A stretch of DNA of 64,000 nt from Ilyonectria destructans (Eukaryota; Ascomycota; Sordariomycetes; Hypocreales; Nectriaceae): the NCBI GenBank assembly GCA_020740775.1, contig JAHEWK010000010.1, positions 2,542,001 to 2,606,000 on the forward strand. Direction: 5' to 3'. Below are positions 1-64,000 of this stretch, in pieces (within the stretch, counting starts at the first letter, position 1; every line of letters starts with the position of its first letter). Both the position numbers and the translations under genes were made by a program. The notes beneath the pieces are model-generated. The model did not search any database. It saw nothing but the letters and a program-made list of their open reading frames with translations, and had not been told where the DNA came from.

Positions 1-592
1 ACGTGGCTTTCGGCGTATCGCGACATGGTAGCTTGAGTTCCCTGAGTGAAACGAGCTGAAGGTTGAAAGTGTACGAGGAGTAGTATGAGAGTTGGTGATT
101 CGATCTTTGGAGTGTGATGACTTGGACAGGTCCCGATTGGATTCGAGGCAAAGGGCTAGAGGTTATATACATGATCTACGAAGCACTTTACTCCCACCTC
201 ACACCACAGCTGCTTACAGATGCTGTTCTTGTCATGAATCAGGTGCTTGAAGCAGGGACCTTGACGCGTTGCTCTGCGTTTGGCGGAGTTGCATGACATG
301 ACGAACCCCGACATTTGTCAGCCCCATATGGCGAAGCCTCGAGACACGCGATATCTCCGTGTCGCGAGCCTTAACTCCTTGGAGACCAAGGATGTGCGGG
401 GACCACAAGTCTCGGCTGTTCTAGCCCGTGCCATTACAAAGTACTGACACCGGGCTTGGAAAACTCTCCTTGGAACAGAAGCTAAGAAAGTGGGGCTTCA
501 TATGGGCATTTTGCGAAGTAGCTGCTGCCACCCACAATTAACGTCAGCCTTGCTTTCCACTGTTCTTTCTCCTTCTTGTTACCCGGAGGGCT
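1..592. other. Left edge, no intact gene
   Basis: Only short frames without a recognisable product occur here. The stretch around 400-590 may be a decayed upstream part of the DUF7580-like fragment that follows, because pieces in more than one frame look faintly coding. No promoter, RNA gene or repeat was recognised. Confidence 0.3.
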
Positions 593-895
593 GTGGAGCA
601 TGTAAAGTTGCAATACGGCGTACGGAACCTAAGCCTCTGGAACCTTGGCACGATTATACTTCAGATTGGGCGCTGGTCGAAGATAGAAGCAGCAGACGAT
701 GTCCTCAGCGTTCGGAAGCTATCGGCCCAAGTCCCAAGTCTGGGACCAAGATATCAAGTGACCAAGAAATGCTTGGAATGTGATTTTGGGTACGGCGAGG
801 ATCTTTCCAAGCCGCGCTTGCAGCAGACAGTGTACGAGGGTCTAGTTTGCGAGCTGAGTGACATGATAAGCTGTTTGGATATAGGCGATGGTTGA
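593..895 (+). pseudogene. DUF7580-like C-terminal fragment (HET-S/NLR-associated domain)
   Basis: An open frame of 100 codons reads like the end of fungal DUF7580-type proteins. It has a YGVRNLSLWNLGTIILQIG stretch like the kinase-like 'LGxILLxLG' core, then LGPRY, a CLECDFGYG motif and a final VYEGLVCELSDMIS helix. The usual N-terminal 300 or more residues are absent. Upstream sequence seems to contain the same family in broken frames, with a TGA near 450. DUF7580 domains often sit in proteins linked to prion-like or heterokaryon-incompatibility signalling, which fits the HET and NACHT genes downstream. Family assignment is from pattern memory and moderately uncertain; no start codon or promoter can be defended, so it is called a relic. 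Confidence 0.4.
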
Positions 896-1240
896 TTAGT
901 TATGAAGGATGAGTTTATCTCTAGATATACTAGTATATCGTAACTATATTGAGCCCTTCTCATGAACCTAAGCTATGAAATACTACCCAGCGCAATTATA
1001 TGTTGTGGCAGGCTGATATATTAAAGCAACTCATATATTAATAAGTCTGACTCATGCCATTATTCCAGCGGTATCCTTATGTTTACCCTCGTGAGGTTCA
1101 ATAACTAAATGCTTAGGTACATACAGATCACTTGCTACAACACAGGAGTAAGCAAATATCCACCCTTTAGCGCCACCCTTTAGCGCCAACAAATTGCATC
1201 ACTGTGGAATCAACCCTTTCATCCTTCCTAACAGCCTCAA

Positions 1241-1568
1241 TCACCAGTTCTCCGCCCAGGCATCTTCTTCTTGCAGATTTTCCTCAGCCACACTTACCCT
1301 AAATCGCCCTATGATATTATTAACCACAATAATAGACCCAGTCTTACTAAGATTTACTGTATCGTCGAAGTATGCAGTACTATTCAGCTTGTCTGCATCA
1401 ATAAATACAAACTCAAATTGTTTCTGTAACCCTCCTACAATCTTCTTCTCAAGCGATACCAATACATCTAAAGCTGCTCCTGAGTGAACCCTAACTTAAT
1501 TTGCCATACCGGCCGAGTTAATATTGCGGCGTGCCACCTCAGCATACTTAGGTAAATACTCAATAGTA
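1241..1568 (-). pseudogene. O-methyltransferase relic (SAM-dependent, family 3 type)
   Basis: On the minus strand the frame contains YLPKYAEVARRNI, a typical post-motif region of class I SAM-dependent O-methyltransferases. It continues with FEFVFIDADKLNSTAYFD, which carries the metal/substrate-binding DADK motif, and then GSIIVVNNII, the usual 'PGGxIxxDN' strand with Asp replaced by Asn. A TAA interrupts the frame between these motifs, and both the N-terminal SAM-binding glycine loop and the C-terminus are missing. The stop and the D-to-N change are the kind RIP would make, but single changes prove little. The protein would have methylated a hydroxyl on a small molecule. It may be a lost member of the tailoring-gene group that begins near 12 kb. 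Confidence 0.65.
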
Positions 1569-2611
1569 TCTAACAATAAGTATCAAGAGGTCAGGGTGCC
1601 CTAGTACACACATACCCAGAGGGGGGACTAGAAGCTCAACAGTAAAAAAAACACCAACAATAGTATCAACAATACAGACCATATACCCAGTCCATTTAAA
1701 GGTCAACAGTTACTCAAACAGACTAAGGTTTCTAGTCCAACTGGTTACCTTTCCTGATACCTCAATAGACCAAGTCCCTCATCACACTCGTGCAAGAACG
1801 TGATACAGAATTTGAAACAGTAGTCAGAACAGTGATTTCAACAATGCTAACAATAAGTATATAACCCATATTACTATCAATACAGTGCTGTAACCAGCTA
1901 GTATGCTGATTTCTATGGTATACTTGGCCTTAATGGCGCAAGCCTAAAGAGTAAAAAACTTACCCCAAGCTGGAGATATATTTCCAGGTGGCATGTTTGC
2001 CTTCTTATTCGAAGAAATAGCAGCATCAAGAGCTTACTGAACGACCGCATTATTTCCGCCCTTCGTGGGGAACGTGGGTTGCGTGGGGTGGAGATGACCT
2101 ATCGTGTACTCGTCGATGGCCTCCTATTATTCCTGAAGATGCTGGAGAATGTTGGAGGCGGGGTGGTTCTTGAGTAAACCAGTGGCTTGGGGCGCCGCCA
2201 TTATGGTGTTCCTTAAATAAGAAAGATGTTGAGAAAGATCTGATACGATAATCGTTTTTTATTTCGAAAATCCTCTTATTTAGATCGGGTGGTTGTGAGG
2301 GATATTTCGCCATCGAGATACATATATTATATGGAGCGGAACGTGTGTCTTTTAGGCACTATTAGCTGTTGGTTCATGACTCGATGAGTCGATGACCCAG
2401 CGCGTCATCTATGAACCACTAGTGTATTTCCATCGCATTTAGGTCTTATCTTTGATGCTGCACCTTGCCGCTTAGCCGTTGTGGAACTCTGACTCAACTT
2501 CGGCTCAGCCCGTAGTAGCCATTTGCTCATCGCTTGAACTGATCATCTGCTAATCACCCTTGGCCCCAGTTTGGACCGTTATCTTCGATTATACAAAATA
2601 TCGCCAGGGTC
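1569..2611. other. Intergenic, no gene recognised
   Basis: Moderately AT-rich sequence with numerous stops in all frames. The 87-codon minus-strand frame at 2050-2313 has no recognisable motif and no codon-usage support. The last part presumably holds the 3' untranslated region of the HET gene that ends at 2612. Confidence 0.3.
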
Positions 2612-4677
2612 CTAAAATATCTTCATCGTCTTGGTCGGCAGGCTTTCTCGCCATGCTCTGAAAGACTCGTCCCTTGCCTTAGCCAACCTCATATAATCAT
2701 CCGCCACTATCTTAACCGCCGAGTTAGTTGGGGGCTGATCTGCCATCCCATGGAGTGTGAAAAGTCCTGCTCTGACAAAATAGCTAGGCCTCACCTCGCG
2801 AAGGAGTATTCCCCAAATTTGAGACCTTTTTTTGTCCCAACAGACGCACAGTGCTAAGGCAGGACATCTCATGCCATCAAAACCCTCGAATGCAGGGTCA
2901 GGAATAATTGAGTAAGACACTGACAAGGGGTAATGTCCTGGAACATCGAAGGAATGTGTCGTAGGATTGCCCGACGGGGTATCTTGGGACTCTGGGCCGG
3001 GAATGCTCGGCAGGCATTGTTCTGGTAGGGTGCGCCCACGGATCTGAAGAAATCCAGATTCAACTGTGCCATATTGCAGTGTTTGATAGACTGGTTTGAC
3101 CTCATAGTCTAGCACTTCAAAGCCTCCATCAACGCGACAGGATCTTGTAGAGATATAGTGAAATTCGCAGAAAGGGATAGAAGCCCAGGACCAAGACGGA
3201 GCAAAGTACCCAGGAGGTCGCCTCCGAGAATTACCGTTCTCTTGCCACCACATTAGGTCGAGCCAGATGTGACTTTTCCAGCAGCCAGCAACGTATTCAT
3301 CTTTGGTAATGGCGTTGAAACGTTGCGCAATACCTGCCAGCGCTGGGAGGCGGTCGGAAGGAATCGTCAATGAGCTACCCATGTAGCATTGAACCAGGGC
3401 ACTCCAAATTTGGTGAGGTGGCTCCAAGTTTGCTTCAGGCGGAGGAGATATTAGCTCGTGGAATCTCTGTCGACTCCAGCACGAAATGGGAGACGATAGG
3501 AACCCATCCGTGGGCTTGTCCTGGGCTCGACAAATCCAGGTGGTTCTCAGCTCTCCGAAGTCGAGAATCCGGGGCGAGAGAATAAACTCTTGAAACGCCC
3601 ACGCACGGGTGCTCAGAGGATCGACGTAGGTCTGAGAAGCGGACTGTTCTATCAGAACGACAGATCCTGTCTTTCCATCTTTGCACTTGTACGGAAGACG
3701 GAACCCGGGAGAAGTCCCCGCACCAAAAGGAGCCCGACGTTGTAGGAAACCGTCCTTTACGCCCTTCCCCCTGCTGGTTAGAATTGCGACATATGAATTC
3801 TGGTAAATGCTTGCCATTTTGCCAATCTCAATGGCCTTGTCCTCTGAGTCATCCTGAACAATGCATAGAGCATCGACCCAGAGATATTTGAGGCCGAGTT
3901 CACGACAAACAAGGACAGCATCTTGAAAGGTCTGAGGTAGCGTGGCGGTGGAAAAAGATAACTGGAACTGCCGCACTTGAGATTTCGTGAGAGTGATCTC
4001 CTGTGGACCACCCCAGCAATACGACAAGACTGCGTAGGGAGCTGGAGAGGCATCTTTGCGAATATGGATGCTGCTTCCCGAAGATGATATTTCGAGAATC
4101 CTCGTTGGCATGAACTCGTCAAGCGGGTTCGCACAAGACGAATGATGTTGTAGACATTCCTGCACCCAATCCCTCGCGAGACTGAATGCCTCGACAGATG
4201 CGGGATATAAGTTCGGAGGGCGTTGAGGCACCTCATGAGCTACAGTGCTATCTGTAGGCGTATGTTAGGCAATGATAACGAAATAAATAGGGAGTCTTTG
4301 ATCGAACCTTCCTCCGTCATATATGTGAAAAAGGCGTGCGAATTGAAGTTATTGTCCGTCGCCAGTGAGACAACGACGGAGTTGGGCTCGGTGTCCTCCA
4401 TGTCAGGAGGGATGCGACTAACGATGACATCGTCAGAATACTCTGCCGTACCAGCGGTGAGCTTTTCGTAAAGGTATTTTGCAAAGGCACAACGATCTTG
4501 AGCCATTTTCTTGAGTTCTGAGAGGGTGATTGGCGCCTTGTCGGGAGGCCATAATCTCCAATCTCGATCGCTCCTTGGGCTGTTGATGGAGAGGAGGGGG
4601 CGGGGCTCATCGCTGTCACGAATGAGGAACCTCCTCTGACAGTGGGTGCAGCTGTGGGCCGTCTTGGAAGAAGGCAT
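2612..4677 (-). CDS. HET-domain (heterokaryon incompatibility) protein, 669 aa, two exons
   Basis: HET domains trigger cell death or growth arrest after non-self fusion in filamentous ascomycetes. Exon 1 is 4677-4308 and exon 2 is 4251-2612, joined by a 56-nt intron (GTTCGA...CTACAG, branch-like CCTAAC) that keeps frame. The N-terminus has a CTHC pair that may bind metal. The HET core begins near residue 196 with YAVLSYCWGG and continues with LPQTFQDAVLVCRELGLKYL, WVDALCIVQDD and IYQNSYVAI, the three classic HET blocks. A region rich in WAFQE and WSWAS motifs follows, as is usual. Length is normal for the family and no defect is seen. It is divergent from the NACHT-ankyrin gene starting at 5603, with 925 nt between start codons. 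The choice of 4677 as start rests on it being the first ATG of an open frame that splices cleanly into the HET frame. Confidence 0.88.
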
Positions 4678-5602
4678 TCCGAAGAGAGTTGGTCGTTTTC
4701 TTTGAGAATAAAAAGAGACGAAGGAACTGAAGTTATCTATTAATCAGATGAGGCTGCTGATGGAGGCCTTATTGTTACTGACCCGCATTTGTTAGTGCTG
4801 ATGCCTAAATGAACTGGTACACTACACCAAATTCTCAGGTCGATTGCTTCAGCACCGGAATGAACCTAACCACGAGGTTTGCGGTATGCAGCGCCGGATA
4901 CCGCCCGGTTGCCTTCCTCTCCGTTCCCTGCTTTTACTGCCGCCGCATCGCGACAAAAAGGTTGGTATTCCGTTGCGTGCACCGCGCTGCTTCCTCTTCC
5001 GCCGGCCGTATTGCTATTGTGTCTGTGGTGCAGGCGCGATCCCTTAACCCAACTTAACTCAAGCTTATCGACGGGTTCTTTTATTTAGGGTTATATAATA
5101 TATAGCTTATACGCCTCTTACTTCTGGCCCTGAGTTTATATTAATTGCTATTTGGCTTTTTGCTTGCCCTTGTGAGCTCTATTTTTCTGTGCAAGAAAGC
5201 AAGCTCACCTCCCTCTCGTCTGATTAGCAAAGCCCACCCAAGTACCCAAGTTTAGTTAGGGTACCTACTTAAGTAAGTAAAGAGTGTAGCATTTTTGGCC
5301 AGATCTAGAACCATTTCCTAATTCTGGGAACACGAAGTGAGGCGCCGCCACAATCAACTAGACAGCGACACATGTCCAATAGCTGGACTGCAATTCCATG
5401 CTAGCCCGACACGCTTCAGCTGGCTGAACAAACCCCGCCTGTTGCCTAAAATACCTCCGTAATATAACGGAGTATATCATTTGCGAAATCGCTCTCACTT
5501 CCATCATTTTCCTTGGAGAATATGCACTTCAGGGGATCGAATAGACAAGGCATCACATCCACCAGGACACAACCTCGTTTCCAAGACTGACGTGATTACG
5601 CC
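4678..5602. promoter_or_regulatory. Shared divergent promoter region of HET and NACHT-ankyrin genes
   Basis: This 925-nt interval separates two divergently transcribed recognition genes and must hold both promoters. An AT-rich TATATAATATATAG tract lies near 5092-5106. Short overlapping frames at 4809-5088 have no recognisable product. No specific operator could be identified by eye. Confidence 0.45.
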
Positions 5603-8600
5603 ATGGACGCAGAGAAAGACCCCAAGTCTGAGGACTTTGTCTTTGTGGAAGATCCAGGTATGGTTCTATCTCAGCAGGTCGGCTGTGATGGCACAACTGA
5701 CCCAGTTCAAGACCAGTCCCGGACCCTGGAAGCCACACTGAACTGGCTCACGCCCACCGACTACGACGGCGATAGTAGCGAATACCGCAAGCACGTTGGA
5801 ATCAGGGCGCCTGGCACCGGAGACTGGCTTTTTGAGCACGACAACTTCAAACTGTGGCCCAGCTCGACGGATCGAAACCTCGTCTGGATCAAAGGCGTCC
5901 CGGGCAGCGGCAAGTCCATTCTCGCATCGTCCGTGATTGAGCGTCTACGCAGCATCGATGGATCCGTCGTGGCTTATTTCTTCTTTCGACGCATCATTCC
6001 TAGCAACTGTACTTTTGCCTCCATGGTCCGCGACATCATTGCTCAGATTGCTGTTCAGGTCCCGGACACAAGGCAGCTTGTTCGGACATTTATGGAAACG
6101 CACGGCAGCGTCGACTCAATCCCAAACCCAGAGCTTTGGAAACTCTTTGTCTCGGTTGTTGGCATGCTTCCCCGAGTCTATCTCGTGGTAGACGCGTGGG
6201 ACGAGATTCTCGCTGGCCAGGAGTCATTGTTGGCAACAACGCTTCACGAATTGGTGTCTGCAAGTGCGGGATCGGTCAAACTTCTGATTACCAGTCGCCC
6301 TCTTTTGCTGTTGGAGAATTTGATCCGGGACTTCAAGCCCTCGACCGTTCGACTTACAACCACCATGGTTGGCCCCGATGTCTCAACCTACATCAAATAC
6401 CGACTGCGGACACAATCCCAGAGACGCCATACCCCTGATGAACAGAATTTCATTCACGAGACTCTCTCCAAGTCCCTGTTCCTTCATGCCTCTCTTACGC
6501 TGGACGAGATTGTAAAGAACTCGACACCAGTTCACGAGCTTCTCCAAAAGATCCCGAGCTCACTCGCAGACCTGTACAGCAGCGTCCTTCGCCAATACGC
6601 AGCGGAGCTTGAAAACGGCGAGAAGATGCAGCGGCTTCTTCTTCCGTGGATCCTGCACTGCTTCCGCCCTCTCCGCTTGGTTGAGCTTGCACACGTCTCC
6701 CTCTTCTACGAGTTGTTCGACGACATTAGCGTGGCCAAGGCAGCCATCAGAAGGTGTTGCGGCCCGCTTCTCGAAATCCGGAAAGACGAGACGGTTCATG
6801 TCTGCCATCACACTTTTGCAGAGTTTCTCCTCGGTTCCGACTTTATTGATGTCGAAGATGGCGAAGGCGATTTTACTCAGGTAAATGATGTCGGCTCGCA
6901 GAAGACGCTAGCCACAACCTGTCTCCGGTATCTCCTCTCCGGCGTCTTGGCCTCTGTAAACATCCGAGACCATTGGGGCCGTGTGTCAAGGGATCAACGG
7001 GAGAAGGACCCTTTTCTACAATACTCTTCCCAATACTGGCAAAACCATGTCGCCCGTGTCTCTGAACCGGATGACGAAGTCTTCAAGCTATTAGACTGTT
7101 TGCTACGAGACGATAGCCACGAACTAAAGGCATGGACAAAAATATCCAAGCTAAGCAAAACATTCAAAGCTGGCGACTTGGGGAGACTGCACATTGCCGC
7201 TCACTTTGGACTGACGGCGTACGTCGAGTACTTGCTAGGCAGTGGGCTTGATGTCGACTGTCAAGCAAATAAGCTTGGCCGCACCTCTCTCATGTTTGCT
7301 GTTGAAAGAGGACATGAAGAGACAGCACTTACACTACTTGCCAATGGCGCTTCGACAGCGTCAACCGACATCCGTGGGATGAGCGCTGTCCACCTCGCCG
7401 TCGTGGGAAACCATGTGCAATGTCTTGAAGTGTTAATCGTCTCCGGCGCCGATCCTGCCCGCCTTATTGGCCCTGGGAGTGATGACTCTTTGCAGTCTTT
7501 TCTTGGATCTGACAACGATGAGTCCAGACAATACACCCGCAGACTTCACGATCGTCCCAGAGCGCGCGTTACAAACCCAGGTCTTGCGGGGTGTTCCGCG
7601 ATCCAGCTCGCCTGTATAATGGGCTTCGATGAAGTCGTCAAAGTTCTTCTTCCGCTGTTTGACTCCGAAACAAGGGCTTCCATCTCGCTTAACTGGGCCG
7701 CTGAAGGCGGGCATGCCGATGTTCTGCAGACGCTTCTGGAGTATCCAGAGATTCGAGAGAACGTCGACAGCAAAAACCAAGAAGGCAACACGGCGCTGTT
7801 GGCAGCATGTCGTGCCCTTAAGGTAGAGGCGACAAAGGTCTTGCTTAGTTACGGAGCTGATCACCGAATCGGCTGCACGGATTCGGCTGGCCGTGATGAA
7901 TTCTCCCTCAAGAGAGCGCGGAACGACGTTCACGAAGGACTGACTCCTCTGCATGCCTGGGCTGGGCTGAGCTCTGTTACTGCAGAATGGACTGAAACAT
8001 CCCAGCGAGCAACGAGTTCTGAATCGCTCAGTTGCCGAGACTATATCGCTATCGGAGAGATGCTTCTCGAGAGAGGCGCCGACCCAAACGTCGCAACTTC
8101 CCAAGGCCAGACAGCGCTTTTTCAGTGGCCGAAAAGGACAACAGGAGACGGCTGCCAGACTGCCTTTGTCTCGCTTCTGTTGCGTCACGGAGCCGACTCA
8201 TCTGCGAGAGACAAGCTGGGCGCAACTCCGCTCCATATGATGACTGGGCTGGAGGAAGAGCTTCCTGCGGTATCGCTGCTCGCTGCAGATGGAGCGGACA
8301 TCAATGTGGTCAGGACTGACGGAAGAAACCCTCTTCACATGATATGTGGTCAAAGGGATGCTCAACCCACGTCGCTTCACGGCCTCCAAGCACTAGGAGC
8401 CGATTTCGACAAACAGGATGTGAACGGAGACACACCGCTTCATCTTGCCATCAAGACCTGGAACAAGCGAATTGGGGCTCAAGACATGGAAGTCAGTTTG
8501 GTTGACCTTCTCAAACACAGTAACTCGACCATTCGGAACAGCATTGGCGAGACAGCCCTCTTCGGCGTTCTATCTGGAGACAACTGTCACTCGAGCAAAA

Positions 8601-11600
8601 CGATGATTGACAAGTTGATGGAAAGCGGAGCCCGGCTTGAAGCACGTAACAACCATGGCCGGACGGTATTCTTGGAAGCTTGCAGGTTTCGAGACCCGGC
8701 TATCTCAGAGTTTCTCAGCCGAGGTGCTGATATCCAGGCGCAAGACGAGGAGGGAAAAGGCTGTGAGTAAACCCTCGCGATGCGACTGTTCCTCTCCATC
8801 CCTCATAGCACCAGCGTCGGAACTAACTGGACTCAAAGGTTTGCATCTACTCTTAGGGACCCCAGCGTATGACTCCAATGTCTTTGCTCCCAAAACCCGC
8901 GAACTGGTCCACCTTGTCTGGCTCCTCTGCAGTAACGGCGCCAGGCTCGACGCCGTTGACAACTTTGGAAATACAGTATTTCACGAGGCTGCCAGCAACA
9001 CCGAAACAACTTATTTCAAAGAGACTGAGTCGTTGCGCGGCCTCAAAGCCCTTCTTCAGCTTCGCTACATTGGCCCGGACAGGTTCCTCCAAGATAGTGT
9101 AAATCACCTTGGCCAATCCCCTCTCCACTCTGCAGCACGCCGGCCTAAAGTTGAGTCTTTCATGAGTGATACGGATGTAGTAGAGGTGATTTGGTTCGAC
9201 TTTCTGCTCTCGCCAGAAGTCGACCTGCAAGCCAATGCGGCTGACCTCTCAGGGGTGACGCCTTTGCACTTGTCAGCTCCCATCTGCGAGGCTCGGGTAT
9301 GGCGGCTTCTAGAGGCAGGGGCAGACGCTGCTTGTCCAGCCAATAACAATCGAGTTCCACTTCATGAAGCTGCCACATGCAACGTCAACTCTGTTGCGCT
9401 TCTATGCCAGAAGATGATGGAGGCCGGCTTAAGCTTAGACTTGACTGACGATAATGGCGAGACGCCCCTCCACGAAGCCGCTCGAACGGGGAGCCTACAA
9501 GCCGTCAAGATGCTCGTCAAATCTGGGGCGGATACCGCCAGAATCAATAAGAAAGGCTTGACGGCATTGGAAATCGCGATATCGAAACCTCTTGAAGCGT
9601 CGGATAAAAATGTCGAATCAAGGGCAGCGCATTCGGTCTTGGAGAGCTATCAGCGTCGACGGTCTTTCCATGCCCATCGTGGTAACCTCGCTGGATACGA
9701 CGACAAATCTTTTGACATTTTCATGAAACAGCTGGCGAGGCCAGATCCCTTGGGCATTGCAAGCTTCCTCGCCAGTTACGGAATGCCTATGATTCCCACT
9801 CGATCTAGAACCAAAGCTAGTGAGACGGTGGAAGCAGCTGATGAAGGAGGATCAAAGAGCCCTGCAGGAGGCCATGATCAAGAGAGCGGTGAATCTGATG
9901 ATAAGATGTACATGCTCTTGGTTGCCATCCTCAAAAGACAGTACGACTTGATGACAGAGATTCTGAAATCTGGGGTCGACTTGACAGAGCCAATTTTCCA
10001 CCACGACGAATCGATACTCCACACGCTCGTCCGGGGCGGTTGCCACACCGTACTTGAAGTCATGGCTCCATTTATCGAGGATATCAATGACATAAAGCCC
10101 CCACTTCTCCACGTCGCCGTGGACCGCAGAGAGATCAATGTCGATGTCATGGATCTCTTGCTCCACATGGGCGCGGACCCAAACATGACATACAAGAACG
10201 TGCCAAACGCCAGCAGAGTCGTTTTCCCCTTTTTCAAGCCTCACGAGGACCACACAGTCTTGCAAAAGTTGGCTACAGGCTACTTCTCGTGGCATCCGCG
10301 CGCACTTAAATTGCTCGCCAAGAGAGGCGGTGATCTGACTACGGCTAACAAGCTGGGCTATAAATGCGTCGACCTCTGTGAGACTGACGAGAGACGCAAC
10401 ATCAAGGCTGGACCCTATGGACGCCTCTGCAAAGAGGTCATTGCCGAGATTGAGCCCGTACCGGAGCCGGAATACAACCCCGTGACAGACTTGATGCCCG
10501 CCATCACGCGGGGGGACTTGGAGGCTGTCACAGCGATGCTCGAAGCAGGAACAGACCCGAATGCAACATACGAAGCAGCTAGAGGATATGATATACTTCC
10601 ACTGAAAGCCTGCGCCGACGCATGGGAGCAAAGCATCTTGGAGCACGAGGGGGGCCACGAGGAGATTCCTGCTATCATGGCGCTACTTCTGAAGCACGGG
10701 GCGAGGCCGAACGAGGACGACGCGTTCCACCATGTGTGCGCCAACAATGCGCCCGTGAAACCCTTCTTGGATGCTGGCGTTGACATCAATGTCAGGGGTT
10801 ACTCTGACATGACTCCCCTGCTGTCAGCTTGCTCCTGGTACGGCTACGTGCCCCAAGGTTCACGAGACATCTTCGCTTTGGAACTGATTGGAGCTGGTGC
10901 AGACGTCAACGCCCAGGATGCCAACGGCCAGACGCCCCTTCACAAGATAATTCTCTCGGAATGTTACATACACACGCCTCAAGTGGTGGATGCGCTTCTA
11001 CGGGCTGGCGCCGACACATCACTCAAGGACGGCGAGGGTCACGATGCTTTCTTCTACCTGATCCGCCAGCATGGCGACGATTGCATGTGCTACAAGCACG
11101 AGATGGCCCACGATTTCCTCGACCGCGGTGCTGACGCGCTCGGTGTAGAAGACGAGGATGGACAGAACAACCTGCATGTGGTGCTTCGAAACCTCGGCTT
11201 GCTAGAGAGCGAGTCCAGCACAGCTAGTGAGCTCGAGTACCTGGTCAAAACGTTCCACGTCTTGCTAGACAAGGCGAGCGACCGAAACATTCGAGACGCA
11301 AAGGGTAACGCGCCCGTCTTTTGCTTCGTCGAAGGCGCAGTGCAGAGAATGGCCTGCCCAGAGAGGGGGGATGTCGAATGGAATCGCCAATTCCTCAAGG
11401 AGTTCGACCTTGCGGCCGTCAACGACGTCGGGGACACTCTGCTTCATGTTGTGGCGCGTGGTGGTCTTAATATGATGGGACGTCGTCAAGATAAGGATGA
11501 GGCTGAGTTGTTTGGTCTCCTGGTGGAGATGGGAGTAGACCCGACGGCTGAGAATAGGGAGGGTCTGAGTTCGCTGGATGTTGCGGCGTCGTATGATCGA

Positions 11601-11636
11601 CAGGGTATTTTGAAGCTGTTCGTGGACAACAATTGA
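5603..11636 (+). CDS. NACHT-ankyrin repeat protein (NLR-like STAND NTPase), 1,985 aa
   Basis: Signal-transducing NTPases of this type act as fungal NLR-like receptors: the NACHT domain oligomerises on nucleotide binding and the repeat domain senses ligand. Two exons, 5603-8762 and 8839-11636, are joined by a 76-nt intron (GTGAGT donor, CTAAC branch, CAAAG acceptor) that keeps frame inside an ankyrin repeat. Residues 41-90 carry the usual pre-NACHT segment (NWLTPTDY, PGTGDWLFE). Walker A is GVPGSGKS at 98-105 and Walker B is VYLVVDAWDEI around 192-202. After a helical linker, ankyrin repeats run from about residue 525 to the end (many PLHxAA and GADxxxxD motifs). That is an unusually long array for a fungal NLR. 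No N-terminal effector domain precedes NACHT (only about 95 residues), so an effector in trans is possible. The start ATG has a good context (GCCATGG). Confidence 0.88.
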
Positions 11637-12144
11637 GGCCATCTTTGATGGCTATACAGTATTTTCAAACAGTCGAGACAAACAGTAAGTACTACACCCA
11701 ACACCAGAAGAGACAGTAGCTGAACAATCAAGTTGTTGCACACTGGTATTTACCTTAAGCTTCCGGCAGATAGAAAAAGAGCAACTTGAAACCCAAAATT
11801 GGGTCTTGGCAACTGTGATGTGCATAATGAAAATAACGTAAATTCAAACATTAGGTTCCCATATTAAGAGCTATTATTGCTGTATTTCTATATCTTTTAT
11901 TTAGCAGTAAATATAGTAGAAAAAGGTAAATACAGCCTAATGACAGAAGAAAAACTTATATATATACAGTAGATAAACCAGCTACAATATTACTGCTATA
12001 TAGCCTCTAGAATTAGAGAAAGGATCTTCTTTATATCGGGCTGGATATTCACCTTAGCTTAGGCCTAGCGAAGCTATATAGCTTTCCACCCTCCCAGCGC
12101 AACCAATTAACTGTTGAGGGAAAAAAAAAAGAATACAAGCTGCA
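11637..12144. other. Intergenic, convergent 3' ends
   Basis: AT-rich spacer between the ends of the NACHT-ankyrin gene (plus) and the Zn2Cys6 gene (minus). It must hold both terminators; a poly-A run lies at 12120-12131. No gene is seen. Confidence 0.4.
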
Positions 12145-13920
12145 TTAAGAAGCAAAGCATACGTTTATTACCTTCTCCAACAACTCACATTCCCCATTTT
12201 TTCGTCTCCGTTCGCATGTCAGGAAACCCTTCCCAGGCAGGCCATCAGGGAGATTCAGAACAACTTCATGAACTCGATGCCACTCCGGCACTCTCAAGCC
12301 AGCTAATTGGGCATCGCCCGTATCGTGACAGAAAGAGTCAGGGCTTATGTCAACGCAGGACGGATCGCTCCAGGGCCCCTGCTCCTCTATCTTGATCACT
12401 TCACGGGCAACTTGTGCCGCAATAGCCCCATTCCAAATGCTTTCCTTGTGCGTGGCAGTCTCAAGTAGCTTGATGGCCCGACGCCTAATAGAGGGGACCC
12501 GGCACTTGAGGGCTGAGTAGTATAACGGCGCAATCAGTCCGATGTCAGCCGTGAAGCTGAATCCCTCCGAACAATATCCCGCCGCTGTGTCTGCTACTAT
12601 GACCTGAACTGCGGCCCTCAAAATTTCCTCGCAAGTGGACACCACAGAAGCGAAAGCGGCCTCGAAAGAGTCGAACATGGATTCGTCCGGCGTGAGACAT
12701 GTCGTCGCCATGACGACGGCCATGGTGTGATACACTGTCAGAAGCGGGTAGGATAGCGCGTCTCGGAGATTGAGCTGCGAGATCAGGGTGAGACGGGAAA
12801 CCTTGTAAGCCTGGCGCCAGAGCCGCAGACATGTCTGGATGCGGCTTTGTGTGTCGAGCAACGCTTTCGGGGCATCCCGGACGACATTTTTCTGCGGACA
12901 GCGGACCGTGAGGCAATGGATTGTGTTGAAGAGCCCGTCGAGATGCTGTCTCGCTTGGTTCATGGAACTGAATAGGGGAGGCGGGGCTTGGATGGTTGAG
13001 TCCGGAATGACGGTAGCGATAGCGTACGGTTTGCGGCAAGCCCCAGGAACTTGTCCAAAAAGTGACGACTGGGTGTAAAGGCGGGAAAATGCCTCAAGCA
13101 AGTAGCCATCGCTGACAGACTCTTGAGGGTGGCCCATCACGAGAACACCCTGGGTCCCAGGAGTATGTAACTTGGCTTGGAGCTGGCTGAGGAGATTCAG
13201 TCCGCTATGGAGGTGAGTTTGGCCCTCAACATACCTCCCTCGAAGCAGCTCCAGGCAGACAAATACCACACATGTAATGAGAACCACACGAGCCGACTCG
13301 CCGTCCCGGTCAGTCTGGGTAAAATGGGGACGAAGACAGACAATAGCCTTGTTGTAATGTTCCAGTGTAAACCGTTCGTGTTGTTCGCGTTCCGCCCGGC
13401 TCCCCCCGGTCATCTCCGCCTTGTGGGCAGAACTCAAGGCCAACAGTGCATGTAAGACTGCCGGGGTCGTCATACACGCCTGCAAGACCAACGTATCCCA
13501 GAACCGCGACCCGAAAACACCGCACAGTTTGACAGCCGCTCGATTTCTGAACCAGTCGAAGCCAGCTTGCTCCAGGCCATTGCTCGGGCCGAGTCGACGC
13601 CGCGTCGACATATCATGCAGGTCGAGGGTCACCTGGAAAGTGTTGGGCATCAATGCGCTCATGCCCATTCCTCCTCCCCAGACGCCGTAGCCATCGCACA
13701 CGCGGCCGGTGGAAAGGCATCGTTGGCAACCAGGTCTCCCCTGGTCACATTTGAGTCGTCGGATCCTGTTGGCAGAGTGGATCAGATGCGCTCGGCTCCT
13801 CGGAAAGCATGGACGGTCATTGGCCGTCGCGGGGAACTCTTACTTGCAAGTATGACAGCCAGATTTCGAGTAGGTTCTCTTACTGGAGCTGTTCAGAGGG
13901 CTAGGTGTTGTCTTGTCCAT
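12145..13920 (-). CDS. Zn2Cys6 fungal-type transcription factor, 565 aa
   Basis: Exon 1 (13920-13844) encodes a basic leader ending in GCHTC. A 78-nt intron (GTAAGA...CAACAG) then splits the zinc cluster, and exon 2 (13765-12145) begins inside codon 26. Splicing gives a complete C-x2-C-x6-C-x6-C-x2-C-x6-C cluster, followed by DGYGVWGGG, a hallmark ending of this subfamily. The remaining ~500 residues match the Fungal_trans_2-like regulatory region (for example WDTLVLQACMTTPAVLHALLALSSAHK, HYNKAI and FVCLELLRGRY). Such proteins regulate secondary metabolism or catabolism, binding CGG-containing sites. It lies next to a group of oxidoreductases and an acyltransferase, so a pathway-specific role is plausible but inferred. 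A broken relative of its C-terminal third lies at 18867-19218. No damage is seen in this copy. Confidence 0.85.
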
Positions 13921-15010
13921 TACGCACGCAAGACTGGGGAAAGCGAAGCCTGTGTCGGCGGTCAGTCGTCACGCGTGCCCTCCCTTTCAGCTTCGTATGT
14001 ACACGGCCGGGATGACTAAGAACTGGACAAGCCAAGGTGGGATTCTAATAGCAGCGTCCCTGATTGGTCCAGTCGGGATTGCCTTTAGTCTATTCGCCAG
14101 CCTGTCGTACTTGATGTCCGGTGGGTCGGCCACTCTAATCCTTTAGCTGAAAATACTACCGGTACATGCAGCAAAGATGGGGCTCACTTGTGGAAATAAG
14201 AGTGGCACCAGACCAGGGTGTTTATTGGCTTGATCGGGGTTTATGCGATTTTATTGGCTATAGTTCTTCCTTGGCTTCGGCCATTTTGCGATGCACTTCG
14301 TGATGTTCATAGATTGGCATGTAGTTGAGGTAACAGTTTCCGCACAACATGTTAGTAGTTGTCTCTTTCCAGGACGACACCTGAAGAACCTTGTTGCTTT
14401 CTAATCTCCGCAAAGTCCGCCGGCAACGATGCCACAGTTTCCAACACAGACTCCAACCTGGCTCCACACTCCTGCATGACTTATTATTGAGGGTAAGGAT
14501 GACGCAGCTGCGGAGTCATTCCGGCGGTACAACGGGCCGGACTTTGCGTTGACGGTGCAGTCGCGGTTTGCAAGGCGTCAATCGAAGAAGAGAAAGCGGA
14601 CCTATAGCTGCAGAAGGCTAGCGGTTGGTATGATTGTTTCCGCGGTACTAACCGTCGTCGGACCATGATCATGTCTTGCCAGCGTGGAACTTCGCCACAA
14701 GACCTTCAGCATCAACATGATGGCGTCGGCCACCGTTTCGACCGTCCTGGGGCAAGTAATGAGGCATCTTATTAGGTAATAACTAATATAAAGTTCCTTG
14801 CAAAGTGAAAATGACGAAAAAGCTAAACCTTTGGACTGGCTTAGTTGCAGATTGGGGGCCAAATATAAATGGTTCAGCAAATCGATTGCATGTATAATAT
14901 ATTGGTAGAATATCATCTAAAACTCGCCTTTTTGTGTCCTGCGATCATAGCGTGTTGTAGACAAAATATTGCCCTAATATCTTGAGCGCAATCCTGGCAT
15001 CCAATGCTTA
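13921..15010. other. Intergenic with unassigned coding-like scraps
   Basis: A minus-strand frame at 14258-14467 (69 codons, with CGNCYLNYMP and a charged tail) and a plus-strand frame around 14488-14667 (basic KKRKRTYS segment followed by a hydrophobic stretch) look slightly coding. Neither has a recognisable family, a clear start or a splice partner. They may be exons or relics of unrecognised genes. The rest holds nothing I can identify. Confidence 0.25.
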
Positions 15011-16225
15011 TCAAGCCTCAAGACCCGGTGTGTCCTTAACTCTATATACATACTTGGTTGCGCTTGCCTCTCCAGCCTTCATCTTGCGTAGCCCTTCTTC
15101 TATGCCGTTTAAGCCGCCGGGCTGTACCTCAATTGGGTGTGGTCGGAGCCAGCCGTCTCGGAGCCCTTTTGATAGGTATCGGGAATAGACGTACCCAAAA
15201 TCCCGATTTCGTTCGCTCGAGGGATCATGGAGCACGTTTACCCCAAATGAGACCGTCTCGATACCTGGAGGCTGGCGAAACTCGGAGTACTCTACATCTG
15301 TAATGCGAGCTTCGTTTGCGGCAGGGTGAGATCTATCCTGCAGGTTTGGAATGGGAAGTGAGGTAACAAGTTTTGAGGCCTTGGTACCTTCGGCCGTGTC
15401 GGATTCTAGGACCATGCAGAGATTAAAATAGCTCCCGCCAGTTCTGACGGCGTCAAACGCATATTTCAGCTTGGCGCCCTTCAATGCTGCTCGTATGCCC
15501 GCAACCACGGCTTCGCTGCCAGCGCGGTAGTCCACAACAGCATCGCCTTGGTCAAGGTCTAGCAAGGATGTTGCAAAAGAGATGCCGCTCCCGGCGACGG
15601 CAATAATTGGGCCGAATCCGCTTCGCTTGGCGAGTTGGATTGCGAAGGCGCCAACCGCGCTGGCTCCACCGTACACGACGAGGGGACCCATGTGGACTGC
15701 GTGCTGATGGAATGAGAATGGCTCAGGCGCGCCGAGGCCTCTATGAAGCAGCACAGCGGCGGTAAGGGCTGCAAGTGGGATCGTCGCTGCCTCCTCGAAC
15801 GATGTCCCATCGGGGATGTGGAATGTTGTATCAACCGGGCCAATGGCATACTCAGCGTAAGCTCCTGCCGGTGTCGCGCTGTTGTGCATCGAAGCAACGC
15901 GGTCGCCGGGTTGGAACTCAGAGACCCCAGGTCCAACAGCATGCACTACGCCTGCAATATCATCACCGCTGTTGAATCGCTGTAGGCCATGGTATTCAGA
16001 AACCTTCCTGTCGTCATAAACGTGTGTCAGCCTATTCTGGCTCATTCCCTTGCATGTGTAGCTCGCCTCTCAAGGAACGCAGAGGGATAGAGAAACCACT
16101 CACCAGTCTTTAGGGTTGCTCCCGGCGACAACAACCTTTATCAGCACATGGGCTGGGCCAGGCTCTGGTACCACAGAGTCGACAATTTCGACAGTTGGTC
16201 CGGTACTAACAAAAGCTGTCTTCAT
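15011..16225 (-). CDS. Zinc-type MDR oxidoreductase / trans-enoyl-reductase-like, 380 aa
   Basis: This is a medium-chain dehydrogenase/reductase of the quinone-oxidoreductase and trans-acting enoyl reductase type, which reduces C=C or C=O bonds with NADPH in the cytosol. Exon 1 (16225-16104) encodes a MKTAFVSTGP start and VVVAGSNPKDW, the conserved end of the first strand block. A 72-nt intron (GTGAGT...AATAG) leads to exon 2 (16031-15011), preserving the Trp codon. Then come GDDIAGVVHAVGPGV, FQPGDRVA, IPLAALTAA and the nucleotide-binding VYGGASAVG near residues 160-168. Catalytic-zinc Cys ligands are not evident, as in the zinc-free LovC/ToxD-like members. Length is typical (about 360-380 aa). 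In fungal clusters such enzymes partner with polyketide synthases, but none is present here. Confidence 0.83.
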
Positions 16226-17511
16226 CTTAGCAGTGAGTTCCATGTTTCGAATGATAACAATAACTGCCAGGACCTTTTTTGGAAGTCAACTCTGGGGCAA
16301 TATGAGCTTTTAAGTCGCCCTTCTTCCCTCAGCTGATAAACCCAACTGATGGTGATTCTAAACCCGGACTAGCGATACCGGGTCGGGCTGATAGCAATCC
16401 GTCTAGTCCCGTCTCAGAATGTTAACGGACTCCGTGGAGAATAGGATTTGTAATCGGCGAGGGCGGTCTCTTCGGTTCGACAGCCTCTGGAAGTTATAGT
16501 CTAAGGCCATGGCTGACTCCTAGGTGAAAACCTACTTAGACGAAGCGCTAGATTGGTAAGGCACTCCGCGACCCTGCAGCTTATGGATATCCTGTCAACT
16601 AGCACAACCAGCACCAAGGGTGACCTATTACGGACCCACAAGCGGCGTTAAGTGATCTTCGAAGAAAGTCGCTCTGCCGATCTATCACCAAACTGCCGTT
16701 GAGGAACCAGAGGCGGATTTCTCGTTTCCTCCCCAAAAGCATCAGCTGCTCGAGCTGGCACTGAAGGCATCGTACTTTATATACCACTGGGAATAAGGCC
16801 AAATGGGTTTCCGTACTCTCTTTACATTGGTGGAACACCAGCCATCAAATAGTACGCCCCTCAACCTCGAAGGGGTTGTGTTTTCCCAACTTACAGTTAG
16901 CCAGGTCCGGGTGTCAGACCACAGGCTTGAGAGGGTAAATGGTAGGCCTTGATTTGTCGGCTCGGGATTTTACCACGTTGATTGGCCGCCCTAGAATCTT
17001 ATTCCGGCTTGGCTGATAGTGTACGATCGGGTCAGGACTGAGTTACCGGGAAATCTCAGTTCTTTGGCAAAGCCTAGCGCGACGCTTTTAGGGTCATCCC
17101 TCACTCCGGAGCTTCTTTCTGGTGGCCTGATAGGCCTGGTCATGCACTAATGCGCCGCTAGACTTTGCCAACGAATTGAGATTTTACGGTAGTGGAAGTG
17201 AAATTCACTGTGCAGTGTTGCATTGGACGGGATCCATCTGTAGCGATACCCAACCGGTTTAACAGTGGATAGTCGCCTCCAGGGTTTTCTGCACTTGCAC
17301 GGATATTGTGATATTCTCTGGATTGCGTAAGATTGCCTAGATCAGTATGTGCAATCTCGTTTATTAGAAGCGGACAACTTAGTTTCTGGATTAACAGCTA
17401 AGTGGAAGGGTTTGTCTTCTAACCCTTGCTTGCGCTTGGACCTTGCAGGTATTGAGAGAACCCGGAACCTTCATGAGCTATCTACACTCAACAGCACACT
17501 ATATTCTTGGA
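16226..17511. other. Intergenic, no gene recognised
   Basis: About 1.3 kb between two minus-strand genes. Only short unconvincing frames are present (for example 16599-16838 minus). No repeat or RNA gene was identified. The portion just above 16225 should contain the promoter of the MDR gene. Confidence 0.3.
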
Positions 17512-18432
17512 TTAAGTCGTGATATCATGTCCAGCAAGTTCCTTCTCGGTCCATTCCCAAAGTTTCTTCCCCAGTTCCTCGTTCTTGGATAGCGCGTTGC
17601 CTCTTCCGGCGACCCCAACAGGCTCGTAATATTCTCCGGATTCCACGCTTGCCGCGGTCGCTGCCCAGAGCTGGGTCTTGACGCCTTCTTCGACCTCAAC
17701 CCCAATCAGTGGAACCACGAACTTCTGGAAACCTCGCATGAGTAGGTTTCCTCCTGACGTTTGAAGGTCCGTCTTCACCGTCCCCGGATGGATAGACACA
17801 GATGTTATCTCCGGATGGTGCTTCGCGAATTCCCTGGCGTACACGAGATTTGCCAGTTTGCTCTGACCATAAAGGTTGTTCGGCGATTCGGCTTTGCCGT
17901 TCGTCTTGACGATGTCGAAATTAATCCCCCCCGAAACGGAGTACTTATGTGCAACCGAACTCACGGTGACTACCCTCGCCCCCAAACGCGGCTGCTCGGT
18001 CGCGGTTCTGACCAATAGAGGAGTCAGGAGCTTGAGAAGCAAAGCGTGTCCGACGTGATTCGTTCCGATATGCATCTCGTACCCTTCCTTAGTCTTGCCC
18101 GGGGGGCAACCCATAACACCGGCATTAAGGAGGAGTATATCGAGGCGAGAAACGGCAGATGTAAAGGTACGAGCAGCCCTTTTGATGGATTCGAACGAGG
18201 CGAGATCAAGCTGCAGGAACCGGACAGAGACGTCAGGTGCGTGGCTTCGGAGCTCCGCGAGTGCAGCGTCGGCCTTTTGGGCATTCCGTGCAGCAAGCCA
18301 GATCTCGGCCGGGTTGTGCCCAGAGAGATCCAAGGCAGATTGTTTGCCAAGACCGATATTGCCGCCAGTGATCAGTATGACCTTGCCTTCCAGGCTTGGG
18401 ATGTCCCTCGAGGGATCGTAGGCGTGCGGCAT
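17512..18432 (-). CDS. Short-chain dehydrogenase/reductase, 306 aa
   Basis: This is a classical-type SDR resembling retinol-dehydrogenase/WW-domain-oxidoreductase-like fungal proteins, an NAD(P)-dependent alcohol/ketone oxidoreductase. It is a single exon. The cofactor loop is TGGNIGLG at residues 22-29, the structural NAG motif is at 103-105, the catalytic Ser lies in TVSS (158-159), and the active-site YGQSK gives Tyr188 and Lys192. A PG motif (SIHPGTVKTDL) follows, as expected. All catalytic residues are intact and length is normal. The start (ACCATGCCG) is the first ATG in the open frame. It is tandem with the MDR gene (about 1.3 kb away) and may act in the same pathway; its substrate cannot be inferred. 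Confidence 0.9.
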   Translation of the reverse strand: MPHAYDPSRDIPSLEGKVILITGGNIGLGKQSALDLSGHNPAEIWLAARNAQKADAALAELRSHAPDVSVRFLQLDLASFESIKRAARTFTSAVSRLDILLLNAGVMGCPPGKTKEGYEMHIGTNHVGHALLLKLLTPLLVRTATEQPRLGARVVTVSSVAHKYSVSGGINFDIVKTNGKAESPNNLYGQSKLANLVYAREFAKHHPEITSVSIHPGTVKTDLQTSGGNLLMRGFQKFVVPLIGVEVEEGVKTQLWAATAASVESGEYYEPVGVAGRGNALSKNEELGKKLWEWTEKELAGHDITT

Positions 18433-18866
18433 GGTGGCGTTGAAAGTAGTGAGACAGATGAACTACCTGAATACCGTCCGTTTCAGCAGGATGGTATTTA
18501 TCGGTGGTAAGAAGGGTTTGTTGAGGAACTGCGGGTCATCAGATTAGAGCTCCCTAGATCATGGAACACTGGTCTTATATATTACTGAGTCCATTTGGCG
18601 GACTTGGCGGAGTTTGAGTGCGCTTGGGAATGATGTCCCGGTAACAGCGGCATCCAAGACCAGCATTCGCGACAAGACGAAAACATGCTTTTTAAAGAAG
18701 AGGGTCACAAATATCACCACCCAATCCCGGTACGTAATTCCCGATTAGACCAATCAGGCGCCTAACCTAGGTGCCGTCATTGTTTAGGCAGCTATTACAG
18801 ACGTCTAGACGCACGTTTCCCTGAGTCATGACGGACTGACCTAGACCCAAACGCTAGCTAGGGTTG

Positions 18867-19218
18867 ATTCCATCGTTGTACTACATGGCTCTTAAGTGTC
18901 GACCCCCTTTTGTCAGGCGCTGGGCCATTCGGCTGCTCGAATTTGCCACGCACTGGGAAGAAGGCATCTGGAATGGAGCTGTTGGCACAGTTAGCGCGTG
19001 AAGTGGTTGATATCGAGGAGGAGAAGTTTTACACCGGTGGACTCTATCGTGGCACTGATTCTCACGATCCACGCGATGCAGAAGTGGTTGCGTCAAGACT
19101 GTCTTAGTGGAATCAATTTCACAAAGTGATGGTTGATTTGTGGAATGGCTTATATCGGAAGGCTATTCTGATATCTGAGCGAATAGACGGAACGTGTGAT
19201 GAGGACCTTAGGGGATGA
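18867..19218 (+). pseudogene. Broken C-terminal copy of a Zn2Cys6 regulator
   Basis: Translation shows SLYYMALKCRPPFVRRWAIR, LLEFATHWEEGIWNGA, then after a frameshift near 18980 AQLAREVVDIEEEKF, and after an in-frame TAG (19105-19107) WNQFHKVMVDLWNGLYRKA. Each block aligns in order with the C-terminal third of the 12145-13920 regulator (APLYYSALKCRVPSIRRRAI, ESIWNGAIAAQVAREVIKIEE, WHRVHEVVLNL). It is therefore a decayed paralogue fragment, on the opposite strand and lacking the zinc cluster. Residue-level divergence is high, so the copy is old or came from a related gene. The TAG could be a RIP product (CAG or TGG to TAG), but one site is not proof. Confidence 0.72.
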
Positions 19219-19631
19219 TGTTGAGAGCTGCTGTTTAGCGAAACTTCTCCCTGCCTAAATAGCGGATGGAGGGCTATCTATGCTTCAATCGATGCTGCCG
19301 GGCATCTACGGACAAGACACCCGGGGCACATCCACTGTGAGAGGGGTCCAGAATTTAGTCTTGAATTTACACCCTGGGACATTGCTTGAAATACAGACAA
19401 CAACTACTAAAGACTCACTCCGTTGACGCATCTGGTAGGCCGATGTTATGTAATGTAGGGTAAGGAGAGCGGACAACGCTTCAGGGACCTTTCCAGGGTC
19501 TGCATGCTTTGACAACGTTTTAATGCTGGATCTAGCCATCTCATCATTATCTCCAGCAGATAATTAGCACCCAGTCTGCCTGAGCACGTGGTAATATCTT
19601 CAGCAAAGCCAGCTTCTAAAAGTGCTGCTAT
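19219..19631. other. Intergenic spacer
   Basis: No recognisable gene. It presumably includes the 3' untranslated region of the NmrA/SDR-like gene ending at 19632. The minus-strand frame 19306-19539 has no recognisable motif. Confidence 0.3.
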
Positions 19632-20389
19632 TCAATTGGAAACGATGACTCTCCTGTTTTTGAACTCGTCCCTTTTCATTCCCATGGCAACATCCACCAT
19701 CCATTCTGCACAGCTTTCACGACTAATAAACCAGCTGGCCCCAGATTCCTGAGGGCCGAAAGTTCTCACAGGTAAACGGCCAGAGTTTCTCAACCCTACA
19801 GCCAGGGCCAGTGTCCAACAGACCTCGGCCCCGCAATTTTCTCCGATCTCCCCATCGAGTGCATTGTGGTCTTTGTATATCATTGCGGTGCTACTATGAT
19901 AGTCGACCAACAGATTGGAAAGCCACGGCGCTACCTTACGACTCTCACCCACGCCGATCGCGCTCATTACGACCAAGCGTGGCAGGACTCCATCTCTGCG
20001 GTATCGGTGTTGTCGCAGTGCACGCGTCACGTTGGCTGCAGCATCCGCCATGAGCCTTGGCGGGCTGAGGTTCGAGGTGTTGAGACATTGGACCACAGCG
20101 TCAATAGGTTCCTGTGCCGACCTGAACACACTGTCCATGTCTTGTTCTGACAGTACGGAACCACGAACGATGGTGAGTTTGTCGCGCGGGGAAAGGGCGG
20201 AAAGATTTCTGACAATGGCGGTAACATGATGACCTGGCAGATGCCCTGTTAGCTACCAAGATTCCATTTGTGTTTACCAGTTCCCATCAAGATTGAGGGG
20301 CTTGGTTTTGGTGACCGACCTTGCTCAAGAGCATATTGACAAGCGTACACGCCTGTTCTGCCCGTGGCCCCTAAAACAAGCAGATGCAT
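19632..20389 (-). CDS. NAD(P)-binding NmrA/atypical SDR-like protein, 223 aa
   Basis: The N-terminus (MHLLVLGATGRTG) carries the GxTGxxG dinucleotide-binding loop of atypical SDR and NmrA-like proteins at residues 7-13. Exon 1 is 20389-20320 and exon 2 is 20233-19632. The 86-nt intron (GTCGGT...GCCAG) keeps frame and restores GHHVTAIVRN, the expected second strand. Later motifs are VVQCLN and LVVMSAIGVGES. The C-terminus ends in SRESCAEWMVDVAMG, typical of this NAD(P)H-binding family. Such proteins act as small reductases or redox-sensing regulators. An in-frame upstream ATG at 20443 would add 18 residues, but the loop normally starts 3-8 residues from the N-terminus, so 20389 is preferred. 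It lies in the tailoring-gene group; substrate unknown. Confidence 0.8.
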
Positions 20390-21113
20390 AGCGCCCGCTA
20401 TTCGACTTGTTGGCTCACAAAGAATGGAGATCGATTCTAGCAATATGCCGTTCTTGTTGATGGGGTATAAATAATGGTGAACTTGCGGAGTGGCGGAGGT
20501 TTGCGGCGGACTTTAGGTTGTAAGAGGATTGATTGGTCGCCTCGGGAAGTACGTTATTTGATTGGCTTCTAGTCTATGTTTACGTCACGCCAGGAGATCA
20601 TCTCCGCTTTGACAGTGAGGTCATGCCAGACCCGTTGCCCGGCGCCAAGATGCTAGTTAATACTTGCTTACCAGGGAACACAGTTTCCCCCGTGTCCTTT
20701 CTCAGCCAGGACTATTGTGGGAACTGAGAGAACCACCCGGGCCCAATTTTAGGCCACGAGGTGGCCTAGATCCGTGGCAACTAACTACTTCATTCCCTAG
20801 ATGGCCGTTCCCCTCATCACCAACCACGCCGTGGCGAGCTTATTCCCGCTGGGCTAGCTGAAGGATGGGCGGACACCCGAATGAGGTCGCCGAGGCAATC
20901 CCGCTGTTGCATACACCCTCGCCCTGTTCTGCGGGGGAGCTGAAGCCTTCCAACTTGGACGGAAACTACGGTCCGGAGCGCCGGTCAAAGACGGGGACAT
21001 AATAGCTTCAAAAGCCCCCGACATCCTGCCCCAGGCACCATTCCTGAGTTTCCACACCATACCCTTCTTCTCCCTCGCCAAAACCCCCCTCCTCGCCTGG
21101 TTCAATACCAAAT
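20390..21113. other. Intergenic with GC-rich coding-like tract
   Basis: Around 20903-21115 a plus-strand frame reads ALFCGGAEAFQLGRKL and further on FHTIPFFSLAKTPLLAWFN with coding-like third positions, and it runs into the acyltransferase start in another frame. No family was recognised and no start found. It could be a remnant or simply GC-rich 5' sequence. The interval must contain the divergent promoters of the NmrA/SDR-like and acyltransferase genes. Confidence 0.25.
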
Positions 21114-22653
21114 ATGGCCGCTGCGTATCCTCATCTGACCTGGCACCAGGTCGCTCCAGGCGTCTGGCAGCGCGGGATCGACGAGATCGAGCAGTTCTAC
21201 TCCTCCATGGTCGTCCTCTACGAAGCCAGTGGCCGCATGTTCTTTGGTATGACCGGCTTCCTGTCACTCTCCGTCAAGGTGCCCAAGGACATGGGCACGG
21301 GCGCTGTGGAACAGGGAGTTGACCAGGCGTTAGAGAAAGCATGGCTAAGCCTGAGGTATGACCACCCAACCCTCGCCTCTCAGGTCACCCAGAACATCGC
21401 GAAGAACGAGTGGACCAAGTCTTACACCCAATTCAATGACGAGAATGACCGGATCGCCTGGCTTCGGAACACCTTTGTCCCCGTCTCGACAGGCCAGACT
21501 GGCCTTGAATGGGCGAACTCTGACCCCCCTGCCCCTCGTCTCCCGACACTCTTCGTCGTCAAGCCCTCCATAGTCTCGACCCATCCCACTGTCATACGTC
21601 GCGATCTTGTTTTTCGGTCCCCTCATGACATTATCGATGGCATTGGAACCTTGATCATGCTCAACAACCTGATCGGCCATGCCTCGCGCGCGTTTAGGCA
21701 AGGGGCGACCTTCGAGCTGCCCATATTCGACGGGTCCGAGGTCGCCAACTTGAGTCCTTCCTACCGCATCGCTGCCAATGTTCCTGTCGAACTCAACCCC
21801 GAGCAAAAGGCTCGTCTCGAGCGCGTCATTGCGCAGAAGGCCAGGGTCAGAGCCGCGACGGATGTCGAGATACTCGCCCTACCATATAGGAAGGGTGCCT
21901 TGGTCCCTGGAAAGCATCAACGCGTGGCTCTCACGCTGCCAGCTGAACAGACTACTCAGCTTTTGGCTGTTTGCAAAGCGGCTGAGGTAACCCCGACACA
22001 CGTCTTCCACGCCGCCGCTGCCATGGCCGACCGAGACATACAGCCTCCCTCCGCCGAAGCGAAGCGTGTCCGATACATCAACTATATCCTCCGCAACGAG
22101 CGATCGAGCTGCCTCGAGCCGTACAATACCACTAAGCACCCCGCCGGGCTGTACCACTCGGTTTCTGGGCCGAGTCTTATCGTTGACATGGATCTGCTGG
22201 AGGGGGGCAAGACGGCTGATCCCGAGCTTCGTCAGGAGGAGTTCCACTCGATTGTCCGTCTGATAAAGGACTTTTACCACGACGTCCGCCACGACACTGA
22301 GCATTCCGTCTTGGCGCCAGATCTTTGGGCCATCGGAAACCCGACGGTGCCCCCCGTCTCCTCGGCCGCTTCCTGTGCCGCCGCCAAACCCTCATCCGTC
22401 AGTGTCCATCTCCAGTATGGGTCGTGTTGATTCCATTGTGGCGCCGAAGACCGGGGACTTCAGGGTCCACGATGCCTGGGTTACGGGGGAAGAGCTCGGG
22501 AACGGGCTGGGTCTGTTCTTGGGTACATTTGATGGGAAGCTATCCCTTAGTACTGCGTACAATGATGCATGGCATACGGAGGAGGATGTGTCGGGCTTTT
22601 TGCGTCGCTGTAAGGAGATTGTATTTGATGGAATGGGTATACCTGCAGCTTGA
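21114..22653 (+). CDS. HxxxD acyltransferase (trichothecene 3-O-acetyltransferase-like), with 1-nt frameshift
   Basis: This is a CoA-dependent acyltransferase of the BAHD/chloramphenicol-acetyltransferase fold, which acetylates hydroxyl groups of small molecules. It starts at 21114 (MAAAYPHLTWHQVAPGVWQR), and the catalytic SPHDIIDG motif places His171 and Asp175 as in active enzymes. The upstream frame runs to a stop at 22430. The conserved ending (PHPSVSISSMG, GDFRVHDAWVTGEELGNGLG, AAYNDAWH-like block) continues in another frame to 22653. The frames meet at a run of six C at 22350-22355; a one-base difference there accounts for the shift. Total length would be about 512 aa, normal for the family. 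It may be a true frameshift mutation or a homopolymer sequencing error; the rest is undamaged. A fragment of a different acyltransferase family follows directly. Confidence 0.78.
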
Positions 22654-22756
22654 GGTCAGGGGCATCCTGCTCTTCACCCAAGCCGTCCAGTATGCCAATT
22701 TTTAATCCCGGCAAAGCCGTTTTGGGCCAATCTCCGATTCTACGTGACTCGCCAGA

Positions 22757-23317
22757 TTGAGTAGTACCGTTCCTGGCTTTCCATCTGTAACCTATTGGCC
22801 CTATAAATTCGAAGAGAATGTCGTGGTCAAGGTACGGGAGCAGGTCAGCAACAGACCGGAGTCGGATGTCGACCTGGAGGCCACAGTGTGGTCCGTCGCT
22901 ACGGCACTAAGACAAGAGCTCTCCAAGAAGCTAGAGTCAGGCACGAAAAATGACATGATGGGGTTGATGGCGTTCGTCGGAGACTGGAGATCATTCGTAA
23001 AGGATCAGGCGAAGAAATCTCGGACCTATTCTTGGGAGATTAGCAACCTCGGCGTGATCAATGGGGAAGTGCTGAAGGAGAAGGAACCGTCGCGCGACGG
23101 AGAGAGGTGGACGATTGAGCGTGCCGTCTTTACTCAGAGTGCGGTGGTCGCCGGTCCTGCGATATGTCTTAACCTGCTTGCTGTAAAAGGCAGGGCATTG
23201 AGTATAACATGCAGTTGGCAGACTGAAGTGGTTAACGATGGACTGGCTCGGGCTATGATGTCGGATCTGAAAATGTGGCTTAATAGACTGGGAGAAACTG
23301 GATATTGTTCTAAGTAA
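22757..23317 (+). pseudogene. Alcohol acetyltransferase (AATase family) C-terminal fragment, 186 codons
   Basis: The frame shows YSWEISNLGVINGE, then WTIERAVFTQSAVVAGPAI, and a WQTEVVNDGLARAM ending. This is the C-terminal order of fungal alcohol acetyltransferase/condensation-like proteins, which normally run to about 480 aa. The N-terminal half with its HxxxD motif is not found upstream in any frame, and no ATG begins the frame (it opens after a TGA near 22757). It is a 5'-truncated remnant. It follows the neighbouring acyltransferase by about 100 nt but belongs to another family, so it is not simply the tail of that gene. Confidence 0.68.
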
Positions 23318-23509
23318 GAAGGCAAAAGTTGTCAAATTCAAGGCATATTAAAATACCAGGGCATCAAGTTATATAAGTTTAAAGATATCTTTAATACTAA
23401 AATAATAAAAGCTCAATAACATTTTTACTAGCCAGCCTTTCAGCCTTCTCCTACTGTTGCTTGCTTTTTTGCTGGCCTAGGCCACTTAGCGACAAGAGAA
23501 AGCGCGCGC

Positions 23510-24204
23510 CTACCTTCTCTGCGCCCGGTTGACGAAATACAGGAGCCTACTTAGGACGTCAAGACCATCCTTCTCTCCGAGCTTCACGAACGAGATCGTT
23601 TCGGTCCTAACGATAATCTTGGGGCGTACCCTTCGGGTTCTAGTGAAAACTCCAGATTGGCTGTGTTCAAATACTACTTCCTGGCCCAATTTATCTACTT
23701 TGTTTGGAACGAGATGAACCTGTGGATGCGACTCCCACCTCACCCCATCGATGACACACGAGTCTGCGATATCAATGACGAGGAAGGCGTGGGGAAACGC
23801 ATCCTCGGACTTGACCCCGGGCGGGAGGTTGACACCGTTTGGAGGTCGAGGGAAAACTGTTGTCGCCGTGGCCAGGACGGCAAACTTGGGTTGGCCGCCG
23901 AGCGTCAGCACAAAGACGGCCTGGACCGCCTTGATCCCTAGCCCGGCTACTAGCCAAATCCTTGGTTCTGCTTTAGCACCGTGTCCATCTGCTCCATCTG
24001 CTCGAGACCGGACCTGACCGGCCCCTAGGCACGATTCAGCACCACCAACGGGAAACTCGCAACACCCGAACTGTCCGCAAGACACTACTGCAGGCCAGAC
24101 TCATGCAGAGAGCCGATCGAGGAGTCTCCATCTCCCTTCATGAAGTCTATAGTGGCGTCGTTGGACCCGTCTGACGCAAAGAGCTCGTAAAGATTGGCCA
24201 TCTT
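23510..24204 (-). other. Unrecognised minus-strand coding region
   Basis: A 191-codon frame (24085-23510) has GC-rich third positions and sensible composition (for example FPHAFLVIDIADSCVIDGVR, KLGQEVVFEHSQSGVF). No family is recognised and it has no ATG at its 5' end. A short upstream frame starting with ATG at about 24204 (MANLYELFASDG, ending at a TAG near 24091) could be its first exon in a different frame, but no convincing splice pair was found. It may be a real orphan gene, a pseudogene, or antisense of something unrecognised on the plus strand, where the overlapping frames are also open. Confidence 0.3.
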
Positions 24205-24368
24205 GACATTTGACACTTTGCCGGCCTGAGTTAACAAAACCTTAGTTTAAAGATAGTCCAGCATATAATCTGAGTAAATAGCCTATAAGCACTGTTTATC
24301 TATAGAAGTAATATTATTATATAGAGCAAGATTAGGGGGTAGGCAGTCGCCCTATAGACCATATTAGA

Positions 24369-24790
24369 ATGGAATGGAATTTATTACGCCCGGGAGGACT
24401 AAACATCATAGGGCCCTAGCTTATGTTCTGTATACCCTTCGTATGATTCTTCGTGTTAGAAAAAGCTCTGAATCTATCCAGATGCCAATGTTTCCATGTC
24501 ACATTGTCCTTTCCTCGGCGGGGTCTCGTGGGGTTAGTAAGTAGTGGCAAGTGCGCTTGAAGGTAATTCTCCAAGTGTTCAGTTTCCTATCTTCGGCCGC
24601 TAAAGCAAGACCTGCTGTTGTGCCACGAGGGTACGTGGGGGGTTAGTAGAGAGTTAGTATTGTAGGGGGGAATGTTATCGCATCGGTCGTCCTACTCGCT
24701 CTAGACGGGGTAGAGCTTCAGGCAGTTCTTGTTGAACGATTCGTGTGGGCCTCCGCAGGGAACACACTTCACTATCTTTTTGCCACAGTT
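24369..24790 (-). mobile_element. Internally deleted LINE (relative of the 39.7-45.1 kb element)
   Basis: Reading minus, the piece opens with KCVPCGGPHESFNKNC followed by LKLYPV and a stop. This matches the last zinc knuckle of the LINE ORF1 at 41030-41108. After about 180 nt it shows a CTGAACACTTGGAGAA block, then a GTACGAAGA-like and a CCCGGGCG..ATAAA block. These match the 3' UTR of the intact LINE (44955-45130), and it ends in tandem CCATT units. All of ORF2 is missing. It is diverged but not AT-saturated. It is either a deletion derivative or a SINE-like nonautonomous family member. It lies downstream of, and in the same direction as, the Zn2Cys6 remnant at 24800-25285. Confidence 0.72.
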
Positions 24791-24799
24791 ATTGTGCCT

Positions 24800-25285
24800 A
24801 GATGAATGACGCCGAGGCGTAATGGCTCGTTCAGCTGAAGTAGTGCTATTTCCGCTGTAGTTGCAGTTGTCTCTAAGATCCAGCCGTTTGGCGCAGTTCC
24901 TACAAGCCGTGACGAAGTAGAGTCCCCTCTAGTAGCCTAATTTCTTTTCAACTAATCCTCTAGAAGCGTTTCACACACCATGACTAGGACCAACAAAACC
25001 CCGGATTGAGGAAGTCTTACTTGGATGTATACCATCACACTTCACCTCTCTTGATCGGCGAGTATCACAGGCCGCATCAATCTTAAACCGCTTCCTCCGT
25101 GGCTCTGGGGCCATTATGCTCCGAGATGAGTCTTCCCCGTCCTCTCTCATGTTTATTGGCGGCTTCTGGTCGATAATGGGGCGTGTGGTGCATATGTTCC
25201 GCCAGCTACTCTCTTGCTGGCCCGAGACGTTCGGAATGCCGTCAAGGGTGGAAACAAGGCCAAGGGTCATAACAGAAATACGCAA
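24800..25285 (-). pseudogene. Degenerate Zn2Cys6 transcription-factor N-terminus
   Basis: The first piece reads KRFKIDAACDTRRSREVKC then DGIHP and meets a GTAAGA donor at 25020. About 115 nt later CRNCAKRLDLRDNCNYSG supplies the second half of a zinc binuclear cluster. Together they resemble C-x2-C-x6-C...C-x2-C...C, but the second cysteine is Arg (CGC), the usual RK is RE, and no AG acceptor sits at the position needed before the second half (GG instead). The rest of the regulator is absent and is replaced by the truncated LINE. The cysteine loss (TGC to CGC) is not a RIP-type change. It is called a pseudogene; an unusual functional variant is much less likely. Confidence 0.62.
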
Positions 25286-26368
25286 CGGGAGGTCGAGAAT
25301 TAAGAATCGAGGGCCTCAGTTACCGCGATCTTCCCAACAAAGAGCAAGGCATGAAGCATGCTGTGAGGCTGCGCTGGGGATATTACCAGGCACCTTCCGC
25401 TGGAAATACAGGAACCAAAGGTTTCGATTCCATTACTCGGGCATAACCGGGCCCGGGAAAGTTGACGGCATCTTCTCGATATGATATCATGCGAAACACA
25501 AAGGGAGTTGGGCTAGGCCCAATCTCCAAATCGGGGTAAAGACGGCGAACTCCACATTGTCATGCACACTGTCACCCGAGGATAGCCAAGAACATGCGAT
25601 AGGCGGTAGCGCACTTCCTTAGCACGTCAACACCGAGCCTTGGGGCCCCAGATTCCCGTCGGACAAGTGGCGGAGTACCAGGGCGGTTGAAATACTTGGG
25701 AGGGAACCGGTGACAGGAGTGCCTGAGCCTGTTTAGAGGCAAGGTATCGACGGCATATACCGTGGTAACTAATCACGGCTCATCTCTGGAATGGCCTCCC
25801 CATAACCTTGCTGCGGCCTCTGTAAAGGCTTGACTTGGGGCTTGACGGACGAAATTTGGTCCTTTGGCTAACCGTCTACCTCCGTTCACGAGCGTGGCAT
25901 GCGGTCCGCTAGGTCTATCGAAGGTTGCATGGATCTATTAGCCACGGACCCTATCGCTTTGAACCGATCTGGGCATGTTGAAAATCTCCTTGCCGGCCAG
26001 GTCTGGTCCATAGACTGGGAGGGCCAGTGACCCGCCGCCTAGAGTGTCAGCCATGGGGTTCCAGGTTACTTCCAGCGCCAAGCTTCGGCGCATGACTCCC
26101 CGAACCCCTGTTGAAGTTCAGCAGGCCCAGGGCACGGATGCTTCGAGCCTCGGCTCCCCACAATCAACCAGAGCCAGAACCTTGGAACTCCTGCCTTCAC
26201 ATATCTCAGGTATATTGATGGAACCCCCACCGCTTTCGCTCGTCTCCTGGCGAGCCGCTTATCCTCACCCGCATGCCTAACTCTTTTCGAGATTTCGCCT
26301 AGCAGCTATTGTGAGGTGAGCTTCCTTAGTTACGCAACCACCTCCGCCGCCGCCGTTACACCGTCACG
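25286..26368. other. Intergenic, no gene recognised
   Basis: Mixed-composition sequence without convincing genes. The plus-strand frames at 25116-25484 and 26044-26280 lack recognisable motifs. No RNA gene or repeat was identified. Confidence 0.3.
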
Positions 26369-26849
26369 ATGACATCTGCAGCGGAGGTCAAGGCGCGCCG
26401 TCGGCAAGACTATCGTTACCACCTCGACTACCGCACACAATGGTAGGTTTACGCCCGAATGCTTTCTGGTGCTTCAGGTTCGATAGCCTTTTTTGGAAGC
26501 TCCGCGGAGATCAGCTGCGTTGGGAGATTATTCGAGATACAAACTATCGTGAGCCTATTTGCTGACGTACAATGTCTAGGAGCGATAACGACATGTATGA
26601 CCACATGAACAAGTCAGTCTATGGGTCTTTGTAGGGACCCATTCCACGATTCCGAAAGCAAGGAAGCTCCCTTTCCTTTCTAATAGAAAACTTCAGGGTT
26701 GACTCGGTGATATATGCCTATCTCATTGAGCACTGCAACTTTCATCCGCCGACCTCCGAATGTGCGGCTTGGCCGCGCACGCTTATACAGACTTCTTCTC
26801 ATCGATCGCGTACCCTGCCGTCGCCGAGTTGGGCCTGCGCGTGCTGTAA
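26369..26849 (+). pseudogene. 4HBT/thioesterase-superfamily pseudogene
   Basis: Exon 1 (26369-26442) begins MTSAAEVKARRRQDYRYHLD and ends YRTQ with a split Trp codon. Exon 2 (26580-26630) gives WSDNDMYDHMNKSVYGSL, the hot-dog-fold signature (SDxDxxGHxNN-like). Exon 3 (from 26697) gives VDSVIYAYLIEHCNFHPPTS. Introns of 137 and 66 nt have correct GT/AG ends. After TSE a one-base deletion shifts frame; the family sequence HAYTDFFSSIAYPAVAELGL continues in the next frame and hits consecutive stops (26847 on). The C-terminal third is lost. The intact family comprises small acyl-CoA thioesterase-like proteins of about 160-180 aa. Preserved splice sites argue for fairly recent decay. Confidence 0.75.
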
Positions 26850-26903
26850 TAATGACAGGGAGGGGGTCGATCTTTACCGTATTAAGTAATATGACGAAGT
26901 GAC

Positions 26904-27560
26904 TTAACTTAAAGCCCAGCTGAATTGGGGTTTAGCTTCGCTGTTGAGAAATGCAGTTGCAATTTGGAAGGTCGTCTTATTAGCTGTTATGTTGCAAAGG
27001 TTGAACAGCGGCATCCTCAAGCAGTTAGTCTTATAAGTAGAGTCACATAACAGGACATCGGGATGTTGCTGAAGAAGAGAAATCCCAGACTTTGGTGTAA
27101 TAAAGAGGCATAAGATGTAATTCTTCTCGTCCCTTAGATCCTCGAGGATAAAGTCCTCTCATCGCAACTGGCTATACAGCCATTAAAGCGGTGTACAGCC
27201 CGCAGGTTTCTCCTCACGATGTCGATTGAGGAGGTTACGTAAGTTGTGTCGTGAGAATGCCGGTTTCACACTCCACCACCCAGCTGTGTCCACCCCCAGG
27301 GGTGCCGCCACCGCGCTGTAGCCGAATGGCGAGTCCGAAGGGGCAGTCTGTCATCTGGGTGCTAGTCTTCCTCTTCTTAGTCATGTACCTAGGTCCCTAG
27401 AGATGACTGTGAGGCAAACTTGAGGCCCTTACAGCAGTGGAATACCACTCTGCGAGGCGCGGTGGCGTTAGGCTTCTTAGTCTGTACGACGAGACTGTAG
27501 CCAGCAGCCTTGGCGGCAGAATGTACTTCCGCTTCACAGCAGCAAGGCTGGGGAATTCAC
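26904..27560 (-). pseudogene. MULE-type transposase relic
   Basis: Reading minus, the 5' part shows AAGYSLVVQTKKPNATAPRR and VVFHCCKGLKF. Next come a MTKKRK segment and TDCPFGLAIRLQRGG, a FAR1-like DNA-binding region. After broken frames comes EDFILEDLRDEKNYILCLF, and then DVLLCDSTYKTNCLRMPLFN, the first catalytic Asp and DxTYxTN signature of Mutator-like transposases. It ends TTFQIATAFLNSE at a TAA at 26904. At least two stops or frameshifts intervene and the C-terminal half is gone. No terminal inverted repeats were found. It is an old, inactive Mutator-like element fragment. Confidence 0.75.
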
Positions 27561-27968
27561 ATCCGAAAAGAGACTTCATTGCAGGTGGTGAGGGCTTGTG
27601 GTGATGACTTCAAATTGGGGGCTTGTTATGTATTCAATTGTGTGGGTGGACAAAGGAAACGTAGGCTGGACAGAAAGTGAGGGGTTTTGGTGTGAAACCC
27701 CGATCTCGGTGTCCAGCCCCAATGACGTGGGTCCAGCCACAAAAAGGTTGCCCGTTAAGCCAGAGTAGTTGCTTTTTAATCACAGCCTCGTATTATATGT
27801 TCAGAATTGACCCGTTATTCAAAGTATATAATGGCCCCCGCCGTCTCACTATATGCATTGCAGCCAGCCTCATGCTTTCTAACAAATTCCATCTCAAGCG
27901 TTCTCAGGGGAAAGCAACTATAACATTAGAGTCCTTCAGTCAGATGACGGACTACATTAATACATAAA

Positions 27969-28000
27969 GTGGGGTTCCAAAAGTCTCGCAATAGCCCCTT
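27969..28000. repeat. Lone Tc1-type terminal repeat
   Basis: The sequence GTGGGGTTCCAAAAGTCTCG followed by CAATAGCCCC closely matches the outer end of the Tc1/mariner element at 38183 (differences are mostly transitions). No second end or transposase is found nearby, so it is a relic or solo end of a related element. Confidence 0.6.
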
Positions 28001-29439
28001 TTTACACAACGGGCCGCAATGGCGAGTGGATGTGTACGGTCGCACATTCTGTTGCGATCGCCAAGAGTTTCCCCGCATTGAGACACAATGTCTTAAGTTG
28101 GCTAGCGTGAGACGATAGAGAAACACTACATAGCGACTTTGCCACTGCAAACATCTTCATCATCGTCCATAAGTACACAAAGAAAAAAAAAAAAATCCAT
28201 CTCATGCACCAACCGCTATCTTGAGAATCAAACAATTGGTTTGCCGTCGAGATTGTGATTTGCATGGCTTATTCAGCTTTACCGAGGCTGGGAATCACGT
28301 CACAACGATTACTTGATCTAAATGTTTCTAAGTGGGCCGCCAGTTTTCAGACAAGCAAGGAAGGACCACATGGGTGGAGTGTGCGTAGTTGCCACTAGAG
28401 CTGAAACTCCTGAAAGATGATGTCAGTTGCGCTTGTTATGGCTTGGGTGGGTCGTATTGATCCCTCTGCTTGGGTAGAGAGGCCAGCTCATCATTTGACA
28501 GCAGGCTGAGAAAGAGTTGGAGCACGTAGTACGGAAAAATACGGAGGAATTGGGATCTCGCCAAGGGAAGTGAATAAATGAGGAAGGGGAGCGAAGATTA
28601 CACCCACCCGAAATGACGCAACCAAGGTTTAACCAGGCCTAGAGATTAATGGACAGCGTTCGGGCGTCTTGCTCTTTTGGAACCAACCTTAAACCGCCAA
28701 GCTTTTTTTATTTGACACTGCCAAGTTGCCAAGGTTTCCGAGTGAGTGCCCCGTACTACGTAAACACGATGTTGTGATGTTTATTTCAGTTTTGGTTCGA
28801 CAAGCGTCTGGCTTTTCATGCACTGCCCCCTAAGTCCAAGAGGCTAGTGGCTGCCGGTGCGGTCGCAGCCTCAAACGTTGAGATATGATGGCTAAGCGCC
28901 CGGCGCGCAGAAAAAGGATCCTGCAGCTGGAAGTCCAGGAGGAAGGGAAGCCCAGCAGTAAGATCATCGGGAAGCTAGACCGCCATAGGTGGGATCGCTT
29001 AGGGGAAGTTGTGGCACAAGCGCTATTCCAAGGAACGCCCCTCCACCCTCTACGAAGGATGTGCCCCGAGTAGACGCTGTGGACCCCGAGTGGTTATCAC
29101 AATTCGCATTGCCGATCAGGGAGGGCAATGCGTTGATTTGCCTTCTGTGTGAGGCAGTCTATTTCAATTCCCTACTTCAAACCCGACCGCCTTCCGTCAC
29201 GCCAGCTCGCCCTCCATTTGTCTTTCGCTCTTCATCCTCGACCATACGGGCGGTAGACGGTCTCGACAACTGGAATCACCGCCTACAATAGGCACACTTT
29301 ACATCAAATGCGACCACAACACGTTCTTTTCTCGATATAGTGCTCCTGTCATTCGTTTGCCACCCTTGGTATACCATTTTCCGATTCTTCGCACGCCCGT
29401 GGATTCCAACACACAACATCACGACTCGAATCTGCAACC
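28001..29439. other. Intergenic / upstream region of CAS1 gene
   Basis: No intact gene recognised. A short plus-strand frame at 28885-29073 is basic at its start but matches nothing known to me. The last 150 nt before 29440 are pyrimidine-rich (CTTCTTTTCTCG-like, TCATCCTCGACC), as often seen before fungal start sites, and probably contain the CAS1 promoter and leader. A poly-A run lies at 28184-28196. Confidence 0.35.
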
Positions 29440-32239
29440 ATGATCGGCCTCGCGCAATCCCCCGGGAGCGCCCTCAACCGTGTGATAGCCCTCTGCTCGA
29501 TGCTGGTCATCATCTTGGGCATCACTATCAACCACCTCGACCTCAGTGATGACCCTTATCGCTGCAAAGCCCTGATGCAAGAGGGTAGCTGGCTGAACGC
29601 GCCCGACGCCAATGGAAGCAGGGCGCCATTCACCGAGTGGCAACCTCAGGGTTGCATGCTACATGAATACCAGAAGGAAGAGATTGTCGATTGTATGGAG
29701 GGACGCCACATGCTCTTTTTTGGTGATTCCACCACGCGACAGATTTTCTATGGCATGGCTCGTCTGGTAAGTTGGCACCGATCTCATGATACTGACCAGG
29801 GTGGTTTTTCCCGCCACGTGCAATTACCGACCGAGTGGTTCGGCGGTCGAGCTTGGCACAGGCTTGGCGCAGCATTGTGCCACAAACCAACACATTGAAT
29901 CAACACGATCGCTGACATGAATTCCCCGCAGCTCGATGAGGAAAAGGCCAACGAGGTCCGTGATGACATCAACACCAAACACAGCATCCATGACATGGAG
30001 TTTGGCGGGGTCCGCCTGATGCAGATCTGGGATCCTCTCATGCAGGCTGGCAAAGCCAGCACTGTCGTCGAGGAGCAGCTCGAGCTCTACCGCCAAGAAA
30101 GACTGCACCCCGTTTCTATTGAGGAGCAGAAAGGCCCTGCATTTGTTTTCATGGGCGTTGGAATTTGGTTCGCTGCTAAGTTTGAGGAAGGCGTCTCACT
30201 CGACAATTTCAAGACCGTCTTCAAGAACGTCTCCGACATCGTCCAGAACAATGACTTTGCGCCCTTCGGTACTCAGCGCATGGATCCTCGCGATGGTGTG
30301 GGCGCCGACATGTTCCTTGCTCCCGTTGCCGTACCGTTCTATGATGAGATGCCCGACTACCGCAAGACTGGCATTGCCTCCAATCCCGGTGAGATTGAGG
30401 CCATCGACGAGTTCCTGGAGACTGTCGAGGAGAATTCTGGCATCAACATGCTCTGGTCGTATCCTGCGCTCTCTCATGACCAGATGGGTGTAATGGAGGA
30501 CCTCGAGAACGGATTCCATGTCATCGACTCCGTCTCTGAGATCAAGGCCCAGATTCTCCTCAACCTTCGATGCAACGCCAAGTTGGATATTCGGAACGGA
30601 TATCCCTACAACCGCACTTGCTGCACTGACTATGGCCAGAGGTCTTTTATTCAGCTCATCGTCCTTGCTCTCGGCATCATCTACCTCGGTGCTACTGCTC
30701 TTTCTGAGACCATCGCCCTCTGTTCCAAGCAACCCCCGACATCGTCCTTCTGTAACCTCGATGTCGCCACCTTCATTACCGCCTTGCTGGCTTGCTACTG
30801 GGCCGACCGTACCCAGTCCTTTGCCAAGGGCTCCAAGGACTATATCACATTTGACTTCAATCTTCTTACCGCCCTTTGCTTTTTCACCGGCTTCATTCTC
30901 CTCGCAAAGTCGACGTCCCCACCTCCACGTCCCGGATCGCAGGCTGCGCCTGTACCAGCCACTCTCGAAGATACCAAGCCTCTCTCCCGCGACCAGACAG
31001 ACGAGTGGAAGGGCTGGATGCAGGCCATCATTCTAGTTTACCACTGGACTGGCGCCTCCAGGGACCTGGACATATATATCGGGGTCCGTCTCCTGGTTGC
31101 CGCCTACCTGTTCCAGACCGGCTATGGACACGCCGTCTTCTTCAGCACCAAGAAGGACTTCTCCTTTAAACGGGTGGTTGCGGTTCTTTTGAGGCTCAAC
31201 TTGCTAAGCTGTGCTCTTCCCTTTGTTATGAACACTGACTATATGTTCTACTACTTTGCGCCCTTGGTCAGCTTCTGGTTCCTTATCATCTACGCCCTCT
31301 TCGCCATTGGCCAGAAGTACAACGACAACACATATGCTCTCATCACCAAGATTGCCATCTCCGTGGTCATTTGCCCTGGAGTGATGCTCTATACGCCCTT
31401 CCAGGAGTGGGTGTTTGACGTTTTGCACCTCGTTTTCCGTATCGACTGGGACCTTGACGAGTGGCAGTTCCGACTCGGTTTGGATGGCCTTGTCGTTTAT
31501 GCTGGTGTCCTTATGGGCATTGCATCCGTTCGGACAAAGATCTTTCACCAGATCCTCACCCAGTCGTATGGACTGGCCGGTGTAGTCGGTATTTTGTCTT
31601 TCCCAGCCTACTGGTGGGTTGTTGTGAGCGGTACCGAGACGAAGCAGGACTACAACTGCATGCACCCGATCCTTTCTTTCATCCCCATCATGGGCTTTAT
31701 TGCTGTGCGCAACATCACACCCCTCGCTCGAGCCTGGTATTCTCGCTCCTTTGCCTGGCTTGGTCGATGCTCCCTTGAGACATTTACTCTGCAGTACCAT
31801 ATCCTCCTAGCGGCCGACACCAAGGGCGTGCTCCTCCTCGACATCTTCCAAGGCGATGGCAGCCTTCTCGGCGATCGCTGGAGAGCCCTTGTCGTTATTG
31901 TTCCCCTATTTTTGTGGATCAGCTCTCGGGTGGCGGATGCTACCGGCGGCATGGTGAAGCTCTTGACCAAGGATTGGACCTCCAACTCGGAGCAGGATGA
32001 AGAATTCGACCTGGAGCACAAGGCTGATGCCGAACCTCTCATGGGCAGCGGATCATGGTACTCGAGCCTGAACTTCGAGCCAATCACCCGACACATTCCC
32101 TCGAACACTTCCTGGGTCAACAACATCAAGATCCGGTCGGCAGGTATGCTTGTCATCCTCTGGGTATTAAACTTGGTAAGTTCCTTCCACTCCATCTGCC
32201 TGTTGAGATAGATGCTAACGCCTTTTCAAGCTTTATTAG
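29440..32239 (+). CDS. CAS1-type O-acetyltransferase with N-terminal PC-esterase domain, 859 aa
   Basis: Cas1p-like proteins are polytopic Golgi/ER enzymes that O-acetylate glycans (capsule or cell-wall polysaccharide). Exon 1 (29440-29766) has a signal-anchor helix (residues 13-31) and the esterase block MLFFGDSTTRQIFYG with the GDS nucleophile at 95-97. A 165-nt intron (GTAAGT...CCGCAG) joins exon 2 (29932-32175). This carries SYPALSHDQM, then about ten hydrophobic helices (for example IQLIVLALGIIYLGATAL, YWWVVVSG) typical of the Cas1p acyltransferase domain, with GRCSLETFTLQYHILLAADT near the end. A 55-nt third intron (GTAAGT...TTCAAG, GCTAAC branch) leads to a tiny exon ending LLY and TAG at 32237-32239. 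The gene looks intact. The AT-rich RIP block starts about 50 nt later, so the stop could be a recent truncation. Confidence 0.88.
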
Positions 32240-32283
32240 AGATGTTCCGCTAGGCGTTTAGAATAGAGAATAACATTGGCGAC

Positions 32284-32940
32284 CAGGTTCGTCGCAGGAT
32301 ATCAAGGATGAGTATGTAATTTAATAGTGCAAAGTAATAGCTATAGATTAAATATAGAGCTGTTTTCTATTTTCAGGGAATATAGATCGGATTAGTGAGA
32401 TAATAGGAGAGAATATTTAAAAGCTAAAGTATAAATCTGAATAATATAAGATATAGATTTTAATCAGTTAAAAATAAATTATTTATATTATATTAATTCT
32501 ATTAACTTATCTTAATATATATATAGATTTATAATATAATTTTATATATAGAGATTTACTAAATATATATCTAAACTGAAATTTAAAAGTAAATAATGAA
32601 ATAATTTTTTAAGTTATTATATTTAGTTTTTTTTAGCTTTACTTAATATTATCAGATAGATTAAAACTATATAGTATTATTAAATAGTAGAAATAAATAG
32701 TAAATACTATACCTAGTATTAAAAGAAATAGTAATTAAATAATAAGATTATTATATATTAATTTCTACTTAAATATAACAATTAGTATACTACTCTATAC
32801 TTATAAGTCTAAAGTAAACTAATTTTAATTAATTTATATAATAGAAAATCAGATATATTAAGATTTAAATAAATTAATTATATCTAATAATAGTAGAGTA
32901 AAAGATACTTAATATAATTAAGTGATATTAATAGCCAAGG
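32284..32940. repeat. AT-rich RIP-like block beginning with an LTR-like repeat
   Basis: The first ~135 nt (GAGTATGTAATTTAATA, ATAGCTATAGATTAAATATA, TTCTATT..CAGGGAA..ATAG) are closely similar to 37683-37820 in the same orientation. The rest is stop-filled AT-rich sequence without a frame. Composition and the repeat suggest the decayed end of a retroelement. It is not assigned to a family. Confidence 0.6.
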
Positions 32941-33562
32941 AGCTACCCGTTACAGAATATATACTTCTCAGATAACTATATATAAGGGTGCTTACTGTAC
33001 TGCAGTGCCCTTTGCTTATGATGCTTACCCTTAGGTGGGTTGTGTACGGAGTAAGTGAGCGTCCTTTGTCCTGCTTACCTGCCTTAAAGTGGGTCTGCTC
33101 AATCCGGTTCTAAGTAACGCCGTACTTCCGGTTCTGCCGGTCGCAACCGCCCTGGTCTTCCAGAAGGTCGCTCAGGCCGTAACAAAAGGTTAGTGTACTA
33201 AATATTGATCCCTGGCCTCTAACGATTCTAAAAATATAGATACCTTCTATTTTGCTGTATTATGCATTAGGAAATATGTACCTTTATTACTAGGGTAGTT
33301 ATATAGGAGGGTGGTCAGATTGCGCTTTTAACAGACTTTTAGAGTGGAGCTTTACTAAGCTTACGTGAGAACTTATGCTCTTACAAGGACCAAGCAAGGG
33401 TCGCTTATAACCCCTGTCAACAGCTGCTGTATGCCTAACCTTCCCGCCTGCAACTGATATAAAGTCCTAGCATTTGAACCTGGCTATCACAACTCTGGCA
33501 CCAAGCCAATCCTAGGAATTGGACCTATGCACACGCATCTTGATGACCAAAAGTGACATACG
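32941..33562. other. Spacer before the FMO pseudogene
   Basis: GC content recovers here; no gene is recognised. A TATAAAG at about 33460-33466 lies roughly 100 nt before the monooxygenase ATG (33563) and could be its TATA box. Confidence 0.35.
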
Positions 33563-34128
33563 ATGGACAAGTTCGACTGCGTCGTCGTTGGCGCGGGTGA
33601 GTAACGCCAATGCTGATCCCTATGCCGCTGGCCTAGTATCCTTTACGTCTAGGTAGCTGGATAGGGCGAATCGAGTGGCTCCTATAGAGTATAGTATGGG
33701 ATGTTAATTTGGACCTCTCTGTTAGGATGGTACGGCTTAGCTGCTGTAAAGCAGTATTACTGCACTTGCCCAGAGGACTCTCTGGTGGTCTTTGAATTAG
33801 AAGCTATGCTTGGTGGTATATGGGCAGACTATTGCCTGTACCCAGGCCTTAAGAGCAATAACCTCCTGGGAACCTATAAATACCCTAACTTCCCTATGGA
33901 TAGCGCCACGTTCAATATTAAGCTGGGCGAGTATATTCCCGGCGGGGTTATTAATGTCTATCTTAAGGCCTATGCAGCTAAGTTTGGGATTAACGACTTG
34001 GTTTGTGTTGAGATAAAAGTACTTGTGGCTGAGTATTAGGATATAGCTGAGGGTGGATGGGTGTTGATGGTTGCCGGCTCTAAGAAAGAGGAAACTAAAG
34101 TCTGTGCGCGCCGGCTTATTATTGCGAC

Positions 34129-34133
34129 CAGCC
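34129..34133. other. Left target-site duplication of TRIM-like element (CAGCC)
   Basis: CAGCC here is repeated immediately after the second LTR at 35155-35159. It is a 5-bp duplication typical of LTR retrotransposon integration. Confidence 0.85.
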
Positions 34134-34327
34134 TGATACGTGAAATCACGTGAGGATCATCAGTCACGTGAGCAATGCCTCAAAAGGGCCTGCAGGGCCC
34201 TTTTGACTTTGCTTCTTCATCATTCTTCTTCATACAACAATACAATCCATCACCTGCTATTGCAGCTCTCTGGCCCTTCGTGCCCCCTAGGGCCTCTGGC
34301 CCTTGGCCATCGCCTCTTTTCGTATCA
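34134..34327 (+). repeat. 5' LTR of TRIM-like element
   Basis: This 194-bp repeat is identical to 34961-35154. It contains two CACGTG boxes at 34150-34171, a near-perfect palindrome AAAAGGGCCTGCAGGGCCC followed by TTTT near 34187-34209, and GGCC-rich inverted pieces near the end. Its terminal heptamers TGATACG and CGTATCA are reverse complements. Confidence 0.88.
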
Positions 34328-34329
34328 AA

Positions 34330-34347
34330 TGGTAGCAATTATACTGC
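34330..34347 (+). other. Putative primer-binding site
   Basis: TGGTAGCAATTATACTGC starts two bases after the 5' LTR. Primer sites normally begin TGG, complementary to the CCA tail of a tRNA. The first seven bases would also match an initiator-tRNA-Met type site; beyond that the tRNA is unknown. Confidence 0.45.
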
Positions 34348-34366
34348 TGCATCTTGGTCACCAGCT

Positions 34367-34690
34367 TTGACAGCACCAGCTTTGACAGCACCAGCTTCGA
34401 CAGCACCCGCTTCAGTCGCCCATGGCTTTGCGATACCAGCTTTGATGGCACCAGCCTCTGTGCACCAGCTTCTTCAAGCATCGCCTATCTTAGCCGACTC
34501 GCCTTAGTTGCGCTCCTGACACCGGCCCGTCAGCACCAGCTCTCCCGAGCACCAGCCCGTCTCAGCACCAGCTCTCTTCTGAGCACCAGCCCGTCTCAGC
34601 ACCAGCTCTCCCGAGCACCAGCTCTCTTAAGCACCGGCTCTCTCTCGAACACCGGCTCTCTCTTGAGCACCCAGCCCTCGCGGCACCACA
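34367..34690 (+). repeat. Degenerate tandem repeats inside the TRIM-like element
   Basis: The first array has units like CACCAGCTTTGACAG; the second (about 34520-34690) has units like GAGCACCAGCTCTC and GTCTCAGCACCAGCTCTC. Many units share CACCAGCT. It is read as noncoding; the short frames crossing it extend into the LTR and are unlikely to be genes. Confidence 0.7.
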
Positions 34691-34960
34691 GCCCTCGCGG
34701 CACTCTTTGGATCCCGTTGGTTCAACTCCTTTGGATACCGGCGATCCCCCTCAAAGCTGTCCCCTTCGCTGGGCCTGAATAGCAACACCAAGCAGCCGAC
34801 CGACCGGCCGACCGACCAATGCAGACAAGATCGTCTTACGGTATGAGAGGCATATTTCTCGCGGATGGATTTGGCAAGGAACTTTGGAAGGAAATGGATC
34901 TAGGCTCTATCCTTGTCTTGCCTACTGAGGACAGTAGAGTCTCTTTTTGTGTGCGGCATA

Positions 34961-35154
34961 TGATACGTGAAATCACGTGAGGATCATCAGTCACGTGAGC
35001 AATGCCTCAAAAGGGCCTGCAGGGCCCTTTTGACTTTGCTTCTTCATCATTCTTCTTCATACAACAATACAATCCATCACCTGCTATTGCAGCTCTCTGG
35101 CCCTTCGTGCCCCCTAGGGCCTCTGGCCCTTGGCCATCGCCTCTTTTCGTATCA
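34961..35154 (+). repeat. 3' LTR of TRIM-like element
   Basis: Identical in sequence and length to the 5' LTR, starting TGATACG and ending CGTATCA, and followed by the CAGCC target duplication at 35155-35159. Identity of the pair implies a young insertion, since LTRs are equal at integration. Confidence 0.88.
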
Positions 35155-36659
35155 CAGCCTGACTTTTGAGGCTTTCCTTCTGCACTTTGATGGCTAAGAG
35201 GTGTTTGGCGGTAAGATATTCTACGGTAAGTATTTTTTGCAGAATAAGGATATGATATAAGTGGGTAAGTCTGTGATAGTGTTTGGTGGGATAAAGTTCG
35301 CCTGGGATGCAGTCTATGTATATATTACGGCTGGTGTTAAGGTTAACTGGGTAATCCGGTGTATATTTATGTCTTGGTGTTTGTGCTTAATTACTTGTTA
35401 AAACTGACGCGAGAAACTAGCATCTGGATATGGTCCCTGTTGGATGGTACCGGCGTATGTGATGCTGCTTAAGAAATGGCTCGAGAAGCTGGCGAGTATG
35501 TGCTGCTTAGTCTCCCCTCCCCGCTCCAGCTTCTAATAGGGCCGAGCAGATATTTGGTTCCTCACTTGGTTCAGCCCTTGTATATGGGGTGGGGTTGACG
35601 GCTATGGAGGTATTTACAGCTTCTTATACAGTACTGCTGTGGGCCGAGCAATTGTGAACGGCTTCTGGAGCATTCTTGACGGCGATGTTGTGGCCCTTAA
35701 TAAGTATGACTCGCACCCCAATACGGCCAAGCTGAAGCCTTGGATTGAGGTTATGTTCGCGGGCACCAGCTTCAGCATCCTCAACTATAATACCGACTTC
35801 CTCGAGCTTGTTAAGGGTGATATGGTTAACATCCATATTGGCGAGATCGACCACCTCAGCCCAGGAAAGGTCCACCTATCAGACAGCACTGAGTTTAAAT
35901 CGGACGCTCTTCTTGCCAATACCGGCTGGAAATATATACCGCCTATGAAGTTTCTACCTGAAGGAATCGAGAAGGAGCTTGGTCTGCCATACGTACCAGA
36001 GGAGGGAGCGCCAGAAGAGGACCTTACGAATCAGCATCCGCTCATTAAGAAGGCCGACCACGAGATTATGCAGTGCTTCCTATGCCTTAAGTATCAGCCT
36101 ATCTGGAACAAGAATTACGTTTCCCTGACTGACCAGAAAGGTATTAGCAGTAGTGACGACGTGATGCTATATAAGTCTCTCACTCTGTATATGCTCTATC
36201 ATTTCCTAGTGCCGCCGTCTGAGCGCCTCCTTCGGACTCGCGACATCGCTTTCATCGGTATGGTTAGCAACTTCAGCAATATTATCACCGCCTACCTCCA
36301 GGGCCTCTGGATCAGCGCCTACTTCTTGGGTCGACTCGTAAAGGATCCCGCTGCTGCCGTTGGTGATGAGGTGTCGATGTCGAAGCTGCGATACGAGACG
36401 GTGCTATATAACTGCTTCGGCAAGTGGCACTATCCTATTAACTGGGGCAATAGGAACTCTAGTTTTATCTTTGACGCAGTTCTGTATCTTGACCTGCTGC
36501 AGCGTGACCTTGGACTGGAGCCTCACCGTAAAGGCGGCTTCTGGTCCGAGATTTGGGATCTGTATGGACCTGAGGATTACTGGGGAATTAATGAAGATTG
36601 GAAGGCTAAGTACGGCAGCGATAAGCCGATCGACTAAGGTGTACTTCCCTCTTGTCTTA

Positions 36660-37860
36660 ATTTCTCCTACTTAGTGTAATATAGGGGATACTGTAATTTG
36701 AGTAGGAAACCTATCCTTAGAGGATTACCTATAATATACCCCTATGTTCTTATAGTGCAGTTTAGCTATTTAAATTGATTTCTTTACTGAGGGGCTGTTT
36801 ACTCCTAAGAGAACTGCTTTTTATAATTAGATATATATTTATTAACTATTATACTTAAGTCTTTTAAAAACCTTAAAAACTTATAATATTAGGAAATTAT
36901 AAAGAATAATAGGCTACTAGTAGACTTTATAATAAAATCTAATAATACCTTCTATACTTTATATAATATAATAAGGATTTAAAATTACCCTAATAATTAG
37001 CCTATATAACTATATAAAGTTCTAGAGTTTTACTCTCTTATTTATATAGATATATTAAGAGTTTACTTTAAGAACTTTAAGTTTTAATTTTATAATATAG
37101 AATATAATACCTTTTATAATATCTAGCTGCTTCTCTTTATAATTACTTTCTTTTTATATAGAATCTATATATCTAGTTTTATATAATAATAACTTTAAGC
37201 TTTATTAAAAAAACTTCAGACTTTAAAACTTAGTATAAATAGAGGTTAAGTAATTTAAGCTTTAAAATTTAATTTCTTAAAGTTAGATATATATACTAAT
37301 TAGTTATAATTTAAGGTTAATCTTACTATAAGTTAAAAGTTAGTAATTAAACTATAGTTAATATATATAAGATAATCAATATAAATAGAGAAATTTAATA
37401 AGTTTTATTTTTAAACTATATCTATATTATATCTATATTATATAGTATATAGAATTTTAAAAAAAGAAAAATAAGATTTTTATAAATTTACTATATTACT
37501 AGAAATACTATAATACTATATTAGTAATATATAAAAATATAAAAATATAAAAATATAAAAATATATAAATATATAATACTTATTAATAAGTACTAACTTT
37601 TATTATATTAAATATATTAATATATTATAAATTTAAATATTAATATTAAGTTTTACTTTAAGTATATATATTAGCAACTAGATTTATTACAGAATATTAA
37701 GAAGGAGTATATAATTTAATAATATAAGACTAATAGCTATAGATTAAATATAGAGCTAGCTTTCTATTCTTAGGAAACACAGATTGAATTAGTAAGATAA
37801 TAAGAGAGAAAGTATAATAACTCAACTTTAAAACCTATAAAGATTTGCGTATATTATTAA
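36660..37860. repeat. AT-rich RIP-like block ending in an LTR-like repeat
   Basis: Strongly AT-rich with stops in every frame. The segment 37683-37820 resembles 32284-32420 in the same orientation. The two AT blocks thus bracket the FMO pseudogene at a distance of about 5.4 kb. No coding relic could be read inside. Confidence 0.6.
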
Positions 37861-38182
37861 CTACTTATTATTGGAGATAATCGCAAATATATTCGAGATA
37901 TCAGGGACAGACATAAGAGTCACAAGGCTTATAGACAATCCTCCAGGCAATTGCACACATACACTCGAGTACATATACCAGTCAATAGTTTCTTGATAAT
38001 TAGGCTACTCAATTCAGTCTAGATTTCGTGAGAAGTAATATTGTGCAATACAGTAGATATTCCAACAAAGGGAAGTTAGTAAGCAATAAGATTAAGGTTC
38101 AGGACAGGCCATATTGATTATACCGCCATAGCAACCTGGAAAAAGCAAATTAAAATAAGAAGAAGTGGAATAACAGAGACTA
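37861..38182. other. Short spacer before the Tc1 element
   Basis: Mixed AT-rich sequence without a recognised feature. The last two bases (TA, 38181-38182) are the left target dinucleotide of the Tc1 element. Confidence 0.4.
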
Positions 38183-39590
38183 CAGCGGGGTTCCAAAAGT
38201 CTTGCAACAGCCCCACTTACACCACCACCCTCACCGGAATGTATGCAATAAAGATACCAATTAAACAGGCCACAGACTAGCTGTAATAAAAGTAACTACA
38301 TTTTTGGATTCCTCAGAGGCGTGGCTTTAATATTTTGTATACCAACCCCTAGCTTTACGGCAAGCCTCCACCCTACGCGGCATAGACTCCAGCAGGCCCC
38401 GAATGAAGTCTTGAGGGATAGCTTCCCACGCTGCTTCTAAGCATACTTTAAATTTAGTAATATCGGCTGCATTTTTCTTCAATTTGGAGACCTAAGGGAA
38501 TATTCTATAGAGATCTCTCTTTAGTCTGGCCTAAATATGCTCGATGGGGTTCAGATTGGGGCTGTAAGGCGGCCAGTTAATAAGAGAGATCCCGTACTCG
38601 AGCAGAAAGCTTATCGAGACCTTTAATGTATGAATTCCGGCATTATCCTGCTGAAAATGCCGGATGCTGTTATAATCAGGAAGAAGCCCAGAAGTTAGAG
38701 CTTCAATATAGCTCTTTGATAAGTAGCCTCCGCGCTTAGAGGCTGTATCCCGAGTTATAATAACCAGCTTGCTTCGGCTTCTCTTGCAAATTGCACCCTA
38801 TACTATTATCGTTATATTACCCTTACTATAGGCTATTTTATTGACGAATTTTGGGTTATAGATCTTATGGGTAAACCTCCAGACCCAGGTACCTGGATTG
38901 GCGCTGCTATTTACAGCAGAATATTTATTAGAGAAGATAATCTAAGGGGTGTAAGTAATAGGTACAGTAGCGGATAGGGATATCTTAAATACTTAGCCAT
39001 ACCTCACTTAATTCTTCCTCTTTTTTCGCCCAATTGCATATAAACTGAAGCCGTTAAGCTGTATCTTCCTTTCGTAAAAAGATCCTCTTTCTAGCTTGCC
39101 ATTTGCGTAAGTTGACCTCATTTAAAGCCCGGCGTACAGTCGTTGTGCTCACCCTAAGACTTAGGTCATCCACCAGATCTTTTCTTGAGACGCCTTCGTC
39201 CTGTCGTACAGCGTGAATAATAGCCCTTTTCGCCCGAGGCGTCAGACTTAGGGGACGCCCGGACTGAGGGTTAGGATCAATTGATGCGGTTATCTCGAGC
39301 CGTTGAAGCAGACGGCTGATTGTGGCTGTCGTGACCCCAAAACGCGTCGCAACCACACTCCTTTTTTCTCCAGCTTGCACGGCCGCAATAATAGCCGCAC
39401 GAAGCTCGGGGCTAGTTCGTTGTTTTCCTTGGCGATTTCCGGATATTATGGTCCCAAAAGATCGTAAATTGGACGTCATAATAAAAAGTTGTGAGATGTT
39501 GAAGATGAAGGAGCAAAAAACGCGGTTCGGATCCTTGACGCTGGTCGCGAAAAAGTCGCGTGGCGTTGCAAGACTTTTGGAACCCCGCTG
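38183..39590 (-). mobile_element. Tc1/mariner-type DNA transposon, 1,408 bp, RIP-damaged
   Basis: The element is bounded by perfect 26-bp inverted repeats (CAGCGGGGTTCCAAAAGTCT then TGCAAC at each end) and flanked on both sides by TA, the Tc1/mariner target duplication (38181-38182 and 39591-39592). It contains one transposase gene on the minus strand. Size, ends and target fit Tc1. It lies immediately upstream of the intact LINE. Confidence 0.9.
38327..39479 (-). pseudogene. Tc1-type transposase pseudogene
   Basis: The N-terminal 141 codons (39479-39054) are open and encode a double helix-turn-helix (TSPELRAAIIAAVQAGEKRS, VTTATISRLLQRLE, STTTVRRALNEVN). After a stop the rest is readable but damaged. 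The first catalytic site is FSNK (38924-38935) where Tc1 proteins have FSDE. A Trp has become TAG in IIV-stop-GAI. FQQDNAGIHT retains the second Asp. NWPPYSPNLNPIEHI retains the third acidic residue, followed by a TAG in place of the Trp. It ends ARGWYTKY. Asp-to-Asn, Glu-to-Lys and Trp-to-stop are all G-to-A changes on the coding strand, as RIP makes. It is catalytically dead. Confidence 0.87.
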
Positions 39591-39656
39591 TATTGATAGA
39601 AAGCCGGCTTAGCTAAGCACGAATCCTCTCTGGCATTTGGCGTGTTTTCCCCAGAC

Positions 39657-39670
39657 CCATGATATGAATG
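39657..39670. other. Left target-site duplication of the LINE
   Basis: CCATGATATGAATG occurs here and again at 45140-45153 directly after the tandem ATCC tail. It is a 14-bp duplication (the first one or two bases are ambiguous because the tail also ends in CC). Confidence 0.82.
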
Positions 39671-39797
39671 GAAAAAGAAAAATAGGGGAGGATTTCGCCC
39701 TTTGGGAGTCAACACTTCTCGAAATCTCATTATTTATCTTCTTTATAACTTTTGAAATACCCGGTAACCGCTTGGCGGAGATTCAGGCCTTTGGCGG

Positions 39798-41108
39798 ATG
39801 TCTGGTGTTGCGAACCCCGCTTCAGACGTCATTGTCGTCATGGAAGGCGAACCGGATGTTCCGGGCGGGGGATATCATCGTCCCCTGCGTAAAAGGACCA
39901 GAACGACGAGGGCATTGGAATCCGAACAGCAAAATGGTGATATGGAATGGCAGGAGGAGGAGAGCAGTGAGGAAGCTCTGAGTCACACCAGAACTAAGAA
40001 AAGGACCATGCCTAAGGCAGCTGGCAGCATGACGGAGGCAATCCAGGGTCTGGAACGACTCCTAGAACAAGACTTCAATAAGAGAATGGCAACGATGAAG
40101 GCAGAGTTTCAGCTCGAGTTTACAAAACTTAGCGACCGCATGGCTGAAGAAGTCACTAGGACCACGGCCCAGATGGCACAAGAATTATCTCAAGTCCGAG
40201 AGCAGCTTACCCAGGTTTGCAGCGAGTTGGAGCAGACCCGGCTACAACTGGACACCTTAAACAATGCTCATGCAGCAAGGTCGCCTGGTCAGACATATGC
40301 AGATGCTGCTAGAATGACGCCTGCTAGTATCACCACTCAAAGCCCATCCACGGTCCGATCAGCAACCCCGGAACCGATGTTCTGCACAGTAGACACATCT
40401 AGGGTGCCCGAGGATCATATTGGAGATACTGCACCAGCAGTCATTCGCAGGACCATTGAACAGGAAATGCGAGCATCCAGCGACCAACCTAGCTGGCGAT
40501 GTGTTGCGGTAACCAGAGATGGACGAAATACCAAGCGCCTGAGGATCATCGGTAGGAATGAGGAAGAATTGAAGAGGATCAAGATGATCATCGAGGCCAA
40601 GAAGGCCCCAGGCACGAGGGTGCTCCGAGACCAACTGTACCCCGTCAAAGTTGACAATGTGAACCGTACCGCCGTCCTTGACCAGGAAGGCAAGGTCCTC
40701 CCTGGAGCAATGGAAGCCTTGAGCCAAGAGAACGAAATCCAAATTGCAAAGATCGCCTGGTTGAGCCGAAAGGACAGCGCAAAGGCGTATGGATCCATGG
40801 TGGCATACCTTACCAAAAACAGCGATGCTAGGAGACTCCTACAGGAACGCTACTTCCTTGCAGCCGGTGAATCGGCATACACCAACGCGTTCGAGCGGAG
40901 AACCGGACCGATACAATGCTACAACTGCCAGGAGCTTGGCCATAAGGCCTTCTCGTGCAGCAAGAATCGGGTATGTGCGAGATGCGCCGCCGAAGGCCAT
41001 CATCATAGTGAGTGCCAGACGCAGGTACCCAAGTGTGTGCCCTGTGGTGGACCGCACGAGTCGTTCAGCAGAAGCTGCCCGAAACTCTATCCTACCCGGC
41101 ATGAGTAG
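39798..41108 (+). CDS. LINE ORF1, gag-like nucleic-acid-binding protein, 436 aa
   Basis: ORF1 proteins coat the element RNA and act as chaperones in target-primed reverse transcription. The N-terminal third is acidic and basic; a heptad-rich coiled coil spans about residues 75-155 (MAQELSQVREQLTQVCSEL, QTRLQLDTLNNA). Three zinc knuckles close the protein: CYNCQELGHKAFSC, CARCAAEGHHHSEC and CVPCGGPHESFSRSC. The start (ATGTCTGGTGTT) is the first ATG of the frame. The stop TAG (41106-41108) overlaps the ORF2 start by 8 nt, suggesting termination-reinitiation. No defect is seen. Confidence 0.9.
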   Translation: MSGVANPASDVIVVMEGEPDVPGGGYHRPLRKRTRTTRALESEQQNGDMEWQEEESSEEALSHTRTKKRTMPKAAGSMTEAIQGLERLLEQDFNKRMATMKAEFQLEFTKLSDRMAEEVTRTTAQMAQELSQVREQLTQVCSELEQTRLQLDTLNNAHAARSPGQTYADAARMTPASITTQSPSTVRSATPEPMFCTVDTSRVPEDHIGDTAPAVIRRTIEQEMRASSDQPSWRCVAVTRDGRNTKRLRIIGRNEEELKRIKMIIEAKKAPGTRVLRDQLYPVKVDNVNRTAVLDQEGKVLPGAMEALSQENEIQIAKIAWLSRKDSAKAYGSMVAYLTKNSDARRLLQERYFLAAGESAYTNAFERRTGPIQCYNCQELGHKAFSCSKNRVCARCAAEGHHHSECQTQVPKCVPCGGPHESFSRSCPKLYPTRHE

Positions 41109-44100
41109 GATGTTTCAGGTAATCCAACTGAATGTGAGAAAACAGGATATGGTACATGAAAGCCTAATGAACGATAAGCGACTCCAAGATTTTGCAGTTA
41201 TAGCGATCCAAGAACCACAGGCACGGAAAATTGACGGCAAACTTCTCACAGTCCCCATGGGACACCCCAAATGGATCAAAATGGTTCCCACAATTTGGAG
41301 AGATGGCAGATGGCCAATCCGGAGCATGTTGTGGGTGAATAGGGATTTGGAGGCCGAGCAAGTACCAATACAGTCCCCGGACTTGACAGCAGCAACCATA
41401 CGACTTCCGGACCGAATAGTGTTGGTCGTGTCAGTGTACGTGCCGGGGGGCAAGCCTCAGACTCTTCGACACACATGCCATACCCTGCACCAGGTGATCC
41501 TCGACCTCAGGAGCAGGACAGGGATGGTGGTGGACGTCTTACTGGCAGGAGATTTTAACCAGCACGACCGGCTATGGGGAGGAGACGACGTGCCATTGGC
41601 AAGGCAAAGCGAGGCCGAATCGATCATCGACCTCATGAACGAACACGGTCTTTGCAGCCTTCTCCCGAGAGGCACAAAGACATGGCAAGGCCCCGACAAG
41701 GAAAGCACAATCGACCTGGTGCTGGCGACGGCGGAAGTGGCAGACGAAATGGTGACGTGCTCCATACACCCGACAGAACACGGATCGGACCACCGGGCGA
41801 TCCAAACGACGTTCGATCTCGCGAGGCCTGATCGGATTGCCGCGGAAAGACTGTTGTTCAAGAATGCACCATGGACAACAATCAGAACCAGGGTGGAGGA
41901 CAATCTCCGAGAGCTTCCCTGGACTGTCGGCGTGCAGGAACAGACAGACCAGTTAATGAGGGTTATCCTCGAGGCGATCCACGAGCTGACGCCCCGAGCA
42001 CAACCAGTACCGTACGCGAAGCGCTGGTGGACGAAGGATTTGACAAGACTTCGGCAGGTGTATACGTTCTGGCGGAATCAGGCCAGGGTACAGCGGCGAG
42101 CAGGTCAGACGAGGCACGACCTGGAAAGACGGGCCAAGGAAGCATCCAAGGAGTACCATGATGCCATCCGGAAACAGAAGAAACTGCACTGGGACGATTT
42201 CCTGGCAGAAGATGTCAACATATGGAAGGCGGCCAAATACTTGAAACCTGGAAAAGACATCATGAACAACAGGGTACCCCCTTTGAAGAGGCAAGACGGT
42301 TCCACCACGAAAGATAGGGTGGAGCAGGCAGAGGAGCTGTTTAGCACGTTCTTCCCGCCGTTGCCGGCCAGGATTGAAGATGAAGGTGACCGACCGCAAC
42401 GGAGGGAAGTGCACATGCCAGACCTCACCATGGAGGAAGTTGAAGGAAAAGTGCTAGCAGCGAAACCTTGGAAAGCGCCTGGAGAGGATGGTCTGCCAGC
42501 AATGGTGTGGAAACAGCTTTGGCCAGTGGTTAGATACCGCGTCTTGCACCTCTTCGACTCATCCCTCAGGGATGGTGTGGTACCCCACCAATGGAGGAGT
42601 GCGAAGATCATCCCGCTAAAGAAAGCAGACAAGGGAGACTACACAGTGGCCAAGGCATGGAGACCGATATCGCTGCTGTCAACACTGGGCAAGATACTCG
42701 AGGCAGTCGTTGCAGAGCGGATATCCTATGTTGTGGAGAGCTATGGACTGCTGCCCGCAAACCACTTCGGGGCAAGGAAGCGAAGGTCAGCCGAACAAGC
42801 ACTGATACTGCTGCAGGAGCAGATCTATAAGGCATGGAGGGCCGGCAGGGTGTTCAGTCTAATCAGTTTCGACGTCAAAGGCGCTTACAATGGAGTGTTC
42901 AAAGAACGACTACTGGAGAGGCTGAAGGCGAGAGGCATACCTGGTGGACTGGTGAGATGGATTGACGCCTTTTGCTCTGAACGAATGGCCACCGTGGTGG
43001 TAAATGGGCACACGTCACAGCTACGGGAGTTGCCACAGGCAGGTCTCCCGCAAGGATCACCGCTGTCGTCGGTGTTGTTCTTGTTCTTCAATGCAGATTT
43101 AGTGCAGAGAAGAATCAACGCAAAAGGTGGTTCGATGGCATTCGTAGACGACTACTCAGCCTGGGTAGTGGGACCAACAGCGGAGGAGAATCGAGCCGGC
43201 ATCCAATCAATTATAGACGAAGCACTGGGCTGGGAAAGACGGAGCGGTGCGACGTTCAACGGAGACAAAACGGCCATCGTGCATTTCACGCGAAACGCCG
43301 CGCGTACCAGCGACAAACCGTTCATGATCAAAGGAAAAGTAGTCAAACCAAAAGCGAGCGCCAAGATCCTGGGAGTGGTCATGGACGCGAAACTGCGGTA
43401 CAAGGAACACATAGCTAGAGCCGCCGCAAAGGGGCTCTCGGCTGCTATGTGTTTGAGAAGACTGAAAATGCTGTCACCGCGGACGGCGAGACAACTGTTC
43501 GTAGCAACAGTAGCTCCCACCATGGACTATGCGTCCAGCGTGTGGACGCACTCATGTGGCATTAGAGAAGCTGCTTGGCTGGACAAGGCACAGATGGTCG
43601 GAGCACAGGCGATCACGGGAGCTTTCCGGACCGTCGCAACGGCGGTGGCAGAGGCCGAAGCTAGCATCCAATCGGTGCAAGAACGGCATGCGCAAGCGGC
43701 AACAAGGTTTTGGATCAACCTCCGGACCCTTCCCAGGACACACCCGTTGGCGACACTGAAAGTGAAAGTGTGTCGCCGATTCGTATCGCCGATGCAGAGG
43801 ATTGCTCAAGTACAAGGGGAAACAGCCACTGAACGAATGGAGATCATTCGGGAGTACGCGTTACCACCATGGCGAGACCGTATCCCGGTGTCGTGCGACC
43901 CTGACCGGGAGAGAGCGGCGGAAGAAGCAAAGAGGGTGGATGGCATAGTCATTGCCACCTGCTCCTCACAGAGAAGGGGCATGGTAGGCATGGGAGGTGT
44001 CGTACGAGACACGGCGATCAATAACGATGACGAGGTAGTGGCCAGCTACTCCATCACTCTCGGATTGACGGAGGAGCTGAACCTATACATCGCCGAGCTA

Positions 44101-44880
44101 GGAGCTATAGAGATGGTATTGAGATGTATGCCGTCTGGACTCTGCCGGCGGGATATGACTGTCATGACGAGCAGCCGCTCCGCACTAGAAGTCATACGGC
44201 GGCCACGACAACAATCCGGCCAACAGATCATACGGCAAATATACGACCATATCAAGCGTCTCGAAGACGAGGGCCACTCTCTCCGGATGTTGTGGGTTCC
44301 AGCAGGAGAAGAGGATTTCGCGCTGGGAACAAAAGCCAAAGCAGCAGCGCGGAAGGCCACAGAAGGAGAATGCAGACCAGACGTGCCACCACATCTAGCA
44401 AGATCCACAAGGATAAGACTAGCGATAACCAAGCAGCGGCAAACAAGAACACTACCAGAAAGAGTCGGGAAATACTCGAAGCAGATAGACACGGCACTGC
44501 CAAGCAAGCATACCCGTACTCTATATGACCCGCTGAAGAGGAAGGAAGCAGACGTACTGTCGCAGCTCCGCACCGGAATGGCGAGACTTAACAGCTTTCT
44601 GTGCAAGATAGGAGCAATGGAATCGGACACTTGCGAATGCGGGCAAGCATCAGAGACAGTGGAACACCTCCTATTCCGCTGCACAAAATGGACCGCGCAA
44701 CGAGAAGGCATGCTGCGATGCTCACAGACAAAGATGGGAAACCTATCATACTTCCTGGGAGGAAAGGCGGCGTCTGACGGTGACAAATGGGCGCCAGACA
44801 TGCGGGCAGTACGGGCGACGATCAAATTTGCCATTGCAACGGGGAGGCTTGACATGGACCAGAAGCCTCAGGCACACTAA
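41101..44880 (+). CDS. LINE ORF2: endonuclease / reverse transcriptase / RNase H-like, 1,259 aa
   Basis: The endonuclease domain (residues ~1-230) has IQLNVRK, IQEP, LLAGDFNQHDRLWG, STIDLVLAT and EHGSDHRAI, the APE-type catalytic series. The reverse transcriptase (~450-720) has WRPISLLSTLGKILE, SFDVKGAYN, LPQGSPLSSVLFLFF and FVDD with Asp683 and Asp684. The RNase H-like domain (~940-1080) keeps YIAELGAIEM but lacks the usual Asp at its first strand (IVIATCSSQ), the third position (TVMTSSRSAL) and the final site. A CKIGAMESDTCEC ... HLLFRC zinc-binding tail ends the protein. The same frame is open upstream to about 40789, but homology starts at the ATG at 41101, which overlaps the ORF1 stop. 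The frame is fully intact. Confidence 0.9.
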   Translation: MSRMFQVIQLNVRKQDMVHESLMNDKRLQDFAVIAIQEPQARKIDGKLLTVPMGHPKWIKMVPTIWRDGRWPIRSMLWVNRDLEAEQVPIQSPDLTAATIRLPDRIVLVVSVYVPGGKPQTLRHTCHTLHQVILDLRSRTGMVVDVLLAGDFNQHDRLWGGDDVPLARQSEAESIIDLMNEHGLCSLLPRGTKTWQGPDKESTIDLVLATAEVADEMVTCSIHPTEHGSDHRAIQTTFDLARPDRIAAERLLFKNAPWTTIRTRVEDNLRELPWTVGVQEQTDQLMRVILEAIHELTPRAQPVPYAKRWWTKDLTRLRQVYTFWRNQARVQRRAGQTRHDLERRAKEASKEYHDAIRKQKKLHWDDFLAEDVNIWKAAKYLKPGKDIMNNRVPPLKRQDGSTTKDRVEQAEELFSTFFPPLPARIEDEGDRPQRREVHMPDLTMEEVEGKVLAAKPWKAPGEDGLPAMVWKQLWPVVRYRVLHLFDSSLRDGVVPHQWRSAKIIPLKKADKGDYTVAKAWRPISLLSTLGKILEAVVAERISYVVESYGLLPANHFGARKRRSAEQALILLQEQIYKAWRAGRVFSLISFDVKGAYNGVFKERLLERLKARGIPGGLVRWIDAFCSERMATVVVNGHTSQLRELPQAGLPQGSPLSSVLFLFFNADLVQRRINAKGGSMAFVDDYSAWVVGPTAEENRAGIQSIIDEALGWERRSGATFNGDKTAIVHFTRNAARTSDKPFMIKGKVVKPKASAKILGVVMDAKLRYKEHIARAAAKGLSAAMCLRRLKMLSPRTARQLFVATVAPTMDYASSVWTHSCGIREAAWLDKAQMVGAQAITGAFRTVATAVAEAEASIQSVQERHAQAATRFWINLRTLPRTHPLATLKVKVCRRFVSPMQRIAQVQGETATERMEIIREYALPPWRDRIPVSCDPDRERAAEEAKRVDGIVIATCSSQRRGMVGMGGVVRDTAINNDDEVVASYSITLGLTEELNLYIAELGAIEMVLRCMPSGLCRRDMTVMTSSRSALEVIRRPRQQSGQQIIRQIYDHIKRLEDEGHSLRMLWVPAGEEDFALGTKAKAAARKATEGECRPDVPPHLARSTRIRLAITKQRQTRTLPERVGKYSKQIDTALPSKHTRTLYDPLKRKEADVLSQLRTGMARLNSFLCKIGAMESDTCECGQASETVEHLLFRCTKWTAQREGMLRCSQTKMGNLSYFLGGKAASDGDKWAPDMRAVRATIKFAIATGRLDMDQKPQAH

Positions 44881-45226
44881 CTATTCAGATTGAATCCTAC
44901 TAACATCATACAGTCTCATTTTGGCAGACCGTGCTTCAGCTGCTGAGGATAGGATGCTGAACACTTGGAGAAATTGGCCTTCAAGCAGGCCTGTCACTGC
45001 ATATACATCAGATTGGAACAGTCAGTAAAGTGAAATTGTGGGGCTTCGGGTGATTATGGAAGAACCGTACGAAACGAAAATAGCTTAGCGCAAAGGCCCT
45101 CTGGGGTGTGTCCCCCCGGGCGAAATAAAATCCATCCATCCATGATATGAATGCACAAAGCTTCTACTTACATATATACTCCGTTTCGCACCTCTGGTCG
45201 TGTTTTCTGTCCTCCAACAACGGTGC

Positions 45227-48200
45227 TTACATCAAAGTAATGACTCGCTCGTCTTGGCGAGCTACCTGGCCAATCCACGAGCTATAGTCCTCCTTTTCAG
45301 CAAAGGATACCATGCCGACCCCAACGCGTCGGAATTGGTCCCGGATTTCTTCTGTAAGAAGAAGGAAGACTCGAGATGGCTCACGTCCGTCCAGCCACCG
45401 TGGGTATCCGTAACCGGTTGGCTCCGGGCCTTTCTCAAATTCCAACATCTCAAACACCTGACAGCTCTCCATTGCGCAGTCTTGGTAGTCAAAAGACCAG
45501 TTGCTGTCAAGCGGCAACTCCTGGTTGGAAACCACATCCATAAGGGCTTGTGCAGGATAGAGACGGCTCTTCAAAGTCAGTGAACCGCGTGGTTGATATG
45601 TCGTCTGATCAGTCCCAGCATCATTTGATACTAGTGTCGCAAGCGGGACAACGCCCGGCGCTCTTCCCGTCCTATCGAGATAGTCGAAAGAAACTGCACC
45701 TTCAACCGACACCCAGGTCCAAGATGGCAGGGCGGGTTTCTGAAGCCCAGATGCCGGTTTGTTCCAGCAGAGACTCTCCAAAAGCTTGTCGCCTAACCAG
45801 ATGCCGCCGACAAACTTGTTCTCGAGAACTGTTTCCATGGACTTTGAAACGGCCCAAAACGCAGCCAGCCGGTCCGATGGGTTGGAGAGTTGGCGTTTGG
45901 TAAAGCCCTCCAGCTGCGACTGCCACGCATTATAAGGCCTCAATTCTGGCTCTGGAAGGCCCGGTATGGGCGGTTGTCCTGGTAAGCCCCGAACGGCGAG
46001 TTTAGTCTGAATACGCTCTCTGCTCTCAAGAGAATACCAGGGCAAACACTTTGCAGGATCGGCTTCCGTAGCAAAAGTACAAGCGCAATCCCACTGCAAG
46101 ATTCCATGGCCGAAATACAACATTCTTTGACTCAAGAGCTGCTCTTGCAAGGTCCACCCCCGCAAGTTGATGGGACCCTCGATGTCGGAATTATCTTCCA
46201 GCCAGTCGCGGTACAGTGCGTGGCCCTGGATCTTCCCAGCCTTCCATCTAGGACGCTTACCCTTTCGCAGCCATAGATTGAGAGGCACTGGGTAGGGCGA
46301 TTGGCCAGTTCGGCTTTGGAACAAACTGTCTTTGGAGCTTTTCGCGACGAGGCTCGTGATAGTCAGTTCCGCGTGCAGGTATATGGAATGCATACAAGCT
46401 ATCTCGGCTGCCCAGTCATGCGGGTCGTCCTGGACAATGCACAGTGCATCGATCCAGATGTACCGAAGACCCAGGGCTTTCGTTGCCAATACGGCATCTC
46501 GCACCGTGCTTGGCAAAGTTGAAAGAGCAATTTCCTTCCTGTGCAACTCAAGAGTAGCCTTGGTTGTCTGGAGCGTTTCGTGAGGCGGACCCCAGCAGTA
46601 TGACAGCGCCGCATATCGCGCAGAGGCATCCACATTGTCTGTCAGAAATGGGTACTCTCGTTCCACGTCTACAAGTCTCGATGGATACTGTTTGTTGTTT
46701 GTGGCCTGGGACATTCTCTGGCAGTCTCCATGCGATGCTTTGCACGTTTCGAGCCACTCTTTTGCAGTCCACATGGCCCGCGACGAACCGGTGCCAAGAC
46801 GGTTATCGTCAAGCACAGTCGAATTGGGAATTGAACATTCGTCAATAGCAGTCAGCATGAACTTGCTTTGCAAGCTTCCATAACGCAGAGTGAGGTACTG
46901 GAAGTCAAAGTCGGAATTTGATGCAGCAAAAGCCTTTGCGGGAACCTGCAGTTGTACCGGTGTATCTCGGAAGCCGTTATCGACTTCATCTGTGCCAGGG
47001 TTGCTTTCAATAGTCGTTGGTGCTGTCTTGGCCAACAAATCAGCCAAGAGTCCGCAAAGCGAGCAGCCCTCAGATACAGAAGCTTCAAGCTGTGCCCGAT
47101 TTGTGTGTACGAGATATTCCAAATCGCAGGCTTCGCCGCTATTAGAGTGATGGTTGAAGAGAAATTGAAACCCTAAGCAGCGGTCACATAGATTCTTGGT
47201 GAAATGGCGCTTATCAATCCCGGCAATCTCATACACCTGAGCGTGAAGAGAATCAATGAATTGTTCAAGGGTCGTTGTATCCGTCGTACCAGTTCTCGAG
47301 AGGTCTGTCTTGCACAACGCGTGACAATACGCCGCATGCATATCCGCCGGTGGGATGAGGCGGTTGCTTGTTATGATCGCAAGAAGATCCCGAGCTTGTT
47401 GCTTGGTACAGGTCGAATCCGATAAAGAAATGGGTAGTGGAATTCCGTGGGACATGAGCAAAGACGCGGTTTCACAATCCCGGGTCAAGATGGCCAGGTC
47501 TACCAAAGTCCATGGGCCCATCTCAGGGTAAATGCCAGCTCCACCGTTAACGAGGAGTTGAATGACCGAAGCACCGCCGTACATCATGGCCAAGTGGATT
47601 GGCAGAAAGCCTCCGGCCCCCTTAACCTTAGAATCACTGTCTTCCCACCACAGGTTCGCTTTGTGGGAAGGAAGGTCAAGATGGGCGCCGGACTGGATCA
47701 GAAAAGCCACTACATCATGGCGGTCCCAACGGATAGCTTCATGAAGAGGAGTTTGCCCAAAAGCGTTGAGAATGTTTGGGTCAGCGCCAGCCTGGAAAAT
47801 CTCCTTTGCCAGATCTACCTCACCAAGCCACAATGCTCGATGCAGAGGTGTGTTCCAGTGGAACCATGCTTCATCCTTGCTCGTTTCCGTTGGGACGACA
47901 CAGCCACCTTGGGGGCTTGGTTCCATCATTTGTTCCTCTGTCCATTTCACGTCTAGGTCAAGCCCAGCCGATATGAATTGTCGCATTATATCTGAAAATC
48001 GGTTCGTGGTTGATTGCCAATACCGCGCCGGCCTGAAATCACGCTTTGGTTGTGTTGCATTTGCCTGTCGATCCGGACCACGCTGGTTTTGAACGAATGG
48101 TGTCATAATTGAAGCTTCTTCTGAACTAATATTGCCTCTTACATTCTGCTCATCTTGGTTCATGAGCGCGACCTGATCGGTCGAGTGGGATACAGCATCA

Positions 48201-48250
48201 CTGCTCGAGCAGTCCGTCGTCTGGCTTAGTGGGTTCCGTTTGTCGGCCAT
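45227..48250 (-). CDS. Ankyrin-HET fusion protein, 1,007 aa, single exon
   Basis: The N-terminal ~120 residues are low-complexity. Ankyrin repeats cover about 131-275 (NTPLHRALWLGEVDLAKEIF, QTPLHEAIRWDRHDVVAFLI, FLPIHLAMMYGGASVIQLL). Then comes a CDRCLGF ... SEGCSLCGLL cysteine region (355-400), usual ahead of HET domains. The HET core begins at 545 with RYAALSYCWGPPHETL and continues with LPSTVRDAVLATKALGLRYI, WIDALCIVQDD and IYLHAELTI. A WTLQEQLLSQRML block and a PALPSWTWVS motif follow. HET proteins drive incompatibility cell death; ankyrin repeats N-terminal to HET suggest a sensor fused to an executor. No intron is needed and no damage is seen. Its 3' end is 74 nt from the LINE target duplication, so its transcript may read into LINE sequence. 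Confidence 0.9.
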   Translation of the reverse strand: MADKRNPLSQTTDCSSSDAVSHSTDQVALMNQDEQNVRGNISSEEASIMTPFVQNQRGPDRQANATQPKRDFRPARYWQSTTNRFSDIMRQFISAGLDLDVKWTEEQMMEPSPQGGCVVPTETSKDEAWFHWNTPLHRALWLGEVDLAKEIFQAGADPNILNAFGQTPLHEAIRWDRHDVVAFLIQSGAHLDLPSHKANLWWEDSDSKVKGAGGFLPIHLAMMYGGASVIQLLVNGGAGIYPEMGPWTLVDLAILTRDCETASLLMSHGIPLPISLSDSTCTKQQARDLLAIITSNRLIPPADMHAAYCHALCKTDLSRTGTTDTTTLEQFIDSLHAQVYEIAGIDKRHFTKNLCDRCLGFQFLFNHHSNSGEACDLEYLVHTNRAQLEASVSEGCSLCGLLADLLAKTAPTTIESNPGTDEVDNGFRDTPVQLQVPAKAFAASNSDFDFQYLTLRYGSLQSKFMLTAIDECSIPNSTVLDDNRLGTGSSRAMWTAKEWLETCKASHGDCQRMSQATNNKQYPSRLVDVEREYPFLTDNVDASARYAALSYCWGPPHETLQTTKATLELHRKEIALSTLPSTVRDAVLATKALGLRYIWIDALCIVQDDPHDWAAEIACMHSIYLHAELTITSLVAKSSKDSLFQSRTGQSPYPVPLNLWLRKGKRPRWKAGKIQGHALYRDWLEDNSDIEGPINLRGWTLQEQLLSQRMLYFGHGILQWDCACTFATEADPAKCLPWYSLESRERIQTKLAVRGLPGQPPIPGLPEPELRPYNAWQSQLEGFTKRQLSNPSDRLAAFWAVSKSMETVLENKFVGGIWLGDKLLESLCWNKPASGLQKPALPSWTWVSVEGAVSFDYLDRTGRAPGVVPLATLVSNDAGTDQTTYQPRGSLTLKSRLYPAQALMDVVSNQELPLDSNWSFDYQDCAMESCQVFEMLEFEKGPEPTGYGYPRWLDGREPSRVFLLLTEEIRDQFRRVGVGMVSFAEKEDYSSWIGQVARQDERVITLM

Positions 48251-49700
48251 TGATCAAAATCGAAATTGGAGAATACGACATCAAGAAAAGGGAAGAAGAC
48301 TGAAAATTATGAGCATTGAGGGTGAGATGTATTGTGCAATACTCCATGCGAAAGCCGGAGCTAGCTATTTGTGAAACACCTGTTGTGGCTATGCTCGCAC
48401 TGCCCCCTTTGCTGCATGGTGAGGCAGATTCCCAACCGTGCTGTGGGAAACTCAACCGCACATGTAACAGTGCAATAACATACCAACACCTAAAACCACT
48501 TTAGGGATGAAAGAGAGAGAGACAGACGAGCGAGAAAAGACAAGAACGCACGAACACAGACCTATGCGTTATGTTGCAGCTCTTGTGGTGGATGCAAATT
48601 TGGTGACGTGGATTGATGCTACGTCAGCTCGGTCAGAAGCTGGCAAAGAGATTGAATCTGATGACTAAGGGGATACGTGTCTGAGCCTGAATACCGTCTC
48701 ACAGTCGTCTCCCGGGCGATAGGCATGAGTGGCACTCAAATGTGACAAGGCATTGTGTATAACCTCAACGTTCAACATCAAGACGTCCTAAAGTTACTCA
48801 CGAAGGTATTTGAACCACAATGTAGGCCTTATCAATTACATCCTGATTGCCTTACGACTAGTGCCAAGGGTTCAGTAATGGAAAATTGAACCGTTATCCC
48901 CTGGTTTGTTTTATCGCCAAAAGCGTCTAGATAATCAAAAAAAGAAAACGCGATCGTCTTAAATCACTACTATATAATAGAATTACTTCAAAGGCACCGA
49001 GACTTATATCAAGGGCCTTTAACTAGTATATAGCTAGGGCAATCGTTCTTAAGGTGGCATAAGAGGTGATAAGTATATCACCTAGTTTTCTTATGACTCT
49101 CGGTACCTAGACAATCACCGAATGAGGCCAAGCTGTCACGTTTTGCGGGTGCCAACTGTATCGACAGGACACTGGAGCGGCTGAAGTGGGAGCTACTCCA
49201 GCGGAACCTCAGGACCGCCTGCAAGTATATCCTTCCATTGGGATTTAAATTATTTAAATCGTGAAGAAAGCTGTGTTTTTTTTACTTTGCGCTAGCAGCA
49301 ACTCGCCCGTGATGGAGCGGACAGCCTTAACAATTATATATCATATATTACCAGACCTTCACTATCATTGCGCAGAAGGCCGGGAAAATCTTCCACCCTA
49401 AATTTATGGTCAACATCATGCATAAGATCGCTGTTGTATCTGTTCCCCGAAAAGCCCACGGCGTTGTCACGCAAGTGATGATCGGCTTTATACCCTATAC
49501 CTTGGACGATATATTGTGTTGGTCATGTCGAACTTTAGGGACATAAGACCCGCTCTTCGCTATGTAGGGCTACCCTTGCAGGTAGTGGCGGGGGCTTCCT
49601 TTCCTTCCTATTATAGCAGTGGGTAACCTCTATAAAATAGCTGTATCCGTTAGACGGTAGGTACTTAAAGGCTGTCAGCCTGCTGCTCTTAGAACAGCTA
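48251..49700. other. Intergenic, promoter side of ankyrin-HET gene
   Basis: No gene recognised. Two short plus-strand stretches look slightly coding (around 49153-49235 and 49405-49546) but match no family I know and lack boundaries. GC content falls sharply after about 49650. Confidence 0.3.
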
Positions 49701-50580
49701 GAGTATCTTCTAATATCTATCTACCTATCTTCTTCTTATCTTCTACTTGCTACTAATTCAGACTTAAAATAGCTCTTTAAGATATTACTGAATAGTTATC
49801 TATATACAGTCTGGCAGTATAGATAAGATTTAAAGTCTTACCCAATAGAGAGATTAATCTATCTATCTTTAACCTACTTATTAAGGTAGCCTTTAATATT
49901 AGTACTTTCTATTACAGCTAGACCTATAAGTTACTTAATAAATATATATTTATTATTATATAGAAGGCACTAAATATATATATAAAGTTTAAAGAATTAC
50001 TGTAGTATAAGAAGTTAATAGCTAATATAAAAGCTGCCTTCTCTTTTAATATTACTACTATAGAATTAGAAATATAAATACTGTTATTTTTAAGAAGGAT
50101 ATTTTAGCTTAAGTTTAAGCTTAATACTGAGGTTATATTAGTATACCTACTAATCTTATTATTACTGGAGATTCAGTATACTATCCCTTAATTATATACC
50201 TCTACTATAACTTTTAAATAATATTTTTAAAGAAGTATATCTATATAAAACTGTCTAACTTTATATAGATATAGGGGCTTCTATAGGTTTAAAATAAAGA
50301 GTAAATTTTAAGAGCAGTTTAAAATAATTTATAGAATAATAAGAAGAGTAAGTAGGGTTTTAAAATAATAAAGAAAAAATATAAAGTTAGAATACTACTT
50401 ACTATAGATATTTTTAAGTAGAATTTAAAAAATCTTAAGGTTATTAGATTTAATTTATATTATATTAATTTCTAGCAGTATAAAAAGATCCCTTATAATA
50501 TATAAAGGAAATATACCTCTAAAAGAGTTACTCTTTTTATTTAAAGTATCTATAATTATATTATATAAAGTCTACTTAAC

Positions 50581-50850
50581 TATTACAGCTTAAGTTAAAA
50601 TTAGGCAGTTATAATTAGTAGAATTATAATATACCTACTTTTTTATATAATATTAAGAATTTAAACTTATTCTATATAAATAAGCTAGAATATCTAACTT
50701 ACTTATCTATAATAAGCTATAAAATTAAACTTACTTTTATTTAGTAAGCCTATTAAAATAACTATAGTATATAAGTATACTTATTTAGTATTTTTATAGA
50801 GATAGTCTTACTAGCTATTAATATAACTTAGTTATCTAGCTTATTATACT
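50581..50850 (+). repeat. LTR-like repeat copy 1 (pair with 51754)
   Basis: It begins TATTACAGCTTAAGTTAAAA, matching TGTTACAGCTTAGGTTGGAA at 51754 apart from transitions. The similarity continues patchily for about 250 nt (for example TATATAAGTATA, CTTATTTAG, TTTTATAGA, TAGCTATTAATAT). Boundaries are approximate. Confidence 0.5.
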
Positions 50851-51753
50851 AGCTAAATATTACTAGATATAATATTCTTACTTTATTATTTTACTTCTAT
50901 TTATAGTAACTATACTATAACTTATATATAATATTTTAATTTCTATTAGAACTTAAATTTCTATAATTTATACCTATTCTATACTAATAGTTTAGAATAA
51001 GTATAGCTATTATATTAACTATTAAATTCTATAAACTCTTAAATTTATATAAATCTCTCTATTATAGAAGCTTAAATATTAAGCTGGTAAATATATATAT
51101 AGTATTTCTTCTTTTTAACTTATATATCAGTATAAAAAGAGTAAATAACTTTAGGTTTATTTAAACTGCTTAAAAGTAATTTACTTTTTAGTTAGCTTAG
51201 CTATATTTTTTCAGATAATTTTACTTAGTTAATTTATACTCTTATTATTAGTTAATCTATATTATATTATATTTAATATATTTTATACTTATATATAGTA
51301 TCTAAAGTATACTTATTTAATAGAGTAAAATAAAATATCTTATAAAATAAAATAAAGCCTTTAGGCTGAAGTTTCTTAATAAAAAGATTCTTTTTAATTA
51401 TAATAGAAATAATATTAAGGCTTTTATATTAGCTCTTATTAATTTAGTTCTTAATATAGAATATAATAATATTAAGCTGGAAATTAGTATTAGTATTAAT
51501 AAGGTTATTATTTTAAAAGAAGTAATCTTTAGTAATATAAAAAAGAGTAATAGTAGAATAAAAAAAGAAGAATAAAAAACAAAAAAGAAAAATAAATTAT
51601 AGAATAAAAATAAGAAGAATCTATTAAAAATAAAAATAAGAGAAATTTATTAAGAATAAAATACAATCTAATAAAATACTATTAGTAGGTAGATTTATAT
51701 AGTAGAATTAATATCTAAATATATTAAATTTTAATATTTAAATTAATAATAGA

Positions 51754-52010
51754 TGTTACAGCTTAGGTTGGAACTAAGCAGTTATAACCAGCAGAACTAT
51801 AATATACCCACTTTTTCTATCTAACTATATATAGAGTATTATACTAAGGATTATACTTATAATTCTAAATTATTACAATTTAAGAATTACTGCAATCTAA
51901 CACCTTATATAATCTATAAATTACTACCTAGTATATAAGTATATTTATTTAGCACTTTTATAGAAATAGCCTTACCAGCTATTAATATACTTAGTTATAT
52001 TAAATTTACT
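51754..52010 (+). repeat. LTR-like repeat copy 2 (pair with 50581)
   Basis: It begins TGTTACAGCTTAGGTTGGAA, less mutated than copy 1. It lies in direct orientation 1.17 kb downstream of copy 1. It could be the second LTR of a small or deleted element, or an independent insertion. Confidence 0.5.
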
Positions 52011-53561
52011 ATTCTACTATTACCAGACTGTAATCTATATTACTTACTATAACATCTTAATCTACTAGATTATATACCTTACGCCTAAATTTACTCTATA
52101 CCCTTAGGTTAGACTTAACTGTTATAATAGAGGTAAAAAGATAAAGTAAAATAGTAGAAAGTTAAAATAGTAATATATAAAAATAAAAGAAGGTTAAAAT
52201 AATAAAGAGAAATAATATTTAAAGTTTAAATATTAATAGTAAAAAGTATTAAAGTTATTAAGAATCTACTTATAGATATACCTTAAGGGCTATAAAGAGT
52301 AAAAAGAAAGCTATTCTATACTATAGAAATTATTTAATCTATTAAATAGCTATTTAAACTAAAAGCTATTATAGATTAAATTTTAAGCTTAAATTCTAAC
52401 TTTATTAAAATCCAGCTAATTAAAAAGTAGAGTAATTTATTAATAAAGTAATAATAAAGCTTTAACTTTACCTATATTTTTATTTATTTTATTTTAGTAA
52501 CTATATTACTATTTAGCAGTAAGAAAAAAAGCTTACTTTCTTTTTTTTCTTTTTTTCTTTTTTTTCTTTTTAACTTTAAATAGATAATTCTATAGTAACA
52601 GCCTATTAAATAAACTTCTATTTAGCTTTTTATAATAAATTTATACTAACTTTATAGAAAGTTTACTTAAAATATATAAGAAATTTAGCTAGAGGCTTTA
52701 AGTTTTACTATAGCTTTTATAGCTATTACTCTATTTTCTTTATCTTATTAAAGTTATCAAAAAGTTATATAAGGGATTTTATTAAGGTAATTAGATTCTA
52801 TTTATATTTTTATTTAATATACTATATATAAGCTAATATAGAAAATTAAATCTCTAAATTTAGTAAACTATATATATAATAGAATTAAATACTTATACTA
52901 CTAATTGCTGTTATTATTATTATTATTATATTATTACTATTATAAAATATTTATTAGAGATATCTATAGAATTCTTTAAAGGTAAGATAATATATTAAGC
53001 TGATATTAATAGTAAAAAAAACTTAAGTATAATAATTTAAAGCTAAAGCTATAGATACTACTAGCTTCTAGCTTAAGCTTATAATTTTAAATTATAATTC
53101 TTCTTTTTTTTTTATTTAATAATTAGGTAGCTCTATTTAATCTATTATTTTAAGCTTAATATTTATTAGTAGATTTTTAGCATAAGAGTTAATATATCTA
53201 TATTTATTAACTAACTTAAAATTCTTTAGTATTTCTATTTCTATCTATTAGTATTTAAAACCTCTAAAAATTAAAATTTATATAATAGAAATAACTATAA
53301 ATAGAAAAACCTTATAGAAACTTATAAAGGGAAAAATTACTATAGTTAGTATCTATTAATTAGAGCTATTAAATTAAAATTCTAATATCTATAAGTAGCT
53401 TAATTTTATAACCTCTTATAGATTTAAATTATTAAAGACTGTAAATATATAACTTTATAACTATTTTACAGTTTAAGCTTTAAGCTTTAAGCTTTAAAAT
53501 ATAGCTTATAAATTCTAATAAAAATCTTATAATTATATACTAAAATACAGTATATTATTAA

Positions 53562-54117
53562 TGTTAAAGATTATAAGGCAGTAAAATAAGATAATATTAT
53601 TATAAAAGAAATATCCTAATAAAGAATATAAGGTTAAGGGGTATATAAAGATAAAAGGTAGATAGTATAAAATAGTATAAGATAGTGTATTAATAGTATA
53701 TAATATAGTGATACTTCTATAAAAATAAGTCTGGAATTACCCAGGGGGTCTTAGCTTTTTTATAGATAATTTACTTAAAGTCCAGCTATTATATTAAGGC
53801 AATATATATACTATTGGAAAGCTTAAAGTTCCAGCTTTATTATAGTACTGTATCTATCCTTATAGGTACTTTTCTTATTAAGTAATATTGATTTTAAATA
53901 GTGTATACTTTAAAATTAACTGATTTTAAAGTGCGGATAGATTAATAAGCTAATTCAGGCTGATTAGTTATACAGTATGAATATCAGTAATAATACTGTA
54001 TTTTAGTATCTTCTTATAAGAATTTTTATAGGATTTTTAAGCTATATTTTAAAGCTTAAAGCTTAAAGCTTAATTTTATAAAGAAGTTATAAAGTTATAT
54101 ATTTATAGACTTTAACA
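53562..54117 (+). repeat. LTR-like repeat, copy A (556 bp)
   Basis: It starts TGTTAAAGATTATAAGGCAG and ends ACTTTAACA, so it has TG...CA termini with a short inverted match (TGTTAAAG/CTTTAACA). It contains a relatively GC-rich core, GGAATTACCCAGGGGGTCTT. Copies C and D are in the same orientation and a partial inverted copy B is adjacent. Confidence 0.75.
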
Positions 54118-54131
54118 ATTAATATATACAC

Positions 54132-54543
54132 TATATAACTAATCAGCCTGAATTAGCTTATTAATCTATCCGCGCTTTAAAATTAATTAATTTTAAAGTA
54201 TATACTATTTAGAATCAATATTACTCAATAAGGAAAGTACTTATAAGGATAAATATAATACTATAAGAAAGCTGGAATTTAGGGCTTTCTAATAGTATAT
54301 ATATTGTCTTAATATAACAGCTGGACTTTAAGTAAATTGTCTATAAAAAGGCTGAGACCCCCTGGGTAATTCTAAACTTAATATATATCACTATTAATAT
54401 ATTATATACTATTAATATACTATCTTATACTATCTTATACTATTTACCTTTTATCTATATATATCTCTTAACTTTATATTCTTTATTAGGATATTTCTTT
54501 TATAATTATATTACTTTATTCCACTGCCTTATAACCTCTAATA
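54132..54543 (-). repeat. LTR-like repeat, copy B (partial, inverted)
   Basis: The reverse complement of this segment matches the first ~410 nt of copy A (for example AAGGCAGTGGAATAAAG, then the CCCAGGGGGTCT core, then GCGCGGATAGATTAATAAGC). The terminal ~140 nt are missing. With copy A it forms a long imperfect palindrome. Confidence 0.7.
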
Positions 54544-56904
54544 TAAATTAACAGCTAAAGTCTATAGATTAAAATATCTAAAATCTAAAGGTTATAATAG
54601 CCTAAATTTAAAAGCTAAAATAGATATTAAAATATAGTAGCTTTATATATCTAAATATTAAGATATAAAGATTAAAGTAGCTTAAGCCTAAAGGCCTAAA
54701 TAGATATTAAGAGGTAATATTACAGGCTAAATTTAAAGGAAAAGCCTAAATATAAGCTTAAGCTAAAAGTATTATAACTTAAAAGTATTACTAATAAGTA
54801 GAGTTTTTACTATAACCTCTTAATAAAATCTTCTCTTTTTTTTTTCTTTTTACTTTTAAATACTTTTAAATATAAGAATTCTATTATTAGATAAATTTAA
54901 AACTTACTTTTTATATTATTTAAAGCTTAACTATTTTATATTATTCTTATAGTAAGTAGGCAGTAATAAAAAATCTATTTATAGAATCTACTAATTAAGC
55001 TATTTAGCTATAGTAGGTAATTTATAAAGCTATCTATAACTAAATTATATTACTGTAGAATTAATTAGCTTAATTAGATATACTATATTCTACTTTTAAT
55101 ATTATAGTAATTATATTAAATAACTTTAATACCTCTATTAAAAATATACTATTAGTTATATAGAAGCTGCTACTTTTAGAGCTTATAGCCTCTAATAGAA
55201 GAAAGCTACTTTTAAATCTATTTAAATTTTTAGGTATCTATAGTAACTATATAATATAGATATAGTAAATATAAGATAAAATCCGAATTAATAGCTTTAT
55301 TATTAATAGTAATAAGTATATATAGTACCTTATTAATATCTACTTATTAATTAAGCGCTAATATATTATAGCTACTTTTTACTACTTTAAAAGCCTATAG
55401 AAACTTTATAACTTTAAGTAATTTATAATCTATTTTAATTATAACTATAAAAATGAAAATATCTAATAATAAGCTATAAAGTTACTATAGAAGCTATAGT
55501 AGAGTAATAATATCTTATTTTCTATCTTTCTTTCAGTTTTTAAATAGTAAATCTTTAAAGCTAATAATACTAACTAAAATAATAATATAAAAATAACCTT
55601 TCTTAAGGGAGTATTTAAATTATAGCTATAATATAATTTAATTACTATAGATCTTCCTACTAACTTCTTTTTCTAGCTAAATAAAATATAAGAAGTTACC
55701 TAAAGAGTAGAGAATCTTAAGGTAAAATTAAATTAACCTTACTATAGATATAATTAATTTAAGAAATAGAATTAGAAGGAGATATATTAATAACTAATAT
55801 TAATTAAATTTAAAGTATTCTAAAGAAAGCCTAAAGGAATATAGTAAAAATACTATACTAAATAGAGTAATACTATTATTATATATATACCTCTTTAAAC
55901 TATATAGCTTAAAACTACTTAAATTGCTATATTAACTTTTAAGTTATAATTACTAAAGTTACTTTCTATAGTAAGAAAACTATAGAAAAATAGATTAATA
56001 GCAGTAAGAGCTTATTTAATAAAAAGTTAGAAAATAAATAGCTTTAAGATAAAATTAGATTCTAAAGTTTTATAAGATACTATAAAAAGAATAAATAAAA
56101 TAAAATAAGTAAATAGTTAGTAAATTTACTATAATAGAGATTTAAGTTAATAATATCTAAATTTAAGCTTTTATTAATAGCAGCTATAATATCTATATTC
56201 TAATTAATACTATTTATACCTAAAAATTATACCTTCTATTTATAGAAATTAAATTATAATATTTTAATAGCTTTACTAAAGTAACTATATTTATTACTAT
56301 TAGTAAAATAATAGTAATAAATCTTAAGATTAAAGATTATAAATAAACTGCTTTTACCTATATTATATAAAATCTAAAGAAAGAATTCTTCTTAAGGAAA
56401 CTTTAAATAGAATAAAATAATATAAGCTATTTTACTAAAAGAAAGTAGATATACTATAGAGCTACTAACTTAATCTTATAGATAGATAGTAAGAAGAAAT
56501 TAATTTAAATCTAGAAGATTTATACTATTTAGCTAGTTATAAAATCAGTAATAGTAGGATTCTACTAGTAGCTTTACTATAGGTATTTTTATAGAGATAG
56601 TAAAATAATTCTTATAGAATATATCAGTCTAGCTAATATTAACTGAGCTCTTTATAAAAAATCCCTATTAACTTAAGCTTATATATACTTATTAATATCC
56701 TTTAGAACTTTAAAAAACTATTTTTAGCAGTAAAAATTAAAAAGCTCTCTCTCTATTAACTAAATATTAACTATAAAGTAAACTTATAATAAGATCTTAA
56801 AAGGGATAAATCCCTTTTACCTTAGGGACTTTTTTATAGTATATTTTAAGAGGAATTACTAATTCTATAGAAGATTCTTATTAAACTGCTTAATAAAAGG
56901 TATA

Positions 56905-57640
56905 TATAAGCTAGTAGCTTAATTATAGCAGCCTTTATTTTATTTATTAAGAAATTAAAAGGCAGTTTTTACTTCTACTATAATTACTACACTCTTAATA
57001 TAATTATATAGTAAGACTGCTACTTTTTTTTACTTATTATTAAGACTTTTTATAACTTTATAGAGACCTATTAATTTATTAAATTAAATATAGTTACTAT
57101 CTTCTATAAGATTTAAATAGCCTTTAGCTATAAGATTAAAACTGCTTTCTATATCTATTTTAGCTTTTTTAAATAGCTTATATATCTATTTAGACTTAAT
57201 AGTACTCCTACTATATTCCAGTATTATATTAACTATATATTATAGAGGAAACTTAATAACTTTATTATAGTATACCTTAATAATATACTAATTTACTTCT
57301 TAGGGATCTTAAATAACTATATAAAAAAGGTTTAATAAGTATTTAGCACTCTTATAGCAGTGGTATTAAATTTAAATCTTAAAAAGTATAAATTTATAAT
57401 AAAAAAAGTTAAATACCTTAGATTTATTATTATAGTAGGAAAGATTATTTTTTATAACTTAAATAAATAGTAAGCTAGCTAAAAGTAATAGGTATCTATA
57501 ATAATAATAAAAATATAAAGCTTTTTAGAATTTACTAGTTATTACTGGGTTTTTATATTGAATTTCTTTAAGGTTATAATATCTTTAATTAATCTTATAA
57601 AAAAGAATATTCTTTAATTTTAAAGTTAGTATAAAAAAGC
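56905..57640 (+). pseudogene. Ty3/gypsy reverse transcriptase relic
   Basis: Despite many stops the plus-strand frame is readable as a gypsy polymerase: IIAAFILFIKKLKGSFYF (for the APxLFVKKxxGxxRF block), FIKLNIVTIFYKI (KLD block), STPTIFQYYINYIL (APATFQRYIN block), VYLNNILIYF (YLDDILIF block), NLKKYKFIIKKVKYLRFII (KCEF...KYLGFII block). The catalytic Asp residues of the KLD and YLDD motifs all read Asn, and Trp/Gln positions read as stops. These are RIP-type changes. It lies between LTR-like copies A and C, whose spacing would suit a 6.9-kb element. Function is lost. Confidence 0.82.
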
Positions 57641-59958
57641 AGCCTTTTAAACGCTATATTAATACTTCTATAAGATACTAGCTTTAATTTAATAGAACTC
57701 TAACTAAAAGATCTTTTTAAAGTCTAACTTCTCTAGCTATACTCTTAATAAAGCCCTCTTATAAAAGAATTTATAGAGTATTTACTGCTCAGTTATATTC
57801 TACTTATAGTAACTAAGTAAATATAAGTATAACTATTTAATTTATAACTAAAAGATACTTATAATTATAAACTGCTTAAAGAAATAAAGAGTAAAGCTAT
57901 ATAGCTATAAGTTTTTTATAGTAATTATAGACTATAAGAATCTAATTTACTTTATAAAAAAGTAGTAACTTTCTAAATAATAAAGCTATTAGGCTAAAAA
58001 CTTATAGCTTTATAATTTTACTCTATAATATTAATTTAATAGAGAGAATATTATAGCTAATATACTTAGTTACTATAAATAGAATATACTACTGAAATTA
58101 GATAACTACTATAAATAAAAATATTATATCTAATTAATTCCTAATATAATAATTCTATAGAAGGCTTTTATTTATATTATAGCTATTATAGTATAGCTAA
58201 CTGTAATATTTCCCTTATATTTTAACTTTTAAGTACTTTAAGAAGAAATTATTAGTTAAAATAAAATCTATTAATTTACTCTTATTATAGTTATTTAAAA
58301 AGGCTATTACTTCCCCCTAAAGCTTAAGCTATAAGTAAATATTATAGAATATTAAATAAGCTTTTAAAATAGCTAATCTATAGAAAGTAACTTTAAGTCC
58401 CTAGGGGTTATAATTTAAAGAATTCTTAAAAGGTTATTAAAAACTAGCTGTATATTTATATTATCTAACTAAAGTATAACTCTATTATATTAAATTACTC
58501 TAGCTGAATTAGTATAACTGTAGTTATAAACTGATATTAATTTTAATCTAGCTACTTATAGCTAATTTATATTTTTATTACTAATTATAACTATTATAGA
58601 AGGAACTATATCTAAAGAAAGAGAAAAAGAAAATCCTTAAATTCCTATTAATTCTATTATAATTCTATTATAATCTTACTATAAACTTTATTATTAATTT
58701 ACTTCTAATTAATACCAGTAGATTTTATTACCTTTAAGTTATTATTAACTAACTAACTTATATAATAACCTTAAAAAAGATAGCTACTATAAATACTAAA
58801 GTATATATATAGCAATTTATTAATTACTACTGCTAATTCTATAGAATATCCAGCTTAATTATAAGTAATAAAGAAAGTAATTAAATTAGCTAATTTTAAT
58901 AGGCTTTTTATAAGCTAGCTAAAGTTAAATAGTAACTTAATACTGCCTACTACCTTTAAATAAATAGTAGGCCTAAAAGATATAATTAGAAAATTTAAGT
59001 TTATCTTTAAGTTTATATTATCTACTTCTAAAAGAATTAAAGTTACTATTTACCTATAGTATAGCTAGTACTTAATAATAGAGAATACTTATTAACTAAA
59101 TTAAGCTTTTTCTTTATTAAATATAGCTACTATATTTATATCTTAAAATAGAAGAGATTAAAACTTACTTACTAGTAATAAGTAGTAAGAAAGTAACTTT
59201 TTAGCTAGTTAAAAAGCTTTAAGATATCTATAAATTTATTTAAGCTACTTTAATAGTAGTATAATAATATTAAAAAGATAATATAAATAAGAAGTAATAT
59301 CTTACTAAAAAGCTTTAAATTAAAAATAAAATATAAATAGACTTTAAAAACTTTAAGACTTTAAAGCTTTTAATAAAGCTTAACTAGCTATATTAGAAAT
59401 ATTAAATTATTAAGATTATTAGCTTATATATAGTAGAACTAAATATCCTTAATATAATCTATCTATAATTCTATATTAATTTATTAAAAAGAGTATAAAA
59501 AAACTCTCTCTCCAGCTAGAAATAGAATAATATATAACTCTTATTTATTTATATAAAAAATAGCAATAAATTTAAAATTAAAGAAATTCTCTATATCTAT
59601 TAGAAGCAGTAAGAGTATAGTATATTCTATAAGGCTTTAATATATTAATATAGATATAAAAACCTAATTTAAAAGCTAATTAATAGTATATAGAATCTAA
59701 AAGTACTAAATAAATATAAATACTGCTACAGTTTAATTAATATAGCAGATAGACCTTATAGTAAATATAATATCTTAAAAAAAAGAATTATAAAAATTAC
59801 TAGCCTATAAGTTTTTATAGAGAATATATAGTAAGAGAATAATAACTTATTAATTTAGCTTTAGCTTAAAAATATAGATATACTAACTATATAAAAATCT
59901 ATAAATTAAAATAAAAATACAGAAAGAATACAGTAGAAATATAAAGAGGGTATAAAGT

Positions 59959-60511
59959 TATTAGAGGTTATAAGGCAGTAAAGTAAAGTAATATAATTAT
60001 AAAAGAAATATCCTAATAAAGGATATATAGTTAAGAGGTATATATAGATAAAAGGTAAATAGTATAAGATAGTATAAGATAGTATATTAATAGTGTATAA
60101 TATAGTAATACTAATATATTATAAGTCTGGAATTACCCAGGGGGTCTTAGCCTTTTTATAGACAATTTACTTAAAATCTAGCTATTATATTAGAACAATA
60201 GGTATACTATTAAAAAGCCCTAAATTCCAGCTTTCTTATAGTATTATATTTATCCTTATACGTATTTTCCTTATTGAGTAATATTGATTTCAAATAGTGT
60301 ATACTTTAAAATTAATTGATTTTAAAGCGCGGATAGATTAATAAGCCGATTCGGGCTGATTAGTTATACAGTATAAATATCGATAATATGCTGTATTTTA
60401 GTATATAATTATAAGATTTTTATTAGAATTTATAAGCTAATTTTTAAAGCTTAAAGCTTAAAGCTTAAACTGTAAAGTAATTATAAAGTTATATATTTAC
60501 AGTCTTTAACA
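59959..60511 (+). repeat. LTR-like repeat, copy C (553 bp)
   Basis: It starts TATTAGAGGTTATAAGGCAG, ends GTCTTTAACA, and contains the GGAATTACCCAGGGGGTCTT core unmutated. The purine-rich AAAGAGGGTATAAAG just before it could be a polypurine tract, making this the 3' LTR of the gypsy relic that starts with copy A. Confidence 0.75.
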
Positions 60512-60921
60512 CTATTTAAAGATAAAGCTATAATAACTATAATAACTATAATATATTATAATAAAAAGAATAAAAAGAGTTAAAATTAAAATCTAAATAA
60601 ATAACTTAATTAATTAAAAAATAATAAACTTTTTAGCTAATAATATTTAATTAAATAGATTTTTAAGAAGTTTTAAAAAAAATAAACTAAAAAACTATTA
60701 ATTAAAAAAGATATTATATTAATAATACTTATTTATTCTACTAGATTTTATATAAGATTTTTTAATTTATAGCTTTAATAGGTTAAGCTATTAATACCTA
60801 CTTAATATAGTATTTTCTATTAAAGAAAGCTATTAATTTTAACTTTAATTATAATAAGAATTTAATTAAATAACTTAATTTCCTAAAAAACTGAAAAATT
60901 CTAACTTAATAGTATTAATAA

Positions 60922-61476
60922 TATTAGAGGTTATAAGGCAGTAAAATAAAATAATATTATTATAAAAGAAATATTCTAATAAAGAATATAAGGTTAAGAA
61001 GTATATAAAAATAAAAGGTAAATAGTATAAAATAGTATAAAATAGTATATTAATAGTATATAATATTATAATACTAATATATAATAAGTTTAAAATTACT
61101 AAAGGGGTTTTAGCCTTTTTATAGATAATTTACTTAAAATCCAGCTATTATATTAAAATAATATATATACTATTAAAAAGCTTAAAATTCCAGCTTTCTT
61201 ATAGTATTATATCTATTTTTATAGATACTTTTCTAATTAAGTAATATTAATTTTAAATAGTAGATACTTTAAAATTAATTAATTTTAAAGTATAAATAGA
61301 TTAATAAGCTGATTTAAGTTGATTAATTATATAGTATTAATATTGTTATTAATACCGTATTTTAATATATAATTATAAGACTTTTATTAGAATTTTCAAG
61401 CTATATTCTTAAGCTTAAAGCTTAAAGTTTAATTTTATAAAAAAGTTATAAAGTTATATATTTATAGACTTTAATA
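60922..61476 (+). repeat. LTR-like repeat, copy D (555 bp)
   Basis: It starts TATTAGAGGTTATAAGGCAG and ends GACTTTAATA. It is the most decayed copy: the core reads AAAATTACTAAAGGGGTTTT, differing from copy C mainly by G-to-A and C-to-T. It is likely a solo LTR or the end of a second element. Confidence 0.72.
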
Positions 61477-62520
61477 AATAATATAAAATCTCTCTTAAGA
61501 AAAAAAAGAAACTAAGGAAATTTAAGATTAAAATAGTTATTATCTTTAATTTTTATACTCTATTAAGTATTATCCCTTAGGTTAAATATACTATTTACTA
61601 TTTAATAATTAATTATTCTTATTTTACTTTTTAATAATTTATAATAGAGAGTATAAAAATTATACTTACTGAGTATTACTAAAGTTATAATATTATATAA
61701 TCTAAATTTAAAGTAGGAGTATATTCTTTAGGTACTCTTACTTTTATAAATAGCTATTTAATATTAGTAGCTTTTTCTTTTTAAGTATAAACTGCTTTTT
61801 TCTGAACTTTATTACTAAATAGTATAGAAATCTCTATATAGAAGGTCTTTTTACTCTTAATATTATTACCTTCTATAATATTCTTAATATTAAGTTCTAT
61901 TTTTCTATTAAAAAGTTTATTAATTTCCTTTAGTAATTACTTACTTATCTCTATCTAAAAGAAGATTATAAAAATAAGCTTTAAAATATTAAATAAGATA
62001 TTAATAATATATATCTTCCAGCTGATATATTTAAGAGTAATAAATATAATAAAAATAGTAAAAACCCTTTATAGCTATATTAATAATAACAATATTAAAT
62101 AAAAAAATAAGTATACCTTAAGGGATATATATAATAATTGAGTATATATAGAAATTAATATTAATCTTACTATAGTAAATATAAATATATAAATAGCTAT
62201 ACTATTTATATAGAGTGAGAAACTTAATACTTCTAGCAGATATATAATAATTAATATAGTTTATTTAAAGCTAAAACTACCTATTACCTATATTAATATT
62301 GGATATTTCTTCTTATTTATATATCTCACTTTATTATTTAATAGTATAAAAAGAATAATTTGCATACTTCTAAAGTTACTATTAAGAGCTATATAGATAT
62401 CTAAGGATATAACTATTACTATTATTTATAAAAAACTTAAGGACTAATAATAAGAAAGATATAAAGCTATTAAATAACTTACTATTAAACTTAAGGACTA
62501 TAAGGCAGTCTACTAAAGTA

Positions 62521-63194
62521 GAATTTTAGGCGTAAAACCTGTTAGATTAACTAGCTGTGCTATTTTATATAAAAGTGTAGGATACCCCACTTATACTTAT
62601 AGCTGTTATTATAAGCCCAGATTGTCTGAGACATCTAATTGGGTAGATATCTATTCTTAATTGCATCAGGTCCCCACTCTGAGTTTCTATACAGCCTTTA
62701 TACTGAAGTAGCTAGAAGGATATTGCTATAACAATTACACGCCCATTATGCAAAATACACACCGTGACGGCTGTGATTATCCAGATATATCATCTGTTGG
62801 ATTGACCCTCGGGTGACGACATAAGGGCCGGATAGGCACAATCCTCTGATATATCAATATCCTGATTACAGTTATAGGTGGCGAAATTGACATCATAGGT
62901 GGCGAAAAGCCCCCATAGAAAAGAGGAGGCCGGAGACTCCGGGGATCATAAAGGAGAATGATGATAAATTAATACAATCATCGTCAAAAACACTATTGCC
63001 CTGATTGAATTGGCTGTGACGGATCCATCAGTACGTACTAATCCGATACATCAACATGTCGGGGCCCAATCCGAGCCTCCACGACACGTATCTACTCGCT
63101 GGAGCCAGGAGACTTGGTTCAACCTTAGAGGTCATCCGCTTGAATTCTAACTAACCCAAGCAGTATCTGGTCAAAGGTACTCATGTTATCTGCC
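62521..63194. other. Boundary between AT-rich block and GMC gene
   Basis: GC content rises over this stretch. No gene is recognised; it should contain the 3' untranslated region of the GMC oxidoreductase gene whose stop lies at the 63195 end. Confidence 0.35.
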
Positions 63195-64000
63195 TTACTG
63201 CTTCAGCCCTAGCTCCTGAATAATGATATCCGCAGCCTTTTCGCCGATTACCAAGCTTGCATTTTGTGTATTCGCGCCCATATTCGTAGGTGGGATACTT
63301 AGGTCGGCAATCTTCAGCCCCTGAGTGCCGTACACGTTCAGCTGATGATCTACGACGCCGAAGTTCTCGCGAAGCGCCATCCTTGCCGTGCCGAGCGAAT
63401 GCCACGTGGTACTAATTTTCTCGCGCAGCCATTGCTCGATAGCGTCATTATCTTCAGATGAGTATTGGAGATCTTGAACATCTCTGAGCGGGGCGTCTGT
63501 CTCGATGCATGCCGCTGCAGACCCGTCAGGGAAGCGTGGGTGTCCTAGGGCCAGCTCACCACGATATATAGCTGTGCGCCGCATAATCTCTCGCTGCTTC
63601 TTGTACGCCCAAATCTGCGTTTTCAGGTCAACGTCGTGAACGTCTGTGAAGAAGCCGACGTCGAAGTCTAGCGGATCGCTCAACTCGGGCCCAGTAATGT
63701 GTATATGCCCACGTGAGTATGGGTAGGCCGTGACATTGAAGACCGTGACATACTGCCCAGCTGGGATGGCTGAATGATCACCGAGGAAGCTGTTATTATT
63801 AGCACTGCTGGAGCAAGGAATGATCATTAACGCTTGCGAGATCTTACAATGACATTAGACCCATAAGCATCAGAGGCTTGTCAAGAGTGTGCTTGAAGTC
63901 TCGGTCCCAGGTGGCTTGGAATTCAGGGCCAAGAGCGGTGATATCAGCCTCTATCGGCCGAAGTTTGGCGGCGATGTCGATGGCATTCCAGCCCAAGATC
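63195..64000 (-). CDS. GMC-family FAD-dependent oxidoreductase, C-terminal part (runs off window)
   Basis: GMC oxidoreductases (glucose oxidase, aryl-alcohol oxidase and relatives) oxidise alcohols using FAD, often outside the cell. The window end to 63848 encodes ILGWNAIDIAAKLRP, FQATWDRDF and LMLMGLMS. A very short intron (about 40-43 nt, GTAAGA...CTCCAG or CAGCAG) leads to 63807/63804-63195. This contains VTAYPYSRGHIHI, PLDFDVGFFTDVHD, TTWHSLGTARMA with the active-site His, VYGTQGLKIADLSIPPTNMG and a final NTQNASLVIGEKAADIII, where the second active-site residue is Asn. Everything visible is intact. The N-terminal FAD-binding half lies beyond the window, so the subfamily cannot be fixed. 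Confidence 0.85.

What the first reader, a model, noticed from the sequence alone, without database searches (positions are those of the whole stretch)
34134..35154. Miniature LTR retroelement (TRIM-like) with identical LTRs, target duplication and no coding capacity
Two identical 194-bp repeats with inverted TGATACG/CGTATCA ends, flanked by CAGCC on both sides, enclose 633 nt of noncoding tandem-repeat sequence; a TGG-starting primer-site candidate lies 2 nt inside. This is the structure of a TRIM, a class described mainly in plants and only sparsely in fungi. It must be mobilised in trans by an unknown autonomous element. LTR identity means a very recent event in a region otherwise scarred by RIP.
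Basis: partly seen in the sequence, partly recalled or inferred. Interest (0 to 1): 0.82.

Follow-up and report, generated by a model that had tools for sequence, protein, structure and literature searches.

The report
Miniature retrotransposon dependent on a chromovirus
A 1-kb DNA parasite with no recognisable genes of its own has recently copied itself around a fungal genome, and the short end signals it shares with a large intact retrotransposon suggest whose machinery it borrows.

Summary
Positions 34134-35154 hold two identical 194-bp LTRs with TGATACG/CGTATCA ends and CAGCC on both sides. The same 71.7-Mb genome, probably Ilyonectria destructans, has seven 1,021-bp copies, 100% identical, each with its own 5-bp duplication; two copies interrupted by a DNA transposon; and eight solo LTRs. 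A RIP-mutated relative of the insertion site is empty, with one CAGCC. The primer site matches 15 nt of initiator tRNA-Met including CCA; its 14-mer occurs 20 times, reversed control 0. A Ty3/Gypsy chromovirus with a 2,119-aa ORF and identical 176-bp LTRs shares only LTR ends, primer site and a short block before the 3' LTR. It is the best helper candidate. Best reading: a new TRIM-type family, mobilised in trans by chromoviruses (inferred). The kind is known. No canonical polypurine tract was seen. Two side observations may matter more: all seven initiator tRNA-Met genes found carry GT-AG introns, and DUF6589 may be the transposase of a helicase-bearing DNA transposon.

The parts
34129..34133 (+). 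target-site duplication CAGCC, left copy
   Evidence: single CAGCC in the empty paralogous site at C10:341712-341911
34134..34327 (+). 5' LTR, 194 bp, TGATACG...CGTATCA
34330..34344 (+). primer-binding site TGGTAGCAATTATAC, complementary to the 3' 15 nt (with CCA) of initiator tRNA-Met
34359..34412 (+). tandem repeat, 15-nt unit, 3.6 copies
34516..34703 (+). tandem repeats, about 16-nt unit (GCACCAGCTCTC-like); overlapping rows of the finder
34819..34980 (+). 53-aa ORF running into the 3' LTR; no Pfam match, no significant similarity to the two chromovirus loci
34924..34960 (+). 3' internal block ACTGAGGACAGT...ATA, partly shared with the chromoviruses at the same distance from the 3' LTR; stands where a polypurine tract would be
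34952..34959 (+). TGCGGCAT: the site where the copies on C16 and C32 carry a 5,205-bp DUF6589 DNA transposon (uninterrupted in the window)
34961..35154 (+). 3' LTR, identical to the 5' LTR
35155..35159 (+). target-site duplication CAGCC, right copy

Best explanation
A short non-autonomous LTR retrotransposon of TRIM type. Shown: identical LTRs, 5-bp target duplications, dispersed identical copies, solo LTRs, an empty related site, a primer site matching initiator tRNA-Met, and short terminal modules shared with resident Ty3/Gypsy elements. Inferred: it is transcribed from its LTR, packaged in chromovirus particles, reverse-transcribed by chromovirus RT primed by initiator tRNA-Met, and integrated by chromovirus integrase, which would recognise the TGATACG/CGTATCA ends. 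LTR interiors and the element's interior do not match the chromovirus detectably, so recognition would rest on the end modules plus an unidentified packaging signal.
For: Seven 1,021-bp copies at 100% identity, each with its own TSD; two passenger-interrupted copies (C16, C32), also with TSDs; eight solo LTRs, seven of them with TSDs: 16 of 17 insertions found. Empty paralogous site with one CAGCC. PBS 14-mer: 20 exact hits against 0 in the reversed control; 9 are this family, 1 is the C26 element, 8 share the flanking sequence of a second family, 2 are unassigned. The C26 element (L052:776-8010, minus) has identical 176-bp LTRs, TSD CACTG, and one 2,119-aa ORF whose pieces match RVT_1, RT_RNaseH, RT_RNaseH_2, Integrase_H2C2, SH3_Tf2-1 and Chromo above cut-off (rve below it); its RT piece matches Ty3-G Gag-Pol (7q5b_A) at E 6.7e-21. 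The 3' block: anchored at the LTR, the best 12-nt window matches 11 of 12 (C26) and 12 of 12 (family 2), reached by 0 of 2000 shuffles each.
Against: No canonical polypurine run precedes the 3' LTR, here or in either chromovirus. Without anchoring, the 3' block is not significant: local score 19 against a shuffled maximum of 30, blastn E 0.028. Outside the end modules no significant similarity to the two chromovirus loci was found (best other row E 0.015), so the helper assignment rests on 25 nt at U5/PBS, 11 bases at the LTR start and the 3' block. No expression or mobilisation data exist. No other fungal genome was available.
Confidence: 0.88

Rival explanations
1. The 6.2-kb copy on C16 is the autonomous parent and the small element is its internal deletion product.
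For: Its first 826 nt and last 203 nt are 100% identical to the small element, with an 8-nt overlap at the junction.
Against: Its extra 5,205 bp is a TIR-bounded DNA transposon encoding DUF6589 and a RecQ-like helicase; no RT or integrase domain matched in the six ORFs scanned. The same unit sits outside the small element on C24, with 9-bp duplication CCCAGTCCT, and on C9. The 8-nt overlap fits the target duplication of that insertion.
Confidence: 0.03
2. A DNA transposon with long terminal direct repeats, the solo 194-bp units being MITE-like copies bounded by 7-bp inverted ends.
For: Each LTR has 7-bp inverted ends; solo units keep 5-bp duplications; no canonical polypurine tract.
Against: A primer site next to the 5' LTR, complementary to 15 nt of initiator tRNA-Met including CCA, at the same place as in a Ty3/Gypsy element that encodes RT and integrase. 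A DNA transposon has no use for it.
Confidence: 0.04
3. Mobilised by another LTR family (family 2, represented at C23:40000-48200, or one not examined) and not by the C26 family.
For: Family 2 has the same 14-nt primer site, a 3' block with 12 of 12 matches in the best window (C26: 11 of 12), and a 2,175-codon open frame related to the C26 ORF by tblastx.
Against: In the first ten LTR bases family 2 differs at two positions and the C26 LTR at none; its LTR-to-primer spacing is 3 nt, not 2. The two families are related, so either or both could serve.
Confidence: 0.2
4. Assembly artefact or simple duplication of 194 bp.
For: None found.
Against: Seven copies on seven contigs with distinct flanks and distinct 5-bp duplications, and an empty paralogous site.
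Confidence: 0.01

Closest known systems
TRIM elements of plants (Witte et al. 2001; recalled, and as cited in PMC4646964, passages)
   Same: short LTRs, PBS, 5-bp target duplications, no coding domains, presumed dependence on an autonomous LTR element
   Different: fungal host; from recall, interior (633 nt) and total (1,021 bp) are longer than typical; no canonical polypurine tract
Helenus, TRIMs with tRNA-like LTRs in rust fungi (PMC10886601, passages)
   Same: fungal, 5-bp duplications, no coding capacity, length range 311-1263 bp
   Different: no Rfam family, tRNA and 5S included, matched this element at E up to 1
Ty3/Gypsy chromoviruses (C26 element here; Tf1/MAGGY-type relatives recalled)
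   Same: LTR ends, primer site and 3' block
   Different: the small element has no gag-pol, and its LTR interior does not match by sequence
Predicted TRIMs in Venturia (PMC4646964) and Boletales (PMC5689174), passages
   Same: TRIM-class calls in fungal genomes
   Different: class labels in the passages I saw; no primer tRNA or named helper was given in those passages

Membership tests
TRIM | two direct LTRs with TG...CA ends | tested here: met
TRIM | target-site duplications differing between copies | tested here: met
   9 of 9 two-LTR copies, 5 bp each
TRIM | primer-binding site complementary to a tRNA 3' end | tested here: met
   15 nt with initiator tRNA-Met, 3 of the 7 genes found
TRIM | polypurine tract before the 3' LTR | tested here: inconclusive
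   no canonical purine run; a block partly shared with both chromovirus families lies there
TRIM | no protein for mobilisation | tested here: met
   longest of 11 ORFs is 142 aa; 3 of 11 scanned, no Pfam match above cut-off
TRIM | length under 1000 bp | tested here: inconclusive
   1,021 bp; the source that gives 1000 bp also lists Helenus TRIMs up to 1263 bp (passages)
TRIM | mobilised in trans by an autonomous LTR element | not testable with these tools
   a candidate helper exists; no mobilisation data
Helenus/Cassandra-type (Pol III) TRIM | small-RNA-derived sequence in the LTR | tested here: not met
   no Rfam match at E up to 1 in 34100-35200
Ty3/Gypsy chromovirus (C26 partner) | RT-RNase H upstream of integrase, with chromodomain | tested here: met
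   (rve itself below cut-off); RT piece matches Ty3-G

The most novel reading that the evidence does not exclude
The element is reduced to a near-minimal recognition code for a chromovirus. Only the first 11 LTR bases, 25 nt across U5 and the tRNA-Met primer site, and a partly conserved block of about 40 nt at the 3' LTR junction match the C26 chromovirus; a second family matches the same modules with a few differences. What RT and integrase recognise would then lie in those modules, while promoter and leader were replaced. This speaks to how a TRIM keeps its dependence on a helper, which one author states is not known (PMC10886601, passage).
Probability: 0.5. Interest if true: 0.55.

Novelty: new member of a known kind. 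Interest (0 to 1): 0.45.

Why it matters
TRIMs have been described mainly from plants, and the helper is often uncertain. Here one ascomycete genome holds a young burst, solo LTRs, the primer tRNA genes, and larger relatives with open frames that share only short end modules. That turns the cis-requirements of trans-mobilisation into a concrete hypothesis. Seven identical copies of about 1 kb without RIP-type change, two of them in strongly AT-rich flanks, also raise the question of how the burst escaped RIP.

Tried and rejected
I first read the 6.2-kb C16 copy as the autonomous parent (note) and dropped this when its extra DNA proved to be a TIR-bounded DUF6589 transposon. Pol III-type LTR: no Rfam match. 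The 53-aa ORF as a remnant of chromovirus coding sequence: no Pfam match, and same-strand blastn/tblastx of the whole element against the two chromovirus loci gave, beyond the end modules, only weak rows (best E 0.015). Unanchored alignment of the interior to the C26 3' tail was not above shuffles (19 against 30), while to the C26 leader it was (32 against 28, the primer-site match). ARAGORN found no tRNA at the matched site in any of 8 loci; with anticodon introns allowed it gave inconsistent identities; Rfam found tRNAs only elsewhere in 1 of 5 loci. Removing the GT-AG introns in a script gave tRNA-Met(cat) for 7 of 7. L051 (C25) was fetched as a second chromovirus copy, but the whole loci share only LTR and adjacent leader with L052 (two blastn rows, 279 and 177 nt), so no RIP conclusion was drawn from it. 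L053 (C10) gave no match. Foldseek gave no match at E up to 0.001 for the DUF6589 model. Paper searches, listings only unless stated; passages seen in PMC4522978, PMC4646964, PMC8450103, PMC10886601 and PMC5689174. 'DUF6589' occurred in 0 papers of that library.

Full report
What is there. The window holds, at 34134-35154, two identical 194-bp direct repeats, ends TGATACG and CGTATCA, flanked by CAGCC on both sides. The interior is 633 nt. Tandem repeats cover 34359-34412 and about 34516-34703, not all of it. Of 11 ORFs of 40 aa or more overlapping the element the longest is 142 aa; 3 of the 11 were scanned against Pfam without a match above cut-off.

Copies. The genome (71,667,988 bases, 74 contigs; window = C2:2542001-2606000) gave 26 LTR matches (the tool says such counts are lower bounds). 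I read them as seven complete copies (14 LTRs), one interrupted copy on C16 (2), the 3' LTR of an interrupted copy on C32 (1), seven whole solo LTRs (7), and one solo LTR split by 481 nt on C30 (2). The seven complete copies (C74, C28, C23, C22, C9, C7, C2) are identical over 1,021 nt (interior). Their duplications are AGTAT, CGGGC, AAGTC, AGAAG, AAGAT, TCTGT and CAGCC; C16 has CTATG and C32 AGGCA. Of the eight solo LTRs seven keep a 5-bp duplication; the most diverged (C32:158371, 89%) does not. One search has one more row without a duplication, L021; it is the 3' LTR of the C32 copy, whose outer flanks do match. Seven identical copies give a 95% upper bound of about 4.2e-4 substitutions per site under a star tree. 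At the fungal rate of 1.05e-9 per site per year quoted in PMC5689174 (passage) that is at most about 0.4 million years.

Empty site. The joined flanks match C10:341712-341911 over their whole length (85%). The 300-nt alignment shows one CAGCC and no element. Of 54 differences, 49 have G or C in the window and A or T on C10 by transition, 28 of them in RIP contexts (27 TpG to TpA, 1 CpA to TpA); 5 are reverse transitions. So the C10 relative, not the window flank, is the RIP-mutated one.

Primer. A pattern for a tRNA T-arm plus the acceptor strand complementary to the primer site gave 13 hits with one mismatch (reversed control 6); 7 of the 13 have the T-loop ATCGAAA, from recall the mark of initiator tRNA-Met. 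The seven genes were found again by their anticodon arm (7 hits, control 0). Three of seven end in GTATAATTGCTA, which with CCA pairs with 15 nt of the window's primer site; the other four end in GTGCAATTGCTA and pair with 11. The 14-mer TGGTAGCAATTATA occurs 20 times, reversed control 0: 9 in this family, 1 in the C26 element, 8 after the same upstream sequence as the second family, 2 at places whose LTRs I did not check. Of the eight, only the C23 locus was examined in full.

Candidate helper. The C26 element spans L052:776-8010 on the minus strand, with 176-bp LTRs identical to each other and CACTG on both sides, and a single 2,119-aa ORF. In five pieces it matches RVT_1, RT_RNaseH, RT_RNaseH_2, Integrase_H2C2, SH3_Tf2-1, Chromo and a zinc finger (zf-met) above their cut-offs, and rve below it. 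Its LTR shares with the small element's the first 11 bases and, at the end, TTCGYATCA followed by AATGGTAGCAATTATA. The second family, related to it by tblastx (up to 80% over 555 residues; not scanned against Pfam), matches 8 of the first 10 bases. The block before the 3' LTR aligns in the three families around ACTGAGGRCAGT and ATA|TGATRCGTG. By itself it is too short to be significant in an unanchored comparison (score 19 against a shuffled maximum of 30; E 0.028). Anchored at the LTR boundary it is: 11 of 12 and 12 of 12 in the best window, reached by 0 of 2000 shuffles each. A genome-wide pattern made from these sequences gave 13 hits, control 0: 7 this family (by construction), 2 the fetched chromoviruses (by construction), 3 lying 2.3 to 7.2 kb downstream of a family-2 primer site on the same strand (C8, C11, C12; not fetched there), 1 not followed (C26:241420). 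At least 40 LTR copies of the C26 type exist (40 scored of 60 candidates). Beyond these modules nothing significant is shared, which speaks against simple recent descent by deletion from this helper.

The two long copies. On C16 and C32 a 5,205-bp DNA transposon sits at the same place near the 3' end of the small element. The two inserts are identical at 5,205 of 5,205 positions, while the surroundings differ from the young copies on C32 (4 of 194 in the 3' LTR; 3 substitutions, a 16-nt and a 1-nt insertion in the interior) but not on C16. The duplication reads GTGCGGCAT (9) on C32 and TGCGGCAT (8) on C16. The C32 copy has a C26-type 5' LTR and a small-element 3' LTR with a matching AGGCA duplication. 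Recombination among the families, in reverse transcription or by gene conversion, seems the likeliest cause; I cannot separate the two, nor exclude two independent insertions.

RIP. The seven complete copies differ nowhere. Among the six diverged LTRs compared (L018-L023) there are 22 substitutions, of which 1 is CpA to TpA and none TpG to TpA (counted from its listing). Two complete copies (C74, C9) sit in flanks of 13-21% GC. Escape through small size or youth is an inference.

Classification. Features of TRIMs were tested one by one (membership table). The polypurine tract and the length limit are inconclusive; the other testable ones are met. I therefore call it TRIM-type, a new family of a known kind. 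The TRIM class has been reported in fungi (PMC10886601, PMC4646964, PMC5689174, passages; PMC12210899 and PMC10067951, listing only). I saw no description of this family in the listings, but the paper tools cannot search by sequence.

Host. Protein P0001, 100% identical to the DUF6589 ORF query, is recorded from Ilyonectria destructans on a contig of 298,608 bases, the length of contig C31 here. The species is an inference from this.

Noticed in passing
L059-L065 (C1, C3, C12, C74): All 7 of 7 initiator tRNA-Met genes found carry a GT-AG intron of 53-56 nt between positions 26 and 27 (GTATGT/GTAAGT, CTAAC/CTAAT), and 4 of 7 a second one of 53-60 nt in the variable region; removing them gives a 72-nt tRNA-Met(cat) in 7 of 7. 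They look spliceosomal, which would be very unusual for tRNA genes (from recall); the listings showed no description. A looser anticodon-arm pattern gave 48 hits (control 42): these 7 genes and 41 not examined, so an intron-free gene is not excluded.
   Followed up: partly
[not shown]
   Followed up: partly
L050:984-7217 (C32:242483-248716): Element with a chromovirus-type 5' LTR and a small-element 3' LTR but a matching AGGCA duplication: probably a recombinant between families.
   Followed up: partly
C11:1106732-1109068: Family-2 primer site and 3' block only 2.3 kb apart: perhaps an internally deleted copy.
   Followed up: no
C6:2324564 and C74:1021265 (L078, L085): Two further primer-site matches of 16 nt after a different upstream sequence, perhaps a third LTR family using the same tRNA.
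   Followed up: no
C9:974968 and C31:114116 (L055, L056): Ends of DUF6589 transposon copies on two contigs share CTATCATCC, which may point to a rearrangement between transposon copies.
   Followed up: no
window 50001-62000: Very AT-rich stretch, 17-19% GC, as expected of RIP-degraded repeats; RIP indices were not computed there.
   Followed up: no
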